Shown piece after piece: positions 1 through 64,000 of a stretch of DNA of 64,000 nucleotides (the stretch's first letter is position 1; the number at the start of each line of letters is the position of its first letter). Made by a program: the position numbers and the translations under genes. The stretch spans positions 91,531 to 155,530 of the IMG/VR virus record IMGVR_UViG_3300008266_000014; one strand, written 5' to 3'. The notes under the pieces are model-generated. The model saw only the letters and a program-made list of their open reading frames with translations, was not told where the DNA came from and did not search any database. Source of the DNA: a virus.

Positions 1-2
1 AT

Positions 3-143
3 GTAGGAGAACTGGAGGTTGCGGTATCATGTACACCAAATAGGATTGTTCTTTTTGATAGTGTAATTCCGCATAGATCAACTTTAATCTCACCTAAAGC
101 ACCCTCTTACAATCTAATATTTGTATCCCAATTTTTACTATGA
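3..143 (+). CDS. 2OG-Fe(II) oxygenase-like protein, C-terminal fragment
   Basis: This is an open frame entering from the window edge and ending in TGA at 141-143, so only the last 46 residues are visible. They read DSVIPHRS followed by beta-strand-like sequence ending FVSQFLL. A phase of 'F/D-S-x-x-x-P-H-R' near the C-terminus is typical of 2OG-Fe(II) oxygenases, where the His is the second iron-binding His. Its stop overlaps the ATG of the next gene (ATGA). The family call is an inference from a short segment. Confidence 0.5.
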   Translation, partial: VGELEVAVSCTPNRIVLFDSVIPHRSTLISPKAPSYNLIFVSQFLL

Positions 144-511
144 CTCCTTTTGATTTTGTCAATGCAATAAACAAGACTAAAGAAGATCTACTAAAAGACC
201 CTACCAACGAGAAGCTTTATCAGCCATTTATGGTCAATAAAGCATTGTCATATTTCTCTGATACTGCATTATATGCAAATGAGATGAATCTGTATCGTGA
301 TCTTGACCATAAACTGCAATTTCATTTTTTTCTAAATAGTATAAGACCTGCCAAGCGGTTTGCAAAGTGGGTGAAGAGGCAAGAAGATAATGATCTTTCA
401 GCAGTAATGGAATATTATGGTTATAGCACCGAAAAAGCTCAAAAAGCATTATCTGTCCTTTCTTCTGATCAAATTACAATAATAAAACAAAAATTAGAAA
501 AAGGTGGTTAG
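140..511 (+). CDS. 62: Sliding clamp loader small subunit (T4 gp62-like)
   Basis: This 123-residue protein matches the T4-like clamp-loader small subunit in length and in characteristic segments: TPFDFVNAIN at the N-terminus, then FMVNKALSYFSDTALYANEMN, and the EYYGYS motif near residue 95. gp62 works with gp44 to load the gp45 sliding clamp on DNA for the phage polymerase. gp44 would lie just upstream, outside the window. The order 62-regA is the same as in T4. It is translationally coupled to the upstream frame by an ATGA overlap. Confidence 0.9.
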   Translation: MTPFDFVNAINKTKEDLLKDPTNEKLYQPFMVNKALSYFSDTALYANEMNLYRDLDHKLQFHFFLNSIRPAKRFAKWVKRQEDNDLSAVMEYYGYSTEKAQKALSVLSSDQITIIKQKLEKGG

Positions 512-513
512 CT

Positions 514-912
514 ATGAGTATTATCGATAGTCTTGTAGAGGTTGCACTTTCAGCAGAAGATGATTTTCTAAAAGTGAAAGAAACACTCACACGTATTGGG
601 GTTGCATCAAGAAAAGACCGCAAATTGTTTCAGTCATGTCATATTCTCCATAAGCAGGGTAGGTATTATATTGTTCATTTTAAAGAGTTGTTTGCTCTTG
701 ATGGCAAACCTTCTAACTTTTCCGATGATGATAGAGCACGAAGAAACACGATCATTAATCTACTTGCAGAGTGGGGGTTAATCAAGCTACTAAATCCTCA
801 AAAGTCTAGTTCCCCTGTTGCACCATTCTCTCAGGTCAAAGTTATTACTCACAAAGAGAAAAACGACTGGGAGCTTGTTGCCAAATATAATATCGGCTCC
901 AAACGTGGATAA
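514..912 (+). CDS. regA: RegA translational repressor
   Basis: This 132-residue protein has RegA length and starts two bases after gp62, as in T4. Recognisable features are the basic N-terminal half (GVASRKDRKLFQSCHILHK) and the aromatic FKELFALDGK segment. RegA binds the initiation regions of many early mRNAs and represses their translation, including its own and those of replication genes. Here it sits in the operon of its expected targets. The end overlaps the start chosen for the next gene by eight bases. Confidence 0.88.
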   Translation: MSIIDSLVEVALSAEDDFLKVKETLTRIGVASRKDRKLFQSCHILHKQGRYYIVHFKELFALDGKPSNFSDDDRARRNTIINLLAEWGLIKLLNPQKSSSPVAPFSQVKVITHKEKNDWELVAKYNIGSKRG

Positions 913-1528
913 TCAGAAGATATGGGACTATAGGTTTCTTGAGCTGGCAGAAACCGTGGCACAGTGGTCCAAAGACCCATCAACGAAAGTTGGTAGTGTG
1001 ATTGTTGATAACAATCGAAGAGTTATTGGGCTTGGTTATAACGGGTTTCCAAGAGGGATAGAAGACCACTCGGAGCGATATTCAGACCGCGATGTAAAAT
1101 ACCTGTTTGTTTGCCATGCAGAGCGAAATGCTCTTGATAATGCGCCGGGAAACGTGGAAGGGTCCACTCTCTATGTAACCCTGTTTCCATGCAACGAATG
1201 TTGTAAAAGTATTATCCAAAGAGGTGTTAAAAAAGTAGTAACTTTTGTTCCTTCCGCGGGGAAACGACTGTTGCACAACCATGACATTTCGTATATAATG
1301 TTAAAAGAGGCTGGTGTGGAACTGCACCAGTTAGCTCGGACATATTATGAGGAGTGGAAAAATGGAATTAGTATCAGTGGAAAAGATGAAGGAAGATCTG
1401 AGATCAAACAAGTGCAAAGTGACGTTCACCAAACAAGATGGGACGGTCCGAGATATGTTATGCACACTGATGGAAGCCTTTATTATACCTCAGGAGAAAA
1501 AGACAGAACGTGTAAAGACACCTTCTGA
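905..1528 (+). CDS. dCMP deaminase (zinc cytidine/deoxycytidylate deaminase)
   Basis: The enzyme converts dCMP to dUMP, feeding thymidylate synthesis by the ThyX encoded at 28.7 kb. The zinc site is visible as CHAERNAL near residue 70 (His ligand and catalytic Glu) and FPCNECCK near residue 95 (two Cys ligands). The N-terminal WSKDPSTKVG is a strong family signature. I choose GTG 905 because the family begins about 12 residues before the WSKDP segment; a longer TTG frame from 818 would lie inside regA. The frame runs about 45 residues past the expected end of the fold, overlapping the next gene by 167 bases. Confidence 0.85.
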   Translation: MDNQKIWDYRFLELAETVAQWSKDPSTKVGSVIVDNNRRVIGLGYNGFPRGIEDHSERYSDRDVKYLFVCHAERNALDNAPGNVEGSTLYVTLFPCNECCKSIIQRGVKKVVTFVPSAGKRLLHNHDISYIMLKEAGVELHQLARTYYEEWKNGISISGKDEGRSEIKQVQSDVHQTRWDGPRYVMHTDGSLYYTSGEKDRTCKDTF

Positions 1529-1613
1529 GAATACTTTGGCAGTATGGGATCTTGAAAAAAATGCATGGAGATCTTTCAGAACTGACTCGGTTTCAGCCTT
1601 TCAGGTATTATAA
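1362..1613 (+). CDS. Small Sm-like/SH3-fold phage protein (WYL_2/DUF2693-like)
   Basis: This 83-residue protein starts at ATG 1362 (MELVSVEKMK). The pattern KCKVTFTKQDGTVRDMLCTL followed by VWDLEKNAWRSFR resembles the small beta-barrel family found in many T4-like phages, where a short strand-rich domain ends in a W-R-x-F-R segment. Function is unknown; a nucleic-acid role is only inferred from the fold. It overlaps the deaminase tail by 167 bases in another frame, which is unusual for two conserved genes. Confidence 0.7.
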   Translation: MELVSVEKMKEDLRSNKCKVTFTKQDGTVRDMLCTLMEAFIIPQEKKTERVKTPSENTLAVWDLEKNAWRSFRTDSVSAFQVL

Positions 1614-1677
1614 ATAATGTAAAGTACAACTAGGACAACTGCATGCATCGTAAAAAAGAAGTAAAGCAGTCGTAGGG

Positions 1678-1716
1678 AAAAGGGCACATAGCTGAGAGGC
1701 GTGTGCCCTTTTTTGT
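1678..1716 (+). terminator. Rho-independent terminator before phoH
   Basis: A ten-base stem (arms at 1679-1688 and 1702-1711, core AGGGCACA/TGTGCCCT) with a 13-base loop is followed by a T-rich tract. It closes the clamp-loader/regA/deaminase operon. Confidence 0.85.
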
Positions 1717-1743
1717 TTTATAACCATAACAAGAAGGACAGCC

Positions 1744-2487
1744 ATGAAACACAAAGCAAGAATTGCTGAAGCCTCAATCCACAATTTCCCAGACCAACCA
1801 AAAAGAAAACTCAAATTAAGAATAGATGATTTATCAGTTTTTGATCCTCTCACCAGAAACCAATCACTGTTTTTCGAAACATACAAGCAAGGAGCCAAAG
1901 CAATGATGCTGCATGGTGCAGCAGGTACAGGAAAAACCTTCATAGCCATGTATAAGGCGTTGGAAGAGGTTATGGATAAGGGTAATCCCTATCAGAAGGT
2001 GGTTCTTGTACGGTCTGTTGTTCCTTCACGTGAGATCGGTCATCTTCCAGGTGATGAAAAAGAAAAGACCGATGTATACCTTGCACCGTATAAAGCAACG
2101 TGTCAACAACTCTTTAACATAGATCAGGCATATGAAAGACTTGTTGAACAGAAAAACATTGAGTTCATGATTACATCTTTTGTTCGTGGCATTACAATCG
2201 ATAACGCAGTTATAATTGTCGATGAATGTCAAAACATGAACTTCCAGGAACTTAGTTCAATCATGACAAGGGTTGGTGAAAACACAAAGATCATTTTCTG
2301 CGGGGACTTCAAGCAGACAGATCTCTGCAAGAAAAATGATCAATCTGGCTTGCGGGACTTTGTAGAAATTATAAAGCACATGCCATCGTTCAGATCCATT
2401 GAGTTTGGGATTGAGGATATTGTTCGCAGTGATCTAGTTCGTGAATTTATCGTGGCAAACCTACACATTCAAACAATAAAAAGTTGA
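1744..2487 (+). CDS. phoH: PhoH-like P-loop ATPase
   Basis: This 247-residue protein has a Walker A motif GAAGTGKT near residues 57-64, a Walker B VIIVDECQN near 157-165 and a GDFKQTD sensor segment, the order of the PhoH family. PhoH is widespread in aquatic phages; its biochemical role is unsettled, with ATP binding and RNA-related activity proposed. It lies between its own terminators, so it may be a single-gene unit. The name recalls phosphate starvation in E. coli; a link to the pstS-porin cassette at 36.6 kb is only suggestive. Confidence 0.9.
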   Translation: MKHKARIAEASIHNFPDQPKRKLKLRIDDLSVFDPLTRNQSLFFETYKQGAKAMMLHGAAGTGKTFIAMYKALEEVMDKGNPYQKVVLVRSVVPSREIGHLPGDEKEKTDVYLAPYKATCQQLFNIDQAYERLVEQKNIEFMITSFVRGITIDNAVIIVDECQNMNFQELSSIMTRVGENTKIIFCGDFKQTDLCKKNDQSGLRDFVEIIKHMPSFRSIEFGIEDIVRSDLVREFIVANLHIQTIKS

Positions 2488-2506
2488 AATAGTTTAGTAA
2501 CTTTAG

Positions 2507-2514
2507 TATAAATA
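2507..2514 (+). promoter_or_regulatory. Late-type promoter box TATAAATA
   Basis: This is an exact match to the T4 late promoter -10 box, 67 bases upstream of the hsp20 start codon. It abuts a terminator hairpin, so transcripts starting here (expected near 2520) would lack the full 5' stem arm. Confidence 0.65.
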
Positions 2515-2517
2515 TGG

Positions 2518-2547
2518 GGTGCGTTGCCAATCGGGACGCACCTTTTT
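2518..2547 (+). terminator. Terminator after phoH
   Basis: Seven-base arms GGTGCGT (2518-2524) and ACGCACC (2536-2542) are followed by five Ts. It would stop read-through from phoH. Confidence 0.75.
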
Positions 2548-2580
2548 AATTTAATAAACCTTGCTTAATAGGAGGTCGTA

Positions 2581-2973
2581 ATGACTAATGATGAGCTGAC
2601 AAAGAACATTCCTAACTATCCTCCATACAACATCAAAAAAGTTGATGAAAACAAATATACAATCGAGCTTGCAGTGGCTGGTTTTGCAAAGCAAGATGTT
2701 GAAATCACTTTCGAAGATAACAAACTAATCATCTCAGGCAAAGCTTCTGACGATTCCGATGGTGAAAACTTCATCTGGAAGGGTATTGCTAATCGTGCCT
2801 TCACTCGTACTTTTGTTCTCGATGATCAGGTTGAGATTGAAAACGCGGAGATGTTGAATGGAATGTTGAAGATCTTTCTTGAGCGCATCATTCCAGAGCA
2901 CAAGAAGCCAAAGAAGATTGATATCAACGAGAAGCCTTCAAAAAGTGATAAGCAGCTACTGACGGAGGAATAA
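2581..2973 (+). CDS. hsp20: Small heat-shock protein (Hsp20/alpha-crystallin)
   Basis: This 130-residue chaperone has the alpha-crystallin domain: YTIELAVAGFAKQDVEI, then an edge-strand region, and the MLNGMLKIFLERIIPE segment, where G-x-L is the family signature. The tail after it carries the usual C-terminal anchor, here IDINEK. Hsp20 proteins hold unfolding clients without ATP and are common in T4-like aquatic phages. A strong AGGAGG ribosome site at 2571 precedes ATG 2581. It is the first gene after a TATAAATA box, so late expression is likely. Confidence 0.9.
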   Translation: MTNDELTKNIPNYPPYNIKKVDENKYTIELAVAGFAKQDVEITFEDNKLIISGKASDDSDGENFIWKGIANRAFTRTFVLDDQVEIENAEMLNGMLKIFLERIIPEHKKPKKIDINEKPSKSDKQLLTEE

Positions 2974-3143
2974 TGAGTAATCCAGTTGAAGACTTTCTCA
3001 GAGTAACGAGAGAGTTTTTGTTTGGTGACAACTCTCATTTTTCCAAAACAGAACTCACTTATTTGAATCAATCTGTTGATGCGGTAGATCTTGAATACCG
3101 TATGAAGCAGCTTGAAAGAAATCGTAATTATCTTCGTTACTAA
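2973..3143 (+). CDS. Small phage protein, 56 residues
   Basis: The frame starts MSNPVEDFLRVTREFL, overlaps the hsp20 stop by one base and ends RNYLRY. It looks helical and charged with no membrane segment. The one-base coupling with hsp20 and the clean frame support it as real. Function not recognised. Confidence 0.65.
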   Translation: MSNPVEDFLRVTREFLFGDNSHFSKTELTYLNQSVDAVDLEYRMKQLERNRNYLRY

Positions 3144-3146
3144 AAC

Positions 3147-3168
3147 ATAGGGGACGATTGTCCCCTAT
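3147..3168 (+). other. Strong hairpin without T tract
   Basis: A perfect nine-base stem (ATAGGGGAC/GTCCCCTAT) with a GATT tetraloop lies directly before the ribosome site of the next gene. There is no U-run, so an mRNA-stability or processing role fits better than termination. Confidence 0.6.
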
Positions 3169-3185
3169 CTCAAAGGAAATATATT

Positions 3186-3476
3186 ATGACCATCAAAGTT
3201 ATTCGACTTGTCAATGGTGAAGAATTGATCGGCAAGTATTCAGAAGCACCTACTCATGTTACTCTAGATAAGGTCGGAGTAGTTCAAATGATCCCAACCC
3301 AAAAAGGTGTAAATATTGGATTGTTCCCTTTTGCACCATATGCTGAAGAAGACTCGTTTAAATTTAGTCATGAACATATCGTGACAACCTTTACTCCCGC
3401 AACTGATCTACTTAACAACTACAACCAAATGTTTGGATCTGGGATACAAATTGCTGGTGCGGGTTCATTGAAGTAA
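3186..3476 (+). CDS. Sm-like small phage protein
   Basis: This 96-residue protein begins IKVIRLVNGEELIGKYSE, the start of a short Sm-like beta barrel seen in T4-like aquatic phages next to replication genes. The rest alternates beta strands and ends in a Gly-rich tail. An RNA- or DNA-binding role is an inference from the fold. It sits 15 bases before the polymerase gene. Confidence 0.6.
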   Translation: MTIKVIRLVNGEELIGKYSEAPTHVTLDKVGVVQMIPTQKGVNIGLFPFAPYAEEDSFKFSHEHIVTTFTPATDLLNNYNQMFGSGIQIAGAGSLK

Positions 3477-3491
3477 TCTCCAAGAGGTAAT

Positions 3492-6029
3492 ATGCGTTTC
3501 TACACCAATGTTCATGTGAACAGTAGTTCTGCTTTTGTACGTGGGTACGAGGATGGAAAGAGGTTTCAGTATCGACAGGACTTCTCCCCATACCTCTTTG
3601 CTCCATCACAAATCCCAACGGGGTATAGAACCCTTGATGGTAAGTATGTAAAACCTCTGCATTTTACTGATGTGAGAGAAGCAAGAGATTTTCTGAAGAG
3701 GTATGAGGAAGTCTCAAACTTTGCTCTCTACGGTTCTAATATGTTTACGTATCAATGCATATACGACACATTCAAAGGCGAGATTGAATATAACGTCGAT
3801 GACATTAGTGTCGTATCTCTTGATATAGAAACATCAACGAAGAATGGTTTTCCAAATATTGCCCTTGCGGATAAAGAAGTAATCACTCTTTCTATGCGAA
3901 AGAATGGAAAGTGTGCAGTTATTGGTACGAGACCGTATACACCAAAGTCTGATGATATTGTTTATTATCAGTGTAAGAATGAGTCTGATCTTCTCACTAC
4001 ATTTCTTAATCTTTGGAATTCTGAAGAATGGAAACCAGATGTTGTGACTGGCTGGAACGTCGAGGTATTTGATATTCCCTATCTGTACGTTCGGATATCA
4101 AACATACTTGGTGAGAAGGAGGCAAAGAGAATGTCTCCATGGAAACTTGTTAACTCGAGGTCCATTAGTGCAGAGAATCAAGGTCCGTTTGTTTATGATC
4201 TGATTGGTATTTCAACTCTAGACTATCTTGCCTTATACAAAAAGTTCTCATACACACCTCAAGAGTCATATAAGCTCGATCACATTGCTGAATACGAGCT
4301 TGGTGAAAATAAACTAGACTACTCTGAATATGAATCGATGCATGAGTTTTATGTTCAGAATTACGAAAAGTTTATTGACTATAACATCCACGACGTTGTT
4401 CTTGTTGATAAGCTGGAAGAGAAGTTGAAGTTTATCGAGCAGGTATTTGCTATCGCATATGATGCGAAGGTCAACTACGTTGACACATTCACAACTGTTC
4501 GTATCTGGGATATTATTATTACCAATTATCTCCTCGACAAGAAGATCGTTGTTCCTCATCACAAGTCCGAGGTATTAGAGAAACGAATCGAGTACGATAG
4601 ACAAAAAGGTCCGATCGTTGGTGCATATGTGAAAGATCCTCAAGTTGGGTTACATAAATGGGTTTGTTCTTTCGATTTGAACTCTCTCTATCCTCACTTG
4701 ATCATGCAGTACAACATCTCACCTGAAACATATAAAGGATTGGAGAGTGATATAACAATCGAGAATCTTCTCGAAAGTGAAAAGAGTAATGATCTGATTA
4801 AGAGACTTGATGATACCAATCAAACAATGACTCCCAATGGTGCTCTGTTTGATAAAGACTTTAAAGGATTCTTACCAACGCTGATGGAGAACATGTACAA
4901 CGATCGTTCTGAGTGGAAGAAGCGAATGATCGAAGCAAAGAAGGCATATGAAAAGAATCCATCTCGTAAAATAAGTAATGAGATTGCTCGATGCCATAAC
5001 ATGCAAATGGCAAAGAAGATTCAATTGAACTCCTGCTACGGTGCTCTTGGTAACACCTACTTCAGATGGTATCAACGTAATCTTGCAGAAGCAATTACAA
5101 TGTCTGGCCAACTTTCTATTCGCTGGATGGAAAAGAACATCAACAAGTATCTAAACAAGTTGTTCAAGACTGATAATGAAGACTATGTGATTGCTTGTGA
5201 TACCGACTCGATGTACATTCGACTTGATCGCCTAGTGCAAACGATGTTCGAGGATGATTCTGATAAAGCGAAGATCGTGAAATTTCTTGATGATGTTTGT
5301 GAAAAGAAGATCCAACCCTTTATTGATAAGACGTATGAAGATCTTGGCAATTACATGCAAGTGATGGATCAGAAGATGGTAATGAAGCGTGAAGCGATTG
5401 CAGATAAAGGAATTTGGACAGGGAAGAAGCATTACATTCTCAATGTGTACAATAACGAAGGTGTACAGTATGCAGAACCAAAGTTGAAGATGCAGGGTAT
5501 TGAAGCTGTTCGTTCTTCAACCCCCTCAGCTTGTAGAAAGAACATTGAGAAAGCTCTTAAGATTATCATGAACAAAAATGAGAGTGATATGATTGAGTTC
5601 ATTCGCAACTTCAAAGAAGAATTCGTATCACTTCCTTTTGAAGAGATTGCTTTTCCAAGAGGCGTTAAAGATCTGAAAAAGTATGCTGATAGTTCTTCGA
5701 TCTACAGAAAATCAACTCCTATCCACGTTAAAGGATCGCTGATCTACAACAACCTTCTGAGGGAGTATAAGATGCAGGATAAATATCCTTTCATCGGCGA
5801 TGGAGATAAGGTCAAGTTTTCTTATCTTGTGAAGCCAAATCCTGCAAGAGATTCCGTTATTTCTTGCCCAGGTGAATTGCCTAAACAACTCGGTCTAGAA
5901 AAATACATCGACTACGATACCCAGTTTGATAAATCATTTCTGGAACCGATTCGCTCTATCACAGATGCCATTGGTTGGAAGACAGAAGTCAAACAACAAA
6001 GAGCAACATTGGAAGATCTTTTTGCATAG
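3492..6029 (+). CDS. 43: DNA polymerase, family B (T4 gp43-like)
   Basis: This 845-residue replicative polymerase is close to the T4 gp43 length of 898. The 3'-5' exonuclease motifs are present: SLDIETS at about 109-115 (Exo I), GWNVEVFD (Exo II) and YNIHDVVLVD (Exo III). The polymerase motifs follow in order: SFDLNSLYP near 393 (A), KIQLNSCYGALGN near 509 (B) and ACDTDSMYI near 568 (C, both catalytic Asp). It copies the phage genome with the gp45 clamp. The C-terminal LEDLFA resembles the clamp-binding peptide of gp43. Confidence 0.97.
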   Translation: MRFYTNVHVNSSSAFVRGYEDGKRFQYRQDFSPYLFAPSQIPTGYRTLDGKYVKPLHFTDVREARDFLKRYEEVSNFALYGSNMFTYQCIYDTFKGEIEYNVDDISVVSLDIETSTKNGFPNIALADKEVITLSMRKNGKCAVIGTRPYTPKSDDIVYYQCKNESDLLTTFLNLWNSEEWKPDVVTGWNVEVFDIPYLYVRISNILGEKEAKRMSPWKLVNSRSISAENQGPFVYDLIGISTLDYLALYKKFSYTPQESYKLDHIAEYELGENKLDYSEYESMHEFYVQNYEKFIDYNIHDVVLVDKLEEKLKFIEQVFAIAYDAKVNYVDTFTTVRIWDIIITNYLLDKKIVVPHHKSEVLEKRIEYDRQKGPIVGAYVKDPQVGLHKWVCSFDLNSLYPHLIMQYNISPETYKGLESDITIENLLESEKSNDLIKRLDDTNQTMTPNGALFDKDFKGFLPTLMENMYNDRSEWKKRMIEAKKAYEKNPSRKISNEIARCHNMQMAKKIQLNSCYGALGNTYFRWYQRNLAEAITMSGQLSIRWMEKNINKYLNKLFKTDNEDYVIACDTDSMYIRLDRLVQTMFEDDSDKAKIVKFLDDVCEKKIQPFIDKTYEDLGNYMQVMDQKMVMKREAIADKGIWTGKKHYILNVYNNEGVQYAEPKLKMQGIEAVRSSTPSACRKNIEKALKIIMNKNESDMIEFIRNFKEEFVSLPFEEIAFPRGVKDLKKYADSSSIYRKSTPIHVKGSLIYNNLLREYKMQDKYPFIGDGDKVKFSYLVKPNPARDSVISCPGELPKQLGLEKYIDYDTQFDKSFLEPIRSITDAIGWKTEVKQQRATLEDLFA

Positions 6030-6037
6030 GAAATAAA

Positions 6038-6334
6038 ATGAGCAAACCTATTTTTGATCTTGATGATGTAGAGGACTTTGGGTTCTCTGCAGTCAGTGAA
6101 GACGAGCTCAAATCACTTGAAAGAGAGCTAAAACAGCAGGTTGAACAGAAAGAGCAAGAGCTATCGTTGACTTCGAAGGAGTACAAGGATAAACTAGAAG
6201 CTCTTTATAAACTAATTATGCCTTTGCTCTTGAATTTGCAAAAAGATCCAGAAAAAGAATATATCCTTTGGCCAGATAGGTCAAAGAAAATGACAGCGTT
6301 TATTGCAAGGGTAAACAAGATAGTTCAGGATTAA
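6038..6334 (+). CDS. Conserved T4-like phage protein downstream of polymerase
   Basis: The start is ATG 6038 (MSKPIFDLDDVEDFGFS), eight bases after the polymerase stop; a TTG further up would sit within gp43. The 98-residue protein has an acidic head, a Gln/Glu-rich coiled-coil-like middle and a C-terminal YILWPDRSKKM segment. This arrangement is familiar from T4-like cyanophage-type genomes, but I know no function. A phage-replisome accessory role is suggested only by location. Confidence 0.7.
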   Translation: MSKPIFDLDDVEDFGFSAVSEDELKSLERELKQQVEQKEQELSLTSKEYKDKLEALYKLIMPLLLNLQKDPEKEYILWPDRSKKMTAFIARVNKIVQD

Positions 6335-6335
6335 A

Positions 6336-6935
6336 ATGATTGTACAGACATTTGGTAATGGAGTGCCAATTGTAATCCTTAAAAACATTATAAAAGACAA
6401 ATATATCTTAGTAATGTTGAAAGAAATTGAACAGATTATCGTCAACAATCTGTTAGAAGATGCTTCATCGTCAACCTCTGCTATCAGCGATCTTAAAAGG
6501 ATTAAAAATAACAGAGGACTGTTTATCGATGACTATTATAATGAGAGACGCGATGAAAGTGATATACTTAACGTACATCAGATCGTCAATACAATACTCC
6601 TTGACGAATTAGAAAACAAACACCAGCTGTTCAGATATTTTTCGGCAACTAACTCCCATAACACGCTACTGAGTGTTTATACAAACAGCAACAGTTACTT
6701 CGAGCATTTTGATAGATCCGTTATAACAGCCATAACGTATTTGTGGAATCAACCAAAGAAGTTCACTGGCGGTAACCTATTATTCAATGAGTATGATATA
6801 CAGTATGAACCAGAGCTGGGGGATGTTGTTGTTTTTCCAGGTTTTGTTAGACATGAGGTTTCGGAAGTTCAAATGAACAACGATGATCCACTTCACGGAA
6901 GATATGCTATTTCACAATTCTTTCACATTAGATGA
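6336..6935 (+). CDS. 2OG-Fe(II) oxygenase (prolyl 4-hydroxylase type)
   Basis: This 199-residue protein shows the double-stranded beta-helix iron site: YFEHFDRS (His-x-Asp), GGNLLF after it, then FPGFVRHEVSEV (second His) and RYAISQFFHIR (Arg for 2-oxoglutarate). Such enzymes hydroxylate proteins or small molecules with O2 and 2-oxoglutarate; the phage substrate is unknown. It overlaps the next gene by four bases. It is one of four members of this superfamily in the window. Confidence 0.82.
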   Translation: MIVQTFGNGVPIVILKNIIKDKYILVMLKEIEQIIVNNLLEDASSSTSAISDLKRIKNNRGLFIDDYYNERRDESDILNVHQIVNTILLDELENKHQLFRYFSATNSHNTLLSVYTNSNSYFEHFDRSVITAITYLWNQPKKFTGGNLLFNEYDIQYEPELGDVVVFPGFVRHEVSEVQMNNDDPLHGRYAISQFFHIR

Positions 6936-7837
6936 TTAATTATATCGCACTTCTGGTAGCAATTTGCTTGTCTGCGGTTGCAGCTTACTTTTCAATACTA
7001 GGCCTTGCAGCAATCTTTGCAGCATCGTTCTGGCCGATTGTTATTATGGGGTCTGCTCTTGAAGCAGCCAAGGTTGTTGCTGCTTCATGGGCATTTAGGA
7101 ATTGGCACACAGCTCCTGCTTTCATAAAGTACTATCTTGCATCTGCTGTTGTTGTATTAATGTTCATTACATCAATGGGCACGTTTGGATATCTTTCAAA
7201 AGCTCACATTGAACAGACAGCATCGATTAGCGATGTGTCAGCTCAAGTTGATGTTTATGATGAAAGGATTAAATCACTAAATGAAACAATCGAAGCCAAC
7301 CGTAAACTTCTTAAACAGTACGACGAGGCAGTTGACCAAGTCATGGCACGCTCGACAGATTCAAAGGGGGCGGAACGTGCGCTCCAAATTAGAAAGACCC
7401 AACAGAAAGATCGTGGCAGGATTATGGAAGAAATCAGTTCTCTCCAGAAAGAAGTTTCAAAGGTCACTGCAGAGAGGGCTCCTCTTATCTCTCAAGTTAA
7501 GAAAGTTGAAAGGGAAGTGGGTCCTATTAAGTACATTGCCGAACTCTTTATCGATAAAGCTGATGATACGTTTTTGGAGAAGACAGTTCGGTGGGTAATT
7601 ATTATGATTGTTGCGGTATTTGATCCTCTTGCTGTTTTGCTATTGATCGCTGCTAATCAAGGTATCCTCAGAGCCAAGCGATATCAGAAAGCAATGAACA
7701 CAAGAATCAAGAATAAATGGCAGCCAGAAAAAGATGAAGCAGCTGAGAAGAGGTATCAAAAATTGGTTTCGTTGATTGGAAAGGGATCAAAGAAGAAGAT
7801 CTCGATTGACAAAGATAAAATAAGGAAGATGACATGA
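6932..7837 (+). CDS. Membrane protein with internal coiled coil
   Basis: This 301-residue protein has two or three hydrophobic segments in the first 90 residues, a long charged coiled-coil-like region (about 95-195) and another membrane segment near 222-245 (VIIMIVAVFDPLAVLLLIAA), ending in a Lys-rich tail. This architecture recurs in T4-like aquatic phages beside uvsX. No catalytic motif is visible. It is coupled to uvsX by a four-base overlap. Confidence 0.75.
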   Translation: MINYIALLVAICLSAVAAYFSILGLAAIFAASFWPIVIMGSALEAAKVVAASWAFRNWHTAPAFIKYYLASAVVVLMFITSMGTFGYLSKAHIEQTASISDVSAQVDVYDERIKSLNETIEANRKLLKQYDEAVDQVMARSTDSKGAERALQIRKTQQKDRGRIMEEISSLQKEVSKVTAERAPLISQVKKVEREVGPIKYIAELFIDKADDTFLEKTVRWVIIMIVAVFDPLAVLLLIAANQGILRAKRYQKAMNTRIKNKWQPEKDEAAEKRYQKLVSLIGKGSKKKISIDKDKIRKMT

Positions 7838-8883
7838 GCTTTTTGAAAAATTTGATTAAGGAGATTGGTGATGAGGATACTCACCTGGCCAGTGACGGCG
7901 ATGGTAGTGCTGAGTTTTCTGGTTGTATTGATACTGGCAGCTATATTCTCAACGCTCTTCTCTCTGGTAGCCTCTATGGCGGCGTACCTGATAACAAAAT
8001 TACTGCTTTTGCAGGAGAGTCCGCTACTGGTAAAACTTTCTTCGTACTTGGTATCGTTAGAGCCTTCCTTGACAAGAACCCAACAGGAGCAGTCGTCTAC
8101 TACGATACAGAAGCAGCGGTTACCAGAGCAATGATGGAGTCCCGTGGGGTTGACACCACACGTGTTATTATTGCAGAGCCAGATACTATTCAGAAATTCA
8201 AGACACACGCATTAAAGATGATCGATGCTTATGAAAAGCAGCAAGATCGTCCACCAATGATGTTTGTGTTAGATAGTCTTGGTCTTTTGTCTACTAATAA
8301 AGAGATGGAAGACTCGCTAGATGGAAAAGATGTTCGCGACATGACAAAAGCTCAGGTTATCAAAGCAGCTTTTCGTGTACTTACTTTAAAGCTGGCAAAG
8401 GTGAAAGTACCAATGCTTGTTACAAACCACGTCTATGAGGTAGTCGGATCATATGTACCAACAAAAGAACTCGGTGGAGGAACAGGCCTCAAGTACGCAG
8501 CTAGCACTATTGCTATGCTCTCCAAAAAGAAAGAAAAGGATTCTGATGGAGACGTCATCGGGAGCCAGATCAAGATCAAAACATACAAATCAAGACTCTC
8601 AAAAGAAAACCAAGACGCAACTGTGTTACTTACTTTCGACAAGGGATTAGATAGGTACTTTGGACTTCTTGAGCTTGCGGAAGAAGCTGGTTTGTTTAAA
8701 AAAGTTGGTAATAGATACGAACTACCAGATGGTCGTAAAGTATATGGTAAGGAAATAATTACCAAACCAGAATCCTTCTTTGATGACACCTATATGCAAC
8801 AACTTGAAGAGTATGCAAAAAGGAAATTTAGCTATGGATCAGCAATCGCAGAAGTACAAGGTGACGTACAAGAACCAGCATGA
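7834..8883 (+). CDS. uvsX: UvsX, RecA-like recombinase
   Basis: The 349-residue protein carries Walker A GESATGKT at 61-68 and Walker B MMFVLDSLG at about 142-150, followed by VTNHVYEV, the RecA-family L2-like region. UvsX forms filaments on ssDNA and drives strand exchange for recombination-dependent replication. It sits directly upstream of the gp41 helicase, the T4-like gene order. Confidence 0.95.
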   Translation: MSFLKNLIKEIGDEDTHLASDGDGSAEFSGCIDTGSYILNALLSGSLYGGVPDNKITAFAGESATGKTFFVLGIVRAFLDKNPTGAVVYYDTEAAVTRAMMESRGVDTTRVIIAEPDTIQKFKTHALKMIDAYEKQQDRPPMMFVLDSLGLLSTNKEMEDSLDGKDVRDMTKAQVIKAAFRVLTLKLAKVKVPMLVTNHVYEVVGSYVPTKELGGGTGLKYAASTIAMLSKKKEKDSDGDVIGSQIKIKTYKSRLSKENQDATVLLTFDKGLDRYFGLLELAEEAGLFKKVGNRYELPDGRKVYGKEIITKPESFFDDTYMQQLEEYAKRKFSYGSAIAEVQGDVQEPA

Positions 8884-9019
8884 CGAAATTGGCTTTAAGT
8901 ATTTTTTTCGTGATAGAGATATACTAGACTTTCTCTCAAAAAGACCAAATGGTGCCCTTGTAGTTAAACTGGAGCAATATGATAGAGAAACTAATTCTTT
9001 CCAATCTATTAAACAATGA
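8834..9019 (+). CDS. Small conserved protein between uvsX and gp41
   Basis: ATG 8834 gives a 61-residue protein (MDQQSQKYKVTYKNQ). It overlaps the uvsX end by 50 bases and the gp41 start by 41 bases, a nested arrangement that keeps three frames open. A K-x-T-Y start and FKYFFRDRDILDFL suggest a compact beta-alpha fold. Function not recognised. Confidence 0.55.
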   Translation: MDQQSQKYKVTYKNQHDEIGFKYFFRDRDILDFLSKRPNGALVVKLEQYDRETNSFQSIKQ

Positions 9020-10367
9020 GGAGTATGGCCGCAAGGCCATTCCTTTTTTAAAGGTTGAATATTTTCAAGATAGGGTTCACAAAGCAGTATTTGATTGCGT
9101 GCATGCATTCACAAACAAATACAATAAGTTCCCATCAAAAGAAGCACTTGTTGTTGAGTTAGACAACGATAAAAATATATCTTCTTACTTTAATGAGGTA
9201 GAAGAGTTTGTAAATGCGCTTGAAGACACTCCTTCACAGAACATTCACTGGTTACTAGACCACACAGAGAAGTTCTGTCAAGATAAAGCAATTTACAATG
9301 CCATCATGAAATCAATAACGATTCTTGATGATGGCAAAGGAAACGAAAGTAAAGGGTCGATACCTCAGATCCTTTCTGATGCATTAGCAGTTTCTTTCGA
9401 TTCACATATAGGACATGATTTTCTAGAAGACTACGATGCTCGATACGATTACTACCATAAAAAAGAAAAGAGAGTACCGTTCGATTTGGAACTACTTAAC
9501 AAGATTTCCAAGGGTGGGCTACCAAACAAGACTCTCAATGTTATACTTGCTGGCACTGGTGTTGGTAAGTCTCTCTTTATGTGTCATTGTGCAGCAGCTA
9601 ACCTTTCCAAAGGTAATAATGTCCTTTACATAACAATGGAGATGGCAGAAGAGCGTATTGCAGAACGTATTGATGCCAATCTACTCAATGTCACAGTCGA
9701 TGAGTTGAGTATTCTACCAAAGGACGCATATGAGAAAAAGATTGCTCGTGTAAGAGAGAAGACAAGTGGAAAGTTGATAATTAAAGAGTATCCGACAGCA
9801 TCTGCTGGTGCTGGTCACATGAGACATCTTCTCAATGAGCTGAAAATCAAACGAAACTTTGCTCCAGACATCATCTATATTGATTACCTCAATATTTGTA
9901 CATCATCGAGACTCAAGTATGGTGCAAATGTAAACTCATATACATACATTAAGGCGATTGCAGAGGAGTTGCGAGGACTTGCTGTCGAGTTTGATGTGCC
10001 TATTGTAACTGCTACTCAAACAACGAGAAGTGGTTACACATCGAGTGATCTTGGACTTGAAGATACTAGTGAATCGTTTGGTCTTCCTGCAACAGCAGAT
10101 TTCATGATTGCGCTAATTAGTTCTGATGAACTTCAAGATCTGAATCAGTTCATGGTAAAGCAGTTAAAGAACAGATATAGTGATCCTAACATCAACAGAC
10201 GTTTTGTTATTGGTGTCGATAGACCAAAGATGCGTTTGTATGATGTCGAACAGAGTGCTCAAGAGGATGTGGTTGACGACACTCCCGTATTCGATAAATC
10301 CGATACTGGTGCAAGATTGAAACAAGAGAAGGGAAAATTCAAAGATGCTTTTAAGACGTTTGTTTAG
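8979..10367 (+). CDS. 41: Replicative DNA helicase (T4 gp41, DnaB family)
   Basis: This 462-residue protein has a DnaB-like N-terminal helical domain, a Walker A AGTGVGKS at 191-198, an ITMEMAEERIAER segment (H1a) and Walker B IIYIDYLN near 298-305, then TATQTTRSGY (H3). It is the hexameric helicase that unwinds the lagging-strand template and pairs with the gp61 primase encoded at 27.2 kb. Confidence 0.95.
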   Translation: MIEKLILSNLLNNEEYGRKAIPFLKVEYFQDRVHKAVFDCVHAFTNKYNKFPSKEALVVELDNDKNISSYFNEVEEFVNALEDTPSQNIHWLLDHTEKFCQDKAIYNAIMKSITILDDGKGNESKGSIPQILSDALAVSFDSHIGHDFLEDYDARYDYYHKKEKRVPFDLELLNKISKGGLPNKTLNVILAGTGVGKSLFMCHCAAANLSKGNNVLYITMEMAEERIAERIDANLLNVTVDELSILPKDAYEKKIARVREKTSGKLIIKEYPTASAGAGHMRHLLNELKIKRNFAPDIIYIDYLNICTSSRLKYGANVNSYTYIKAIAEELRGLAVEFDVPIVTATQTTRSGYTSSDLGLEDTSESFGLPATADFMIALISSDELQDLNQFMVKQLKNRYSDPNINRRFVIGVDRPKMRLYDVEQSAQEDVVDDTPVFDKSDTGARLKQEKGKFKDAFKTFV

Positions 10368-10539
10368 TTTTATTACCGTAATATTCCTTTTCTCGTGGAT
10401 ATTTGCTCTTTCCGCTGTTATAATTACGATTCAAACAATCTTCTACTACATCATGAGAATGTTTGATCTTCCAGCTGATGTTATTCATGCCATGATTGAG
10501 ACCAATAAACTACATGATAGTAAAAACGAGAAAGTTTAA
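10345..10539 (+). CDS. Small membrane protein
   Basis: The 64-residue frame overlaps the helicase end by 23 bases. Residues 5-35 are strongly hydrophobic (FITVIFLFSWIFALSAVIIT), predicting a single membrane helix with a short charged tail. It also overlaps the next gene by 26 bases. Function unknown. Confidence 0.5.
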   Translation: MLLRRLFSFITVIFLFSWIFALSAVIITIQTIFYYIMRMFDLPADVIHAMIETNKLHDSKNEKV

Positions 10540-10975
10540 TAATAGATACCTTGCAAAAGTTATTCGTGAGGCAACAAGGTTCTATCTCGGCAGACTCCTT
10601 CCCGAAACTAAATTCAAGAAGCTCAACATAATTGTCAAACAAACAGATAGTGATTATGCCGATGGTTCATGCTACTACAAGAGCAAGTATGAATACGAAA
10701 TTGAGCTCGGTGCTCATGTATCTGTTAATCACAAATTATTAACACTTGCACACGAGTGTGTTCACGTCAAGCAATATACAACAAGACAATTGAAGACGTT
10801 TTATGTTGGTCATTACCCAGTTGATATGTGGGAAGGAAAAAGATACAGGAATCTTAAGTACGACGATCAACCGTGGGAAAGAGAAGCACTGGAATCAGAA
10901 GAAGAACTACTTTACAGCTTTATCTCAGAATGTTATGCGTTAGGTAATCTGGATCTTGAAAAACTTAAAAGCTAA
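10514..10975 (+). CDS. Putative zinc metallopeptidase (HExxH)
   Basis: ATG 10514 (MIVKTRKFNN) is preferred over an upstream TTG. The 153-residue protein has LAHECVHVKQY, an HExxH zinc motif, in a central helix, and Glu-rich sequence (EREALESEEEL) 40-60 residues later that could supply the third ligand. There is no signal peptide, so it would act in the cytoplasm or be carried in the virion. A SprT-like or phage-specific peptidase is possible; the substrate is unknown. Confidence 0.65.
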   Translation: MIVKTRKFNNRYLAKVIREATRFYLGRLLPETKFKKLNIIVKQTDSDYADGSCYYKSKYEYEIELGAHVSVNHKLLTLAHECVHVKQYTTRQLKTFYVGHYPVDMWEGKRYRNLKYDDQPWEREALESEEELLYSFISECYALGNLDLEKLKS

Positions 10976-11411
10976 GTTATTACTACTTTTGTGCTTGTAC
11001 TCCCCATCGGTTTTTGCTATGTGGGATATAAACTCACTGCTCAATGACGCCAGAGTGCTGATGAATTATGATGGATATCTATCAACACCTACTCTGGTTC
11101 CAAGATCAAGACAAGAACTAGAGGAAGTGTTTTGCCATAGTTCTGGCTGTACTGTCTCTGCGATATATACCAAAGGAGTCGTTTACTATGACTATACCTT
11201 GGATCCTAATAACATTATCGACAGATCGATAATGGTTCATGAAATGATTCATCATATTCAACGAGCTCAGTGGGGAGATACATACACTTGCAGTAGATGG
11301 TTAAAAAAAGAAAGACAGGCTTACAGACTTCAGTCTTTATACCTTTATAGAAGAGGTGTAAAGCTACCATATATTGAAACTGTAATCTCAAACTTGAAGT
11401 GTCCAATATAG
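10956..11411 (+). CDS. Exported putative zinc metallopeptidase (HExxH)
   Basis: Starting at TTG 10956, the protein has a textbook signal peptide (MKNLKAKLLLLLCLYSPSVFA) of 21 residues, so it should reach the periplasm. VHEMIHHIQRAQ is an HExxH zinc site, followed by KKERQAYRLQ, whose Glu fits a third ligand. Three or more Cys in the mature part (FCHSSGC, TCSRW, KCPI) suggest disulfides. It overlaps the cytoplasmic HExxH gene by 20 bases. No ATG exists near the signal peptide. Confidence 0.65.
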   Translation: MKNLKAKLLLLLCLYSPSVFAMWDINSLLNDARVLMNYDGYLSTPTLVPRSRQELEEVFCHSSGCTVSAIYTKGVVYYDYTLDPNNIIDRSIMVHEMIHHIQRAQWGDTYTCSRWLKKERQAYRLQSLYLYRRGVKLPYIETVISNLKCPI

Positions 11412-11418
11412 GAAAATT

Positions 11419-11982
11419 ATGAACGATATTCCAAACGCATCAACAGTGCAGGATCAAATAGATTGGAATCTGTACAGAAGTGGTACTTTCTATCTGACTG
11501 GAGATATTGACGAAGTTAGCTGCGGAGAGGTTATTCGTTGGATACTTTCAGAAAATATTACAGGTCAGCACAAGGAACTGAGACTATTCATTAATAGTTG
11601 TGGTGGTGAACTGTATAGTGCCTTTGCTCTGATCGATATCATGAAAGCAAGTCGTATTCCTGTTTATACAGTTGGAACAGGAAGCCTGATGAGCGCTGCA
11701 TTCTTGATCTTTATCTCTGGTGCGAGAGGCCACAGATCAATTACAAAGAATACTAGCGTCATGTCTCATCAGTTTTCTACCTTTTATGAAGGTAAAGAAC
11801 ATGACATCAAAGCATCAGAAAAAGAGACAAGATATGTCAAACAAAGGATGCTAGATATAATGAAGGAACAATGCCCGATGGATGAAAAAACAATAAAAAG
11901 AAAGCTACTGCCTCCTTCGGATGTATGGCTATCTGCGCAGGAGTGTATAGATCTAGGAGTTGCAGATGGAATCTTCGAATAA
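11419..11982 (+). CDS. clpP: ClpP-like serine protease
   Basis: This 187-residue protein is near ClpP length. LFINSCGGELYSAFALIDIM is the oxyanion-region strand and turn, GTGSLMSAAFLIFISG contains the nucleophile Ser, and VMSHQFST contains the catalytic His; an Asp is available later. ClpP forms barrel proteases that need a Clp ATPase; none is in the window, so a host partner or virion-maturation role is possible. Confidence 0.85.
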   Translation: MNDIPNASTVQDQIDWNLYRSGTFYLTGDIDEVSCGEVIRWILSENITGQHKELRLFINSCGGELYSAFALIDIMKASRIPVYTVGTGSLMSAAFLIFISGARGHRSITKNTSVMSHQFSTFYEGKEHDIKASEKETRYVKQRMLDIMKEQCPMDEKTIKRKLLPPSDVWLSAQECIDLGVADGIFE

Positions 11983-12613
11983 CGGTTTAAATGATTTAGT
12001 ACTGTTTAAGCATCACAATATCGACGGTATAGAAAAATGGATGTGGCCAAAATCAGATACTGGTCTTTGGGAAGGTCCTCTCTACGACTGGCCAAAACTA
12101 AAAGAAGGATTTTTAAGCCACGTAAAAAAATTTGATGTTGTCGTTCAGGCAGGTGGTGCTTGTGGAATGTATCCAAAACTTTTAAGAAACCATTTTAACT
12201 ATGTCTATACATTTGAACCGGACCCACTTAATTTTTATTGCCTTTCTCATAATTGTGACGATCCAAACATAATTAAAATTAATGCAGCGCTTGGTGATCG
12301 TAATGAGATGATGGCAATATTGAACCATAACAAAGAAAATGTAGGAACTCATCGAGTAACAACTGATGGTGAGAGATACATTCCTATGTTCACTATTGAT
12401 CAGCTAAATTTAACCGCATGTGATTATATTCAACTTGATTGTGAGACATTTGAAGAAAATGTTATTAGAGGAGCAATCAATACAATTCAAAAGTTTAAAC
12501 CTGTAATAACCTTAGAAACATGCAGTCCGGGAATAGAGCAAATGCTTTTACCGCTAGGATACTCTTTCCGAGGTAGGTTCGGGCATATAGATCAGCTCCT
12601 TTCTGTAGATTAA
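11966..12613 (+). CDS. FkbM-family methyltransferase
   Basis: The frame overlaps the clpP end by 17 bases; ATG 11966 (MESSNNGLND) is chosen over a TTG six bases earlier. The SAM-binding pattern is visible as VVVQAGGACGMYPKLL, YTFEPDP (acidic end of strand 2) and YIQLDCETFEENVIRGA, the FkbM signature near the C-terminus. FkbM enzymes O-methylate sugars or small molecules. A second member lies at 40.3 kb. Confidence 0.78.
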   Translation: MESSNNGLNDLVLFKHHNIDGIEKWMWPKSDTGLWEGPLYDWPKLKEGFLSHVKKFDVVVQAGGACGMYPKLLRNHFNYVYTFEPDPLNFYCLSHNCDDPNIIKINAALGDRNEMMAILNHNKENVGTHRVTTDGERYIPMFTIDQLNLTACDYIQLDCETFEENVIRGAINTIQKFKPVITLETCSPGIEQMLLPLGYSFRGRFGHIDQLLSVD

Positions 12614-12634
12614 CCCACTTCGGTGGGTTTTTTT
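12614..12634 (+). terminator. Terminator of the replication block
   Basis: CCCAC, a TTCG tetraloop, GTGGG and seven Ts form a compact rho-independent terminator just after the methyltransferase stop. Confidence 0.85.
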
Positions 12635-12648
12635 ACGAGCTAAATAAT

Positions 12649-12656
12649 TATAAATA
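12649..12656 (+). promoter_or_regulatory. Late-type promoter box TATAAATA
   Basis: An exact late box lies 15 bases after the terminator and 46 bases before the next start. It is the only such box before the 12.7-20.9 kb gene run, suggesting one long late transcript. Confidence 0.7.
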
Positions 12657-12701
12657 CAAACAATGTGCAGTTAAACGGCCTAGGTAAACCTGCGGAAAAA
12701 T

Positions 12702-14234
12702 ATGAAAAAGACAAAAAAGAAACCACAAGACGTGGCACTCATCACTGGTAACCCTGCTGACAAGGTTGTTATCAGTCCAGAAGACCCACCTAAAAAATTC
12801 CAGACGGAAGCTATCAAGCTGCTCAAAACAAAGCTGAATGCTCCGGAATTCAAATACTTGGCACCAACTGATCGTGTTGAAATCGATAATCAGAATGTCG
12901 ATAAGCAGGTAAAGCATATTCGTAAAGTCGTGACAAAGATCAGCACTCAGCCTGTCACAGAGCAAGAACTCAATGATATTTTCAGTGCAGTGAATGAAGC
13001 GGGGAGAATTGGATCAATACTTTCATCTCCAGTTCGTGCTGCAGGACTTGCTGGAAAAGCACTTACTGGTCTAGGAACAGCAGCAACATTCTTATCAACA
13101 CCCCAGTCCGCAGCATTGTCGACCGCACTTGCTACCAAAGTTGTTTCTCAGAAAATGTCTGAGTTTGGTAAGTACCAGAAGAAAGCACCAACAACTACTA
13201 CATCTAAACCTGCTCAGAAAGCTTCTCCACCAAAGCAGGCAGTAAAAACTAAACCAGAGCTGGAATACGAACCACTGCCACCTAAGTTCCCTATTAAGGA
13301 TGAGCCTAAGGTACAAGTTCCACAGGCAACTGCCGCAGTGTCGCAGAAACCTAGGGAAACCACAGTGATGGGTAAAAAGTATATCGAACCTCAGGCACCG
13401 GCTCCTGCAGCCCCTTCAAGACCACAGGGTGGAGGCAAGCAAAAAGGTCAACTGAGTCAGACTCCTGGTGCAGTAAAGAAAAGACAACAAAGAGCTCAGG
13501 CAAAAGGAACAGTTGTATCTCACAGAGAATGGGACTACGACACATACATCATTGAAAAGCTCGAGCAATCGCTTTTCAGGAAATCAGAAAGAAGTGGTGT
13601 TGATGCTGAGATTCTAAGTGATGTATTTGAAAGAGGGATGAATTCCTGGAATGAAGAGTCCACAATTTCACAACAACAATTTGCAATGCAGCGTGTTAAC
13701 TCTTTCATTGCAAAGGGAAAAACCTATTACAACGAAGATGCTGATCTACAAGAAAAGTCTGTTGTGATTGGTGGTAGAAGGCATCAGCAAGCTGGTGAAG
13801 GTCCAAGAGATATTGTAAAGAGAAAGCTATCAAAGCTGTTTGGTAAACATACTCTCATTAAGAAACCTCTCACACCAACTCAGAGAGTCAAAATTGCTTT
13901 GCAAAGACTAAAGAGAAAGTATGCTCAGAGCGCAGCAGCTGTCAAGTTCAAAAAAGGACTTGGGGAGTCCATATCTAAAATCCAACAATCAATAGATGAA
14001 AGTTTCGTAGTAGATCGTGCTGCTGGTTATAGCACTACTTACACTGCTGCAGATCTTGGAATCAAGATTCAAGGTGGGTTTGCATTACATCCTTCTGTAG
14101 CAGAAGAGGGTGGAGCAGGCGACATTGGTACTACAAAACTGGTCAATAAATATAAGAAAGACACTCCAGGCGAAGCAGTGGAGCAATTGCAGCGAATGAT
14201 TCGTGCAAAAAGAAAGGCGAACACTCAATGCTAG
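12702..14234 (+). CDS. Large conserved phage protein, probably virion-associated
   Basis: This 510-residue protein has a Lys-rich head, an Ala-rich helical region (about 85-145), a Pro/Lys/Ala-rich linker (150-265) and a conserved C-terminal half. The segment SQQQFAMQRVNSFIAKGKTY (residues near 325-345) is a pattern I recognise from several large proteins of T4-like aquatic phages. It starts the late operon. A head or core role is inferred from position and composition only. Confidence 0.6.
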   Translation: MKKTKKKPQDVALITGNPADKVVISPEDPPKKFQTEAIKLLKTKLNAPEFKYLAPTDRVEIDNQNVDKQVKHIRKVVTKISTQPVTEQELNDIFSAVNEAGRIGSILSSPVRAAGLAGKALTGLGTAATFLSTPQSAALSTALATKVVSQKMSEFGKYQKKAPTTTTSKPAQKASPPKQAVKTKPELEYEPLPPKFPIKDEPKVQVPQATAAVSQKPRETTVMGKKYIEPQAPAPAAPSRPQGGGKQKGQLSQTPGAVKKRQQRAQAKGTVVSHREWDYDTYIIEKLEQSLFRKSERSGVDAEILSDVFERGMNSWNEESTISQQQFAMQRVNSFIAKGKTYYNEDADLQEKSVVIGGRRHQQAGEGPRDIVKRKLSKLFGKHTLIKKPLTPTQRVKIALQRLKRKYAQSAAAVKFKKGLGESISKIQQSIDESFVVDRAAGYSTTYTAADLGIKIQGGFALHPSVAEEGGAGDIGTTKLVNKYKKDTPGEAVEQLQRMIRAKRKANTQC

Positions 14235-14695
14235 GTGCCAACATTCATACTAAAGAACTTCATAGAGTTCTCAAGAAAGAAGGATGGCAGCTAACAAGAA
14301 CATCAGGAGATCATGATGTATATACTCACCCTGAGGCAAAACATCATCTCTCCATTCCAAGACACAAGCAGCTTAAAGCTCCTTTAGTAGTGAAAGTGTT
14401 GAAGGCAATGAAAGTAAACGAAACCAAACTTCTTTCTTTTTCGCAATTTATTGCTGAAGCAGAATACCAAGGTCGTGATGTTCAATTGAACAAACCTATG
14501 GCAGGGGACGTCAAAAAGTCTAAGGTGTTTGTAAGAAATGCAGAAGGTAATGTCGTAAAAGTAAACTTTGGTGATAAAAACATGACGATCAAGAAAAACA
14601 TTCCGGCTCGTCGTAGAAGTTTCAGAGCAAGACATAATTGTGATGATCCAGGACCAAAGACAAAAGCAAGGTATTGGAGCTGCAAAGCATGGTAA
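14228..14695 (+). CDS. HicA-like domain fused to a conserved phage C-terminal domain
   Basis: Residues 8-58 read like a HicA mRNA-interferase fold: LKKEGWQLTRTSGDHDVYTHP, then SIPRHKQLKAP. The His in SGDHD is at the HicA active-site position. Residues about 80-155 form a separate conserved phage module: DVQLNKPMAGDVKKSKV, VVKVNFGDKNM, RRRSFRARHNCD and KARYWSCKAW. No HicB antitoxin is adjacent. Fusion of a toxin-like RNA-binding fold to a virion-type module is unusual; the HicA part may serve RNA binding rather than toxicity. Confidence 0.65.
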   Translation: MLGANIHTKELHRVLKKEGWQLTRTSGDHDVYTHPEAKHHLSIPRHKQLKAPLVVKVLKAMKVNETKLLSFSQFIAEAEYQGRDVQLNKPMAGDVKKSKVFVRNAEGNVVKVNFGDKNMTIKKNIPARRRSFRARHNCDDPGPKTKARYWSCKAW

Positions 14696-15117
14696 AAAGA
14701 TATATTACATTTTTAACTGAGGCAACTAACTCCTGTCCTCGTGCAACATACGACCTTGCCATGAATCTGGAAAACAGACAAAAGGCAATTGATGAGTATG
14801 GGTATGGCCCTTTGAATCCTCTTGAGCCTTCATCGGACTTTTGGAATGAGAAGGCAGATATGTGGAATGTATCTGTTAAGGATGCAAAGACAGCAAGATG
14901 TGGCAATTGTGCTGCGTTTGTTATTACAGACGATATGAGACAGTGTATCGTCAGTGGAAGAAAAGATGAAGATGATGAAAATGAGAACGATCACTTTGAT
15001 GTGACTGTAGAGAAGGCAGATCTTGGGTACTGTAACATCTTACACTTTAAGTGTGCAGGAGAGAGAACTTGTGATGCATGGATCGCTGGTGGTCCAATAG
15101 ATAATAAGGATGTGTAA
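14689..15117 (+). CDS. Conserved Cys-rich phage protein
   Basis: ATG 14689 gives 142 residues; the start overlaps the preceding stop by seven bases. The C-terminal half has CGNCAAFV, a lone Cys, YCNILHFKCAGERTCDAWI and ends in GGPI, a pattern found in T4-like aquatic phages and suited to binding a metal or Fe-S cluster. That binding is an inference from Cys spacing. An acidic stretch (DEDDENENDHFD) sits before it. Confidence 0.65.
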   Translation: MVKRYITFLTEATNSCPRATYDLAMNLENRQKAIDEYGYGPLNPLEPSSDFWNEKADMWNVSVKDAKTARCGNCAAFVITDDMRQCIVSGRKDEDDENENDHFDVTVEKADLGYCNILHFKCAGERTCDAWIAGGPIDNKDV

Positions 15118-15560
15118 TGGAATCGTTAATTGAAGAAATGAAGGTAGTTCTTGCTGATACGTTTGCAATGTATTTGAAAGCACATAACTATCACTGGAAT
15201 GTGGAGGGAAGTAACTTCCCTCAGTACCATGATTTTCTTGGCAACCTATATGAAGAGCTTCATGGTGCAGTAGATCCTATTGCAGAGCATATCAGAGCGC
15301 TAGACGCATATGCTCCTGGATCGTTAACAAGATTTAGAGAACTATCTTCTATCAGAGACAGCATGACCCCTCCTCCAACAATGGGAATGATATCAGAGCT
15401 ATATGGAGATAACGAGATTGTTATGGCATCGCTAGTGAGAACATATAAATTAGCAGAGCAGGCGAATGAAATTGGTCTGTCTAACTTTATTCAAGATAGA
15501 TATGATATCCACAAGAAGCATGCATGGATGCTACGTTCTATACTTAAGAGAGCAGAATGA
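15117..15560 (+). CDS. Dps/ferritin-like protein
   Basis: This 147-residue four-helix protein has the Dps ferroxidase layout: KAHNYHWNVEGSNFPQYHDF (His ligands) and DPIAEHIRALDAYAPGS (Asp and Glu ligands). Dps proteins oxidise Fe(II), store iron and protect DNA from peroxide, usually as dodecamers. Phage copies are rare but known. With the superoxide dismutase at 33.4 kb it suggests oxidative-stress defence. The start overlaps the upstream stop. Confidence 0.85.
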   Translation: MESLIEEMKVVLADTFAMYLKAHNYHWNVEGSNFPQYHDFLGNLYEELHGAVDPIAEHIRALDAYAPGSLTRFRELSSIRDSMTPPPTMGMISELYGDNEIVMASLVRTYKLAEQANEIGLSNFIQDRYDIHKKHAWMLRSILKRAE

Positions 15561-16165
15561 AAACAATAAGAAGACTTTTTGAGACCAGAAAGCAAGGGAA
15601 GAGGTATAGAACTGTTGAGAATCTCATCAGAGATGTTCTTCGCGGTAAGATCTTTGAGCAAAGAGAAAAGATCGAGAAAGATCAAAGCGATCAGATTGTT
15701 GCTGGCACATACAAAACAAAGAACTTTGAGATGTGCCCTAGAGCACAAAAATTATTCACCCAGCTACCAAAAGGTACGAGTCCTAATGACGCAGAGCATG
15801 CTGCTATTCATCACGATGAGTTGTTTGCATTGGAAAAGCAGGCTGTGGCAAAGGAAAGAAGTACCAAGGCGGATGTTGAAGAAGCCAAACATCTTGTTGC
15901 AATGATTCGTCAGTTAGGTAAGACGATGAAGATCGAAGGTAAGATGGATTATCTTGACGATCACGTTGCAAAAATAGCTTCGTATATGCAAGATGAAAAA
16001 GAAACATATGATAACCCATCACCGGAAATGATGAAGAAGAGATTCACATCTCCTCCAATGTCAAGAACAAAAGAGCCTGATGATAGAGACATTGATAACT
16101 CAAAGTTTCTAGTTTCCAGAAACATTAAGGCACAAAGAAAACTTAAAATTATCGACGCAGACTAA
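15557..16165 (+). CDS. Hypothetical helical phage protein
   Basis: This 202-residue, Lys/Arg-rich protein overlaps the Dps-like gene by four bases and has no membrane segment or catalytic motif. Its N-terminus (MKTIRRLFETRKQGKRYRTV) resembles the short basic leaders of other proteins in this late block. Probably a virion-related helical protein; unknown otherwise. Confidence 0.55.
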   Translation: MKTIRRLFETRKQGKRYRTVENLIRDVLRGKIFEQREKIEKDQSDQIVAGTYKTKNFEMCPRAQKLFTQLPKGTSPNDAEHAAIHHDELFALEKQAVAKERSTKADVEEAKHLVAMIRQLGKTMKIEGKMDYLDDHVAKIASYMQDEKETYDNPSPEMMKKRFTSPPMSRTKEPDDRDIDNSKFLVSRNIKAQRKLKIIDAD

Positions 16166-16166
16166 A

Positions 16167-18083
16167 ATGAAGAATCTCTACGAATCAATCAAACAAGTTA
16201 TCTCTGAGAAAACTCTTACACCTTTTCAGCAAGAGTTTGCAAAGCAGATGAAGGAGAAGGGTGCTGGTAAGACCTTTACATGGCAAGATCCTAAGACAGG
16301 AAAGAGCACAGAAATCCTTTTGAAGTATAAAGAGGAACCAAAGCCTCAGGCTGCAGTTAAGCCAGAAGCAAAAAAAGAACCACCTAAGGTAGAGCCAGCA
16401 AAACCAGAAGTCAAAAAGCCAGAGCCAGAGGCTGGTGTTGATAAGAAGAAAAGCGATGAGCTGTTTGCCGACATCAGAAAAGATGCGCAAGGTAAGTCAC
16501 CAGAAGAGGTTCGTGCTGCTGCTCAGAAGGCATTAAAAGACACAGAAGCTGATCTTGCCAAGAAGGAAGGTCCAAAGCCAGCCGAACCAATTAAGACAGA
16601 ACCACAGTCTGCAGAGATGGAAATCAAAACTGTAGACATGATTAAAGACAAAGAAAAGAATTCTAAAAAAACTAACGAGGAAATTAAAATGTCAATAAAC
16701 AAGAAATTTAATGTTTCTGACGCTCTTTACAGCTCTGTCATGGAAGTTATGGCAAAGTCTTCTGGGGGCACAGTCCCAAAGAACGAAAAACAGAAGCAAC
16801 TTGCTGCAAAGCATGGAGATCCAAATGTCATTACTCACGGTGATGTGTTGAAAGCACGTGGCGTAAAGATGAAGGAAGAGACTGAACAAGTTGATGAACT
16901 GAGCACAAAGACTCTTTCTTCTTACGTCAAAAAACGTGGTGCCCAATTAAGAGGTGGGTATGAGGACTCGGAGAAAGTTAAAGGTATTAATGCTGCTCTT
17001 AGAAAGATTAAACAAAATTCAGTTAAAGAAGATATCGAGCAGGTTGATGAACTCTCGCGTGGCAAGTTAGTTGGATACATTGAGAAAGCATCAAAGACCA
17101 AGGGTTCAGAAGCAATTGCACGGGTTGCTGGTATCAAGAAAGCAGCTCAGAAGTTGAAAGACATCAAGAAGCAGTCGATGCAGTCTGAGGATGTTGAGCA
17201 GGTCGATGAGATTAGTAAAGGTACTCTAGGATCATACATTTCTAAATCTGCAGACAAGGCTCGTGAACATGGTTTTTATGGTGGTGTTGCCTTCACTAAA
17301 GGAAAGCTGGGTCAAAGCGATTATCATGCAAAAAAAGAGTTGAAACGTACCACAGGAATCAACAAAGCATTAGGTCGTCTAACAAAAGAAGAAGCTCTTG
17401 ATGAAGCCAAGAAACTAATTTCTAAGCACGGTGAAGATCAGCCTATCTCTGCTAAGGTCTATAAAGACACAGAGTGGAATGAGTATCAGGTTCATTTCTT
17501 CAAAGATGGTAAGCACATGGGAGAAGGCCCTGTTAGCTATCACGATGACAAAGAAGATGCTCAGAATACAGCAGATCATGCATTGGAAAAGATGAATAAG
17601 TCAAAAACCAATGCAGCCTCGATCGTTGCAGCTGCAAAGAAGCGTTCAGCTGGTGAACATGCAATGGAAGAGAGAATCATCGAAGGTACAATGAGAGGTG
17701 GTAAGTATGTTGATGATGCACCACGTCCAGGAACAAATGAAGTTCCAGTTCCTGACGAGGGGTACAGACCACCAAAGTCTCAACCAAAGAAGCCAGTCAA
17801 ATCTTCTGATACAACAAAGTTGAATGACGTGGAAGAATCAAAGAACATGGACACTCCTGGTAACAGCTACGAGCATCAGTGTGCGATCCATGTAAGAAGT
17901 GAGTCATTTGGTGACGGTCGTACTATTACCACACAACATGCTGATCCAGACGAGTATGGTAACATTGCATGGTACGATGTTATGTTTGAGCACGGAATCG
18001 AGAAGTTTGTTCCAACAAACTCACTTGAGATCCTTGTTTCTGAGTCGCATATGCATTCCAAGCGTAAGAAAAAAGGAATGTAA
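16167..18083 (+). CDS. Large repeat protein with EQVDELS modules, part 1
   Basis: This 638-residue protein begins MKNLYESIKQVISEK, then a Lys/Pro/Glu-rich region (55-140). At least three copies of a module starting EQVDE[LI]S..[TK]L..Y follow, near residues 239, 290 and 344; each runs into a helix such as SYISKSADKA and closes with GINKALGRL-like sequence. The C-terminal part ends VSESHMHSKRKKKGM. Such repeats occur in huge late proteins of T4-like aquatic phages; I infer an internal head or core protein. Confidence 0.6.
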   Translation: MKNLYESIKQVISEKTLTPFQQEFAKQMKEKGAGKTFTWQDPKTGKSTEILLKYKEEPKPQAAVKPEAKKEPPKVEPAKPEVKKPEPEAGVDKKKSDELFADIRKDAQGKSPEEVRAAAQKALKDTEADLAKKEGPKPAEPIKTEPQSAEMEIKTVDMIKDKEKNSKKTNEEIKMSINKKFNVSDALYSSVMEVMAKSSGGTVPKNEKQKQLAAKHGDPNVITHGDVLKARGVKMKEETEQVDELSTKTLSSYVKKRGAQLRGGYEDSEKVKGINAALRKIKQNSVKEDIEQVDELSRGKLVGYIEKASKTKGSEAIARVAGIKKAAQKLKDIKKQSMQSEDVEQVDEISKGTLGSYISKSADKAREHGFYGGVAFTKGKLGQSDYHAKKELKRTTGINKALGRLTKEEALDEAKKLISKHGEDQPISAKVYKDTEWNEYQVHFFKDGKHMGEGPVSYHDDKEDAQNTADHALEKMNKSKTNAASIVAAAKKRSAGEHAMEERIIEGTMRGGKYVDDAPRPGTNEVPVPDEGYRPPKSQPKKPVKSSDTTKLNDVEESKNMDTPGNSYEHQCAIHVRSESFGDGRTITTQHADPDEYGNIAWYDVMFEHGIEKFVPTNSLEILVSESHMHSKRKKKGM

Positions 18084-20674
18084 TGAACGAAGATTTGCGT
18101 AACTGGTTCCGTGAGAAATGGGTTCGTATGGATACCAAAGGCAATATCAAAGGTGATTGTGCAAGAGAGGAAGGTGAAGGTAAACCCAAATGTCTTCCTC
18201 TTGCCAAAGCATCTAGTATGAGTAAAGAGAAACGTGCAGCAGCGGCAAGAAGAAAAAGAAGAGAAGATCCAGTTGCAGACAGACCAGGTAAAGGCGGCAA
18301 GCCAGTCAATGTTGCAACAGAAGAAGCAAGTACATCAGAGCTAATCAAAAAGAGTCATGAGAAACGAGGAGCTCCTGGTACACTGAAAGCAAAGATTAAA
18401 GGTCCAATCACTTTAGAGAAAGTAAGACAACTAAAGAACAGACCGAATGCAACCACACTAGATAAGAAACAAGCTAACTTTTATATCAATATGCACACAG
18501 AAGAATATCTAGAAGAAAAGAATACACCAACCAATCCATCACTATGGAGCAAAGCAAAGTCACTTGCAAAACAAAAGTTTGACGTGTATCCATCTGCATA
18601 TGCAAATGGCTGGGCATCCAAATGGTACAAATCAAAAGGTGGTGGTTGGAAATCCGTACAAGAGGAAAGACCAATGAAGACGTTAAGAGATATTACTGAA
18701 GGCGCAGATGAAGATCGTCCTTTCGAAATAGTTCATAAGAGTGGTAAAAGTATTGGACGATATAAAACCCTTAAAACTGCTCGTATGGTAGCAGATAAAA
18801 AAGATCTAGAATATGGAGCAATTGCTCATTCAGTAAGGAGAGTAAAACAAGATGATCAAAAGACTACTTCAGAAGGTGTTGTAGTTATGTCTGACTATAA
18901 ACTAGACAAAAAAGGTCGTAAATACAAAGCTCACAGAAAAACAATAAGTCCTACGGCAATGGATGTCGCAAAAGGAATGAGGAAAGGTCCTCAATCAGAG
19001 CTTGGTGAGGCAGTCAACCCTTATCAAATTCAAGAAGAGGGTGACTATCCTCATGTAGGAACAGGTACAAGCAGAAGTATGCAGATGGCAAGAGATATCG
19101 CTACCAATAAAGCAAGATCATCGATGATGAAAGCAAAATATGGTGATGACGTATCTGGTAAAGAGATTCCTGCATATGATGAAGATAAACTAGATTTGAA
19201 GTCTGATGACAAAGGAAACTATGTTGCTACTGTAAAGATGCGTGAAAAGATTGCTGCTATGAAGGAAAGTATCAATCCATATTACGAGGCTGTGAATATT
19301 CAGGGTCACAATATTAATGATGATGACTGGTATATTGTTCATAACAAAACCAAGAAGATAGTTAGTTCTGTTGGTGGAAAGAGTCATGTTGGAAAGCAAA
19401 TATCATTCAATGCAGGATATTCCGGAAACAAAGCCAAGGTAGATGACGAGCACACTGCATATACAGGAATGAAAGTAAAGAGTGTCATGGCAGAGGAAGT
19501 CGATCAAATTGACGAGGTTGGTAACACACCTGAAGGCAAAAAGACTCTCCAGGCATATATGTCAAGATCAATAACCAATATGATGAAGAATCCAGAAAAA
19601 GGTTCGCAGAGAGAAAGAGGCATGCAAAGGGCAGCAGATCGTCTAGATAAAATTAGACAATCAGAAAGAAGTTCCAAACGTAAAGATACTATTATTAAAA
19701 AAGCTAAAGAAATTGATAATTTGATGTGGCAAAACGAAGAAGCTATTCAAGTTGATGAGATTTCCAAAAAGGCAGCTGCTTCATATATTTCCAAAGCAGC
19801 TAAAGATATTGCATATGATGCAAACTACGTTGGTTTTGTTGCTGGAAAGAAAACAAAAGGACATAATCCAACTGAAGAATCTCCAAGAGAGTTAAAGCGT
19901 CATGCAGGTATTGCAAACGCATTAAAAAGACTTGTGAAGGAAGCAAGGATTGAGCAGGTTGATGAAATTAGCAAAAAGACTGTAAAGAGCTATCTTGAAA
20001 AGACTGTTGATCCTGTCTATGGTATTCCTAAAAGCAAGGAAAAGATTGCTCAAAGAATGCAAGGTATTTCCCGTGCTCATCAAAGAGTTGTAGGAAACAA
20101 ACCTACAAGTGAAGAAGTAGAATTAGATGAGGCTTCTGATTACGCAATTGTAAGCACACACCACTTTCCAGATAAATCAATGGCTGTTAAAGTCAAAGAC
20201 AAAGAATCGGGTAAGGAGTTTCATCATGTAGGTAGCCCTACACACTTGAATAACACACTGAAATCTAGATATAAAATTAACTATAGATTGGTGTGGGATG
20301 AAAGAAATGTCAAACCAGCAAATGAAGAGTTTGAACAAGTAGATGAGATCAGCAAAGCAACTGCCACAAGCTATGTAAGAAAGAAGCTATCTCAGATGGG
20401 TAAGCGTTCTGGTGATGCAACTCCAAAAGACTTTGAAAATCTTGCAAGAGCATATAAGCGTATGGGTGTTAGCGACAAAGCAATGAGAGAGAATGTGAAT
20501 CAGATTGAAGAAGCATCGCTTGTCAAAGTATCTACAAATCCAGATGGATCAAGAACAGCTTCTGTTAAAACTGACACCGGTAAAATTGTAAATCACACAT
20601 TCAGAAAAGCGGCCTCTATCAATAAACTTTTGAAGAGACGATATAATATTTCAGGATCTATTCCAGAAAACTAA
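18083..20674 (+). CDS. Large repeat protein with EQVDEIS modules, part 2
   Basis: The gene starts on the last base of the previous stop. It opens with a conserved phage domain (WVRMDTKGNIKGDC then KCLPLAKASSMSKEKRAA and RRKRRE). A second short domain reads PTNPSLWSKAKSLAKQKFDV and YANGWASKWYKSKGGGW (near 155-195). EQVDEIS-type modules recur near residues 473, 554, 623, 678, 750 and 805. The 863-residue protein shares its repeat with the gene before it. Function unknown; virion core is an inference. Confidence 0.6.
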   Translation: MNEDLRNWFREKWVRMDTKGNIKGDCAREEGEGKPKCLPLAKASSMSKEKRAAAARRKRREDPVADRPGKGGKPVNVATEEASTSELIKKSHEKRGAPGTLKAKIKGPITLEKVRQLKNRPNATTLDKKQANFYINMHTEEYLEEKNTPTNPSLWSKAKSLAKQKFDVYPSAYANGWASKWYKSKGGGWKSVQEERPMKTLRDITEGADEDRPFEIVHKSGKSIGRYKTLKTARMVADKKDLEYGAIAHSVRRVKQDDQKTTSEGVVVMSDYKLDKKGRKYKAHRKTISPTAMDVAKGMRKGPQSELGEAVNPYQIQEEGDYPHVGTGTSRSMQMARDIATNKARSSMMKAKYGDDVSGKEIPAYDEDKLDLKSDDKGNYVATVKMREKIAAMKESINPYYEAVNIQGHNINDDDWYIVHNKTKKIVSSVGGKSHVGKQISFNAGYSGNKAKVDDEHTAYTGMKVKSVMAEEVDQIDEVGNTPEGKKTLQAYMSRSITNMMKNPEKGSQRERGMQRAADRLDKIRQSERSSKRKDTIIKKAKEIDNLMWQNEEAIQVDEISKKAAASYISKAAKDIAYDANYVGFVAGKKTKGHNPTEESPRELKRHAGIANALKRLVKEARIEQVDEISKKTVKSYLEKTVDPVYGIPKSKEKIAQRMQGISRAHQRVVGNKPTSEEVELDEASDYAIVSTHHFPDKSMAVKVKDKESGKEFHHVGSPTHLNNTLKSRYKINYRLVWDERNVKPANEEFEQVDEISKATATSYVRKKLSQMGKRSGDATPKDFENLARAYKRMGVSDKAMRENVNQIEEASLVKVSTNPDGSRTASVKTDTGKIVNHTFRKAASINKLLKRRYNISGSIPEN

Positions 20675-20675
20675 G

Positions 20676-20912
20676 ATGCCAATTATTCTTCAGAGCGATA
20701 TTACCTTTAAAGAACCTCCGCAACCTCAAATTAGAGGAGGTGGTCAGGCTACTTCACTGCAATCACTTAGAGCAAGGTTAGAACCCAAAGTTGAAAAACC
20801 AAATGAGATCAAAAGAGAGTTCAAACCAAAGGTAAGAGACACGAATACCACCCTGATTCAATACAAAGAATCTTCGTTTTTAAACGATATGCTGTCGAAC
20901 AATAAAGAATAA
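20676..20912 (+). CDS. Small late protein, 78 residues
   Basis: MPIILQSDITFKEPPQPQ opens a short, Pro- and Lys-rich protein ending in FLNDMLSNNKE. It begins one base after the repeat protein and closes the late operon. No motif is recognised. Confidence 0.55.
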   Translation: MPIILQSDITFKEPPQPQIRGGGQATSLQSLRARLEPKVEKPNEIKREFKPKVRDTNTTLIQYKESSFLNDMLSNNKE

Positions 20913-20915
20913 ATA
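20908..20915 (+). promoter_or_regulatory. Late-type promoter box AATAAATA
   Basis: The box overlaps the stop of the preceding gene and lies 31 bases before the next start, whose ribosome site is AAGGAGTAAG. It matches the NATAAATA consensus. Confidence 0.55.
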
Positions 20916-20945
20916 ATAAAACAAACCTAGTCAAGGAGTAAGAAA

Positions 20946-21803
20946 ATGCCATTATGGGGAAATCAAGACGCAGCCAGTAACTCAGTTATTTCTGCGCCTG
21001 CTCAATTTAAACAATCACCAAACACTGCAAATAGAGATGCTTTGTACGGTAATACTACACAAGATGCAGTAGTGGCTGGTCAGACAGTTGGTATGTACGC
21101 TGCTGATACCACAGAAATGAGTGTTGGATCAGGTCCAGTAGTTGATGCCGTGATTACTTTTGCTGGTTCTGGATATGGAGCAAATACAACTGTAGCATTC
21201 AGCTCCAATAACACAGGATCAAGTGCTGCTGCTAATGCTCAATCAAATGCTTCTGGTAGAATCACTGCTGTTAATCTAACAAACAATGGTTCTGGATATA
21301 CTACATCACCAATTATCACGATTGCTGCTCCATCAGCTCAAACATTTGCTGGTAACACAACATCTGTTACAGTTGGTAATACAACAAATACTGGTTGGAT
21401 CACACTTGGAACCAACAGAGCATTTTTTGTTAACAACGACATCGTAACATACCTTGTTGCTGCAAGTAATACTGCTATTGGTGGTCTAACAAACAACACC
21501 ACGTATGCTGTGCAAACAATTAACTCAACAGCTATTCAGTTGCTGGTTAGTGTTGGTGGTGCTTCTGTTAACCTCTCTTCTGCTGAAACATCTGCGCAGG
21601 CTGGTCACTCAATTACTGGTGAAACAGCAACTGGTGCAGTTACTGTTGGTGGTGCAAAGAACAGAGGTATCACTCACGCTGGATGGGTAATTAGAACTGA
21701 AGGTACTGGTAACCGTGCAGGACGTGTACAGTATGAAACATTGGTAGCTATGAGCTCCATCACTGGTGATGGATCGGACGACAATCCACTACCTGACGCA
21801 TAA
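20946..21803 (+). CDS. Virion structural protein (Gly/Thr/Asn-rich)
   Basis: This 285-residue protein is rich in Thr, Asn, Gly, Ala and Ser, typical of beta-structured virion proteins. It opens MPLWGNQDAASNS and ends with HAGWVIRTEGTGNRAGRVQY and ETLVAMSSITGDGSDD, segments I associate with conserved surface or decoration proteins of aquatic T4-like phages. FAGSGYGANTTVAF and TNNGSGYTTSP form an internal repeat. It has its own late box. Confidence 0.7.
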   Translation: MPLWGNQDAASNSVISAPAQFKQSPNTANRDALYGNTTQDAVVAGQTVGMYAADTTEMSVGSGPVVDAVITFAGSGYGANTTVAFSSNNTGSSAAANAQSNASGRITAVNLTNNGSGYTTSPIITIAAPSAQTFAGNTTSVTVGNTTNTGWITLGTNRAFFVNNDIVTYLVAASNTAIGGLTNNTTYAVQTINSTAIQLLVSVGGASVNLSSAETSAQAGHSITGETATGAVTVGGAKNRGITHAGWVIRTEGTGNRAGRVQYETLVAMSSITGDGSDDNPLPDA

Positions 21804-22087
21804 TGAGTGATCGTGCTAAAAAGATCACGGAGCTGTCTGCCCTGACAGCTCCGGCTGGTGATGACTTACTCGTTATTGTTGACGATGTTGCTGGAACTGC
21901 AACAACTAAGAAAGTAACTGTTGCTAACCTCTTTGGTAACAGTTCTGCTAATGTTGTGATTTTTAATGCAACACCTGCAAATAGCACGATAACAGTCAAA
22001 AAAGGTACATTGTTATTTGATAACAACTACATATACATTGCAACATCAAACAACAACTTGAAAAGGGTGTCCTTGAGTTCTTTCTAA
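21803..22087 (+). CDS. Small virion-type protein
   Basis: The 94-residue protein reads KITELSALTAPAGDDLLVIV then DDVAGTATTKKVTVANLF, a common strand-rich opening of phage structural and fibre-associated proteins. It overlaps the previous stop by one base. Role inferred from composition and position. Confidence 0.6.
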   Translation: MSDRAKKITELSALTAPAGDDLLVIVDDVAGTATTKKVTVANLFGNSSANVVIFNATPANSTITVKKGTLLFDNNYIYIATSNNNLKRVSLSSF

Positions 22088-22088
22088 T

Positions 22089-22484
22089 ATGCCTATTGAT
22101 GATTTGAATGAAGCTAATGCATTAGTTTATGCAGCAAAACATTATGACAATCCACACTTCTTTGATACCGTAGAGTTCTACGAAGATCTTAGTAGGTTTA
22201 AATATCTGAAGAAGCTTTTTGGAAGATATGAGGAGACAGGCGAGATCAATGAAAGACTGGTACTCAACCACCTCACTGTGATATACAATGTATTTGGTGT
22301 AGAAGCAGCAACAAAGCTGCTGTTCTTAAAAATGGATAATTACGGCTCATATTTGAAGCCGTTTTTATTGCTTCTAAATTATCTACCAGAGGTCATCTTT
22401 GGTGTCCAAGGAAAAAACATAAACACTTCTGATATCATCATGGATCAGAATATAGTAGAGAAGCTGAGAAAAATAAATGAGTGA
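22089..22484 (+). CDS. Conserved T4-like phage protein
   Basis: This 131-residue protein is helical and acidic. The central LVLNHLTVIYNVFGVEAATK and LKPFLLLLNYLPE segments are familiar from T4-like aquatic genomes, near structural genes. Its function is not known to me. It overlaps the next gene by eight bases. Confidence 0.6.
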   Translation: MPIDDLNEANALVYAAKHYDNPHFFDTVEFYEDLSRFKYLKKLFGRYEETGEINERLVLNHLTVIYNVFGVEAATKLLFLKMDNYGSYLKPFLLLLNYLPEVIFGVQGKNINTSDIIMDQNIVEKLRKINE

Positions 22485-23004
22485 TCCAACGATTCCATCG
22501 TACATCAAGAATGTTCCCTCCATGTCACAAAATCCTCTTGTTGATATGTTTCTCACCTACCAGCTCTTAAAAAGAATCAATACACCTTTCGAACAATGGC
22601 CAGCATACAGACTAGGAATCATTGACAAGAAAGGAAAAGTATTAAAGAAAAAGTCTTCATTGAAGACAGACAAAGAAAAGGCAGCATGGGGATATTTTGA
22701 CATTGTTGCTACCAACCTCAAAAAGATTATCGCAAAAGCTCCTGGTGGTTCTTCTCAGGCAGGAACAATGGTTGCGTCCTATCTGCTAATGAAAGAATCG
22801 AGAGACTACAACCTCAACGAAGAGCAAGTATCAAGCCTTTGCGAGAATGTTTTTGGTATTGCGAGTATGAATGCAGGGGATGCTTCTGGTGCTGGAGTAA
22901 CACCTGTAAATAATATTGGGCAGGGAAATGTCAAGCTGTTTGATCCCTTGCTACCTAGAATGAAAAAGATATTGAGAAGAAAGAAACCAAATGTGGATAC
23001 TTAA
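22477..23004 (+). CDS. Conserved T4-like phage protein
   Basis: This 175-residue protein has FLTYQLLKRINTPFEQWPAY and LGIIDKKGKVLKKKSSLKT, a 'LxxPFxxWxAYxxGxID' pattern common in T4-like phages. The C-terminus is Asn/Gly-rich (VTPVNNIGQGNVKLFDP) then basic. Position before the spanins and after structural genes suggests a virion role. Confidence 0.6.
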   Translation: MSDPTIPSYIKNVPSMSQNPLVDMFLTYQLLKRINTPFEQWPAYRLGIIDKKGKVLKKKSSLKTDKEKAAWGYFDIVATNLKKIIAKAPGGSSQAGTMVASYLLMKESRDYNLNEEQVSSLCENVFGIASMNAGDASGAGVTPVNNIGQGNVKLFDPLLPRMKKILRRKKPNVDT

Positions 23005-23422
23005 CTTTTTACCTGACTGGTTTTTTCATGCGTTGTTGGTTCTGGGTGTTGCAGGATACACATCAACATTCCTTTTAAGATTCCTTCCTTCGTTTGTTTA
23101 CGTCTACAAACTTCCAATTCAACTTGTTTCCATTGCGCTGATTGCTGTCAGTGTTTATATGTTTGGTGCCTTTGCAGAAAAGGCTGCATGGGAAGCCAGA
23201 GTAAAAGAAATGGAAGCTAAAGTCAAAATTGCTGAAGAAAAAGCAAAAGAAGAGAATATTAAGATTGTGACCAAGCTCGTCACGAAGACGAAGGTTATTA
23301 GAGAGAAGGCTAAGGAAAGAGTAGCGTACATTGATAGGGAAATTGTGAAATTTGATAATAAGTGTGAGATTCCGAAAGAATTTGTGAAAGTGGTAAATGA
23401 TGCAGTGGAGCCACCAAAATGA
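22991..23422 (+). CDS. i-spanin-like inner-membrane protein
   Basis: This 143-residue protein has two hydrophobic segments in its first 60 residues and a charged, coiled-coil periplasmic part (EARVKEMEAKVKIAEEKAK). The last four bases hold the start of a small lipoprotein. An anchored coiled coil overlapped by a lipoprotein gene is the classic Rz/Rz1 arrangement, which disrupts the outer membrane at lysis. Two rather than one membrane segments is a small departure. Confidence 0.7.
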   Translation: MWILNFLPDWFFHALLVLGVAGYTSTFLLRFLPSFVYVYKLPIQLVSIALIAVSVYMFGAFAEKAAWEARVKEMEAKVKIAEEKAKEENIKIVTKLVTKTKVIREKAKERVAYIDREIVKFDNKCEIPKEFVKVVNDAVEPPK

Positions 23423-23676
23423 AATACTTAATTCCTTTAGTTTTACTATGTGGGTGTTCAACAACAGTTCCAGTTAAGGCAAAGTTCCCTGACGCTCCGG
23501 AACCTCTAATGGAAAAGTGTATACCTTTAATTAAACTTCAAGATGAAGCCAAACTAAGTGATGTCGCTAAGAATATGTCATATAACTATTCACTGTATCA
23601 TGAGTGTTCAGTAAAGGTGGAAGCATGGCAGGAATGGTATACGAGCCAGAAGAAGATCTTTGATGAGGTCAAGTAA
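23419..23676 (+). CDS. o-spanin-like outer-membrane lipoprotein
   Basis: MKYLIPLVLLCGCSTT is a lipoprotein signal with lipobox L-C-G-C, giving a mature lipoprotein of about 70 residues. It overlaps the i-spanin-like gene by four bases. The Pro/Ala-rich start of the mature part is typical of o-spanins. It would pair with the i-spanin across the periplasm. Confidence 0.7.
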   Translation: MKYLIPLVLLCGCSTTVPVKAKFPDAPEPLMEKCIPLIKLQDEAKLSDVAKNMSYNYSLYHECSVKVEAWQEWYTSQKKIFDEVK

Positions 23677-24983
23677 TGGCTCAGTTCAGAACTGATCAAA
23701 ACAAATTAGACTTTTCAAATAACAAAACACGATATGAAGTGTTCATGTTATCTGATAGGTTGACTCCATCTGGTAATCTTACAGATGCATTTGGTCGCCT
23801 AAGAATATCTCAACCCTTCACTCTTTTTGATAGCAGCCACAGATTTGCTGATAATGGACTCTGGTCAACTTCCAATACAGCTGGCGGCACATATGCTTTC
23901 GTCACTAATCAATCAACAATTGATATGACTGTCAATACAACAGCAGATGCTGAAGTAATAAGAGAAACGACTAAAGTATTCTCATACCAGCCTGGTAAGT
24001 CTTTGTTAGTTATGAACACGTTTGCAATGAGTACCCCTAAGGCTAATTTAAGGCAGCGGGTTGGTTATTTTGGTGCACAGAATGGTGTATATTTAGAAAA
24101 CGATGGTACGACGAATTATCTAGTACTTAGAAGTTACACGACAGGGGCGGTTGTTGAGACCCGTGCAGCACAGACAAACTGGAACATCGATAAATTTGAT
24201 GGTACTGGCTATTCAGGTCAAGGATCAGAACAAGCTCATACAACAGGCCTTGATGTTTCAAAAACTAACATTCTTTGGTTTGATATAGAGTGGCTAGGCG
24301 TTGGTGATGTTAGATGTGGTTTCGTGGTTGATGGAAGATTCGTTACTGCCCATGTGTTTCATAACGATAACAGGAACACAATTCCTTATATGACTACAGC
24401 ATCGTTACCTTTGAGATATGAGATAAAGAACACAGGAACTACTGCCAGCTCAAGTACTCTGAAACAAATATGTTCTACTGTAATTTCTGAAGGTGGATAT
24501 GAATTGAGAGGCGCTCAACAAGGTGTAGGAAATGTAGTGACATCACCTGTTGATATTACCACTGCAGGAACATATTACACACTTATTTCTCTCAGATTGA
24601 AATCAGCTCGTCTTGATGCAATAGCAGTTCTGACCGCTATATCTCTTTTAGCTGTTACAAATAACGCTGTGGTGAATTGGCAGATGAGATCTAATGGAAC
24701 AACAACAGGAGGAACCTGGGTTAGTGCAGGTGCTGATTCTTCGGTTGAGTATAAATTAGATGGCGGAACTATTACTGGAGGTCGTATCTTAGCACAAGGA
24801 TACACCACAGCATCAACCCAAAGCTCCATTCCAGTAGATATTCTTAGAGAAGCACTTTTCAAGTTTCAAATGGAAAGAAATGGATTAACTAATACTCCAT
24901 TCGAATTGACATTATGTGCAACCAGTGATGTTAACGGTACGGATGTACATGCAGCATTGGACTGGGAAGAGATAACAAGATAA
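23676..24983 (+). CDS. Virion structural protein
   Basis: This 435-residue, Thr/Asn/Ser-rich protein has no membrane segment. LTDAFGRLRISQPFTLFDSS (residues 37-56) is a conserved opening in a family of phage structural proteins; the rest reads as beta strands with short turns (NILWFDIEWLGVGDVRCGFV). Tail or baseplate-associated is likely but not provable here. It starts on the last base of the spanin stop. Confidence 0.7.
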   Translation: MAQFRTDQNKLDFSNNKTRYEVFMLSDRLTPSGNLTDAFGRLRISQPFTLFDSSHRFADNGLWSTSNTAGGTYAFVTNQSTIDMTVNTTADAEVIRETTKVFSYQPGKSLLVMNTFAMSTPKANLRQRVGYFGAQNGVYLENDGTTNYLVLRSYTTGAVVETRAAQTNWNIDKFDGTGYSGQGSEQAHTTGLDVSKTNILWFDIEWLGVGDVRCGFVVDGRFVTAHVFHNDNRNTIPYMTTASLPLRYEIKNTGTTASSSTLKQICSTVISEGGYELRGAQQGVGNVVTSPVDITTAGTYYTLISLRLKSARLDAIAVLTAISLLAVTNNAVVNWQMRSNGTTTGGTWVSAGADSSVEYKLDGGTITGGRILAQGYTTASTQSSIPVDILREALFKFQMERNGLTNTPFELTLCATSDVNGTDVHAALDWEEITR

Positions 24984-24986
24984 ATA
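24979..24986 (+). promoter_or_regulatory. Late-type promoter box GATAAATA
   Basis: The box spans the stop codon of the structural gene and precedes a 136-base leader ahead of the endolysin. It matches NATAAATA. Confidence 0.5.
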
Positions 24987-25016
24987 TTTTTCTAATACAC
25001 ACCTTAGGACCGTTAA

Positions 25017-25100
25017 TCTTTAAGAGTGTATAGGGAGGCCCCTGCCTACTACATCTGCATTACAATTGCAGAGGACATAAGTGGGGCAACACCAATAACT
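25017..25100 (+). other. Candidate structured leader RNA before the endolysin
   Basis: The leader can form AGGC-CCCT-GCCT (25036-25047), a TCTGCA/TGCAGA hairpin with seven-base loop (25054-25072), and a competing long-range helix GCCCC (25038-25042) with GGGGC (25083-25087). The overlap of the first and third makes a pseudoknot or a switch possible. I do not recognise a known riboswitch class. Confidence 0.4.
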
Positions 25101-25119
25101 ATAATTAAAAAGGTGAAAC

Positions 25120-25773
25120 ATGAAGGTAACGAAACAACAATTGAAAGAATTGCTCCCTAAAAATCCTTACGTGGATTACTGGTATGACACTCTGTTCGGC
25201 CCACAACATGAACTTGGTGGCTCGACCCTTTTGGACGAATACGACATCAACACCCCGAAGCGAGTTGCTGCTTTTATTGCACAGTGCGCGCACGAATCTG
25301 GTGGATTCATGGTTTTGAAAGAGAATCTGAACTACAAAGCTCCTTCTCTTCGTAAACTATTCTCAAAGTACTTTCCTACGGATGCGCTTGCAGAGCAGTA
25401 TGCTTCGAGACCAAACAGACAAGAAGCAATTGCAAATAGAATCTACGCAAGCCGCATGGGCAACGGTGATGAGGCTAGCGGGGATGGGTTTAGATACTGC
25501 GGACGTGGATTAATTCAGCTGACTGGTAAATCTAACTATCAAAACTTTGCAGATAGTCTTGAAATGAGAGTTGAGGATGTTCCAGCCTATCTAGCCACGT
25601 TTGAAGGTGCTGCACAGTCTGCATGCTGGTTCTGGGAAACAAATAAACTAAACAGATTTGCTGATGCAGGAGACATCAAGGGTCTAACAAAGGCGATTAA
25701 CGGTGGTTTCATCGGTCTTGAAGATAGAATCAAGCATTATGAGCATGCACTTCATGTAATAGGAGCTCACTGA
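25120..25773 (+). CDS. GH19 (chitinase-type) endolysin
   Basis: This 217-residue protein is a glycoside hydrolase family 19 lysozyme: IAQCAHESGGFMVLKENLNY contains the catalytic Glu (HESGGF), and YCGRGLIQLTGKSNYQNF is the family signature. SACWFWETNKLN and the C-terminal ITKAINGG-like segment complete the fold. It cleaves peptidoglycan at lysis. No signal peptide is seen, so a holin is needed. It lies directly before lysis-associated membrane proteins. Confidence 0.9.
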   Translation: MKVTKQQLKELLPKNPYVDYWYDTLFGPQHELGGSTLLDEYDINTPKRVAAFIAQCAHESGGFMVLKENLNYKAPSLRKLFSKYFPTDALAEQYASRPNRQEAIANRIYASRMGNGDEASGDGFRYCGRGLIQLTGKSNYQNFADSLEMRVEDVPAYLATFEGAAQSACWFWETNKLNRFADAGDIKGLTKAINGGFIGLEDRIKHYEHALHVIGAH

Positions 25774-26003
25774 TGAAATATCTACCCCTAATAATGCTTG
25801 TAGCGTTGATGGGATGTGAAGAGCGCTATAGATATCCATGTCAAGATCCAAGTAACTGGCAAGAAGAGCAATGCAAGAAACCAATTTGCAGTGCAAATGG
25901 AACTTGCCCAGAAGATCTTACCCCATATGAAAAAGAAAAGGTTGGAGGCACAACTGGAAATCCAAATCTACAGCCTGCACCTAGTAAAGGAGATTGTAAA
26001 TGA
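25773..26003 (+). CDS. Small lipoprotein
   Basis: MKYLPLIMLVALMGCEE is a lipoprotein signal with lipobox A-L-M-G-C. The mature part has four more Cys residues (PCQDP, QCKKPIC, TCPE) and a Pro-rich tail. It overlaps the endolysin stop and likely acts in the periplasm or outer membrane, maybe in lysis or superinfection control. Confidence 0.6.
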   Translation: MKYLPLIMLVALMGCEERYRYPCQDPSNWQEEQCKKPICSANGTCPEDLTPYEKEKVGGTTGNPNLQPAPSKGDCK

Positions 26004-26437
26004 TTAAGCAACTATGGTCTGAAGATAAGTACACTACAGAAGAACTAAATGCGAGACTAAAGTTCTTCATTGGAATTATTCTTGGCTTAACACTTTTTGG
26101 TATTGTATTCGTTGTTCTTTACAGCTTGATTTTTGTAACTCAGCCAATGAATGGAATGAGTCCTGTTGATAATAAGTTCTTTGAGCTAATTATTCCTGTT
26201 GCAACATTCCTAACTGGTACCCTATCTGGAATCATGCTAGCAGGAGATGATAAGGATTTGAGAGCAAAGGCGCTGGAAGCAGCTAACAAGCCACCTCCTC
26301 CTTCTGCACCACCACCAGCACCAGTTCCAGTAACAAGAACATTTACTGAAACAACTTATGCAGGTGCACCTCCATCAATTACAACTGGGTTTGGTGGCAA
26401 AGCAGCTCCTCCTCCTGCACCTGAGCCAGAACTATGA
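26000..26437 (+). CDS. Membrane protein with Pro/Ala-rich tail
   Basis: The 145-residue protein has a strong membrane segment (IGIILGLTLFGIVFVVLYSL, about 25-45), a second hydrophobic stretch (IIPVATFLTGTLSGIMLAG), then a Pro-rich tail (PPPPSAPPPAPVPV). Placement between endolysin and holin-like genes suggests a lysis or envelope function; no specific motif is known. Confidence 0.6.
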   Translation: MIKQLWSEDKYTTEELNARLKFFIGIILGLTLFGIVFVVLYSLIFVTQPMNGMSPVDNKFFELIIPVATFLTGTLSGIMLAGDDKDLRAKALEAANKPPPPSAPPPAPVPVTRTFTETTYAGAPPSITTGFGGKAAPPPAPEPEL

Positions 26438-26661
26438 TAGCATTTATCTCAAAGATGCTTGCTGGTGAGGGAGAGAACAACCCAAGCAGTAAGAGAGTAA
26501 TTACATTTCTTGCATTCCTGCTTTTAGCAGCTGGATATATAGCAGAGATGTTCTTTGAGAAGAAAGTTAATCCCCATACCTTCGATACAATAATGTATAT
26601 TGTTATTGGTGGTTTGGGGTTTACTGCTTCAGAAAAATTCACTAACAAGGAAAAGAAATGA
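26434..26661 (+). CDS. Holin-like membrane protein
   Basis: This 75-residue protein has two hydrophobic segments (VITFLAFLLLAAGYIAEMFF and TIMYIVIGGLGFTASEKF) and a basic end (TNKEKK), a common small-holin layout. It lies 660 bases after the endolysin in the same operon. Holin assignment is by size, topology and neighbours, not by family match. Confidence 0.55.
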   Translation: MIAFISKMLAGEGENNPSSKRVITFLAFLLLAAGYIAEMFFEKKVNPHTFDTIMYIVIGGLGFTASEKFTNKEKK

Positions 26662-26861
26662 AAAAGGAAATTGTATTTGCATCTATGATTCTATTTCTTC
26701 TTTTTGCTCCACTATCCAAGGCAGCTTTTGCTGGAGGTGAGATGAAAGAAGTCTGCCGTAAGGAAACGAAGAACGGTAAAGAGGTTGAAGTGTGCAAGAA
26801 GATCAAAGTACACAAGAAACTAGAAGGCACAGCTGTTCCAGAGAAAGCACCAAAGAAGTAA
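26658..26861 (+). CDS. Small exported basic protein
   Basis: MKKEIVFASMILFLLFAPLS is a signal peptide with cleavage expected after the AFA segment. The 40-residue mature part is Lys-rich with two Cys (EVCRKET, EVCKKI) that could form a disulfide. It overlaps the holin-like gene by four bases. Function unknown. Confidence 0.55.
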   Translation: MKKEIVFASMILFLLFAPLSKAAFAGGEMKEVCRKETKNGKEVEVCKKIKVHKKLEGTAVPEKAPKK

Positions 26862-27113
26862 ATGTCAATGGAACTATTCGATACTCAATCAAGGATCGCT
26901 ATTTTGGAACACGAAGTAAAAAACGTCTCTGAAATGATGAAAGAGCTTCGTAAGGAGCAGAAAGAGCAACACGAAGCAATGATGAAAAGAATCGATTCTA
27001 TTGACCATAGAATTGCAGTTCTTGAAAAATGGCGGTTCATGTTGATTGGTGGCTCGCTCGTGATTGGCTACCTAGTAGCTCAGCTTGTTCAGCTTGCAAA
27101 GGTCCTTAGTTGA
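26862..27113 (+). CDS. Coiled-coil protein with C-terminal membrane anchor
   Basis: Residues 5-55 are a Glu/Lys coiled coil (EHEVKNVSEMMKELRKEQKE) and residues 58-80 a single membrane helix (FMLIGGSLVIGYLVAQLVQL). This tail-anchored layout is typical of small lysis-cassette proteins of phages. It is the last gene before a strong sigma-70-type promoter. Confidence 0.6.
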   Translation: MSMELFDTQSRIAILEHEVKNVSEMMKELRKEQKEQHEAMMKRIDSIDHRIAVLEKWRFMLIGGSLVIGYLVAQLVQLAKVLS

Positions 27114-27138
27114 CGTTGTAAGTAACTCTACATATAAT
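27110..27138 (+). promoter_or_regulatory. Sigma-70-type promoter before primase
   Basis: TTGACG (27110-27115), a 17-base spacer and a perfect TATAAT (27133-27138) make a near-consensus host-type promoter, overlapping the stop of the previous gene. An AGTAACT motif lies in the spacer. It should drive early expression of primase and the nucleotide genes. Confidence 0.8.
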
Positions 27139-27162
27139 TCTCCTGCTATCTGAGGAGAGTTT

Positions 27163-28197
27163 ATGCAACCTATTGATTACAAATATATTGGTCTGATATC
27201 ATCCCACCTACCGCTCTTCACGAGAAAGCGAGACGGTACATATAATTTTAGATGTATACTATGTGGTGATTCTCAAACCAACAAAACAAAGAAACGCGGT
27301 TTCCTTCTTGCACAAGGTGACCGCGTTACTTATTACTGCCACAATTGTAATGCCTCACTGAGTCTCCCAAATCTTATCAAGCACGTCGATGTAAATCTTT
27401 TTGAGGAATATCAAAAAGAAAAACTAGCAGAAAAATATATTTCCAAACAAACTGGAATAACCGCAAGACCCCGTGACATTACTCGCATAAGTTTTCCTAA
27501 ATACCTTCGCTCTCATATGAAGGAGCTAGTCAAAGTTTCTTCACTTCGGTATGACCATCCTGCGAAAAAGTATGTTGACCAGCGAAAGATCCCCAGCAAA
27601 CACCATCATAAACTGTTCTTTGCTGGAACTTTCAAAAAATGGGTCAACACTCTAATCCCAGATAAATTTGACCTTGAGAGTGGTAAAGATGAAGCAAGGC
27701 TCGTAATCCCTTTTATTGATATGGATGGTTCGCTAATAGGGTTTACCGGCAGGTCTTTTGATCCCAATAGTAAGCTGAGATACATTACTATTGCAGTCGA
27801 TCCAGAAAAGCCAATGCTGTATGGTTTAGACAATATTGACAAAACCAGAAAGATATACGTGACGGAAGGACCTATTGATTCACTATTCCTTCCAAACTGT
27901 CTTGCGATGTCTTCATCTAATAATTTTGATGGATTAAAAACATTCAACAGTGACCCATCAAAATACATTATCGTTATGGATAATGAACCGAAAAATAAAG
28001 ATATATGTAGAATTGTTGAGAAGGCAATAGATCTTGGTTATAGTGTTTGTATATGGCCAAATCATATCGAACACAAAGATGTAAATGAGATGGTGTTGTC
28101 TGGGATCTCTCCAGAAAACATAAAACTGATTATCGACAACAATACATATTCTGGTTTGCAAGCAAAGGCTACCCTGATGCAGTGGAAAAAATGCTAG
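27163..28197 (+). CDS. 61: DNA primase (T4 gp61-like)
   Basis: This 344-residue protein has an N-terminal zinc site (FRCILCGDS then YYCHNCNAS, Cys pairs at about 28-64) followed by a toprim-type core: IYVTEGPIDSLFLPN (conserved Glu), and IIVMDNEPKN (acidic pair). That fits the gp61 primase, which makes the lagging-strand primers with helicase gp41 encoded at 9 kb. It is the first gene after a strong promoter. Confidence 0.92.
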   Translation: MQPIDYKYIGLISSHLPLFTRKRDGTYNFRCILCGDSQTNKTKKRGFLLAQGDRVTYYCHNCNASLSLPNLIKHVDVNLFEEYQKEKLAEKYISKQTGITARPRDITRISFPKYLRSHMKELVKVSSLRYDHPAKKYVDQRKIPSKHHHKLFFAGTFKKWVNTLIPDKFDLESGKDEARLVIPFIDMDGSLIGFTGRSFDPNSKLRYITIAVDPEKPMLYGLDNIDKTRKIYVTEGPIDSLFLPNCLAMSSSNNFDGLKTFNSDPSKYIIVMDNEPKNKDICRIVEKAIDLGYSVCIWPNHIEHKDVNEMVLSGISPENIKLIIDNNTYSGLQAKATLMQWKKC

Positions 28198-28415
28198 AGA
28201 TAGAAAGAAAAGCAAAAATATATCTTCGCTCGATGGATAAGTTAGTTATGTCCTGTGACAATGAAGAAGAGTTGAGAATGCTTGCTTGTGCAATGATGAC
28301 GTCTTCAATTCATATTTTAGAACAGCAAATAGGAATTAACCGTACTCGTAAGTTACTAGACGCAACCATGGAGGCACGTTATGGTGAAAGAGAAGGAGAC
28401 AGAAGAGCAAAATGA
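28191..28415 (+). CDS. Small helical phage protein
   Basis: ATG 28191 gives 74 residues, seven bases into the primase stop region. It is helical and charged (MLEIERKAKIYLRSMDK; ILEQQIGINRTRKLLDATME). No motif recognised. The genes 61 to ThyX are tightly packed, so translation is probably coupled. Confidence 0.55.
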   Translation: MLEIERKAKIYLRSMDKLVMSCDNEEELRMLACAMMTSSIHILEQQIGINRTRKLLDATMEARYGEREGDRRAK

Positions 28416-28704
28416 ATACACAAAGCCAACAAAAAGCAAACATCAAACAAGACTCGGCCAGAAACAAAATCACATACAAAAACAATTAAAAATAGTAAAG
28501 ACGAGTGGTGGTAATAAAAGGTATCTTAGAGAGCCACACCGTCTTGCTAAACACAATGCTATGGACTGTGGCAAGCCTAATTGTTTTCTCTGTGGAAATA
28601 GACGAAAGATGGCTGGCAAAACAGTACAAGAATTAAAATTCGAACAAACTGAGAAATGGAATAATTATGAAAGTGAAACTGATAAGTTACTCGGGACTCA
28701 ATAA
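28381..28704 (+). CDS. Conserved basic phage protein with CxxxxCxxC motif
   Basis: This 107-residue protein has a basic, Lys/Gln-rich N-terminus and a conserved second half: KRYLREPHRLAKHNAMDCGK, PNCFLCGNRRKM, TVQELKFEQTEKW. The Cys residues fit a small zinc knuckle. I recognise the pattern from many T4-like genomes next to thyX or nrd genes, without a known function. Confidence 0.65.
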   Translation: MVKEKETEEQNEYTKPTKSKHQTRLGQKQNHIQKQLKIVKTSGGNKRYLREPHRLAKHNAMDCGKPNCFLCGNRRKMAGKTVQELKFEQTEKWNNYESETDKLLGTQ

Positions 28705-29341
28705 TGAATTACATGCTGAACGGGATAGTCGATCAATTCAAGACCTTATTGCATACTGTGCAAGAGTATCGAATCCATCGAACCAGTCGAACAAAGAGAC
28801 CTCTGAAAAACTCATCAAGTACCTTGCAGCACACAAGCACTGGAGTCCGTTTGAAATGGTCAACGCATGCCTCGAAATTGAAACAACAAGAGACATTGCA
28901 AGACAGATCCTCAGGCACCGTAGTTTTAGTTTCCAAGAGTTCAGTCAGCGATATGCTGATCCTACGAAGGAACTCGAATTCGTATACCGAGATGCCCGAC
29001 TACAGGATACAAAGAATAGACAAAACAGTATAGAAACAGACGATCGAGAACTAAAACGTCTTTGGCAAGAACAGCAACAAGAGGTACTCAAAACAGCTCA
29101 GCACGCGTATCAGTGGGCAATATTAAACGGAATTGCAAAAGAACAAGCAAGGGCCGTACTACCTGAAGGGCTTACAGTATCAAGAATCTACATGAATGGA
29201 ACTATCAGATCATGGATACACTATATAGAGCTCCGAACCGCAAATGGTACACAAAAAGAACACATGGAGATAGCAAGAGCATGCGCTGACGCAATTTCAC
29301 CAATCTTTCCTATGATCGAACAATATGTCCAACAACAATAA
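28667..29341 (+). CDS. thyX: Flavin-dependent thymidylate synthase ThyX
   Basis: This 224-residue protein has the ThyX signature RHRSFSFQEFSQRY (residues about 83-96), within IARQILRHRSFSFQ, plus LPEGLTVSRIYMNGTIRSW. ThyX methylates dUMP to dTMP with FAD and methylene-tetrahydrofolate, using dUMP that dCMP deaminase (905) can supply. It overlaps its neighbour by 38 bases. Confidence 0.96.
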   Translation: MKVKLISYSGLNNELHAERDSRSIQDLIAYCARVSNPSNQSNKETSEKLIKYLAAHKHWSPFEMVNACLEIETTRDIARQILRHRSFSFQEFSQRYADPTKELEFVYRDARLQDTKNRQNSIETDDRELKRLWQEQQQEVLKTAQHAYQWAILNGIAKEQARAVLPEGLTVSRIYMNGTIRSWIHYIELRTANGTQKEHMEIARACADAISPIFPMIEQYVQQQ

Positions 29342-29357
29342 TAATAACGAGGTAGAG

Positions 29358-31181
29358 ATGCATCTTTCAGTAGTCCCTAAACAGAAACAACTTCCAGATT
29401 ATCACATCACAGTCGACCTAGAAAGAGATAAATTATTTGATGAGCATGGAATGAAACGACTGCGTGAGTCGTACATGCTCGATTCAGAACAGTCACCTCA
29501 AGATAGATTTGCCTTTGTTTCGAAAGTATTTGCATCGAATCAAGACCACGCACAACGTCTATACGACTACTCCTCAAAGCACTGGCTGTCTTACTCTACC
29601 CCTATCCTCTCGTTTGGAAGAACTCAAAAGGGACTACCCATCTCTTGTTTTTTGAACTTCATGCATGACAGCTCTGCTGGTCTTGTCGACAATTTATCCG
29701 AGACAAACTGGTTGTCGATGCTGGGTGGTGGTGTAGGTATTGGTTTTGGTATTCGTTCTGCGGACGAAAAATCTACTGGTGTTATGCCACATCTTAGAAT
29801 TTACGATGCATCATCTCTTGCATACAGACAAGGAAGAACACGTCGTGGTTCATATGCAGCATACTTAGATATCGACCACCCAGATATTGCGTTGTTCTTG
29901 GATATGAGAAAACCAACTGGTGATCCAAACATGCGCGCACCAAATCTCCATCATGGTATCAATATGTCGGATAAGTTCATGCAGCTAATCGAAAAGTGCA
30001 TGCTGGATCCAGAAGCAGATGATAGCTGGGAGTTGAATGATCCACACGATGGACAGGTTCGTGAGGTCGTCTCTGCGAAAGCGCTTTGGCAACAAATCCT
30101 TGAACTAAGAATGCATACCGGTGAACCATATCTACACTTCATCGATACGAGTAATAGAGCACTCCCACAATGGTTGAAAGATAAAGGATTGAAAGTTAGA
30201 CAGTCAAACCTTTGTTCAGAGATTGTCCTTCCAACTGATAAAGATAGAACTGCTGTATGCTGCCTGTCTTCTGTAAATCTGGAGTATTATGATGAGTGGA
30301 AAAATGATCCCCTTTTCTTGCGTGATATTGCTGAAATGCTTGACAATGTTCTTCAGTATTTCATTGATAACGCACCCTCACCAGTTCATAGAGCTGTATA
30401 CAGTGCTACTCGAGAAAGGTCTATTGGCGTTGGGGCTCTTGGCTTCCATGCTTATCTACAGCGTAATAATATTCCATTCGAGTCATCAATGGCAGTCGGA
30501 AGAAACAAACAAATCTTCAAACACGTAAGGAGTAAGTTGGATGAAGCAAACCGGCAACTTGGTAATGAGCGTGGGGAAGCGCCGGATGCTGCAGGGACTG
30601 GTCTTCGTTTCAGCCATCTCATGGCTGTGGCACCCAATGCCAGCTCTTCTATTATCATGGGCAACACATCTCCTAGTATTGAACCATATAGAGCAAATGC
30701 ATATAGACAAGATACTCTCTCAGGGGCACATCTCAACAAAAACAAATGGCTAGACAGAATCATTCGTATGTCTTGCGAGACTAACAAAGATCTTGACTAT
30801 GATGATATTTGGTCTTCGATTATTGCTAACGATGGGTCGGTGCAGCACTTAGAGTGGATGGATGACTGGACAAAGGATGTGTTTAAAACATCCATGGAGA
30901 TCGATCAGCGTTGGATTGTACAGCATGCATCTGATCGTCAAGAGTTTATTGATCAGGCACAATCAGTCAACCTCTTCTTTAGACCAGATGTAAATATCAT
31001 GTATCTTCATGCAGTGCATTTCCAGGCGTGGAAGCAAGGATTGAAGAGTCTTTACTATTGCAGAAGTGAGAAACTTGCAAAAGCAGATAAGGTGTCAAAG
31101 CGCATTGAGCGTCAGGTAATCGAAGAGATTGATATGAGAGCCCTCGCAGAGGGTAATGAATGCTTGGCTTGCGAAGGATAA
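29358..31181 (+). CDS. nrdA: Class Ia ribonucleotide reductase alpha subunit NrdA
   Basis: This protein reduces ribonucleotides to deoxyribonucleotides with NrdB. ATG 29358 is preferred: GAGGTAGAG lies just upstream, while the ATG at 29325 adds a run of Asn without a ribosome site. The 607 residues lack the N-terminal ATP-cone, as in phage NrdA. Catalytic motifs include SCFLNFMHDS, the QSNLCSEIVLPT Cys and NASSSIIMGNTSPSIEPY; the C-terminal CLACEG holds the redox Cys pair. It is shorter than bacterial NrdA (about 760). Confidence 0.95.
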   Translation: MHLSVVPKQKQLPDYHITVDLERDKLFDEHGMKRLRESYMLDSEQSPQDRFAFVSKVFASNQDHAQRLYDYSSKHWLSYSTPILSFGRTQKGLPISCFLNFMHDSSAGLVDNLSETNWLSMLGGGVGIGFGIRSADEKSTGVMPHLRIYDASSLAYRQGRTRRGSYAAYLDIDHPDIALFLDMRKPTGDPNMRAPNLHHGINMSDKFMQLIEKCMLDPEADDSWELNDPHDGQVREVVSAKALWQQILELRMHTGEPYLHFIDTSNRALPQWLKDKGLKVRQSNLCSEIVLPTDKDRTAVCCLSSVNLEYYDEWKNDPLFLRDIAEMLDNVLQYFIDNAPSPVHRAVYSATRERSIGVGALGFHAYLQRNNIPFESSMAVGRNKQIFKHVRSKLDEANRQLGNERGEAPDAAGTGLRFSHLMAVAPNASSSIIMGNTSPSIEPYRANAYRQDTLSGAHLNKNKWLDRIIRMSCETNKDLDYDDIWSSIIANDGSVQHLEWMDDWTKDVFKTSMEIDQRWIVQHASDRQEFIDQAQSVNLFFRPDVNIMYLHAVHFQAWKQGLKSLYYCRSEKLAKADKVSKRIERQVIEEIDMRALAEGNECLACEG

Positions 31182-31200
31182 TAATTAACACAAAAGAAAC

Positions 31201-32268
31201 ATGAAACCATCTCATTTCTATTTTGATGAAAATATTCTTGAAAAGGAAAGTATACTATTTCGTCACGCAAGATATCTTGGACATGAGCTGCTAGTTCCAG
31301 AAGTTGGAAATTACTCCGTTATCCCTCACGATGATAACGGAAGATTTCTCTACCACTCGAAAGAAGGGTTACAGTGTGTCTCTAATGTGTGTCGACATAG
31401 GCAAGCGTCTATATTAAAAGGGTCTGGTAGTACTTCTAATATCGTATGTCCACTGCACGGATGGACGTACGATACAACTGGTAGGTTGATTGGTGCTCCA
31501 CACTTTGACCCTTGTCCCAATACTTCCCTTCGTAAGTTTGAAACACAACAGTGGAACGGAATACTTTTTGAAAAAGGAACCCTAGATCTGCTCAATGATC
31601 TAGAGGGAATGAGACTATCAAAACACTTCAACTTTAATGGATATGTTTTTCATTCCAGAAAAGAACATGAATGCAACTACAACTGGAAAACATTTATTGA
31701 GGTTTACTTAGACGATTATCACGTTGATCCGTTCCATCCTGGACTAGGTAATTTTGTTGATTGCAGTAATCTCGATTGGCAGTTTGGAAATAGGTACTCT
31801 GTTCAGTCCGTTGGTGTGAATAATAAATTGATGCTAGCTGGAACACCAGTCTACAAGCAGTGGCACAGAGTACTAATGGATTATAGAAAAGGAATTGTTC
31901 CAGAGTTTGGGGCAATCTGGCTCACAATATACCCCAACGTAATGGTAGAGTGGTATCCAGAAGTGCTTGTCATTTCAACTGTATGGCCGGTGACCCCACA
32001 AAAGACAAGAAACGTAGTTGACTTCTATTACCCAGAAGAGATTGTTCATTTTGAACCTCAATTTGTAGAAGCTCATCAAGCAGCGTATATGGAAACCTGT
32101 TTTGAAGATGACGAAATTGCAGAAAGAATGGATCAAGGTAGAAAGCATTTAAATAGTGTTAATTTTAATGATTATGGGCTTGTCCACGACCCAATGGAAA
32201 AGGGATTAGAGTACTTCTATAAGTATTACGATAACTTTATTTTTTCAGACTGGACAAAGAGAGTGTAA
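31201..32268 (+). CDS. Rieske [2Fe-2S] non-heme iron oxygenase
   Basis: This 355-residue enzyme has a complete Rieske site: CRHRQAS near 65-71 and CPLHGWTY near 84-91 (two Cys, two His). The mononuclear iron site follows as DDYHVDPFHPGL, with a late Asp available. That is the alpha-subunit layout of aromatic ring-hydroxylating dioxygenases and related enzymes. Its substrate cannot be told from the sequence, and no reductase or ferredoxin is nearby. Such genes are unusual in phages. It sits between nrdA and an amidotransferase-like gene. Confidence 0.85.
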   Translation: MKPSHFYFDENILEKESILFRHARYLGHELLVPEVGNYSVIPHDDNGRFLYHSKEGLQCVSNVCRHRQASILKGSGSTSNIVCPLHGWTYDTTGRLIGAPHFDPCPNTSLRKFETQQWNGILFEKGTLDLLNDLEGMRLSKHFNFNGYVFHSRKEHECNYNWKTFIEVYLDDYHVDPFHPGLGNFVDCSNLDWQFGNRYSVQSVGVNNKLMLAGTPVYKQWHRVLMDYRKGIVPEFGAIWLTIYPNVMVEWYPEVLVISTVWPVTPQKTRNVVDFYYPEEIVHFEPQFVEAHQAAYMETCFEDDEIAERMDQGRKHLNSVNFNDYGLVHDPMEKGLEYFYKYYDNFIFSDWTKRV

Positions 32269-32269
32269 A

Positions 32270-32383
32270 TTGGACCCACATACAGTATACTTTCTTTTTG
32301 GATTTACTCTTGGATGTCTCCTGATGGGTTGTGTAGCAGTTTTTTCTATGATCATCATGTATGAATATATGTCTATCAAATGA
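32270..32383 (+). CDS. 37-residue membrane peptide
   Basis: A TTG start two bases after the Rieske stop gives MDPHTVYFLFGFTLGCLLMG and a continued hydrophobic stretch ending MYEYMSIK. Its stop overlaps the next ATG (ATGA), so translational coupling is likely. Single membrane helix; function unknown. Confidence 0.4.
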   Translation: MDPHTVYFLFGFTLGCLLMGCVAVFSMIIMYEYMSIK

Positions 32384-33018
32384 AAACGATTGCTATTTTT
32401 GTTCACCAACCAAGGTGTTCGGTGCAGTCAGGTAATGGAATAATCAAAGCCCTAACTCCTCATTATAGATTTAAGGTTTTTACTAAACATGAACTTGAAG
32501 ATGACTTTTTTGATGATGTTGATATGGTCGCTTTTCCTGGTGGCACTGGCGATTCCGATAGTTGGAATCGTTTATTTAAATCTCATGTTGACCGCATCCG
32601 TGGCTTCGTTGCTGGTGGTGGGCATTACTTGGGTATATGCATGGGAGCGTATTGGACGGGACCTGACTACTTTAACATACTTGATGGCGTTCAAGTATGT
32701 CAATATATAACTCGTCCCAATACAGATACTAGAAGACCACATGCAAAGCAAATGAAGGTTACCTGGAATGACCAACCAGAAGAACTCTTTTTTTATGATG
32801 GCTGTGCGATTGTAGGTGATGAAGCTAAGTACAATGTAGTATCACGATATCCAAATGGTGATGCTATGGCGATCATACAAAACAGAGTAGGATTGATTGG
32901 GTGTCATCCGGAAGCTGAGCAACACTGGTACAATAGCTATTCGTGGATGAAGAAACGCTGGACAGGCAACAAACACAATTTACTACTTGACTTCGTGAAC
33001 AAAATAATGGAGAAATAG
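32380..33018 (+). CDS. Class I amidotransferase-like protein (BPL_N type)
   Basis: This 212-residue protein has the class I glutamine amidotransferase fold: AFPGGTGDSDSWN, GGGHYLGICMGAYWTG with the nucleophile Cys at about 88, and GCHPEAE with the His-x-Glu part of the triad. It is closest in pattern to the N-terminal domain of biotin-protein ligase-like proteins. Without a synthase partner its acceptor is unknown. Adjacent to the Rieske gene, so a shared pathway is possible. Confidence 0.75.
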   Translation: MKTIAIFVHQPRCSVQSGNGIIKALTPHYRFKVFTKHELEDDFFDDVDMVAFPGGTGDSDSWNRLFKSHVDRIRGFVAGGGHYLGICMGAYWTGPDYFNILDGVQVCQYITRPNTDTRRPHAKQMKVTWNDQPEELFFYDGCAIVGDEAKYNVVSRYPNGDAMAIIQNRVGLIGCHPEAEQHWYNSYSWMKKRWTGNKHNLLLDFVNKIMEK

Positions 33019-33019
33019 T

Positions 33020-33205
33020 ATGATAGGTGAGATTCCATACATGATCGTGTGGGGTTTCTTTTCTGCTTTGGGCTGGATGACAGCTAACTGGGTTGTCGAA
33101 AAGAACTTTCCAGACAAGCAGCAAGAAAAACCTCCTGTGATTGAACGTCAGGTTGAGGAGATGAATAATGGCAGAGATCCTAAGCTTCCAGAGCAAAAAA
33201 GATGA
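33020..33205 (+). CDS. Small membrane protein
   Basis: This 61-residue protein begins MIGEIPYMIVWGFFSALGWM, one membrane segment, then a Glu/Lys-rich cytoplasmic tail. It overlaps the next gene by 38 bases. Function not recognised. Confidence 0.5.
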   Translation: MIGEIPYMIVWGFFSALGWMTANWVVEKNFPDKQQEKPPVIERQVEEMNNGRDPKLPEQKR

Positions 33206-33356
33206 AAAGAATCTTGCAAAACAACACGATGATGTGCTAATTGAAGAGCATAGAATCAAATTACTTACTTTATACGCTCAAATGGAGCATATAATAAAAG
33301 AGATAAATTATCATAAAGAAGTAATACAACTACTAGAAAAAGGCACGAAGAAATGA
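33168..33356 (+). CDS. Small charged helical protein
   Basis: This 62-residue protein has a helical, Lys/Glu-rich sequence (LIEEHRIKLLTLYAQMEHII) with no membrane segment. It overlaps both neighbours (38 and four bases), which supports translation within the operon. Unknown function. Confidence 0.5.
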   Translation: MAEILSFQSKKDEKNLAKQHDDVLIEEHRIKLLTLYAQMEHIIKEINYHKEVIQLLEKGTKK

Positions 33357-33904
33357 AAAACTTTTCTCATTTCATTGAGGAAAAAGATAATCTAGTACTA
33401 GAACCTCTTCCATACAAAGACACTGATTTAAAGGGTGTTATGAGTAAAGAGACGCTAGATTATCATTACAGCACACTTGCAGCAGGGTATGTAAAGAGAT
33501 TCAATCAGGGAAAAGGTGATCCTAAGTTCAACACAGCAGGAGCATATCTTCACAACTTGTTCTTTCCTCAGTTGAAACCTCCAGTTGATGATAATATGCC
33601 AGAAGGATCCAGTGACGCTCTGATCAAAAGTGCTTTTGGGTCGTTTCAAAAGTTCCAAGAAGAGATCAAAAAAATTGCAATGAAGATTCAAGGATCGGGG
33701 TGGGTCTATATGGATACGTCTGGAAAAATTAAAACGATCGTAAACCACGAGGTTGTTCCAAACATCGCACTGATTATTGATTGGTGGGAGCATGCCTGGG
33801 CTCTTGACTACCAAGCTGATAAGGAAAAGTATCTCGATAACATCTGGAAAGTTATCGACTGGAAAGTTGTCAATGACAGAATAAATAATGAAAGATCTAC
33901 TTAA
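33353..33904 (+). CDS. Fe/Mn superoxide dismutase
   Basis: This 183-residue enzyme has the metal ligands of Fe/Mn SOD: MSKETLDYHYSTLAAGY (first His), AGAYLHNLFFP (second His), and IIDWWEHAWALDYQ (Asp and His in the D-x-W-x-H motif). It converts superoxide to peroxide and oxygen. No signal peptide, so it acts in the cytoplasm. Viral SODs are uncommon; here it may act with the Dps-like protein. Confidence 0.88.
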   Translation: MKNFSHFIEEKDNLVLEPLPYKDTDLKGVMSKETLDYHYSTLAAGYVKRFNQGKGDPKFNTAGAYLHNLFFPQLKPPVDDNMPEGSSDALIKSAFGSFQKFQEEIKKIAMKIQGSGWVYMDTSGKIKTIVNHEVVPNIALIIDWWEHAWALDYQADKEKYLDNIWKVIDWKVVNDRINNERST

Positions 33905-34142
33905 GTTCCTTCCTCAGGTACTGCAAGCGTTACCTGAAGTAATCAAGTACATAAAATACATTCCAGTTCTAATGGTCCTTGCTGGCATTGGATATGGGGT
34001 GTATATGTTTTTCTTAAATTACAAAGATCCCTACAAGTGTTACAACAACCAGCTTTTTGAACAAAAAAGCATTCTATCCAATGTTTATATTTTTAACGGC
34101 GATACGTGTATAGATAACTCAGAAACCATACAAAAAGAATAA
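33888..34142 (+). CDS. Membrane-anchored small protein
   Basis: This 84-residue protein has one membrane helix (IPVLMVLAGIGYGVYMFFLN) after a short helical head, then a periplasm-like tail with two Cys (KCYNNQ, DTCIDN). It overlaps the SOD end by 17 bases. Function unknown. Confidence 0.5.
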   Translation: MKDLLKFLPQVLQALPEVIKYIKYIPVLMVLAGIGYGVYMFFLNYKDPYKCYNNQLFEQKSILSNVYIFNGDTCIDNSETIQKE

Positions 34143-34358
34143 ATGTCAGAAGACAATAAAGATGTAAAAAATGAACTCAAGAAGTTCAAACCAAAGAAAA
34201 ACAAAATAACAGTTCCCGCTGAGTTTTTAGATAATGCAAAGAGTTATGAGGACAAGCTAGTACTGGTCCAACACCTGACTGAGAGGGAGAAGGGTAGAGT
34301 TTTGTTGATCATAAAATCAATGTTAAAAGATGCTGTAAGTAAGAAAAACAAAGTATAG
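34143..34358 (+). CDS. Small basic protein
   Basis: This 71-residue, Lys-rich protein (KKFKPKKNKITVPAEFLDN) starts right after the preceding stop. It looks helical in the second half (LTEREKGRVLLIIKSML). No family recognised. Confidence 0.5.
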   Translation: MSEDNKDVKNELKKFKPKKNKITVPAEFLDNAKSYEDKLVLVQHLTEREKGRVLLIIKSMLKDAVSKKNKV

Positions 34359-34366
34359 GGTATAAA

Positions 34367-34894
34367 ATGTTTGATAATGATTCTATTGGATTCCAGAGGT
34401 TTTATGATGTTCTACCCAACAAAGATCATAATGAGTGTTATCAAAAATTAATTAATGGTTCTTGGAATTTTTCTGGGTGGTCGAATGCAGACGATCCAAC
34501 AAGATTCTGGAACATGCCTTTACAGCACGATGATTTTTTTACATCATACTTCTTAAACGTGATATGTAGCACAACAGGTCGAAAATTTTACACTGAAAGA
34601 GTTTACGCTAACGGACAAACTCACGGACAGTGTGGTAGCTTGCATACAGATCACATAGAAGGTAGAGAAGACGTATCGTATACTTTTTTATACTACGCAA
34701 ATCCTGAGTGGTATTCAGTGTGGGGTGGAGGTACTGCATTCTGGGCTTCAAGGAATCAGCATAAAGTAGAAGAGTACATACCGAACTCTGCAGTTATTTT
34801 CAAAGGTAATACTCTTCATGCAGGACTAGAACCAACTAGACATTGCTACGGTCTAAGGATTACTGTGGCATACAAACTAATAGAGATTAAATGA
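34367..34894 (+). CDS. 2OG-Fe(II) oxygenase
   Basis: This 175-residue protein carries LHTDHIEGRED (His-x-Asp), SYTFLYYANPEW, WGGGTAFW and SAVIFKGNTLHAGLEPT (second His), followed by RITVAYKL (Arg). This is the compact prolyl-4-hydroxylase-like form seen often in aquatic T4-like phages. It lies two genes before nrdB. Substrate unknown. Confidence 0.8.
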   Translation: MFDNDSIGFQRFYDVLPNKDHNECYQKLINGSWNFSGWSNADDPTRFWNMPLQHDDFFTSYFLNVICSTTGRKFYTERVYANGQTHGQCGSLHTDHIEGREDVSYTFLYYANPEWYSVWGGGTAFWASRNQHKVEEYIPNSAVIFKGNTLHAGLEPTRHCYGLRITVAYKLIEIK

Positions 34895-35520
34895 ACCCTC
34901 TTTTTTCTATTACAGCAAACAAATTTGACGAGAACCTGAATCTAACAAAAAGAGTCAGCAATGATTACTTTACCAATCAATACATATCGTACTTCGATAA
35001 TGATGGGTTTGAGCTTTCTTATCTGGAACAAGAATTTTACAGAGAGCATAATATTATCCTGACAGATATTCTCAACCATCGTAGTAATCAACTTCCATGG
35101 GTTGAGTGTAGTAGTGAAGATTTCAAGATAGACCATAGTACAATATCTCAGCGTTGGTCTTTTGACGGCGAAGCAAGATGTCAACTACTTAATCATGTTC
35201 ACAAATTTCCTGAGCTTCTTAAATATCTAAATCTCAGACCAAAGTGGGGCTTGGACTTTGCACTAGAATACTACAAAAAAGATAGGTTTGTTGAGGTAAT
35301 GCACTTTGAGATGGACTACGATAGCTACGATCAAGCAGTACAAGCAAAAAGATATTTCCAAAATAAAATTCTTGAAACCGACTGGTACCTATTTGTTAGT
35401 ATGCTTTTATCATGTGAGGAAGATTGGATTCATTTGAAGGGCATCGAACAAAACGACTGGAAAGCGAGAATGTGGGGGCTGGATAAAGCAGAAGTAACAC
35501 TTAAAACTTGGGGTCATTAA
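34891..35520 (+). CDS. Conserved phage protein beside nrdB
   Basis: This 209-residue protein is a conserved companion of nrdB in T4-like aquatic phages: HKFPELLKYLNLRPKWGLDF and YYKKDRFVEVMHFEMDYDSY are the recognisable segments. Its C-terminus ends DKAEVTLKTWGH. No enzymatic motif is evident. It overlaps nrdB by one base (TAATG). Confidence 0.65.
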   Translation: MNPLFSITANKFDENLNLTKRVSNDYFTNQYISYFDNDGFELSYLEQEFYREHNIILTDILNHRSNQLPWVECSSEDFKIDHSTISQRWSFDGEARCQLLNHVHKFPELLKYLNLRPKWGLDFALEYYKKDRFVEVMHFEMDYDSYDQAVQAKRYFQNKILETDWYLFVSMLLSCEEDWIHLKGIEQNDWKARMWGLDKAEVTLKTWGH

Positions 35521-36503
35521 TGGTTAAACAAAAACTAAAACTAACGGACGAACGTAACTCTTTCAAACCTTTTCATTATCCTTGGGCGTATGATGCGTGG
35601 TTGAAGCACGAGCAGAGCCATTGGATGCACACTGAAGTTCCAATGCTTGAAGATGTCAAAGACTGGAAAAACAAATTGACAGAACAAGAAAAACATTTCC
35701 TAACAAACATCCTACGCTTCTTTACACAGGGTGATGTTGATGTTGCAGGGGGATATGTAAAGAACTACCTCCCATACTTTCCACAGCCAGAAGTAAGAAT
35801 GATGCTAACAGGGTTTGCTGCACGTGAAGCACTTCATGTAGCAGCATACAGCCATCTCATTGAGACTCTTGGCATGCCAGAATCAACATACAATGAGTTC
35901 CTTCAGTATGATGAGATGAGAGCCAAGCATGATTACTTTCTGTCTATTGCTGGACAAGATGCATCAACTATCGCTCAGCAGATTGCAGCGTTCAGTGCCT
36001 TTACTGAAGGCATGCAGCTATTCTCTTCTTTCATCATGCTACTCAACTTCCCTCGTCACGGAAAGATGAAAGGGATGGGTCAGATCATTACATGGTCAAT
36101 TGTTGATGAGACAATCCATGCAGAGTCAATGATCAAACTATTCAGAACATTTGTCGAAGAGAATCGAGACATCTGGAAAGACGAGTTAAAGAGTGAGATA
36201 TATACGATCGCAGAAAAGATGGTCGAACTAGAAGACAAATTTATTGATCTCGCCTTCTCGCTGGGTCAAATGGAGGATCTCAATGCTGAGGATGTTAAGC
36301 GTTATATTCGCTACATTGCTGACCGTAGGCTTATTTCTCTTGGTCTTAAAGGGATTTTCAAAGTAAAGAAAAACCCCCTGCCATGGGTTGAGGAAATGAT
36401 TAATGCACCTACTCACACAAACTTTTTTGAAAACCGTGCAACAGATTATGCAAAGGGGGCTCTGTCTGGCGATTGGTCAGACGTTTGGGCAAAGGCTGCA
36501 TAA
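35520..36503 (+). CDS. nrdB: Class Ia ribonucleotide reductase beta subunit NrdB
   Basis: ATG 35520 (MVKQKLKLTDERNSFKPFHY) gives 327 residues. The diiron site is visible: REALHVAAYSHLIE (Glu, His and the radical Tyr four residues after the His) and, later, ITWSIVDETIHAESMIKL (Glu, His). The Tyr fits the class Ia radical residue. It pairs with NrdA at 29.4 kb; the two genes are about 4.3 kb apart with oxygenases in between, rather than adjacent. Confidence 0.96.
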   Translation: MVKQKLKLTDERNSFKPFHYPWAYDAWLKHEQSHWMHTEVPMLEDVKDWKNKLTEQEKHFLTNILRFFTQGDVDVAGGYVKNYLPYFPQPEVRMMLTGFAAREALHVAAYSHLIETLGMPESTYNEFLQYDEMRAKHDYFLSIAGQDASTIAQQIAAFSAFTEGMQLFSSFIMLLNFPRHGKMKGMGQIITWSIVDETIHAESMIKLFRTFVEENRDIWKDELKSEIYTIAEKMVELEDKFIDLAFSLGQMEDLNAEDVKRYIRYIADRRLISLGLKGIFKVKKNPLPWVEEMINAPTHTNFFENRATDYAKGALSGDWSDVWAKAA

Positions 36504-36504
36504 A

Positions 36505-36512
36505 CATAAATA
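36505..36512 (+). promoter_or_regulatory. Late-type promoter box CATAAATA
   Basis: A NATAAATA match directly follows the nrdB stop. Transcripts from it would meet the terminator at 36541 before pstS, so it may feed a leader with attenuation, or be inert. Confidence 0.45.
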
Positions 36513-36540
36513 AACAAGACCACTAGGGTCTTTACATCCA

Positions 36541-36577
36541 GAGCCTGCTACAGCTTCGTGCTGCAGCGGGCTCTTTT
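36541..36577 (+). terminator. Terminator between nrdB and pstS
   Basis: A 14-base stem (arms 36541-36554 and 36560-36573, with one G-T and one mismatch) and a TTCGT loop is followed by a short T run. It closes the nrdB transcript and lies in the pstS leader. Confidence 0.75.
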
Positions 36578-36639
36578 ATTATGAGCTTCAAATATTACCA
36601 ATATATGAAATTATATACTATCCATAAACAGGAGAAAGC

Positions 36640-37662
36640 ATGAAAAAGCTATTACTATCCTTACTATTATTATCTGGTGTTGTAAATGCTGCTGAATTTA
36701 CTGGGGCAGGAGCAACATTCCCATTTCCAATCTATGCTAAGTGGGCAGAAGCATACAAAGCACAGACTGGTATTGGATTGAATTATCAATCAATCGGTTC
36801 AGGTGGCGGTATTCGTCAGATCAAAGCCAAGACAGTTGACTTTGGTGCAAGCGATATGCCATTGAAGAAAGAAGAACTAGACAAAGAAGGTCTTGTTCAG
36901 TTCCCAGCAATCATTGGTGGTGTCGTACCGGTATTCAACCTTGATGGTATTGAGCAAGGTAAACTTAAACTGACACCTGATGTCATTGCAAACATCCACC
37001 TAGGTAAAATTACCAAGTGGAACGATAAAGCAATTGCTGAAATCAATCCTGGTGTAAATCTACCTGCAATGAATATCACAGTTGTTCACCGTGCAGATGG
37101 TTCAGGTACTACATTCATCTGGACAAACTTTCTTAGTAAAGCCAACGCAGACTTCCAAAAGACTGTGGGTGAAGGCTCGGCAGTTAAGTGGCCAACTGGT
37201 GTAGGCGGCAAAGGTAACGAAGGTGTTGCAGCACAAGTACAAAGAATCAAAGGCGCATTTGGTTATGTTGAATACGCATATGCAAAACGCAATAAGATTC
37301 CTTATGCATCACTAAAAAATCGTGACGGTAACTTTGTGTCACCAGATGATTCAACATTCAAAGCAGCAACAGCTAATGCAGATTGGAACAATGCACCAGG
37401 AATGTATTTGTTGCTCACATGGCAAACAGGCAAGGATGCTTGGCCAGCAACAGGCGCAAGTTTTATTCTCATGCACAAACAACAAGCAGATACATTAACA
37501 GGTCGTGCAGTTCTTAAGTTCTTTGATTGGAGCTATAAGAATGGTAGCCAAATGGCAACTGAACTGGAATATGTTCACATGCCAGCTGATGTAATCAAAC
37601 TGGTTCAGGACAACTGGAAGAAAGACTTTCGTGGTCCAGACGGTAACCCAATTTGGAAATAA
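36640..37662 (+). CDS. pstS: Phosphate-binding protein PstS
   Basis: This 340-residue periplasmic protein has a signal peptide (MKKLLLSLLLLSGVVNA) and the PstS fold: AEFTGAGATFPFPIYAKWAE, SIGSGGGIRQIKAKTVDFGA (phosphate-binding loop with Ser/Gly) and HRADGSGTTFIWTNFL. It delivers phosphate to the host PstCAB transporter. Phage pstS genes are known auxiliary metabolic genes in aquatic T4-like phages. The ribosome site is AGGAG. A porin follows 9 bases later, presumably one transcript. Confidence 0.95.
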   Translation: MKKLLLSLLLLSGVVNAAEFTGAGATFPFPIYAKWAEAYKAQTGIGLNYQSIGSGGGIRQIKAKTVDFGASDMPLKKEELDKEGLVQFPAIIGGVVPVFNLDGIEQGKLKLTPDVIANIHLGKITKWNDKAIAEINPGVNLPAMNITVVHRADGSGTTFIWTNFLSKANADFQKTVGEGSAVKWPTGVGGKGNEGVAAQVQRIKGAFGYVEYAYAKRNKIPYASLKNRDGNFVSPDDSTFKAATANADWNNAPGMYLLLTWQTGKDAWPATGASFILMHKQQADTLTGRAVLKFFDWSYKNGSQMATELEYVHMPADVIKLVQDNWKKDFRGPDGNPIWK

Positions 37663-37671
37663 GGATAAGTC

Positions 37672-39078
37672 ATGAAACTATTTAAAAAACTTTCTATTGT
37701 AGTTGCACTAGCAGCAGTAATTCCTGCATATGCTGATGAGTATAAAGACACATTGAATATTCTAAGAGAGAAGAATGTAATCACTCAAAAAGAATATAAT
37801 GATAAACTGAAAGCATATGAAGAAAAAGAAGAAAACAAAAAGTTTTCAGAATATAGAATTGACAAAGATGTTAGCGATAGCAACAAGTGGAGACAAGCTA
37901 GAGCAAACGATGGGTCAGTTACAGAAAACGGAATCGGACTCAAATCAAAAGATGGGAACAATACTGCACAGTTTACAGGTAGAATTCATATGGACTATCG
38001 ACACTACACACCAGATTATGGTGTCGGTCAAACCACGGATTCGTATCAAAACTTAACAGAAGTTCGTCGTGCAAGATTTGGTGTTCGTGGTCAGTTTGCC
38101 AAAGACTTCAAATATCAGTTGTTAGCCAACTTTGGAGCAAGTGATGGGTTTAGTTCTACATCATCAACGGCAGATGAAATGTGGGTGAACTACGCAGCAA
38201 ATCCAGAAGCGCAGTTTCAGTTTGGTCTGTTTAAGATGCCATTTAGTCTTGAGCAATTGACGAGCTCGAACAATCTGGATTTTATGGAACGTAGCTTGAT
38301 TGGTCAGAATGATTCGGAATTAATTCCTGCAAAAGAAACTGGTTTTATGTTACATGGTGTACCAAAGCCTGGTCTTACATATGCCATAGCAGCAAGTAGA
38401 GGCAAAGCCAACAAGAACGCAGAGTTCGACGGTTTTGATTATATCGGTCGTGTAACCACCAACATTGCTGAACTAACGGGTAGCAAATCATATACTGCAC
38501 ACCTAGGTGCGGCCTATAGCATAGGTGAAATTAAAGGTGGTGTTATACCAGTTAGTGGTAGAACAGAATCACGTATGCAGTCTGCTTGGTTTACTGGAAC
38601 TGCGTTGAGTGGTGACACTACAAGAACACGCCAAGGACTAGAAGCAGCATTTGCATACAATGCTTTCAAAGTTCAAGGTGAACAGTTCAACTTCAAATAC
38701 GATCCACTAACCGGCAACAATCAAGAAATCAAAGGTTATTATGTGCAAGCAGTATATAATTTGACTGGCGAATCTCATGCATACAAAGACGGTGCATTTG
38801 GTTGGATTAAACCAAACAATGCAATCGACAAAGGTGGTAAGGGTGCGTGGCAAGTTGGTGTTCGTATGAGTGAGTTTGATGCAAGCACAATCACAGTTGC
38901 GACTGGCAAATCAAATCGTGCTACTGCCATGACATATGGTTTAACTTGGTTCTGCACAGATAACCTAAGATTTATAATAAACTACACTGACACCAAATTT
39001 GATGCATTAGTTGGTAGTTCTGGTAGCCGTGTAAATGGTGAGAAAGCAATCATGTTCAGAAGTCAATTGAGTTTCTAA
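37672..39078 (+). CDS. Phosphate-selective porin (OprP/OprO type)
   Basis: This 468-residue protein has a signal peptide (MKLFKKLSIVVALAAVIPAY), a short coiled-coil head (ILREKNVITQKEYNDKLKAY), and then alternating beta strands ending in a terminal Phe (FRSQLSF), the outer-membrane insertion signal. The phrases FTGRIHMDYRHY and EVRRARFGVRGQFAKDFKYQ match phosphate-porin family style. It would let phosphate cross the outer membrane to feed the adjacent PstS. A phage-encoded outer-membrane porin is rare. It could also alter receptor availability. Confidence 0.85.
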   Translation: MKLFKKLSIVVALAAVIPAYADEYKDTLNILREKNVITQKEYNDKLKAYEEKEENKKFSEYRIDKDVSDSNKWRQARANDGSVTENGIGLKSKDGNNTAQFTGRIHMDYRHYTPDYGVGQTTDSYQNLTEVRRARFGVRGQFAKDFKYQLLANFGASDGFSSTSSTADEMWVNYAANPEAQFQFGLFKMPFSLEQLTSSNNLDFMERSLIGQNDSELIPAKETGFMLHGVPKPGLTYAIAASRGKANKNAEFDGFDYIGRVTTNIAELTGSKSYTAHLGAAYSIGEIKGGVIPVSGRTESRMQSAWFTGTALSGDTTRTRQGLEAAFAYNAFKVQGEQFNFKYDPLTGNNQEIKGYYVQAVYNLTGESHAYKDGAFGWIKPNNAIDKGGKGAWQVGVRMSEFDASTITVATGKSNRATAMTYGLTWFCTDNLRFIINYTDTKFDALVGSSGSRVNGEKAIMFRSQLSF

Positions 39079-39139
39079 TATAAAAAATCGGTCACAACGA
39101 TCAGGTGACGCTGGAACCGTAACCAGTAATTTATAGAAC

Positions 39140-39147
39140 TATAAATA
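39140..39147 (+). promoter_or_regulatory. Late-type promoter box TATAAATA
   Basis: An exact late box lies 33 bases before the start of an exported protein. Confidence 0.65.
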
Positions 39148-39149
39148 TT

Positions 39150-39168
39150 CACTCCAGCCCAAGGAGTG
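39150..39168 (+). other. Hairpin covering the ribosome site of the next gene
   Basis: CACTCC (39150-39155) can pair with GGAGTG (39163-39168), burying the AAGGAG ribosome binding site. Control of translation by folding is possible. Confidence 0.4.
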
Positions 39169-39172
39169 CAAA

Positions 39173-39646
39173 ATGAAGAAAATAGCAGCAGCAGTTCTCT
39201 CTTTTTTGTTGGCTGCTTCTTCTTTTGCCCAGCAAACAGAATACAGCATGACGTTCATCAGGGATAAAGATGGCCAGTTAATAGTTATAGATAATGAAAA
39301 GGACTGGACTCTTATTGGATCTGCAGCCATATTTGATCTCTACATAGACAAATATATGTTCGAGCAGATGAAAGATGATTACTATCTTCACGGAGTTACA
39401 GTATATAAACCTGGCGAAGAACAAAAATTTGATGGGTTACCCTTCACTGTAAAGAAGATATATACATATGGACATCTGGTCTGTAAAGATAAGGTTCTTT
39501 ATGTCCTTAATCAGTGGTACACAACTGATAAAGGAGTCATTGTTTACAGCCAGTCTTATAACTATGGTGAATTCATTTCAGACATGAATGACCCAAATAC
39601 AACCAGAAACAAGGCTTACCATTTACTATGTGGAGAAAAAGTATGA
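39173..39646 (+). CDS. Exported protein of unknown function
   Basis: This 157-residue protein starts with a signal peptide (MKKIAAAVLSFLLAASSFAQ) and is otherwise a strand-rich soluble protein with two Cys (VCKDK, LLCGEKV). It begins a unit with its own late box and buried ribosome site. It probably acts in the periplasm late in infection. It overlaps the next gene by four bases. Confidence 0.6.
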   Translation: MKKIAAAVLSFLLAASSFAQQTEYSMTFIRDKDGQLIVIDNEKDWTLIGSAAIFDLYIDKYMFEQMKDDYYLHGVTVYKPGEEQKFDGLPFTVKKIYTYGHLVCKDKVLYVLNQWYTTDKGVIVYSQSYNYGEFISDMNDPNTTRNKAYHLLCGEKV

Positions 39647-39807
39647 TTGGTGACGATAAAAATATTAGAATCTGTAGAACGTGTGATGCAGAGTTTGCTA
39701 TAGATGGTTACAATATTGACGAAGAGATTTCATTCTGTCCTTACTGCGGTCATTTGATGGACTCTGAGCTAGACGAGGAGTTTTATGATGACGACAACCT
39801 CGACTAA
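39643..39807 (+). CDS. Small zinc-ribbon protein
   Basis: The 54-residue protein has two C-x-x-C pairs (ICRTCDA and FCPYCGH) spaced about 25 residues apart, then an acidic tail (DEEFYDDDNLD). It is a zinc ribbon; a nucleic-acid or protein-binding role is inferred. It overlaps both neighbours. Confidence 0.65.
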   Translation: MIGDDKNIRICRTCDAEFAIDGYNIDEEISFCPYCGHLMDSELDEEFYDDDNLD

Positions 39808-40213
39808 TTGGAAATTTAGCAATATTGATCTAACAGAAATCCCAGAAGATTATTATGGTTTCGTGTATAGAATAGTTGATAAAATTACCAATAGAGAATA
39901 TATTGGTAAGAAGTTCTTTTACTCCTCAAAAACCAGACAGGTGAAGGGTAAGAAGAGGAAAACAAAAGTGGAATCGGATTGGAAAGATTACTATGGTTCT
40001 AACGAAGAGCTTTTAAAGAACATAGGTGAACATGGTAAACATAATTTTGAGAGATATATTCTCAAGCTATGTAAAACCAAAGGCGAATGTACCTACTACG
40101 AATCAAAACATCAATTTGAAGAAGACGTTCTCCTGAATCCAAAAAAGTATTACAATACGTGGATAATGTGCAAAGTGCACAGAAAACATTTAAAATTAAC
40201 TGAAGCAGGGTAG
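39785..40213 (+). CDS. GIY-YIG-like putative endonuclease
   Basis: This 142-residue protein has GFVYRIVDKITNREYIGKKF, the GIY-YIG-type opening, then WKDYYGSNEELLKNIGEHGK and KNFERYIL-like conserved sequence with TYYESKHQF. This resembles small phage nucleases, some of which home into genes. The stop codon TAG (40211-40213) lies inside the downstream tRNA gene, which could mean insertion of one beside the other. Confidence 0.65.
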   Translation: MMTTTSTNWKFSNIDLTEIPEDYYGFVYRIVDKITNREYIGKKFFYSSKTRQVKGKKRKTKVESDWKDYYGSNEELLKNIGEHGKHNFERYILKLCKTKGECTYYESKHQFEEDVLLNPKKYYNTWIMCKVHRKHLKLTEAG

Positions 40214-40278
40214 CGCAGCGGTAGCGCGCTGGACTCATAATCCAGAGGACGGGGGTTCGATTCCCTCCCCTGCAACCA
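40204..40278 (+). tRNA. tRNA with CAU anticodon (Met type)
   Basis: The cloverleaf is readable: acceptor arms (40205-40210 with 40268-40273 plus a mismatched first pair), D stem GCGC/GCGC, anticodon stem CTGGA/TCCAG with loop CTCATAA, T loop TTCGATT, and an encoded CCA at 40276-40278. The anticodon is CAT; elongator Met is likeliest, though an Ile tRNA read through lysidine cannot be excluded. The stop codon of the upstream gene is within it. Confidence 0.85.
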
Positions 40279-40289
40279 AACATAACATC

Positions 40290-41141
40290 ATGCTAGCACA
40301 ATCAACAACTAGATACGGAACTGTCATCCATTTCTACAACGATGACCCAATTGGTGCCTGTCTAACTCATTATGGTGAATGGGCTCAACAGGAGATGGAT
40401 CTTCTTGCTTCTGTACTTAGGCCAGATTCTCTTGTTATTGATGTGGGTGCTAACATCGGTACGCATACATTGTTTTTTTCTCAATATTGTAAAGAAGGTA
40501 GTGTTCTTGCCTTTGAACCCCAACAATACATCTACAATCTTCTCGTCACCAACATCACTATCAATAATAGATACAACGTCGTTCCTGTAAGAGCTGGTAT
40601 TTCAGATAAAGACTCTAAGATTCAAATGATGAACATTAGTCCTTTTGAAGAAAAGAAAAAGATTAATTATGGCGAGTTTAAGGTAAACGACGAAGCTAAT
40701 GCAGGGATGTATACTGATATCGTGAAACTTGATAATTACATAGATAATCTTGCAAGGTTAGACCTTATCAAGGTAGATGTCGAAGGAATGGAGATCAAAG
40801 TACTGGATGGAGCAAAGAAGCTTCTCAAAAAGTTCAAGCCTATTTTATATCTGGAGTTTAGTGAAAAGAATGGTAATCCAGATTTGATAAAAAAGTTAGA
40901 CTCGCTTGGGTACAAAAGTTTCCTGCATGTATATGAAAAACACAATCCCAACAACTTCAATAAACAAACACAAAATGTTTGGGAAGAGGATGGGTTTATT
41001 CTAACCAAAGAAAATATGCATAAGCGATATGATGCCAGTATTATCTGTTTCCATAAAGATACAGGAGCGGAATGCGATCTTCCTTTAGTATCAGAAAAGA
41101 CTACCTTGTTTGACTTTTTGTTTGATAAGGCATTGATCTAG
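40290..41141 (+). CDS. FkbM-family methyltransferase
   Basis: This 283-residue protein has the SAM motif LVIDVGANIGTHTLFFSQYC, the acidic strand-2 end LAFEPQQ, and the FkbM signature LIKVDVEGMEIKVLDGA followed by PILYLEF. It likely O-methylates a sugar or lipid. The second family member is at 12.0 kb. Its end overlaps the converging minus-strand gene by four bases. Confidence 0.82.
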   Translation: MLAQSTTRYGTVIHFYNDDPIGACLTHYGEWAQQEMDLLASVLRPDSLVIDVGANIGTHTLFFSQYCKEGSVLAFEPQQYIYNLLVTNITINNRYNVVPVRAGISDKDSKIQMMNISPFEEKKKINYGEFKVNDEANAGMYTDIVKLDNYIDNLARLDLIKVDVEGMEIKVLDGAKKLLKKFKPILYLEFSEKNGNPDLIKKLDSLGYKSFLHVYEKHNPNNFNKQTQNVWEEDGFILTKENMHKRYDASIICFHKDTGAECDLPLVSEKTTLFDFLFDKALI

Positions 41142-41311
41142 TACCGCCAGGTTTTCTTGCCCTGATGAAGCTGATATTTTTTAATAGTTTCTTTCACTAA
41201 TTGTTCTGGGTACCTCAACCTCAAGCATATCTCTTCTACATCGAAACCATGATCTCTGTACATTCTTGTAACTAGATCAACACGAATGTGGTTAAGTGCA
41301 CCATTACTCAT
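41138..41311 (-). CDS. Small HTH-like protein
   Basis: The 57-residue protein starts at MSNGALNHIRVDLVTRMYRD; the ATG at 41311 is preceded by a GAGGT site. VEEICLRLRYPEQLVKETIK looks like a helix-turn-helix. DNA-binding is inferred. It is the last gene of the minus-strand cluster and overlaps the previous gene by eight bases. Confidence 0.5.
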   Translation of the reverse strand: MSNGALNHIRVDLVTRMYRDHGFDVEEICLRLRYPEQLVKETIKKYQLHQGKKTWRY

Positions 41312-42080
41312 CCTTGACCTCACAGTCAATCCACTTTAAATTGTTGTACCAATTGTAGACCGCATTTCCTTTTGGTATCAAACAACGTCCAAGCTCTGGA
41401 TAAACATCAATTCTAACCTGAACAACAGCCCATACTAACCATATCAAATACAACGACACTACCGAGGCTATTCCATACTTCCAAGCATTACACTTGATAT
41501 GTTGTATCCTACGACGTTTTTTGGCTGCAGTAATCTTATCTTCTGCTCTCTTCTTCTTCCAGGCAGCAGCTTGCTGCTTCTTCATTCTCTCCATCATTTT
41601 CTCTACACGTGTGTAGAGATCACCCAGCTCTGGTGGGCAATTGTAAACCATAAGCTCACGAAGCTCAGCTTGCATGGCAGTAAGACGACTCTGCATTAAT
41701 ACTCTTTGCAGCGCTCTCTTACCCAGGCTTACTTCACCTGTGTAAACTTCATTATCATGCTTTTCTTCTTCTTCAAATATTGCACTGCACTTAGCATAGT
41801 TTTCAAAATAAACACCTAGTTCTTCACCAATTTGAGTATAAATGTCATTCGGTTGCTGCTTGCTTAATTCTAATATACGGTTTTTTTCTTGGATGTACTG
41901 GTTGCGTTCAGCTGTACTGGGAGCTCTGTCTTTGAACTTGAAATTGAATTGTTCTTCAAGGTCATTTAATACTCCCTTCACATCACTTGCTGCACCTGCA
42001 ATTTCTTTATATAATTCACATCCTTTTTTTACTGCTTGAACGGCACCATTCGCTAATGCGAAAAGTGTCAATGGATCCAT
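41304..42080 (-). CDS. Coiled-coil membrane protein
   Basis: This 258-residue protein opens MDPLTLFALANGAVQAVKKG, a pattern I know from T4-like aquatic phages, then has a long charged, coiled-coil region and one membrane helix (YGIASVVSLYLIWLVWAVVQ) near residue 205-225, ending in a short tail with two Cys. A structural or tail-associated role has been suggested for related proteins; I cannot prove it here. Confidence 0.65.
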   Translation of the reverse strand: MDPLTLFALANGAVQAVKKGCELYKEIAGAASDVKGVLNDLEEQFNFKFKDRAPSTAERNQYIQEKNRILELSKQQPNDIYTQIGEELGVYFENYAKCSAIFEEEEKHDNEVYTGEVSLGKRALQRVLMQSRLTAMQAELRELMVYNCPPELGDLYTRVEKMMERMKKQQAAAWKKKRAEDKITAAKKRRRIQHIKCNAWKYGIASVVSLYLIWLVWAVVQVRIDVYPELGRCLIPKGNAVYNWYNNLKWIDCEVKDE

Positions 42081-42506
42081 TTAGGGTTTAAGCTCTCCTC
42101 TTGCGATCAGTGCTTGTTTGTTCTTTAGATGCATTTCTTGTACGAGCTGTTTGTTCTCACCTTGGTACGCTACTGCATAGTTGTTCTCACACATCCACTC
42201 GTTGAGACTTTTACCATCTTCCATAACAAACACACCAAGGATTCGACCAAACTTATCGTCAACATCATCTGCTTTAAGAGTTCTAATTGTCTGCCAAGAC
42301 CCGAGTGGTAACTTCTCAGCCAACTTTTTTTTGGACAGCTGTCCTCTTGGCTTCTCTTCTTCATTAGATGTTCTTGACTCTGGTGTATCGATTCCTGCCA
42401 TACGAACTCTTTGATTGGCAAGAATAATATTGAAACCTAGATCAAGATCGATATCGACGGTGTCACCATCAAGAACTTTGTTTATTCTGCATCTATATTG
42501 AAACAT
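42081..42506 (-). CDS. Thermonuclease-like (SNase) nuclease
   Basis: This 141-residue protein has the staphylococcal-nuclease layout: VLDGDTVDIDLDLG (catalytic Asp loop), RVRMAGIDTPESR (Arg and Glu), DKFGRILGVFV and the C-terminal helix. It lacks a signal peptide, so it acts inside the cell and may digest DNA or RNA. It is coupled to the gene at 41304 with no gap. Confidence 0.82.
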   Translation of the reverse strand: MFQYRCRINKVLDGDTVDIDLDLGFNIILANQRVRMAGIDTPESRTSNEEEKPRGQLSKKKLAEKLPLGSWQTIRTLKADDVDDKFGRILGVFVMEDGKSLNEWMCENNYAVAYQGENKQLVQEMHLKNKQALIARGELKP

Positions 42507-42515
42507 TTTGATCCT

Positions 42516-42743
42516 CTATTTAAACCTCACACACAACTTCATGTGATCGGCAAGGTTAATGACGTATTGATCAGCTTCTTTTAACCAAGGGGACCAAAAA
42601 TGATTAGTATAATTATTTAATGCTTTTGTGTAGCTCAAAAAGCCTTCTTGCTTCAGATTAATAAAATCACAAAGAAACTGTTGATTTCTCTCTACCACAT
42701 GATTGATAGTGATAGTAGGGTATTGCGGCATTAGGTGGAACAT
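42516..42743 (-). CDS. Small hypothetical protein (first of minus cluster)
   Basis: ATG at 42743 (MFHLMPQYPTITINHVVERN) is preferred because GGGAGAAGC precedes it and a TATAAATA box lies 21 bases upstream. The 75-residue protein is helical with aromatic residues (ALNNYTNHFWSPWLKEADQY). A phasin-like helical fold is possible. Function unknown. Confidence 0.55.
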   Translation of the reverse strand: MFHLMPQYPTITINHVVERNQQFLCDFINLKQEGFLSYTKALNNYTNHFWSPWLKEADQYVINLADHMKLCVRFK

Positions 42744-42763
42744 TGCTTCTCCCTGTTTCCTTA

Positions 42764-42771
42764 TATTTATA
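42764..42771 (-). promoter_or_regulatory. Late-type promoter box TATAAATA, minus strand
   Basis: On the minus strand the exact box lies 21 bases upstream of the first gene in the four-gene minus cluster, the right place to drive it. It sits in the 40-base divergent gap. Confidence 0.65.
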
Positions 42772-42783
42772 ATAACCTGCAAA

Positions 42784-43527
42784 ATGAAGAATGTATACAT
42801 TTTCGATGTAGATGGAACTCTGACCCCGAGCAGAGATTCAATGGATCCCACTTTCAAAAAGTGGTTCAAATCTTGGCTCAAAAAAGGAAGTAAAGAGGTC
42901 TATTTTGCCACTGGTAGCGACTATCCGAAGACACAGGAGCAGGTAGGAAATGATCTCCTAGACTCCGTTCAGGCAGTTTTCTGCTGCGCTGGTAACGCCA
43001 TCTACCATAAAGGTCAGCTAAAGTATTCGAGCAAGTGGACATTGAAAGAACCAATGGTTCAGTGGCTGAATGAGCAGTTATATTTTAGCTTGTTCACTGG
43101 AAAAACTGAGCGTCACATTGAAAACAGAATCGGTCTTGTCAACTTCAGTGTTGTTGGTAGAGCAGCTAATAAAGAGCAGCGTGCCAAGTATGTAGAGTAT
43201 GATAAAAAGACTGGTGAACGAAAAAAGATTGCCAAGCTCTTTAATGAGAAGTTTGGTAGCCAAGCCATTGCCCAAGTCGCGGGTGAAACTGGTATTGATA
43301 TTATGGAGCCAGCCAAAGATAAAAGTCAGATCGCCAAGTACTTTGCAGAACCATTTGTTCATGTTTACTTTTTTGGGGATCAGATGGAGATTGGTGGAAA
43401 CGACTTTCCTCTGGCTCTCGCTTTGAAAGAGAACTATATACACATGAAACAAAGTAAAGCTACTACGGTGAAAGTGAAGAGCTGGAAAGAAACTTGGAAT
43501 TATCTACAGAAAATGGAGAATAGCTAA
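42784..43527 (+). CDS. HAD-family phosphomannomutase-like phosphatase
   Basis: ATG 42784 (MKNVYIFDVDGTLTPS) places the nucleophile Asp motif DVDGT at residues 8-12. The middle LVNFSVVGRAANKEQRAKYV recalls the cap domain of eukaryotic-type phosphomannomutases, and FFGDQMEIGGNDF is the metal-binding acid motif. The 247-residue enzyme acts on a phosphosugar; mutase versus phosphatase cannot be decided. It precedes a glycosyltransferase, fitting sugar metabolism. Confidence 0.75.
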   Translation: MKNVYIFDVDGTLTPSRDSMDPTFKKWFKSWLKKGSKEVYFATGSDYPKTQEQVGNDLLDSVQAVFCCAGNAIYHKGQLKYSSKWTLKEPMVQWLNEQLYFSLFTGKTERHIENRIGLVNFSVVGRAANKEQRAKYVEYDKKTGERKKIAKLFNEKFGSQAIAQVAGETGIDIMEPAKDKSQIAKYFAEPFVHVYFFGDQMEIGGNDFPLALALKENYIHMKQSKATTVKVKSWKETWNYLQKMENS

Positions 43528-43706
43528 TGAAAGCTGGAAGCAACTTTAAGATGGAAAAGGAAGTTAAACGAGTTGCAGCTACGTTTACTGATTCGTCTTT
43601 ACGTGGTGAGTATAAGAGAGCGATGATTAGTGCTCAACTGGCCTTTGAAAAAGCCAAGCGTGATGCAATGAGACAGAAACGTATTGATGCTGGTGGTGAC
43701 GAATAA
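43527..43706 (+). CDS. Small basic protein
   Basis: The 59-residue frame starts on the previous stop (TAATG) and ends on the next start. It is Lys/Arg/Ala-rich (MEKEVKRVAATFTD; AQLAFEKAKRDAMRQKR). Overlaps at both ends support it. Function unknown. Confidence 0.55.
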   Translation: MKAGSNFKMEKEVKRVAATFTDSSLRGEYKRAMISAQLAFEKAKRDAMRQKRIDAGGDE

Positions 43707-44653
43707 TGGAAGTTAATGAGTTGTCAAAGAATGCGAAGGGTGGAACCGAGCTAATGCTCGAAGCCCTCCACAACAACATCCCAAAAGATCTTCTCGAATA
43801 TTTTCAAATCATTCCTTCTCGTGTAAGAGAAATTGATGATTCTAAAATTAAAATATACTGGTTGCACGACTTACCAGGAGATCCAGAATCGGAACACTTA
43901 CGAAACGGTGGGTGGAATAGATTTGATAAACTGGTATTTGTTTCCAACTGGCAAATGCAAGCGTATCAGAAACACTATGGCCTTCCATGGTACAAGTGTG
44001 TTGTTCTTCATAACGCTATCGAACCTATCGACTATGTTCAAAAACCTACTGACAAAATCAGATTTATATATCATACTACTCCTCATCGTGGTCTCAATAT
44101 CCTGGTTTCCACTTTTGATGCTCTATCTAAGCGTCACCCTAACCTAGAGCTCGATGTCTATTCGAGCTTCAAGATCTACGGTTGGGAACAAAGAGATGAA
44201 CCATACAAAGAGTTGTTCGACTTCTGTAGAGAACATCCAAACATCAACTACCATGGGTCAGTACCAAATGACGAGATAAGAAAAGCTCTCCAGCGTTCTC
44301 ATTTCTATCTATACCCCAACACATGGCTTGAGACTTCTTGCATTAGTCTTCTCGAAGCAATGTCAGCTGGTGTCTTTTGTATTCATCCAAACTATGGTGC
44401 TCTGTATGAAACAGCTGCTAACTGGACATGGATGTATCAATGGCAAGAGAGTGAACGCGATCATATGAAAGCAGCATTTGATCTTGCATCCACTGCGATT
44501 GATATCTATCAGGAAAACGATGTGCAGAAAACTTTACTTGCACAAAAAGCATATATTGATGCCTTTTACAGTTGGTCGAATAGAAGAAATCAATGGATAA
44601 ATCTTTTCAAAGTTCTTCTGAAAGAGCACAGACGAATAGACTACGACAGGTGA
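43706..44653 (+). CDS. Glycosyltransferase, GT4/GT1 (GT-B) type
   Basis: This 315-residue protein has KIYWLHDLPGDPES and LVFVSNWQMQAYQKHYGLP, typical acceptor-domain turns, and near residue 205-220 the donor-site ETSCISLLEAMSAG, the E-x7-E motif of GT4 enzymes. It transfers a sugar from a nucleotide donor; DNA, surface glycan or protein could be the target. Genes for a phosphosugar enzyme and FkbM methyltransferases are near. Confidence 0.78.
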   Translation: MEVNELSKNAKGGTELMLEALHNNIPKDLLEYFQIIPSRVREIDDSKIKIYWLHDLPGDPESEHLRNGGWNRFDKLVFVSNWQMQAYQKHYGLPWYKCVVLHNAIEPIDYVQKPTDKIRFIYHTTPHRGLNILVSTFDALSKRHPNLELDVYSSFKIYGWEQRDEPYKELFDFCREHPNINYHGSVPNDEIRKALQRSHFYLYPNTWLETSCISLLEAMSAGVFCIHPNYGALYETAANWTWMYQWQESERDHMKAAFDLASTAIDIYQENDVQKTLLAQKAYIDAFYSWSNRRNQWINLFKVLLKEHRRIDYDR

Positions 44654-44657
44654 TAAA

Positions 44658-45506
44658 ATTATTATTGTAGATTTCAACCAAGTCTGCATCTCTAACTTAA
44701 TGATGCAGATTGGTAATCACACAAATCTTGCAGTTGAGGAGGGTCTTGTTCGTCACATGATCCTCAACTCTCTTCGTCTATACAAACAAAAGTTCGGACG
44801 TGTGTACGGTCAGATGGTGATTGCTTGTGATGACAAGCACTACTGGCGAAAGGATATCTTTCCTCACTATAAAGCTGGACGAAAAAAGATGAGAGAGCAA
44901 AGTGACCTTGATTGGCCTACTCTTTTCGAGACTCTAAATAAAATTAGAGACGAGATCAAACAGCATCTTCCATATACAGTTGTTCAGGTTGACAACTGCG
45001 AGGCTGATGATATTATTGCTACGATCTGTTTTAATAGTAGTGAAGATGTTTTGATTCTTTCAGCCGATAAGGATTTCATTCAGCTTCACAACGAACGTGT
45101 AATTCAATTTGATCCTATCAGAAAACGAAATGTTCAGGTTGATGATCCAAAGAGATACTTAAAAGAATTAGTAATTAAGGGTGATAGTGGTGATGGGATT
45201 CCTAATGCTTTGTCTAGTGATAATTGTTTTGTGGAGAACATACGTCAAAGACCAGTAAACAAACAAAGGCTTGCCGAGTGGTTGGATATGTCATGGGAAG
45301 ATCTTTACAATACAGTTCCCGAGCTAAAAGTTGGGTTAGAAAGAAATCACAAGTTAATTAGTCTCAAACAAATGCCAAAAGACATAAGTGAGAAGATTTG
45401 GCAGGAGTATCAGAAACAACTCGCAACACCAAAAAAGGTAAATATTGTTGGTTACCTACAAGAACATAAACTGAAAACATTGATGGAACACGCCGGAGAT
45501 TTTTAA
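44658..45506 (+). CDS. rnh: RNase H / 5'-3' exonuclease (T4 Rnh-like), ATT start
   Basis: Homology begins upstream of the first ATG (44700): IIIVDFNQVCISNLMMQ supplies the metal-binding Asp essential in this FEN-type family. No ATG, GTG or TTG exists between a stop at 44637 and 44700; ATT codons at 44658, 44661 and 44664 follow the AGGTGA site at 44648. DNCEADDIIATICF and LILSADKDFIQL complete the acidic site. The enzyme removes Okazaki primers. The start choice is inferred. Confidence 0.75.
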   Translation: MIIVDFNQVCISNLMMQIGNHTNLAVEEGLVRHMILNSLRLYKQKFGRVYGQMVIACDDKHYWRKDIFPHYKAGRKKMREQSDLDWPTLFETLNKIRDEIKQHLPYTVVQVDNCEADDIIATICFNSSEDVLILSADKDFIQLHNERVIQFDPIRKRNVQVDDPKRYLKELVIKGDSGDGIPNALSSDNCFVENIRQRPVNKQRLAEWLDMSWEDLYNTVPELKVGLERNHKLISLKQMPKDISEKIWQEYQKQLATPKKVNIVGYLQEHKLKTLMEHAGDF

Positions 45507-45922
45507 TGAAACTTAGTCTATCTGAAATTCTAAAGAATGCATCTGAATTTGATAAGAAGCAAGATAAATTTAACTACTTGCTTTCTAATGATTCTCCAGC
45601 ATTGAGAGCAATACTCAAATACGCCTACGATGAAAAAGTAAAGTTCTTGCTGCCCGAAGGTGATCCTCCGTACAAGCCAAACGAACTTCCTGACCAAGAA
45701 GGAATTCTCTACAGCGAGCTTCGTAGACTGTATTTGTTTATTGAAGGTGGTAACCCAAACTTGAAGCCAATGAGAAGAGAATATCTTTTTGTGCAGTTGC
45801 TAGAAACTGTCAACAAAGATGATGCTAAACTCCTCCTTGCTGTCAAGGACAAAAAGATCCCGTACAAGGGAATCACTAAGAAATTTGTTGAAGAACTATA
45901 CCCAGGACTTTTAGAGGGATGA
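45506..45922 (+). CDS. Conserved T4-like phage protein
   Basis: This 138-residue protein reads MKLSLSEILKNASEFDKKQD then FLLPEGDPPYKPNE and GGNPNLKPMRREYLFVQLLE, a pattern common in T4-like aquatic phages next to rnh. It is alpha-helical with no catalytic motif. It may be a replication-associated factor by location only. Confidence 0.65.
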   Translation: MKLSLSEILKNASEFDKKQDKFNYLLSNDSPALRAILKYAYDEKVKFLLPEGDPPYKPNELPDQEGILYSELRRLYLFIEGGNPNLKPMRREYLFVQLLETVNKDDAKLLLAVKDKKIPYKGITKKFVEELYPGLLEG

Positions 45923-45923
45923 A

Positions 45924-46112
45924 ATGAGCAAGACGAACAAGCAGTACCGAACTCTTGATGAGAAACAACATCACATTTCCAAAGCAATAAAAAAAGAGTT
46001 TACAGAAAGGTCAGTAAAAAATATTGATCGAGCACTGAGAAGCAAACGATACGAACAGTTCTACGATGAACTAGATCACGACAGAGAAAAGGAGTATTGG
46101 GATGAACGGTAA
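45924..46112 (+). CDS. Small charged protein
   Basis: This 62-residue protein is highly charged (RALRSKRYEQFYDELDHDRE) with no membrane segment. It begins with a good ribosome site (GAGGGATGAA) two bases after the previous stop and overlaps the next gene by 11 bases. Unknown function. Confidence 0.5.
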   Translation: MSKTNKQYRTLDEKQHHISKAIKKEFTERSVKNIDRALRSKRYEQFYDELDHDREKEYWDER

Positions 46113-46320
46113 TTGGTTTTGGCGAAGTTCATTCGCAATTTGGATAGAAGGAAAGTTAATTTCTCTTACAAACTGGTTCTGGAATAAAAGACATCCACCA
46201 ACCCCTAAACAGCGCAGCGCGCCTACCACAAATGAAATTTCGAAAGAGAACACGTCTAAAAAAAGAGCTGCTAAAAAAGCTCCTGCTAAAAAGAAAAGTG
46301 ACTGGAGCGTAAAAGAGTAA
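46102..46320 (+). CDS. Small protein with Trp-rich head and Lys-rich tail
   Basis: MNGNWFWRSSFAIWIEGKL opens an aromatic-rich segment; the C-terminal half is Ala/Lys-rich (KKRAAKKAPAKKKSDWSVKE), a likely nucleic-acid-binding tail. Real but unknown; 72 residues. Confidence 0.5.
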   Translation: MNGNWFWRSSFAIWIEGKLISLTNWFWNKRHPPTPKQRSAPTTNEISKENTSKKRAAKKAPAKKKSDWSVKE

Positions 46321-46622
46321 TGCCCTTTTATAAATTCTTGAATATGGATTCAGGTGAAGTTGAGCAGCACTCTTTAAGAATCTCTGAGTACGATCAATTC
46401 AAAGAAGCCAACCCTCATCTAGAAAGGTACTTCGAATCTGAGGATGTTCCCCCTACGATTGGTGGTGTAGGAGGAATCAAAACAGATGGTGGTTTCAAAG
46501 AAGTCCTTTCTAAGGTAGCAGAAGCTCATCCAAATAGTGCACTCGCACAGAAAACTACCACAAGATCTTCCACGCAAGTGAAGACTGATCAAGTGAAGAA
46601 AAAACACGGACTGACAACTTGA
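46320..46622 (+). CDS. Conserved small phage protein
   Basis: This 100-residue protein starts MPFYKFLNMDSGEVEQHS and ends with FKEVLSKVAEAHPNSALAQK and KTDQVKKKHGLTT, a pattern seen in T4-like phages where the first part often carries a zinc ribbon. Here the Cys residues of that ribbon are absent. Function unknown. Confidence 0.55.
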   Translation: MPFYKFLNMDSGEVEQHSLRISEYDQFKEANPHLERYFESEDVPPTIGGVGGIKTDGGFKEVLSKVAEAHPNSALAQKTTTRSSTQVKTDQVKKKHGLTT

Positions 46623-47275
46623 GAACAAAATACTTTGAGCATAATCCATTGCAGCGAATCGAGATACCGAGAATCGAAGTCAATGGCAAACGATATTATG
46701 TTACTCCTAACGGAGATCAATATAGATCTGTCACTACCGTATTGAGCAACCTTCCCAAAGAGGGTCTTGATAGGTGGCGCGAGATGGTTGGTGAAGAGGA
46801 AGCGACTCGTGTGATGAACAAAGCTGCAAGGCGAGGAACCAAACTTCACAGCATGATGGAAGATTATGTTGGAAACATAGAGGACTTTGCGTTGGGACGA
46901 ATGCCTAGTACTTTGTCCCTTTTTCTGGACATCCAACCATTTGTTGACGAACACGTTTCTGAGGTGTACGGTATTGAATATCCTTTGTTCTCAGATCGAT
47001 TGAGAGCTGCAGGAACATCAGATTTGATCTGCTTGTATGATGGAAAGCCAACTATTCTTGATTACAAGACATCAAATAAAAAGAAGAAAGTCGAGTGGAT
47101 CCATAATTATTTCATCCAGTCGACCGCATATTCTTTGATGGTGAAGGAACGATACGACATCGACATCGAGCAGATAGTAATTATGATTGCTGTTGATGAA
47201 GACAAACCTCAGGTGTTTGTGAGAGATCCAAATGAGTTCGTCAAAGAAACTATTGATATTTTTGATAACTACTAA
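46619..47275 (+). CDS. PD-(D/E)XK exonuclease-like protein
   Basis: The 218-residue frame starts with TTG 46619, overlapping the preceding stop. YRSVTTVLSN and the later GTSDLICLYDGKPTILDYKT carry the PD-(D/E)XK core (Asp, then D-Y-K), with FIQSTAYSLMV as the helix of Cas4/RecB-type phage exonucleases. It likely processes DNA ends in recombination. Signals for a native role come from T4-like phages with the same gene. Confidence 0.78.
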   Translation: MRTKYFEHNPLQRIEIPRIEVNGKRYYVTPNGDQYRSVTTVLSNLPKEGLDRWREMVGEEEATRVMNKAARRGTKLHSMMEDYVGNIEDFALGRMPSTLSLFLDIQPFVDEHVSEVYGIEYPLFSDRLRAAGTSDLICLYDGKPTILDYKTSNKKKKVEWIHNYFIQSTAYSLMVKERYDIDIEQIVIMIAVDEDKPQVFVRDPNEFVKETIDIFDNY

Positions 47276-47660
47276 CCTCTTTGGTTGCGCGAGTACAAAG
47301 AATGAGCAGGGATCAATCTTAATGGAAGATGTAATTGTCGAGCGAACAACAGTACGGTCGACAAGACAAAACCCTCCTCCTGCAAAGGGCAGTGTTGTCA
47401 ATATCCAAGGTGACAACATCAATATTGGCACTCTTATCGTCAACTCACCAAACGCTCGAGTCGATAACTCCACAAGAGTGGTACAGGTTCAACAGAACTA
47501 CCAGTCCTCCAGAAATGTAAGACGTGAGTTTGAGAATCAATCCCACAGCGATCTCAGAGGCCCAGAGCCCCCAGCTAATTACCACAACGATAGAGACTTT
47601 TTCAAAAATATGGACTCAACACTAATGAGAATTATACCAAGCCTGATTATGATGCGATAA
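47232..47660 (+). CDS. Lipoprotein of unknown function
   Basis: MSSSKKLLIFLITTNLFGCAS is a lipoprotein signal with lipobox L-F-G-C. The mature part is Asn/Arg/Val-rich (VVNIQGDNINIGTLIVNS) without known domains. It overlaps the exonuclease by 44 bases. Likely envelope-located; role unknown. Confidence 0.6.
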   Translation: MSSSKKLLIFLITTNLFGCASTKNEQGSILMEDVIVERTTVRSTRQNPPPAKGSVVNIQGDNINIGTLIVNSPNARVDNSTRVVQVQQNYQSSRNVRREFENQSHSDLRGPEPPANYHNDRDFFKNMDSTLMRIIPSLIMMR

Positions 47661-47662
47661 GA

Positions 47663-47688
47663 AGTTACTAGAAAAGTAACTGTTGACT
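47663..47688 (+). promoter_or_regulatory. Paired AGTTACT/AGTAACT sites and TTGACT
   Basis: AGTTACT (47663) and AGTAACT (47675) form an inverted pair just before TTGACT (47683). No clear -10 box follows at 17 bases, so the promoter is weak or needs an activator. Confidence 0.4.
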
Positions 47689-47762
47689 TTATTTAATAAC
47701 AGGTTGAAGCTGCACTTGTAGTTTGAAGTTGTTATTTTATTAATAATTTATGAGGAGATGTA

Positions 47763-48263
47763 ATGAGCACTGTTGACGCAAAACAAGTTCTTTCTGACTA
47801 CGGCATCAAATCCTCTTCTGTTGGTGGCGCAATAAAACAAATAGGAGATACGATTGATGACTCGCGTGATCCTCTAGCATTATCAAACTCAATTATTAAT
47901 CAACTTGGAGGCATTGACCAGTACGATCTCACATCTGCAAAGATTATTGCCAAAGCTCTCATCGAGCAGGCAATGGTTCAAGATCAGTATGATACCACCA
48001 AGGCATCAGAGATTGCAGAAAGCAAGCTCGAAAAGATCCGTAAAGAGATGCCCTACGTCTTTACCAAGGCAGAAGAAGAGGCTGATGCTCAGCCTGCCAA
48101 GCAACAAAGCTCCTCGTCAAACGACAAGAAAGCAAAGGCAGAGGTGATCTTCAAGGCCAACAAACAACTTTCTAACGGTGATATTGCAAAGCTAATTCAA
48201 AAGGAATTGAATATCACATACGCTAACGCCTACTATTATGCCAGTAGAGTGTTCAAGCGATAA
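47763..48263 (+). CDS. Phage protein with C-terminal HTH-like module
   Basis: This 166-residue protein has a helical N-terminal part (LSNSIINQLGGIDQYDLTSA), a Gln/Ser/Lys linker and a C-terminal KAEVIFKANKQLSNGDIAKL, which looks like a winged or helix-turn-helix module. The same module closes the protein at 56.2 kb. It has its own promoter region and terminator, so it is expressed as a single unit, perhaps a regulator. Confidence 0.6.
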   Translation: MSTVDAKQVLSDYGIKSSSVGGAIKQIGDTIDDSRDPLALSNSIINQLGGIDQYDLTSAKIIAKALIEQAMVQDQYDTTKASEIAESKLEKIRKEMPYVFTKAEEEADAQPAKQQSSSSNDKKAKAEVIFKANKQLSNGDIAKLIQKELNITYANAYYYASRVFKR

Positions 48264-48272
48264 ACTCAACTC

Positions 48273-48296
48273 GCCCGACTCTGTCGGGCTTTTTTA
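48273..48296 (+). terminator. Rho-independent terminator
   Basis: GCCCGAC-TCT-GTCGGGC followed by seven Ts closes the 47.8 kb gene. Confidence 0.9.
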
Positions 48297-48307
48297 TTGG
48301 AGAAGAT

Positions 48308-48502
48308 ATGTTTATTACACTGCAGCAAACTGATGATACATCTGTCACATTTAACGTAAATGAAATCGATTGGGTTCGTGAAGAAACAGGTTACCTTCGC
48401 CGATGCATTTTATCTTGCCGAGGAAAACTCTTCAACGTGAAAGAGTCTTATCTTGAACTCGTTGGTCAATTAAAAGGAATCACCGCTCATGGACAACGCT
48501 AG
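48308..48502 (+). CDS. Small beta-strand protein
   Basis: This 64-residue protein reads MFITLQQTDDTSVTFNVNE, a short strand-rich fold with two Cys (CILSCRGK). It overlaps its neighbour by 14 bases. Unknown function. Confidence 0.5.
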   Translation: MFITLQQTDDTSVTFNVNEIDWVREETGYLRRCILSCRGKLFNVKESYLELVGQLKGITAHGQR

Positions 48503-48716
48503 CGTAGATAAGGTAATAAATAGGCTGATGCAACTTCGGGAGTGGGAAGTGGTTATCAAGGTTCCAGACGACTTTTCGTTTTATGGTGTTGTTCCTTATA
48601 GTATGAACATCTCCAATGGTGTTGCATACGTTAAGGTCGTTGCAATGACTTTAGAAGAGGCAATGGAGAAAGCAAAAAGATATTTCGATGGGCCGCAAGA
48701 AGAAGATCAGACCTGA
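48489..48716 (+). CDS. Small hypothetical protein
   Basis: This 75-residue protein alternates helix and strand (VINRLMQLREWEVVIKVPDD; VAYVKVVAMTLEEAMEKAKR). It overlaps both neighbours. Function unknown. Confidence 0.5.
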   Translation: MDNASVDKVINRLMQLREWEVVIKVPDDFSFYGVVPYSMNISNGVAYVKVVAMTLEEAMEKAKRYFDGPQEEDQT

Positions 48717-49038
48717 AAAGAAATGCCCCAGATGCGGTAATACACATACCAAGTCTGGGGCATTCTGTTCTTACGGATGTGCTAATGTAAGGCAGCACTC
48801 AGAGCAAGACAAACAAAACAAAGCTGCTGCTGTGGCAGCATATCATCGCACAGAAGCAGCAGAAGAGCATAAGTGGAAGTTGCAGTACATTGCTGCAGCA
48901 GCAAGAAGAACTCAGTTTGATTCAACAGTAGTGATGCCAAAAGAGGAAGACATGGGAATTCCTCTTCCCCCGAGCCAGTACGAGGATGACTTTGGCAGCA
49001 GAAAATCAGGTAGAGATATATGGTTTGATGCAGATTGA
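48688..49038 (+). CDS. Zinc-ribbon phage protein
   Basis: The 116-residue protein has KKCPRCGNTHTKSGAFCSYG with a further Cys after it, a zinc-binding motif like that in small phage endonuclease-associated proteins. The rest is Ala-rich and charged. It may bind nucleic acid. Real by motif and overlaps. Confidence 0.6.
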   Translation: MGRKKKIRPEKKCPRCGNTHTKSGAFCSYGCANVRQHSEQDKQNKAAAVAAYHRTEAAEEHKWKLQYIAAAARRTQFDSTVVMPKEEDMGIPLPPSQYEDDFGSRKSGRDIWFDAD

Positions 49039-49063
49039 CCGCAATTCATGCGGTATTTGAGTG

Positions 49064-49092
49064 TTGACCAACTCGTTAGTACCTATGATAAT
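49064..49092 (+). promoter_or_regulatory. Sigma-70-type promoter
   Basis: TTGACC (49064-49069), a 17-base spacer and GATAAT (49087-49092) lie 30 bases before the next start. A hairpin ACCGCA/TGCGGT (49038-49054) stands just upstream. Confidence 0.75.
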
Positions 49093-49121
49093 GGCCTTAC
49101 TTACAACAGAAGGAGGACGTT

Positions 49122-49328
49122 ATGACTTTGTTAATGTTTGTTGTTCATATTGTAATGACTCTTGGAACGATCGTTTTGTTCTTGGCTCCTGTGGGTTATT
49201 TAATCGTTCGTGCGAAGCGCAAGAGTGGTGATCTACCGATCATGATGAGATTGCCTGATCGAGAGTACAAAGTAAATGTTCGTGCTGCAAAGGCATATCT
49301 TAAGTCTCGTGGTATTGTTTTGATCTAA
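49122..49328 (+). CDS. Small membrane protein
   Basis: This 68-residue protein starts MTLLMFVVHIVMTLGTIVLF, a long membrane segment, then a basic tail (RAKRKSGD, AAKAYLKSRG). First gene of an accessory operon. Unknown function. Confidence 0.55.
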   Translation: MTLLMFVVHIVMTLGTIVLFLAPVGYLIVRAKRKSGDLPIMMRLPDREYKVNVRAAKAYLKSRGIVLI

Positions 49329-49337
49329 GGAGGAATC

Positions 49338-49502
49338 ATGGATCCGAATCAAGAACTAAGAATGATTGCAGAGGAGCGCATCGAGGAGATCGTCGACGCT
49401 ATGTATGATGAATATATTGACGAGCTCTGTGCACATAATGACATGATGGAGCTTGCTGCTCGTTCCTATGATATGGATGCAAGATCATACGGACAGTACT
49501 AA
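49338..49502 (+). CDS. Small acidic protein
   Basis: This 54-residue protein is acidic and helical (IAEERIEEIVDAMYDEYIDE) with a strong AGGAGG site before ATG 49338. Function unknown. Confidence 0.55.
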   Translation: MDPNQELRMIAEERIEEIVDAMYDEYIDELCAHNDMMELAARSYDMDARSYGQY

Positions 49503-49606
49503 TGGATATCACATTCATTACTATACTACTATCACTTGCAGTACTCATGGTGATAGCCTTACTGGCTGTGGCCTCCATCCTTGATGATATAGATAACGAT
49601 TTATGA
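49502..49606 (+). CDS. 34-residue membrane peptide
   Basis: MDITFITILLSLAVLMVIAL is a membrane helix; the peptide ends DDIDNDL. It overlaps both neighbours by one or four bases, supporting translation. Unknown. Confidence 0.5.
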   Translation: MDITFITILLSLAVLMVIALLAVASILDDIDNDL

Positions 49607-49767
49607 AAAAGCCACTAATCCAAATTAACTTCTCACGACTGCTGGAAGACAAACGACTTGTGAATGATCACACGGTATATACAAGTTTGAAAGAAGCAGA
49701 GAAGCAGCTTGCGTTCTTCATCTTTAGTAAAGATATTTTCAATATTAAAGTTAAAAAGTTACCATGA
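49603..49767 (+). CDS. Small basic protein
   Basis: This 54-residue protein (MKKPLIQINFSRLLEDKR) has a short strand and a helix, no known motif. Overlaps of four bases on both sides support it. Confidence 0.5.
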   Translation: MKKPLIQINFSRLLEDKRLVNDHTVYTSLKEAEKQLAFFIFSKDIFNIKVKKLP

Positions 49768-50177
49768 CCTACTCTCCTCCCATATACAATCCCGATCAGA
49801 TTGTAGCCAATAAAATCAGAACTCCAGATGGAACTATTCTTCAATCGTTCCACCGTCACGATTATAAAACTCATCTCGACAAGAATGGGTTTGAGTACAT
49901 GGTAGATGGTGGTCTTGATTACCTTCGCAGGAACGTAGCACCCGAGCCTTACGAAGATTTATCTGTTACACTGAGAGATGATTTCGAAAAGATTCGAGAG
50001 GCTTTTCACTGGGGTACAAGAGGTAGAGGTGGTAGAGAAGAGTTAAAGTGGAAGGCTTTGAAAGACCTTGATACAGACCACGTCGAGGCAATTCTTGAAA
50101 CACAAACTCATATCTCAGAGTGGTTGAGAGGTTTGTTTCTCTTAGAATTGAAATACCGCGCGAAGGAGAAAAGATGA
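49764..50177 (+). CDS. Conserved phage accessory protein
   Basis: This 137-residue protein has SFHRHDYKTHLDKNGFEYMV and GGLDYLRRNVAP, a conserved core of a family found in many T4-like genomes, with a helical, charged C-terminus. No enzyme motif is known. It overlaps the neighbours by four bases each. Confidence 0.65.
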   Translation: MTYSPPIYNPDQIVANKIRTPDGTILQSFHRHDYKTHLDKNGFEYMVDGGLDYLRRNVAPEPYEDLSVTLRDDFEKIREAFHWGTRGRGGREELKWKALKDLDTDHVEAILETQTHISEWLRGLFLLELKYRAKEKR

Positions 50178-50425
50178 AATCGCTCTGGAGAAAGAGACAA
50201 GTGCAGCCTGATCCAGTGTACTGGTCACATGGTGAGTTCGATGAGCATGGAGATTATCTTGTCACCATGACAGAAGACCAGATCATCGAGGAGTACTGGT
50301 GTCATTGGATGGAAAGAATGAGAGAGGTTGACAAGACTGATCAGATCAATAAAGAGAACTGTATTGATGATTGGAAAATTGGTCACTGGTCGTTCAGGTC
50401 AGATAAAGACGGAAATCCACTATGA
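50174..50425 (+). CDS. Small acidic protein
   Basis: The 83-residue protein from ATG 50174 is Trp-rich and charged (DEHGDYLVTMTEDQIIEEYW, WMERMREVD). A TTG frame upstream would overlap the preceding gene more. Function unknown. Confidence 0.5.
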   Translation: MKSLWRKRQVQPDPVYWSHGEFDEHGDYLVTMTEDQIIEEYWCHWMERMREVDKTDQINKENCIDDWKIGHWSFRSDKDGNPL

Positions 50426-50631
50426 ACGAGAATGTTCGGTTCCTTGCTGAATGTGCTGACCTTAGATTAATTCACGAGGATGGTGATCACTACCAGATTT
50501 TTGCAGAGATGGTTGTTCGCGAGTGTCTTAATATGGTCCACTGCGCAGTACTCTCCAATACAGATCACTCTACATTAGACAAACAAATTCGAGATTACTT
50601 TGGAGTAAAAGATAATGATTACACTGGATGA
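50422..50631 (+). CDS. AELIV-family small protein, copy 1
   Basis: This 69-residue protein carries the family pattern: MNENVRFLAECADLRL start, then IFAEMVVRECLNMV, and DYFGV near the end. Five more copies lie at 50.8, 51.7, 52.1, 52.4 and 52.8 kb. The family is common in T4-like phages; function unknown. Confidence 0.6.
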   Translation: MNENVRFLAECADLRLIHEDGDHYQIFAEMVVRECLNMVHCAVLSNTDHSTLDKQIRDYFGVKDNDYTG

Positions 50632-50812
50632 TGAAACTACAGATCGAATTACACTTCATTCCCTTCGAGAGCATAAACAAATACTAGAGAGCCAGCTTGT
50701 TGAGTATGAGCAGGGAAGCAAGTGGATGCATCTGGATGACGTCAGGTACAATAAAAAACTTGTGAAATCTTTTGCTAGACTCATTAAGTACTACGGAGGA
50801 GATAATGGATGA
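50615..50812 (+). CDS. Conserved small phage protein
   Basis: This 65-residue protein reads RITLHSLREHKQILESQL and GSKWMHLDDVRYNKKLVK, ending IKYYGG, a pattern seen in many T4-like accessory regions. Overlaps neighbours. Function unknown. Confidence 0.6.
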   Translation: MITLDDETTDRITLHSLREHKQILESQLVEYEQGSKWMHLDDVRYNKKLVKSFARLIKYYGGDNG

Positions 50813-51044
50813 AAAGGTAAAGCAGCTTGCAGAGGAAGCTGGTTTTGTTTTTTGGCAAGATGAGATGTGGGCAGACAGCCAAGTAATCGATTGGTCCAGT
50901 AACTACGACAAAGAGATTGAAACCTTTGCTAGATTGATAGTCGACAAGTGCATTTCTATCTGTGAGGAAGGAACTCCTACACAGATGACGAGTAGAGGTG
51001 CTGCTCTCAGAATTAAACACTATTTTGGAGTTATCAATGAGTAA
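50805..51044 (+). CDS. AELIV-family small protein, copy 2
   Basis: ATG 50805 (MDEKVKQLAEEAGFVFWQ) gives 79 residues with the family core TFARLIVDKCISIC and HYFGV at the end. See the 50422 copy. Confidence 0.6.
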   Translation: MDEKVKQLAEEAGFVFWQDEMWADSQVIDWSSNYDKEIETFARLIVDKCISICEEGTPTQMTSRGAALRIKHYFGVINE

Positions 51045-51210
51045 GTTTAGTTTCTGGGTACTTAAACATAGGTTGAAAATTGGATACACGATTGGTATCT
51101 TGAACATCTTCTGTGGATTGTTTAATATCGCAGTTGGAAGTGTCATTCCAGGTTTGTTCTGGAGTGCAGTTGGTGCTTTTATCATTTTTGATGTCAGGAG
51201 TTATCGATGA
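51037..51210 (+). CDS. Small membrane protein
   Basis: MSKFSFWVLKHRLKIGYTIG opens a 57-residue protein with two membrane segments (IGILNIFCGLFNIAVGSVI; GLFWSAVGAFIIF). It overlaps both neighbours. Unknown. Confidence 0.55.
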   Translation: MSKFSFWVLKHRLKIGYTIGILNIFCGLFNIAVGSVIPGLFWSAVGAFIIFDVRSYR

Positions 51211-51308
51211 CACTACTAGCTTGGACCACTTTCTTTTTTGGTGTGGCAGTAGGAGTTAGCATATCCATTGCAATAGTTCAATACACCTTTTGGTCTTTAC
51301 GGAAATAA
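51207..51308 (+). CDS. 33-residue membrane peptide
   Basis: MTLLAWTTFFFGVAVGVSIS with a single membrane helix, ending WSLRK. Overlaps the previous stop. Unknown. Confidence 0.45.
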   Translation: MTLLAWTTFFFGVAVGVSISIAIVQYTFWSLRK

Positions 51309-51309
51309 A

Positions 51310-51471
51310 ATGGAAGTGTGGATTCTTGTTTTGATCACTCAGCTCGGTCCAAATAAGATCTTGTATGACCCTTACCTCGAGACAAGAAATGAGCAAGATT
51401 GTATCAAACAATCTCAGTTCGTTTCTTTGAGGCAACCAGAAGTAAAAACAATCTGTGTGAAGAAAAAATGA
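51310..51471 (+). CDS. Small hypothetical protein
   Basis: The 53-residue protein has a hydrophobic head (MEVWILVLITQLG), then a soluble, charged part with two Cys (DCIKQ, TICVKKK). It may be exported, as the head resembles a weak signal. Unknown function. Confidence 0.45.
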   Translation: MEVWILVLITQLGPNKILYDPYLETRNEQDCIKQSQFVSLRQPEVKTICVKKK

Positions 51472-51722
51472 ACAGAAAATACGAATGGCGTGAGAGAAAT
51501 TCCAAATGGTACTATTTTGATACCGAAACCGGAATGATCGTAGGTTCATCTTTCAAGCTCGCACTACAAGACATATATGCATCTGTTGTCAATACTGGTA
51601 ACTATGAATACTCTTTCAAGTTAGATGATGAAAAAGCTCTTGGTCATTATCTTGAACAAGATTTTGCCAAAAAGGCAGTAGAGAAGTACTGGGACATTCA
51701 GTGTAGGACACTAATAGAATGA
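51468..51722 (+). CDS. Conserved small phage protein
   Basis: ATG 51468 (MNRKYEWRERNSKWYYFD) gives 84 residues. The sequence TGMIVGSSFKLALQDIYA and FAKKAVEKYWDIQCRTLIE is a conserved family in T4-like accessory regions. Function unknown. Overlaps neighbours by four bases. Confidence 0.6.
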   Translation: MNRKYEWRERNSKWYYFDTETGMIVGSSFKLALQDIYASVVNTGNYEYSFKLDDEKALGHYLEQDFAKKAVEKYWDIQCRTLIE

Positions 51723-51931
51723 ATGATTTAATTCGAGAACTTTCTGAACAGGCTGAAAAGTATGCTGATGATAACTTTAGAGGTGAACCCACCTGGTCTG
51801 AAGCATTTGAATCAAAGTTCGCCGAGTTGATTGTGAAAGAATGTGCATCATTATTTCCACTGACGTTTACTGACGAGCAGTATCAGCGTAGAATAGATAA
51901 GACTATTAAAAAGCATTTCGGAGTTGAATGA
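51719..51931 (+). CDS. AELIV-family small protein, copy 3
   Basis: This 70-residue protein shows the family core: SKFAELIVKECASLF and IKKHFGV at the end. The N-terminal MNDLIRELSEQAEKYADD is helical. See the 50422 copy. Confidence 0.65.
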   Translation: MNDLIRELSEQAEKYADDNFRGEPTWSEAFESKFAELIVKECASLFPLTFTDEQYQRRIDKTIKKHFGVE

Positions 51932-52146
51932 TGGTTGATGTTTATGACCGCAAATCTAAATGGATAGATCTGAAACCATACTGTCATCACTCCAAGGATG
52001 ATGCATTCATGGAGATGGTTGAGTGGAGTAATGGTGAAGGGTTTGATATTACTATCGAGTCTCGAGGCAAGGAGCAGATATCAATGACTTGGGGTCAATG
52101 GGATGCTCTTCAAGTACTTGTAGCTTACAGAGAGCAAAATAAATGA
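51928..52146 (+). CDS. Small hypothetical protein
   Basis: This 72-residue protein (MMVDVYDRKSKWIDLKPYC) has short strands and helices and no motif; an ATG at 51931 is an equally good start. It sits between two AELIV-family copies. Unknown. Confidence 0.5.
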   Translation: MMVDVYDRKSKWIDLKPYCHHSKDDAFMEMVEWSNGEGFDITIESRGKEQISMTWGQWDALQVLVAYREQNK

Positions 52147-52427
52147 ACGAACGAATTCAAAAACTTGCCCATGAAGCTGGATTGCCCACATACAACCCTG
52201 ATGGTATCCCAACCAAACTGGAAAAGTTCGCCGAGTTGATTGTGCGAGAATGTGTTGCTATTTGCCAAGACATTGATGGTGAAGATAACACGGATGCCAG
52301 GTCAGGTAGGCAGGATTGTGCTGTGGAGATTCGAGAACATTTCGGATTAGAGCAAATTAGAAAATGTGATGTTTGTGATTGCATGTATCCTTGCTCCACA
52401 TCAAGAAACGAAAAACCATGGGACTAA
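52143..52427 (+). CDS. AELIV-family small protein, copy 4
   Basis: The 94-residue protein has KFAELIVRECVAIC and IREHFGL, plus a C-terminal Cys cluster (KCDVCDCMYPC) that could bind zinc. See the 50422 copy. Confidence 0.65.
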   Translation: MNERIQKLAHEAGLPTYNPDGIPTKLEKFAELIVRECVAICQDIDGEDNTDARSGRQDCAVEIREHFGLEQIRKCDVCDCMYPCSTSRNEKPWD

Positions 52428-52430
52428 TCA

Positions 52431-52640
52431 ATGAACAAGAATCTCAAATTGATAGCAGAAAGAGCAAGAGGATCTGTTCCTTCTGGCTTGACAACTGATC
52501 AATGGATTGAATACTATAATCAATCGTTTGCAGAGTTGATTGTAAATGAGTGTGCTGCTCAATGTGAGGTTGCTGGTGATTTTGTTCTTGCAGAGCAGAT
52601 GAGACAATGGTTTGGAGTGGGGGTGCACAATGAATCGTGA
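52431..52640 (+). CDS. AELIV-family small protein, copy 5
   Basis: This 69-residue protein reads QSFAELIVNECAAQCEVAGD and RQWFGVGV at the end. See the 50422 copy. Confidence 0.65.
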   Translation: MNKNLKLIAERARGSVPSGLTTDQWIEYYNQSFAELIVNECAAQCEVAGDFVLAEQMRQWFGVGVHNES

Positions 52641-52782
52641 GTTAGTTTTCAACATCCTTAAAGAAACAAAGATGGTGAATACTTTTTCAGAGGAGTATAA
52701 AGAAGGTTTCAATGATTGCTATTGGCAGCTAGTAGAAAAATTCGAAGAGTATTTTCAAAATTTAGAAAAGCAATATGAATAA
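52630..52782 (+). CDS. Small acidic protein
   Basis: The 50-residue protein (MNRELVFNILKETKMVNTFS) is acidic with aromatic residues. It overlaps both neighbours. Unknown. Confidence 0.45.
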   Translation: MNRELVFNILKETKMVNTFSEEYKEGFNDCYWQLVEKFEEYFQNLEKQYE

Positions 52783-53059
52783 ACTGATAAAAGACCTTGC
52801 CGACAAGTGCTGGGATCATCGAGTGCAGGGTCGTCTCATCGATGGTCAGCTTCATTTCGACTATGAAAAATTTGCAGAGATGATTGCTCTTGAGTGTGCT
52901 GCTGCATGCGGCAGTCAGGCAGACAAGAAGAACATTCGCAAGATGTTTGGTCTGCCTGTTGAGTCTAATGTGCAGTACGAGGGACCAGACGCACACGGAT
53001 CAATTACAAGCCAGTACACAAGAGAGTACAACTTGCCAAGAGACACTAAAAAAGATTAG
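52775..53059 (+). CDS. AELIV-family small protein, copy 6
   Basis: This 94-residue protein shows KFAEMIALECAAACGSQA and IRKMFGL, the family pattern, followed by a 35-residue tail. It ends before a terminator. See the 50422 copy. Confidence 0.65.
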   Translation: MNKLIKDLADKCWDHRVQGRLIDGQLHFDYEKFAEMIALECAAACGSQADKKNIRKMFGLPVESNVQYEGPDAHGSITSQYTREYNLPRDTKKD

Positions 53060-53092
53060 TAGTCATTGCTTTTTTAGTAACTTTATTTTCAG

Positions 53093-53118
53093 AAACCCGT
53101 ATTTACTGCGGGTTTTTT
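53093..53118 (+). terminator. Terminator after the AELIV cluster
   Basis: AAACCCG (53093-53099) pairs with CGGGTTT (53109-53115), then Ts. An AGTAACT motif lies 17 bases upstream. Confidence 0.8.
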
Positions 53119-53198
53119 GTTGTTGCCCAAGTTTGAATTTGACCTGAATATCCTCTTCACCGAAACGATATTCGGTTGGCAAACAAACAGGAGGAAGT

Positions 53199-53477
53199 AT
53201 GGGTTCCAAGATCTGGGAAAATCTTACCGAGCAGCAGAAGCGTGAAGTTCGCATGTACGGTGTCACAGTAGAAGGGATGAGAGAAGCGATTGAAAGAAGT
53301 TCTACGTTCAAGTTCTCTGGTCCTGCAATGGTTGCTGCTGGTATGATGTCTGATGCTCAAGAGATGTTGGCGCACGACAATGGTGGTCAGTATGATATGA
53401 TGATCATTGAAGACATTCGTCAGTTGTTGAATCGTGCAAAGTGGGTTTTGTTCACATATGTCAAAGAGGAGGCATAA
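53199..53477 (+). CDS. Conserved small phage protein
   Basis: This 92-residue helical protein (KIWENLTEQQKREVRMYG; MMIIEDIRQLLNRAKWVLF) has a strong AGGAGGAAG ribosome site. A TTGACC element at 53139 precedes it without a clear -10. Function unknown. Confidence 0.55.
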   Translation: MGSKIWENLTEQQKREVRMYGVTVEGMREAIERSSTFKFSGPAMVAAGMMSDAQEMLAHDNGGQYDMMIIEDIRQLLNRAKWVLFTYVKEEA

Positions 53478-53479
53478 TC

Positions 53480-53635
53480 ATGACCAAAGATGAAATCATT
53501 ACCGAGATGGAATATCTTCGCAAGAAGAACGAACACTGGAAGTCTTGCCAGGATGGGAGCTACGAGATGGCTCTCGACGCGAGTGGATACTATCGTTTGA
53601 TGAAACTACTAGATCAATATAAAGAGGAGGCGTAA
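53480..53635 (+). CDS. Small helical protein
   Basis: ATG 53480 (MTKDEIITEMEYLRKKNE) gives 51 residues, acidic and helical. It lies two bases after the previous stop. Unknown. Confidence 0.5.
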   Translation: MTKDEIITEMEYLRKKNEHWKSCQDGSYEMALDASGYYRLMKLLDQYKEEA

Positions 53636-54117
53636 TGAGTTCTTTGCGTGTAGATCCGATTACATTCATCTCTAAGAGAGAGTGTGGGGATTGTAAGTCT
53701 TGCTGTGAGGGTTGGCTAGCTGGTGAGATTTATGACATAAGAATGTTTCCTGGTACTCCATGTCATTTCTCATGCGAGACTGGCTGTTCAATATATGAAA
53801 ACCGTCCTCAAGATCCATGTAGGTCGTTCGATTGTTTGTGGAAATCCAACAATACAGTTCCTTCATGGATGAAACCGAATAAATCAAAAGTTATTTTAGT
53901 AATGAGGACTACACCAGAGGGAATTAATTACATGCAGGCCCACTCTACTGGTGAGAAAATTAGTGTTGAAGTAATGAGTTGGTTATTCAGACAGTACGCT
54001 TATAATTCCGTCAATATTGTGTACGACGTTGACGGATCTGTAAACTATTTCGGGAACGCTGATTTTATTAAGTCGATGGAAGATGGAGTAGCAAAAACAA
54101 AAAAGGAGACGATATGA
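53635..54117 (+). CDS. YkgJ-like Cys-rich protein
   Basis: This 160-residue protein starts with CGDCKSCCEGW, then HFSCETGCSIYENRPQDPCR and FDCLW: about eight Cys in the CxxCxxCC arrangement of YkgJ-type zinc/iron-binding proteins. Metal binding is inferred. It overlaps the previous stop by one base. Function unknown. Confidence 0.7.
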   Translation: MSSLRVDPITFISKRECGDCKSCCEGWLAGEIYDIRMFPGTPCHFSCETGCSIYENRPQDPCRSFDCLWKSNNTVPSWMKPNKSKVILVMRTTPEGINYMQAHSTGEKISVEVMSWLFRQYAYNSVNIVYDVDGSVNYFGNADFIKSMEDGVAKTKKETI

Positions 54118-54329
54118 CACGCGATAAGGCACTTAGCATTGTTCTTCGTATTCAAGAAGACATGGGTGAGCGGTTGCTAGAAACACTCACCTACATGTAC
54201 GATAACCTCGCTGATTTCGATTACGAAGAGCAAGTGGCGTTTCGAATCGTATACAGAGACTTCAGAAAAATGTTTCAACCAAAAGGAGGGTACGATAATG
54301 ATGAATCCGTGGGTGTGGACTGTGTTTGA
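54114..54329 (+). CDS. Small hypothetical protein
   Basis: The 71-residue protein (MTRDKALSIVLRIQEDMGER) is helical and ends in a short Gly/Asp tail. Overlaps the previous gene by four bases and the next by 32. Unknown. Confidence 0.5.
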   Translation: MTRDKALSIVLRIQEDMGERLLETLTYMYDNLADFDYEEQVAFRIVYRDFRKMFQPKGGYDNDESVGVDCV

Positions 54330-54459
54330 ATTGATGACGTTTCCGTTTGACAATACGATGATTCAGATTGCAAGGACGTATCGACTTGCCAGTACTGAGG
54401 AGTTAGTCGAGGAGACGAAGCAGGTTGTGATGGAACGAGGGTTCAGTTCAATCTTCTAG
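54298..54459 (+). CDS. Small hypothetical protein
   Basis: MMNPWVWTVFELMTFPFDNT starts 53 residues; helical second half (STEELVEETKQVVMERG). A strong AAAGGAGGG site precedes it. Unknown. Confidence 0.5.
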   Translation: MMNPWVWTVFELMTFPFDNTMIQIARTYRLASTEELVEETKQVVMERGFSSIF

Positions 54460-54468
54460 TGAGGATAT

Positions 54469-54597
54469 ATGTTTAATTTTATGGTTGGTACCATTTTTGG
54501 TATCGTCGTGAGTGCGGTAGGATTCTCTACTCTCGCTAGTATTGCAGACAGTGGAGTGCACAAGGTCCAGCAGGCAACTAAACAAGTGGTGAAGTGA
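54469..54597 (+). CDS. 42-residue membrane protein
   Basis: MFNFMVGTIFGIVVSAVGFS is a membrane helix followed by a short polar tail with Gln and Lys. Good GAGG site. Unknown function. Confidence 0.5.
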   Translation: MFNFMVGTIFGIVVSAVGFSTLASIADSGVHKVQQATKQVVK

Positions 54598-54749
54598 TGT
54601 TTACAGTATATATTTACGACACGAACTGGATCTCGGTTGCCATAGTCGAGCATGTAGAAGAGAAGGAGCTCGACAAGATGGTAAAGAAGTTAAAGAAGAG
54701 TGGGTTCAACGTCAATGCAGTACAAGGTGAGAGTGGCCGAGCGGTCTAA
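54597..54749 (+). CDS. Small protein ending inside tRNA-Cys
   Basis: The 50-residue frame (MFTVYIYDTNWISVAIVEHV) has a strand-rich start and Lys-rich helix. Its stop TAA (54747-54749) lies in the D-loop of the tRNA gene that starts at 54727, so the last seven residues are encoded by tRNA sequence. Confidence 0.45.
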   Translation: MFTVYIYDTNWISVAIVEHVEEKELDKMVKKLKKSGFNVNAVQGESGRAV

Positions 54750-54803
54750 GGCGACAGTCTGCAAAACTGTTCTTCGTGGGTTCGAATCCCACCTCTCATT
54801 CCA
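54727..54803 (+). tRNA. tRNA-Cys (GCA)
   Basis: Acceptor GTGAGAG pairs with CTCTCAT; anticodon stem ACAGT/ACTGT surrounds CTGCAAA (anticodon GCA); T arm GTGGG-TTCGAAT-CCCAC; then U73 and an encoded CCA at 54801-54803. The discriminator U73 is a known Cys tRNA feature. It may aid translation of Cys-bearing phage genes. Confidence 0.93.
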
Positions 54804-54821
54804 ACCACGAGGAGAAGGTTG

Positions 54822-55046
54822 ATGACAGCGATATGTGAATTAAACTACATTAATCGAGTGGTTCGCAGCGAGATTGAATATGTTCTTGGAAATTATCTTG
54901 ATGAGGATGAGGTTGCGAAGCTGCTCGCACCAATTTACAGTAGGGTAAAGATGCTTATTGATGAGGCGGAGATGGAATTTCCTGAATACAACTGGACTGA
55001 CCGCTCCTTGGCTAATGTTTTGAAAAGATCTTTAGGAAGGATTTGA
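54822..55046 (+). CDS. Small hypothetical protein
   Basis: ATG 54822 (MTAICELNYINRVVRSEIEY) gives 74 residues, helical and acidic (NYLDEDEVAKLLAPIYSRV). Strong GAGGAGAAGG site. Unknown. Confidence 0.55.
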   Translation: MTAICELNYINRVVRSEIEYVLGNYLDEDEVAKLLAPIYSRVKMLIDEAEMEFPEYNWTDRSLANVLKRSLGRI

Positions 55047-55047
55047 A

Positions 55048-55299
55048 ATGTTTAAGAATAGTTCGGCCAGACACAGTCGTGAAGAAGTAAGAGGCATGGT
55101 TGAGAAGTTTGTCACCACAGCAAGAGAAGTGCACGGTGAATCGTATCTCGTAGGGTATTTGAGTTCGATGGTGGGTACATTGATCATTAACACGACTGAT
55201 TTTGAACACGACGTAACATACAATCAGTTGAAGAGGCACGTCTCAGATCTGCACGAGACGAGTCACAATCGATTGATGCGTGAAAGGAAGGCAGCATGA
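55048..55299 (+). CDS. Small hypothetical protein
   Basis: This 83-residue protein is basic and His/Ser-rich (SSARHSREEVRGMVEKF; HVSDLHETSHNRLMRERK). It begins one base after the previous stop. Unknown. Confidence 0.55.
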   Translation: MFKNSSARHSREEVRGMVEKFVTTAREVHGESYLVGYLSSMVGTLIINTTDFEHDVTYNQLKRHVSDLHETSHNRLMRERKAA

Positions 55300-55391
55300 T
55301 GATCATGGGAAGTGCATGGCCTTGGGCAATGTTTGGTGGATTGATCTTTTGTGCTATCGCATATGTTATTGAGAAGAACATTACGTACTGA
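55296..55391 (+). CDS. 31-residue membrane peptide
   Basis: MMIMGSAWPWAMFGGLIFCA continues into a single membrane helix ending EKNITY. Overlaps the previous stop by four bases. Unknown. Confidence 0.45.
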   Translation: MMIMGSAWPWAMFGGLIFCAIAYVIEKNITY

Positions 55392-55426
55392 TTACCTCCT
55401 CCTGCTGCGGTTGATTGCAGCTTTTT

Positions 55427-55455
55427 CACCCCGACTCCGCTCGGGGTGTTTTTTT
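55427..55455 (+). terminator. Strong terminator
   Basis: CACCCCGA (55427-55434) pairs with TCGGGGTG (55441-55448), followed by seven Ts. A weaker GCTGC/GCAGC hairpin stands just upstream. Confidence 0.9.
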
Positions 55456-55466
55456 AGGAAAAGAAA

Positions 55467-56054
55467 ATGCCGTTAGTTGAAACTTGGTTTCCTGTGTCAA
55501 TTTACATGGAGAAGGAATTGATCTCCGAAGTAGAGAGTGAATCCTTACTGAAACACTGTTTGAATATTCGGTCTTCGGAATTTTCTATAGACGAGGAGAT
55601 TGGCTGGATAGGAGGTACATTCAGTACATATGGAACGTATAATCTTTCAGAAGACAGGCGATTTGATAATTTGTTCGGTCTTATAACTGAGCATGTCAAT
55701 AATTTCGCTTCAATGCACGGATCAAAATCAAAGTATAAAATAGCAAATTCCTGGGTAAACATAAACACAAGAGGGACCTTTCAAGAGTTTCATGCTCATG
55801 CTGGGTCTGTCTTTAGCTGTGCGTTTTATCTATCTGCACCAATAGGATCTGGCAGAATCATTTTTGAAGATCCAAAACAACCAGATATGTGTCCGCTGAG
55901 GGAGATAGAAGAAGAGACTCAACTGAGCTTTGGGAGAGCAAGCTACCACGCAGAGCAAGGAACACTACTAATTTTTAGATCGTATCTCAGGCACATGGTA
56001 GAGCCAGGAAGTAATGAAGAGCCAAGAGTCTCTCTATCCGCTAACTTTGTTTAG
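55467..56054 (+). CDS. 2OG-Fe(II) oxygenase
   Basis: This 195-residue protein has NSWVNINTRGTFQEFHAHAG (His-x-His/Asp iron site), SCAFYLSAP, GTLLIFRSYLRHMVEPGS (second His) and RVSLSANFV (Arg). It is a longer form than those at 6.3 and 34.4 kb. It lies directly after a terminator with a short leader (AGGAAAAG). Substrate unknown. Confidence 0.82.
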   Translation: MPLVETWFPVSIYMEKELISEVESESLLKHCLNIRSSEFSIDEEIGWIGGTFSTYGTYNLSEDRRFDNLFGLITEHVNNFASMHGSKSKYKIANSWVNINTRGTFQEFHAHAGSVFSCAFYLSAPIGSGRIIFEDPKQPDMCPLREIEEETQLSFGRASYHAEQGTLLIFRSYLRHMVEPGSNEEPRVSLSANFV

Positions 56055-56081
56055 TTACTATTTTTGTAAGAAAACCAGTAG

Positions 56082-56110
56082 TTGACCGAGAATCGATTTT
56101 TGATGACAAT
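56082..56110 (+). promoter_or_regulatory. Sigma-70-type promoter
   Basis: TTGACC (56082-56087), a 17-base spacer and GACAAT (56105-56110) lie 41 bases before the next start; an AGTTACT motif is 22 bases upstream. Confidence 0.7.
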
Positions 56111-56150
56111 CTTCTTGTGGTTATGAAATTCACTTGAGGAGATCTATATC

Positions 56151-56783
56151 ATGGACATCGGATTTGCAAAGACAGATGCAGGGCGTGTCGCAGCAGGGTT
56201 TATTTCAGAGAATAATGATTGTGCAGTGAGAGCATGGTCGATCTTTTATGATATTCCGTACAGTGAAGCGCATTGGATTCTTGAGAAAAAAGGAAGAAGG
56301 ACTGGCAAGGGAATTTCGACCATCAATCTCAGATATGCACTTCATGAGCACGGAGCCGTGTGTCAGCTCGGGAATCACTATCCCAACATTCGTAATGCAT
56401 CGATCACTCTCAATCAGTTGATCAAGAGGTTTCCCACTGGCAAGATCTATTGTATGAAGAGAGGTCATGCGTTCACCGTGATTGATGGGGTTGTGCATGA
56501 TCTTTCGAAGGTAGGGAAGAAGACGAGAGTGTTTGCGTTCTTTACTCCTCCTGGAACGGAGTACGTTGATTTCCGTGCGGAGAAAAGAGCAAAGCAAAGA
56601 GAGAGGCAGAGGAAGCCATCTAGTCAGTGGATCAGAAGGACGATTGCAAAGATCGTCAACGAGAATCCTGGTTTTAGTGATTACAGGGTTGCTAAAATAG
56701 TAAGTGCTGAGTTATCGATCACGATAGGTTCAGCCAATTATCACGTCACAAAGTATTCGAAATGTCAATTGACCAAGAATTGA
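56151..56783 (+). CDS. Cysteine protease-like protein with HTH-like tail
   Basis: This 210-residue protein has ENNDCAVRAWSIFYDIPYSE with a Cys at a helix start, then KRGHAFTVIDGVVHDLSK with a His and a later Asp, an arrangement like papain-type or C39 peptidases. The last 45 residues (RTIAKIVNENPGFSDYRVAK) repeat the module ending the 47.8 kb protein. Protease activity is not proven. Own promoter. Confidence 0.55.
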   Translation: MDIGFAKTDAGRVAAGFISENNDCAVRAWSIFYDIPYSEAHWILEKKGRRTGKGISTINLRYALHEHGAVCQLGNHYPNIRNASITLNQLIKRFPTGKIYCMKRGHAFTVIDGVVHDLSKVGKKTRVFAFFTPPGTEYVDFRAEKRAKQRERQRKPSSQWIRRTIAKIVNENPGFSDYRVAKIVSAELSITIGSANYHVTKYSKCQLTKN

Positions 56784-56826
56784 GATTTGAGGACACTGAG
56801 GGCTCTGAAAACAAAAGGAGGTTGAC

Positions 56827-57036
56827 ATGAAAGATTATGAAAAGATTAAGGAAGCTCTGGCAGCCGTGGACAAGGCGCTCGTGGCACTCGTTTTCACAGA
56901 GGGATATGGATCAGTGAAGGCAGAGTTAGAGAATTGTGCTTCGGAGTTGCAGAGTGAGATTTGGGCGTTGGAAGACATGATGGCGTATGAGCTTGATTTG
57001 ATGAAAGAGGAGATGGCGCATGACAATCGTTATTAA
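56827..57036 (+). CDS. Small acidic helical protein
   Basis: The 69-residue protein (MKDYEKIKEALAAVDKALVA) is acidic and coiled-coil-like. Strong AGGAGG site. It overlaps the next gene by 17 bases. Unknown. Confidence 0.55.
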   Translation: MKDYEKIKEALAAVDKALVALVFTEGYGSVKAELENCASELQSEIWALEDMMAYELDLMKEEMAHDNRY

Positions 57037-57217
57037 TTCCGTGCAGCAGCAGATTCTTGATAAGCTAGCCGAGATCAAGAATCTGCTCGAGTTTGCGACA
57101 GTTGATGGACAGCCTTTTGATGATGTGTTGGTCGAGGCAGGAAGTAATTGGGCAAAGAACATCGAATTCTCGCTCAATGAGCTTTACAATGAAGTTGAAT
57201 ATTACATTGATAACTGA
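57020..57217 (+). CDS. Small helical protein
   Basis: The 65-residue protein (MTIVINSVQQQILDKLAEIK) is acidic and helical, no motif. Unknown. Confidence 0.5.
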   Translation: MTIVINSVQQQILDKLAEIKNLLEFATVDGQPFDDVLVEAGSNWAKNIEFSLNELYNEVEYYIDN

Positions 57218-57227
57218 GGAGACAGAC

Positions 57228-57494
57228 ATGCTAGTAGATCAGATCACATCAAGTTTTGAGCGTGTTTATATTGGTAAGGCAGGTCACTGCTGCTGTGGGT
57301 GTGCTGGTGACTATTTTGACGATGACGCATCGAAGCAGTTAGTGATTGGAAAGATTTTGGCGTCGCAGAACGTAGAGGATCTTGATGTTTGTATCAACAC
57401 GACGATTGGCAAGAAGCTCTATATTGCGTACAGGACTGATGAGTCGATGAGGAAGATGGGTATTTTGCCTCAGAATGATTCCGTTGCGTGCTAG
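57228..57494 (+). CDS. Small Cys-rich protein
   Basis: ATG 57228 (MLVDQITSSFERVYIGKA) gives 88 residues with GHCCCGCAGDYFDDD, a Cys cluster that could bind zinc. The frame upstream of ATG lies inside the previous gene. Unknown function. Confidence 0.55.
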   Translation: MLVDQITSSFERVYIGKAGHCCCGCAGDYFDDDASKQLVIGKILASQNVEDLDVCINTTIGKKLYIAYRTDESMRKMGILPQNDSVAC

Positions 57495-57504
57495 GAGAAT
57501 GAAA

Positions 57505-57774
57505 ATGAACATTATTCCTGTTGACAGAGCAGGTCAATACAAGATGGCAACACTCAGCAATTACACCAAGGATCAGATCGAGCAAATACTTGGATTCGCT
57601 CCTAACATCAAGGATGATCCATCGAAGGTATCGTACAGCTGGGGGTTCACAATAGATGGAGAGCTGTGCGGGATTTGGGATTATTATCACTCGCACAATC
57701 AAAATGAATGGTCGGTCTTTGGTCCTATCTCTACTCTTCAGAAGTTATTTGGCTTTACCAATTTGACAAGCTGA
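57505..57774 (+). CDS. Small hypothetical protein
   Basis: ATG 57505 is seven bases after the GGAG site; 57499 would be too close. The 89-residue protein (MNIIPVDRAGQYKMATLSN) has a strand-helix pattern and GFTIDGELCGIWDYYHS. Unknown. Confidence 0.5.
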   Translation: MNIIPVDRAGQYKMATLSNYTKDQIEQILGFAPNIKDDPSKVSYSWGFTIDGELCGIWDYYHSHNQNEWSVFGPISTLQKLFGFTNLTS

Positions 57775-57787
57775 AGGAGAAGATCAA

Positions 57788-57997
57788 ATGACCACCATAG
57801 AATTACTAGAGACAGCAGAAGAATTCGCAACAACCCATGACATGCATGCTGAGTTCGTCAGACAGTACGTATCACTAAGAGAAGTTAACGGAATTGAGTT
57901 CTCTGCAATATGCGCCCTGCAGAAGATAGGCCTCTTTGACTCATTCTTCAAAGAGAAAATGCAGCACGCAATACAAAGAACCCAGATCCTCTCCTGA
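57788..57997 (+). CDS. Small helical protein
   Basis: This 69-residue protein (MTTIELLETAEEFATTHDMH) is acidic and helical. Good GGAGAAG site. It ends before a repeat-rich gap. Unknown. Confidence 0.55.
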   Translation: MTTIELLETAEEFATTHDMHAEFVRQYVSLREVNGIEFSAICALQKIGLFDSFFKEKMQHAIQRTQILS

Positions 57998-58023
57998 CAC
58001 GATATAAAATACCCCGAAAGCAC

Positions 58024-58139
58024 CCCCGCACGATATATTATTGCGTGAATAACGCGGATCCGCACCTATTTGAGACCCGCAGTTATTGCGGTGTTTGCGG
58101 GAAGTGAAATATTTTGAGATTTCCAGTGTTTCTGCGGGG
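58024..58139. repeat. Nested GC-rich inverted repeats in a gene-free gap
   Basis: CCCCGCA (58024-58030) is complementary to TGCGGGG (58133-58139). Inside lie GCGT/ACGC (58043-58055), the palindrome GCGGATCCGC (58054-58063) and CCCGCA/TGCGGG (58076-58101). The 208-base gap between genes holds this block and a TTGACC element at 58149. A protein-binding or replication site is possible. Confidence 0.55.
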
Positions 58140-58205
58140 TTTAACGTGTTGACCTCTTTTGAAAACTGTTGAAAATGAGCTTTACCGATAACAACGGAGG
58201 AAATC

Positions 58206-58406
58206 ATGATCAACTACGGAATGTTTACTGAATACGGCAATAGTGTCGTGGATGGTGTTGTGATTGCTGCCAAGCAGATTGGTTGGTCTCCAAAGGAAGT
58301 GATTGACATTCTGGATGACATCTCTACTGTGCGCGGGCTGCACGAAGCAGGGGATACCGAAGTTCGTGAGCGTGTCTATGCAGCAATCTTCAAGGAGGCA
58401 GTATGA
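58206..58406 (+). CDS. Small hypothetical protein
   Basis: This 66-residue protein (MINYGMFTEYGNSVVDGVVI) is acidic with helical turns. Strong GGAGG site. Unknown. Confidence 0.55.
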   Translation: MINYGMFTEYGNSVVDGVVIAAKQIGWSPKEVIDILDDISTVRGLHEAGDTEVRERVYAAIFKEAV

Positions 58407-58567
58407 TTCAGGCGTACATCGATGATCTCTACGAGAAGGTAATATATCTATGTGAGATCAGAGGGGAGATGAGTCCCGAGGCAAACGCAATCACAGAAGA
58501 GCAGATTGCGAACATAATGAAGATGATCAAGGATGCAGAGGAGAAACAATATGCTAACCAGAGATGA
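58403..58567 (+). CDS. Small acidic helical protein
   Basis: The 54-residue protein (MIQAYIDDLYEKVIYLCEIR) overlaps both neighbours. Unknown. Confidence 0.5.
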   Translation: MIQAYIDDLYEKVIYLCEIRGEMSPEANAITEEQIANIMKMIKDAEEKQYANQR

Positions 58568-58718
58568 ATTCCAGGACATGATGGATGAAACATATCCCCC
58601 CTACAAGGCATTTGGCATTGAGATTGGTGCTGGTAGAGTGATAAGAGAGTGTGATCCAGAGCTCTTTAATGTTCTCTATCACGACTATATGAACAGCATG
58701 GAAACGGAGGAAGCATAA
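58551..58718 (+). CDS. Small hypothetical protein
   Basis: ATG 58551 (MLTRDEFQDMMDETYPPYKA) gives 55 residues. It opens with the same Met-Leu-Thr as the next gene, a weak hint of relatedness. Unknown. Confidence 0.5.
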   Translation: MLTRDEFQDMMDETYPPYKAFGIEIGAGRVIRECDPELFNVLYHDYMNSMETEEA

Positions 58719-58918
58719 TGCTAACTGAAAAGCAAAAGGGATTGTTCACACTTCTCGAGTTCGATGTCAACAGCGAAGATGTACTGCGGGAGCGACACAA
58801 GATGCTCGTTAAGGAGTACGGTGCAGTAAAAGACTTCACTCGCTGGCTGCAGAAGATTCTTGAGCATCGCTGGGCAGAAGATCGCCGGAGGAATTCAACT
58901 CCCTATCTTGGAGATTAA
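58718..58918 (+). CDS. Small charged protein
   Basis: This 66-residue protein (MLTEKQKGLFTLLEFDVNSE) has an Arg/Glu-rich tail (LEHRWAEDRRRNS). It starts on the previous stop. Unknown. Confidence 0.5.
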   Translation: MLTEKQKGLFTLLEFDVNSEDVLRERHKMLVKEYGAVKDFTRWLQKILEHRWAEDRRRNSTPYLGD

Positions 58919-58952
58919 TAAAATAGTAACTAAAAATATTTTCAAATACTTG

Positions 58953-58958
58953 TTGACC
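58953..58958 (+). promoter_or_regulatory. TTGACC element before the 59.1 kb gene
   Basis: TTGACC lies 28 bases after an AGTAACT motif, with TTGAAGCT downstream at the place where a -10 would be; the same TTGAAGCT follows the TTGACT at 47683. No good -10 box. Confidence 0.35.
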
Positions 58959-59075
58959 AACCACAAATAGTTTGAAGCTCCTGCACTGATCTACATGGAT
59001 GAAGTGCAGCATGAGTCGCGCGGTGAGAATCCAGTGTGTGTTGTTCCGATGGATGTTGAATAAAAGGAGATCATC

Positions 59076-59429
59076 ATGTACACATTCGACGATAACGCTT
59101 TTAGTGATCTGCACAAGGATGCATTCGGTTTTCGTCCAGGCGAGAACTACTGGACATGGATGGGTGCAGCTAGCGATGATGATAAGCAGAAGGAATGGGA
59201 TTTTCTGATCCGAACAATGCACCAGCGCATGAAGGAAGAACACGAGGAAGAACAACGCTGCATTAAGGTGTTCGAAGATCGTATCGATAACCTGATGCAT
59301 ACTGGCACCACTCGCGAGAAGATCATCACATGGTTGATGGATGCCGAGGATGCATTGGGCGACATAGAATACTTTGAGTTCCTGGTGGGACTCCCCTACG
59401 GATATATCAAGAAGAACTACAAGATGTAA
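59076..59429 (+). CDS. Conserved small phage protein
   Basis: This 117-residue protein reads FSDLHKDAFGFRPGENYWTW, a family opening found in many phages (F-S-D-L-x-K-D-x-x-G-x-R-P), then a charged helical middle and IKKNYKM end. Function unknown. It is the last ordinary gene before the composition island. Confidence 0.65.
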   Translation: MYTFDDNAFSDLHKDAFGFRPGENYWTWMGAASDDDKQKEWDFLIRTMHQRMKEEHEEEQRCIKVFEDRIDNLMHTGTTREKIITWLMDAEDALGDIEYFEFLVGLPYGYIKKNYKM

Positions 59430-59443
59430 CAGTTACCTCCCCT

Positions 59444-59492
59444 GCAGAGCAACTCTGCATTTACAGCCCCAGGATGTCCTGGGGCTTTTTTT
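59444..59492 (+). terminator. Double-hairpin terminator
   Basis: GCAGAG/CTCTGC (59444-59458) is followed by GCCCCAGG/CCTGGGGC (59466-59485) and seven Ts. It closes the accessory operon. Confidence 0.85.
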
Positions 59493-59639
59493 GTCTGTTA
59501 TTTTTCCCATTATTTTTCCTGTTTTTTTTCCTGTTTTATTCCTACAGGATTACGGGAAGAGTTCCTACTCTTTTCCTACACTACTTCACTGGAAGATTCA
59601 CTTCGAGATACGCTAGCAGCTTCCTGCCAGGTCTTATTG
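59493..59639. other. Gene-free, pyrimidine-rich leader to the composition island
   Basis: No convincing gene. 59486-59545 is a C/T-rich tract with few Gs; open frames across it are low-complexity artefacts. G becomes scarcer to the right and disappears after 59639. Confidence 0.5.
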
Positions 59640-59856
59640 AACTACTAACCTACACCTACCCTCATCTACCACATCCACTACACACCCCACAACCAACATC
59701 CCACATCAACAACTCACATCCAATCTAACATAACACCCTACATCATCTTCCCACATCCCACAACACACATCTTCACCTTATCAATCTCATAACATTATCA
59801 AACTATTAACACTATATCAAACCACATACAATTAAAACATAATCTATTAAACTATA
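59640..59856. other. 217-base G-free arm
   Basis: I read 59640-59856 base by base and find no G. The reverse strand is therefore C-free. No open frame of useful length exists on either strand. It ends at an inverted repeat where the strand bias flips. Confidence 0.9.
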
Positions 59857-59862
59857 GATTAT
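59839..59862. repeat. Perfect 9-bp inverted repeat at the strand-bias switch
   Basis: ATAATCTAT (59839-59847) and ATAGATTAT (59854-59862) flank TAAACT. The last C of the G-free side is at 59852 and the first G of the C-free side is at 59857, both inside this repeat. Confidence 0.85.
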
Positions 59863-60035
59863 TGAAATAGTAAGATATGAATTTATTAATGAGTGTTATT
59901 AAAATGTTAAGATGAAGTGGATAGAGGTGTTGTTAATAAAATGTTAAGTTTTGTGGGTAAAATGAATGAAGATTAGATAGATGTTTTTGAATAAAGTAAA
60001 ATTGGTTTTTTGTATTGGGTTGATAGAAAATTTAA

Positions 60036-60064
60036 ATGAACTTTTTATGTGGGTGTGATATGAT
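60036..60064 (+). promoter_or_regulatory. Extended -10 promoter of the C-free operon
   Basis: TGATATGAT (60056-60064) is an extended -10. A weak -35-like ATGAAC (60036-60041) lies 17 bases upstream, and its last base is the only C between 59853 and 61413. Confidence 0.5.
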
Positions 60065-60103
60065 TTGTTTGTAGTAATTAATTTTAATTAGTGGGAGAGA
60101 TAG

Positions 60104-60544
60104 ATGGAAAAGATTGAATTTAGTAAGAGTGTGAATATTAATGAAGTGGAGAGAGTTATTAAAAAAGAGTATGAGTATTTGAATAATGGTTTTGAGTTTG
60201 AAGGTGTGATTGAGTTTATGAAAAAAAATGGAAGTGGAGTTTATGAGTTAATGTTTGGTTGTAGAGGTGGAATGGAAGATATTATTAAAAATGATATGAT
60301 TAAGAGTGAGGAAGAATGTTTTAATGATTTAGTAATGGGTTGTTATAGTAGTGAAAATAGTTTGGATGAAAGTATTGAGTTATTAATGGAAGAAAGTGAT
60401 TTTGATAATGTGGAAGAATTAAAAGAGAGTGTAATGGAATATTATGGTAAGATTGAAGAGATGTTTAAAGATGAAGATGATTATGTAATGGGGTTTGGTT
60501 TTTTTGAAGAAGATGTTAGTATTTTTATTAATGTGGAGGTATAA
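60104..60544 (+). CDS. C-free gene 1: acidic protein, 146 residues
   Basis: A GGGAGAGA ribosome site precedes ATG 60104 (MEKIEFSKSVNINEVERVIK). The protein is Glu/Asp-rich and has no Ala, His, Pro, Gln or Thr, because none of their codons lacks C (Gln, His, Pro need CNN; Thr and Ala need ACN and GCN). Leu is TTA/TTG, Arg AGA/AGG and Ser AGT only. I see no family motif. An acidic, Gly-phase-like fold is possible. Frame of 441 bases without a stop despite many TNN codons argues it is real. Confidence 0.7.
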   Translation: MEKIEFSKSVNINEVERVIKKEYEYLNNGFEFEGVIEFMKKNGSGVYELMFGCRGGMEDIIKNDMIKSEEECFNDLVMGCYSSENSLDESIELLMEESDFDNVEELKESVMEYYGKIEEMFKDEDDYVMGFGFFEEDVSIFINVEV

Positions 60545-60545
60545 A

Positions 60546-60770
60546 ATGAGTAAGTATAAAATGATTAATGTTATAATGGGAAGAAATTATGATTATAATG
60601 ATAAGTTATTATATGGTAGAAGAAGTTTGAAATATTATGGATATATTAATGATGAAGATTATTTGAAAATTGTTGAAAGTTTAAGATTGATTGATTGTGT
60701 AGTAAATGTTTATAAAAAGGTAAGAAATAAAATGGATTGTTATGTAAGAATTATTGTGGAAGAGAAATAA
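60546..60770 (+). CDS. C-free gene 2: basic protein, 74 residues
   Basis: ATG 60546 (MSKYKMINVIMGRNYDYNDK) lies one base after the stop of gene 1, with GTGGAGGT as ribosome site. Unlike its neighbours it is basic (YGRRSLKYYGY; VYKKVRNKM). It has the same restricted alphabet. A nucleic-acid role is only a guess from charge. Confidence 0.65.
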   Translation: MSKYKMINVIMGRNYDYNDKLLYGRRSLKYYGYINDEDYLKIVESLRLIDCVVNVYKKVRNKMDCYVRIIVEEK

Positions 60771-60875
60771 TTTGTGAATTGATATTTGAAAATTGATAGT
60801 TATTTTTAATTAGTATTTATTTGTAGTTGATGAGAAAATGTATTTGTTGTGATTATTAATTAAAGGGGATTAAAA

Positions 60876-61136
60876 ATGAGTGGAATTGTAAAAGTTATAG
60901 ATGTTAAAGATGGTGGTTTTTTTGATAATGGTTTGGTTTATGGTAGTTTGGATAATGTTGTTTTGGAAAAAGATGGTGAGTTTATGATGTGTGAAGGTAT
61001 TTTGATTTGGGAAGATTATGATGAGGAAGAATTGAGTTATATTTGGAGTAGTTGGAAAGATTGTTTTGATAATGGTGAAGAAGGATATTTTAAATTTATT
61101 AATGGTGTTTGGGTTGAAAATTGTAAGGTTGTGTAA
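60876..61136 (+). CDS. C-free gene 3: acidic protein, 86 residues
   Basis: ATG 60876 follows AAAGGGG. The protein (MSGIVKVIDVKDGGFFDNGL) has four Trp and several Gly turns (WEDYDEEELSYIWSSWKD), suggesting a compact beta-rich fold. No Ala, His, Pro, Gln or Thr. The leader TTAAAGGGGATTAAAA is repeated before gene 4. Unknown function. Confidence 0.65.
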   Translation: MSGIVKVIDVKDGGFFDNGLVYGSLDNVVLEKDGEFMMCEGILIWEDYDEEELSYIWSSWKDCFDNGEEGYFKFINGVWVENCKVV

Positions 61137-61155
61137 TTATTAAAGGGGATTAAAA

Positions 61156-61383
61156 ATGAAAATTGAAATTGAGATTAGTGATAAGATGATTGAGAAGTTT
61201 ATTAGTAAAATGGAAATTGAAGAGAAGTTAAGTTTTAGTAAAGAGGATATTGTAAAGAAAATAAAATTAAAATTGTATGATGATTTTAGTGATGAGGATT
61301 TAGATTTATTAGATGAGATTTTGTGGGATATGTATAATAATGAATGGTTTGAATATGAATATTTGGATGAAAATGAAGAGTAA
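61156..61383 (+). CDS. C-free gene 4: acidic helical protein, 75 residues
   Basis: ATG 61156 (MKIEIEISDKMIEKFISKM) begins a very acidic, helical protein (DDFSDEDLDLLDEILWDMYN) ending DENEE. It shares the leader repeat with gene 3 and precedes the terminator. A DNA-mimic-like acidic protein is conceivable but unproven. Same restricted alphabet. Confidence 0.65.
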   Translation: MKIEIEISDKMIEKFISKMEIEEKLSFSKEDIVKKIKLKLYDDFSDEDLDLLDEILWDMYNNEWFEYEYLDENEE

Positions 61384-61405
61384 TTAAAGTTAAAAGAATT
61401 TTAAG

Positions 61406-61438
61406 AAGAGTTACATTTTTTGTAACTCTTTTTTTTAT
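61406..61438 (+). terminator. Terminator of the C-free operon
   Basis: AAGAGTTAC (61406-61414) pairs with GTAACTCTT (61422-61430), a seven-base loop, then TTTTTT. The three Cs here each pair with a G and are the only Cs from 60042 to 61536. Confidence 0.9.
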
Positions 61439-61536
61439 TTAAAATGTTAATAAAAAAATAATAGTTATATTTAGAATGGTTATATTATTTAGTGTGGTGG
61501 GGGGTAGTTTTAGAATTTATAGTTGAAATTTAGATG

Positions 61537-61690
61537 CGCCTAGTCTCCAACTCGCCTCAGACACACTCTATATCACGCAGAAAAACACGAAGAGGCCAAA
61601 ACTTCCAAATCATTTCAAAAACAAATCTCACTGAAATTTTTTTCACGCCAAAAACCGAAAAAAAGACGAAGTCAAAAACACGAAGCGGAA
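61537..61690. other. C-rich, G-poor flank without genes
   Basis: Cs reappear abruptly at 61537. Over the next 154 bases I count 42 C and 20 G. No gene is visible; A-rich runs and CACGAAG-type segments recur. It ends at the late-type box at 61696. Confidence 0.55.
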
Positions 61691-61695
61691 TAACT

Positions 61696-61703
61696 AATAA
61701 ATA
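61696..61703 (+). promoter_or_regulatory. Late-type promoter box AATAAATA
   Basis: It lies 29 bases before the next start. The extended element AATAAATATTGATATTACT recurs, with one change, at 62093. Confidence 0.55.
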
Positions 61704-61731
61704 TTGATATTACTTGTTTGGATATAGAATA

Positions 61732-62097
61732 ATGAAATCCTTTTCAGCCTTTGTCCAAGAAGACATGGTTAATTACAATCACACTAATCAACAATGGCAA
61801 TTGCGTCATGATGACAAAGGTCATGGATTCAAGAGTGAGCATTCTAGAGTAATTCTGAAAGATGCAGTACCTCATGTTGATCATGATGCGCATGAGGCTG
61901 GTAAACGAGTATATGCGTACATGCATGGAACGCCAGTGAAATCAATACCAGAAAAGCACAAGAAACGAGAGATTAAGTTTAATCCAAATAACATCGATCA
62001 TCCGTTTATTCACAAGGATGATCATTCACCAGTCACTCATGCTAACTATGTAGAGTTTGATGGGCGTAATGTGTATGCTCATTACAAATCTCAATAA
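61732..62097 (+). CDS. His-rich phage protein
   Basis: ATG 61732 (MKSFSAFVQEDMVNYNHTNQ) gives 121 residues, rich in His (DDKGHGFKSEHSR; VPHVDHDAHEAGKR). The MKSFxxF start resembles the N-termini of late phage proteins that are processed in the head. His spacing could bind metal. Function unknown; late box upstream. Confidence 0.55.
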   Translation: MKSFSAFVQEDMVNYNHTNQQWQLRHDDKGHGFKSEHSRVILKDAVPHVDHDAHEAGKRVYAYMHGTPVKSIPEKHKKREIKFNPNNIDHPFIHKDDHSPVTHANYVEFDGRNVYAHYKSQ

Positions 62098-62100
62098 ATA
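62093..62100 (+). promoter_or_regulatory. Late-type promoter box AATAAATA
   Basis: The box overlaps the previous stop and is 30 bases from the next start. The 19-base element is nearly identical to that at 61696 (18 of 19). Confidence 0.55.
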
Positions 62101-62129
62101 TTAATATTACTGACACACCCCCTTCCCCT

Positions 62130-63947
62130 ATGTACAGATTCAAATCATTTCTTAGAGAGTATGTCGAGATCAAGGAATATCTGACTGATAAGCAGAGGGC
62201 TCGCTATTCGAGGATCAAGTTGACTCCAGAGGCCAAGAAAGCGACCGATCCTTTCTTTGGGGAGTCTGATCTTGTTCGCGAAGAGTTGCCATCGGATTAT
62301 GATCATGACAAGAGTGAAGTTCATAGAGAGGTGGAAAAGCATCTAGGAAAGGATATTTCTTCTGATGAGTATGTGAGTGGAATCACAAGGGACAAGTATG
62401 GTCGTGAGGCTCGTATTGGGAGAATGATCAAGGATAAGGGGTTGCAGGGTAAGTTTGCAAGTGATAATACAAGGGCAGGCAGCAAGGCAGGAAAGAATCA
62501 TTATGTGACGATTGTTCGTGGAACCGAGGTTGCAGGGCAGACAAACAGTGCACCGGACAAGAATCATCCAAAAGGGCATTCATGGGGTGATATGAGCTGC
62601 AAGAATGTCGACACAGGAACAAACAGAGAATATCTTGATGATGAGATTCGTCATGGATCTGTTGTGGTAAGAGTGCATGATCACAATGATCAGGAGATCT
62701 ATAGAGCGACCCTACATCCGCACGAGAATCAAAATGGAGATGTTGCCTATGCCGTGAATAGTGAATACGGAGTGAAGCATCCTTCATTTACCAATCACGC
62801 ACACGATGTTGCAAAGAGAATATCTGGAAAGCCAGATGTATCGAATGGAACAGATATGATCTATAACATTCATCCTGATGTATACAATGATAATGAGGCA
62901 GACACAATTGTACACCCAGGAGCAACAAAAGATCATCTTCATGCAATGATCGATCAGGCAGAAGACAATATTGATGATTTCTATAGAGATGACTACAAGG
63001 CAATTCTGAATCACAATCAAATTGATGACAAACATCTAAATCGTCTATACAATTTGTCAAAGAAGTTCGATATATCGGACGAGCACGATAACCATTTCAC
63101 ATCATCGGATTCAGAAAGAATCACGGCAAGACAACTAAAATCTGATTTGTTGTCTCATGAAAAGGTTCCGGAAAAAATTCTTCTAGACGCATTGAATAGC
63201 CCTGATAGAGGAACAAGAATTGATGTTGCGCTAAACAAGAATGCAACAGAAAAGGTTCTCGATACCGCATTGAGTGATGACACGGACGAAGTAAAGAGAT
63301 ATGCCGTAGAAAATCCAAATATGTCCGAAAAGCAACTATCACGTGTCTTTGATCATCCAAACGGAAGACCTCTTTTTGGTCATGTGACAAGATATGTTGC
63401 ATCAAGACATCCAAAAATCACAAGCAAACTGATTGATAAGATTCAAAATGATCCGGATGAATACGTAAGACAAGGAGTGGCATATCACAAGGCTCATGTG
63501 TTCAATTCTGATCAGATCAATAAAGCAATTAATGATACTCCAGATACCGCAATGTCGGTAATCAACGGATCATACAAACGAAACTTTGGTGGCGATACAA
63601 GAGAAATAAAAAATAGCAATTTTACCAAACAACATCTTGATGATGCAGTGAAAACAGGAAACGGTGATGTGATCACTGCAGCAATGTATCACCCTCTTGC
63701 AGAAAGAACTCATCTCGAGGCAGCAATTAATCACGAAAACTTTGCAACAAGACTCGCAGCAATCAATCACCCAGACATGACCAAAGAAGATCTTCAAAAA
63801 ATGGCTGAGCACGATCCGTCTGATTCCGTCAAAACCGAGGCAGAACGAAAACTAGGACATAGATTCGAAAAACGATACAAATTACAAAAAAGCGGAGAAT
63901 ACGATTGGCAAGAACCACCAAAAGGTGGATGGGTAGACTTTCGTTGA
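62130..63947 (+). CDS. Large repeat protein (HEAT/LRR-variant type)
   Basis: This 605-residue protein opens MYRFKSFLREYVEIKEYLTD. The first 250 residues have KNHYVTIVRGTEVAG and SWGDMSCKNVDTGTNREYLD, with no family I can name. From about 330 a helical repeat recurs: ILLDALNSPDRGTRIDVALN, VLDTALSDDTDEVKRYAVEN, then LIDKIQNDPDEYVRQGVAYH and LEAAINHENFATRLAAINHP. Such repeats occur in large phage proteins. Its own late box suggests a virion role. It is the gene next to the C-free island. Confidence 0.65.
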   Translation: MYRFKSFLREYVEIKEYLTDKQRARYSRIKLTPEAKKATDPFFGESDLVREELPSDYDHDKSEVHREVEKHLGKDISSDEYVSGITRDKYGREARIGRMIKDKGLQGKFASDNTRAGSKAGKNHYVTIVRGTEVAGQTNSAPDKNHPKGHSWGDMSCKNVDTGTNREYLDDEIRHGSVVVRVHDHNDQEIYRATLHPHENQNGDVAYAVNSEYGVKHPSFTNHAHDVAKRISGKPDVSNGTDMIYNIHPDVYNDNEADTIVHPGATKDHLHAMIDQAEDNIDDFYRDDYKAILNHNQIDDKHLNRLYNLSKKFDISDEHDNHFTSSDSERITARQLKSDLLSHEKVPEKILLDALNSPDRGTRIDVALNKNATEKVLDTALSDDTDEVKRYAVENPNMSEKQLSRVFDHPNGRPLFGHVTRYVASRHPKITSKLIDKIQNDPDEYVRQGVAYHKAHVFNSDQINKAINDTPDTAMSVINGSYKRNFGGDTREIKNSNFTKQHLDDAVKTGNGDVITAAMYHPLAERTHLEAAINHENFATRLAAINHPDMTKEDLQKMAEHDPSDSVKTEAERKLGHRFEKRYKLQKSGEYDWQEPPKGGWVDFR

Positions 63948-63962
63948 GCAACTAATGCGCTG

Positions 63963-63991
63963 TTGCCTTTTCAATACTTCTAGGGTATAAT
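63963..63991 (+). promoter_or_regulatory. Sigma-70-type promoter at the window end
   Basis: TTGCCT (63963-63968), 17 bases, then a perfect TATAAT (63986-63991). It would drive a gene beyond the window. Confidence 0.75.
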
Positions 63992-64000
63992 CACTCTGCG

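Follow-up and report, generated by a model that had tools for sequence, protein, structure and literature searches.

An operon of four small genes with almost no cytosine on its coding strand was found in the window, the 64,000 b stretch of DNA analysed here, which corresponds to bases 91,531-155,530 of a 155,530 b IMG/VR contig. Together with a shorter C-free arm on the opposite strand, the block may form a divergent pair of transcription units that have lost C from their RNA by long selection on the transcript and are expressed when cytidine is unusable, a reading that is favoured here tentatively. A nearly C-free gene in a cultured phage is a second, independent case.

A C-free block with a mirror-image arm

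The block extends from 59853 to 61536 (1684 b) and its + strand is composed of A 624, G 409, T 647 and C 4. The four Cs are at positions 60041, 61414, 61426 and 61428 and the C-free runs between them and the block ends are 188, 1372 and 108 b. A base count across the whole contig found the block to be unique, the second-longest C-free run in the 155,530 b being 61 b, and the probability that 381 codons would lack any C, given the codon usage of the phage itself, is ~10^-104. The first-pass annotation had reported four Cs in 1684 bases, 1372 consecutive C-free bases and an abrupt end at 61536, and these values are reproduced by the count, with the first C to the right of the block at 61537. It had also described the effect as limited to one strand. 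The asymmetry is real within 59853-61536, but a mirror arm immediately to the left was missed.

In this left arm (59640-59856), the + strand is G-free for 217 b (the next longest G-free run in the contig is 53 b). The - strand therefore lacks C throughout the arm, and from 59853-59856 a C-free strand runs outward in each direction. The left arm includes no ORF of note and has a G content of 37% on its C-free strand. It is weakly repetitive, with degenerate GATGTGG-like, 7/13-14-nt repeats between 59682 and 59771 that may serve as binding sites on DNA or RNA. GGATGT occurs four times, which prompted the idea that the arm acts as a CsrA sponge. A 22 bp palindrome (TAATCTAT-TAAACT-ATAGATTA, 59840-59861), of which no exact copy was found elsewhere in IMG/VR, is located where the C-free character switches strand and is a putative divergent control site.

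Promoter, genes and terminator

The C-free leader or spacer on the + strand (59857-60040) includes two near-identical TGTTAWTAAAATGTTAAG repeats (at 59894 and 59931). A predicted promoter at 60036-60064 is made up of an extended -10 element, TGA-TATGAT (60056-60064), and a weak -35-like ATGAAC (3/6) at a spacing of 17 bp. It was read by eye from the sequence and is absent from the consensus-scan list. The C at 60041, the sole C ahead of the terminator, is part of the -35-like ATGAAC, and transcription would be expected from the sequence to start near 60071.

Four ORFs follow on the + strand, each preceded by a Shine-Dalgarno-like sequence, in agreement with the earlier report of four open genes with ribosome sites. 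P1 (60104-60544) predicts an acidic protein of 146 aa (39 D+E, 13 K+R), P2 (60546-60770, with its ATG at 60546) a basic protein of 74 aa (10 D+E, 15 K+R), P3 (60876-61136) an acidic protein of 86 aa and P4 (61156-61383) an acidic protein of 75 aa (25 D+E). A duplicated leader, TTAAAGGGGATTAAAAATGA, is common to P3 and P4. The operon ends in an intrinsic terminator (61403-61433, + strand) with a 13-bp stem followed by a T tract (MFE -15.4 kcal/mol, z -4.7). This stem has only three G-C pairs, compared with seven in the terminator of the upstream operon (59465-59486), and the three pairs hold Cs 61414, 61426 and 61428, which are 3' of the last stop codon. As 60041 is upstream of the predicted start and the other Cs are in the terminator, the predicted message is C-free to 30 nt past the last stop. 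Like a C-less cassette, the segment from the predicted start at ~60071 to 61413 has no C. A C-free tail continues past the terminator on the + strand (61438-61536), and C-rich DNA begins at 61537.

None of the four predicted proteins has a known relative. Nothing was found for P1-P4 in Pfam, PHROGs or PADLOC, or in the proteomes of the phage itself and related phages. P1 has no relatives among viral contigs, and P1, P3 and P4 have no tblastn matches in phages. The AF2 models have a pLDDT of 45 for P1 and 65 for P3, and the low-confidence, mostly beta P3 model had no match in a viral fold search. Searches with the DNA of the block found no matches in phages or plasmids and no match in Rfam.

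Composition of the block

The coding strand of the block has a composition of A.372, G.251 and T.376, whereas C-to-T conversion would predict A.33, G.21 and T.46, as well as ~15 stop codons in 381 codons; no ORF is broken. The first two codon positions have the composition of the phage renormalised without C, and at the third the T content of.52 equals C+T of normal genes, i.e. it resembles synonymous C-to-T change. Serine makes up 6.3% of P1-P4 and is always encoded by AGT, although AGY accounts for just 2.2% in the genome, and Ala, Pro, Thr, His and Gln are absent, with 0 observed versus 85 expected. This adaptation of codons and amino acids indicates a long adaptation to a rule of no C and not a recent conversion. 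The leader and inter-ORF DNA, 402 nt in all, is also C-free. The rule therefore acts on nucleotides, and codons, tRNAs or amino acids do not explain it.

Two known kinds of C-poor DNA were considered and rejected. Deaminase-hypermutated DNA does not fit, as the C-to-T composition and broken ORFs are both missing. Simple or tandem C-free repeats, such as heptamer arrays, do not fit the right arm, which is coding and non-repetitive, with scattered short low-score repeats and 3-nt codon periodicity only. Strand-biased deamination as a recent event, one of the causes put forward in the first-pass annotation, is disfavoured for the same reasons of composition and intact reading frames.

Distribution of C-free sequences

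C-free runs of 136-140 bases were not found in 69 viral records, nor runs of ~120 bases in 30 further viral records. P-SSM2, phage G and CP220 have runs of ~100-120 b that were attributed to AT-rich phage background: P-SSM2 and phage G have 0 genes with <5.5% C, and in CP220 the run falls in AT-rich sequence of low complexity. Among bacteria, 299 Pseudomonadota genomes have runs of 186 b or longer solely as simple or tandem repeats or in very AT-rich DNA. The 247 Bacteroidota genomes searched have runs of 164 b or longer, nearly all of which are tandem repeats or arrays or very AT-rich DNA. Four of the Bacteroidota genomes (G538, G568, G548 and G392) contain many scattered C-free tandem arrays, mostly of 7-nt units, that surfaced because the search targeted C-free DNA. 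The TTAAAGGGGATTAAAAATGA leader matched six unrelated contigs, none with C-free runs.

A survey of 13 phage records with ~2270 ORFs found <5.5% C in just five genes, P1-P4 (0%) and immuto35A_127 (1.4%). The first-pass annotation knew of no described system with this property, which is not unique to the source phage. A further stretch of 295 nt with one C (L174:12003-12297, in genome G061 contig C28) is non-coding and located behind a promoter-like box. The contig is from a phage, with portal and terminase genes, and was binned with a Sphingobacteriales MAG.

A C-depleted gene in a cultured Flavobacterium phage

The immuto35A_127 gene (68286-68642) of Flavobacterium phage vB_FspM_immuto_3-5A [accession MW353176.1] is nearly C-free and is an independent C-depleted unit. 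The gene and its leader (68254-68642) contain 5 Cs in 389 nt where ~57 are expected (P 2.5e-20), and all five precede T. A promoter-leader motif, TATATTTAGGTATCAATAATTAAAAC, recurs in 16 copies ahead of immuto_3-5A genes. The C of TATC is kept in 15 of the 16 and is replaced by T only ahead of gene 127, where the Cs further upstream, both within the -10-like box and ahead of it, are retained. As the leader C is lost but the promoter Cs are kept, the loss sets in within the leader, close to the presumed transcription start, which we place according to the Bacteroidota promoter pattern. The spacer of the gene after immuto35A_127 includes a C-containing hairpin, then T-rich sequence.

The predicted protein, with 33 D+E among its 118 residues, is an acidic orphan known only from immuto phages and shares no sequence similarity with P1. 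The unit resembles the block in encoding a small acidic orphan, in being depleted of C from leader to gene end and in keeping its promoter Cs. It differs in consisting of one gene with five Cs left, in having a Bacteroidota-type promoter and in lacking a mirror arm. The rule in immuto35A_127 is thus strong but not absolute. As the immuto phage and its host are cultured, the idea of a C-less unit is directly testable in the laboratory.

A possible natural C-less cassette

Selection for C-free mRNA had been among the causes listed in the first-pass annotation and is the one favoured here, given that ORFs and UTRs are affected alike, that the remaining Cs are outside the predicted transcript or in its terminator, and that a second phage carries a similar unit. 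Avoidance of every C irrespective of context, from promoter to terminator, is expected if C cannot enter RNA or be tolerated in it, and divergent transcripts would be expected to show a mirror-image arm without C on the opposite strand. Selection on the transcript would be equivalent to selection on a G-free template. A small early-type operon of this kind would be needed when CTP has run out, when the cell contains a chain terminator derived from CTP or when C-containing RNA is attacked. RNA polymerase would start at a promoter whose C is upstream of the start, cross the four small genes without CTP and meet the first C in the terminator stem. Early expression, a C-directed stress and a counter-defence role for P1-P4 would be in keeping with this scheme. 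The ~100 b of C-free sequence past the terminator, a left arm that encodes no protein and a host for which no system that depletes CTP or targets C was seen count against it.

T4 Alc stops transcription on cytosine-containing DNA and is a T4-family precedent for the control of template use by cytosine, although Alc, unlike the block, involves the sensing of DNA modification. Elongation can be synchronised by leaving out one NTP (PMC8969151). In the C-less and G-less cassettes used in vitro, as in the block, the transcribed strand is without one base and polymerase passes without that nucleotide. However, those cassettes are artificial and non-coding, and the block is a natural four-ORF operon with ribosome sites and a terminator. 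Prokaryotic viperin, a documented defence based on nucleotide analogues, in which ddhCTP leads to chain termination (PMC12926258), is a known defence from which C-free RNA would be spared. Some viperins also make ddhGTP or ddhUTP (PMC12926258), which C-free RNA would not escape, and this counts against a C-less cassette.

More broadly, unrelated phages may keep 'emergency' units purged of one RNA letter, which could be expressed when CTP is removed or poisoned, or RNA with C in it is attacked, by the host or the phage, and the orphan proteins may counter that state. If true, this would be a new mode of gene regulation and protection, by reduction of the nucleotide alphabet. An operon limited to 15 amino acids so that its transcript lacks one nucleotide implies a selection pressure that is apparently undescribed; we know of no earlier description, and none was found in the literature searched. 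This suggests that phage and host are in an as yet undiscovered conflict over a specific nucleotide, for instance through CTP depletion, C chain terminators, RNases directed at C or templates with modified G. Depletion of a single base starting at a promoter is a simple genome signal by which more such units could be found.

Alternative explanations

The nearest rival to a C-less cassette is a C-directed nuclease or deaminase, whereby transcripts or the displaced non-template strand resist a C-specific ribonuclease or cytidine deaminase while CTP is normal. This is a minor possibility that accounts for the avoidance of every C in UTRs and ORFs, for the base pairing of the three in-transcript Cs in the terminator stem, out of reach of a single-strand enzyme, and for the T that follows each remaining C of immuto35A_127. 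However, no enzyme of this kind was found, C is present in all other genes of the phage, and the deaminase matches in the contig are nucleotide-metabolism types (dCMP deaminase, dUTPase/dCTP deaminase-like). RNA that is free of structure or immune to Rho, having no G-C pairs and no rut site, is decidedly unlikely to have been the target of selection. The RNA of the block is the least structured in the phage (-17.7 kcal/mol per 200 nt versus -42.4, sd 7.4, elsewhere, with 0 of 250 random windows weaker), and low structure is at least a consequence of the absence of C, but neither effect requires removal of the last C, a few Cs should persist across 1372 b as the gain from each further loss shrinks, and the terminator hairpin is retained. 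A replication origin or R-loop, with two C-free strands running outward from a palindrome and the displaced strands strongly skewed to G over C, agrees with the mirror arms, the central palindrome and the G-rich, repeat-like left arm. It is nevertheless very unlikely, given that skew does not require zero C, that the right arm is a non-repetitive coding operon with 3-nt periodicity and that immuto35A_127 is a lone gene with no mirror arm. Transcription-coupled deamination of the non-template strand, removing every C each generation, would make the dependence on strand and start point natural, but is highly improbable in view of a composition that fits avoidance, ORFs that remain intact where 381 codons should hold ~15 stops, and terminator Cs that survive. 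The block is known from one metagenome contig, but an assembly or conversion artefact arising from bisulfite-like reads is scarcely credible when a comparable unit occurs in a cultured phage and the block has adapted codons and an intact layout of ribosome sites, ORFs and terminator. A conversion artefact, which the first-pass annotation had itself raised, is excluded by the composition and intact ORFs and by the left arm, where the opposite strand is affected.

The template strand, rather than the RNA, would be what matters if G in the phage DNA were widely replaced and a G-free template could be read by unmodified host RNA polymerase, which would make this the earliest operon to be expressed. 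This is unlikely, although the phage does carry relevant genes. Contig positions 71904-73788 and 84215-84913 include queE-phosphoribosyltransferase-queD and folE (with QueE-like and QueD-like matches) but no queC, a set that looks like a nucleotide-level 7-deazaguanine pathway. Synechococcus phage BUCT-ZZ01 has the same gene set, also without queC, and queE, the phosphoribosyltransferase gene and folE are annotated together in immuto_3-5A, the carrier of the second C-depleted unit, as in the source phage. Incorporation of a modified dGTP has been proposed for Campylobacter phages (PMC6884629). FolE, QueD and QueE are also encoded by the 7-deazaguanine-modified phages (Hutinet et al. 2019, PMC6884629), but the source phage differs from these in having no QueC. 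Against a G-free template, no C-free unit is present in the phosphoribosyltransferase carriers phiST, BUCT-ZZ01 and Brevundimonas phage MaInes, or in G004, a relative with queE and queD. The C-depleted unit thus occurs in two of the five phosphoribosyltransferase phages tested and, with three other carriers lacking it, the link to 7-deazaguanine is only suggestive. This modification has no known tie to strand composition, and modified phage DNA is generally readable by host polymerase.

Source phage and genomic context

The contig belongs to a T4-superfamily myovirus, with profile matches for a gp23-type head protein, sheath and T4-type DNA polymerase (phrog_138, 1e-168; phrog_23, 5e-131; phrog_262, E 0), as well as a terminase. 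The major head protein is 73% identical to that of Stenotrophomonas phage DLP_6 and 67% identical to that of Sinorhizobium phiM12. Among long relatives the closest is G004 (164 kb), which is collinear across most of the genome, but the C-free block is in the accessory part. In a related contig, L117, a tRNA-like, GC-rich stretch takes the place of the block where early genes adjoin a late promoter, as read by eye.

A frame-broken gene remnant (58956-59065) is located just left of the left neighbour gene of the block, and the gene is intact in L117 (14240-14397). Elsewhere in the contig, a 284-aa protein (contig 86317-87171) has a weak relative in phiST. To the right of the block, a late-promoter-like ATAAATATT precedes genes for two proteins (61714-62097 and 62130-63947) with MxxFxxFLRE-like N-termini, which are perhaps injected with the DNA. 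One of the pair, a 605-aa protein, shares weak similarity with proteins of Erwinia and Dickeya jumbo phages.
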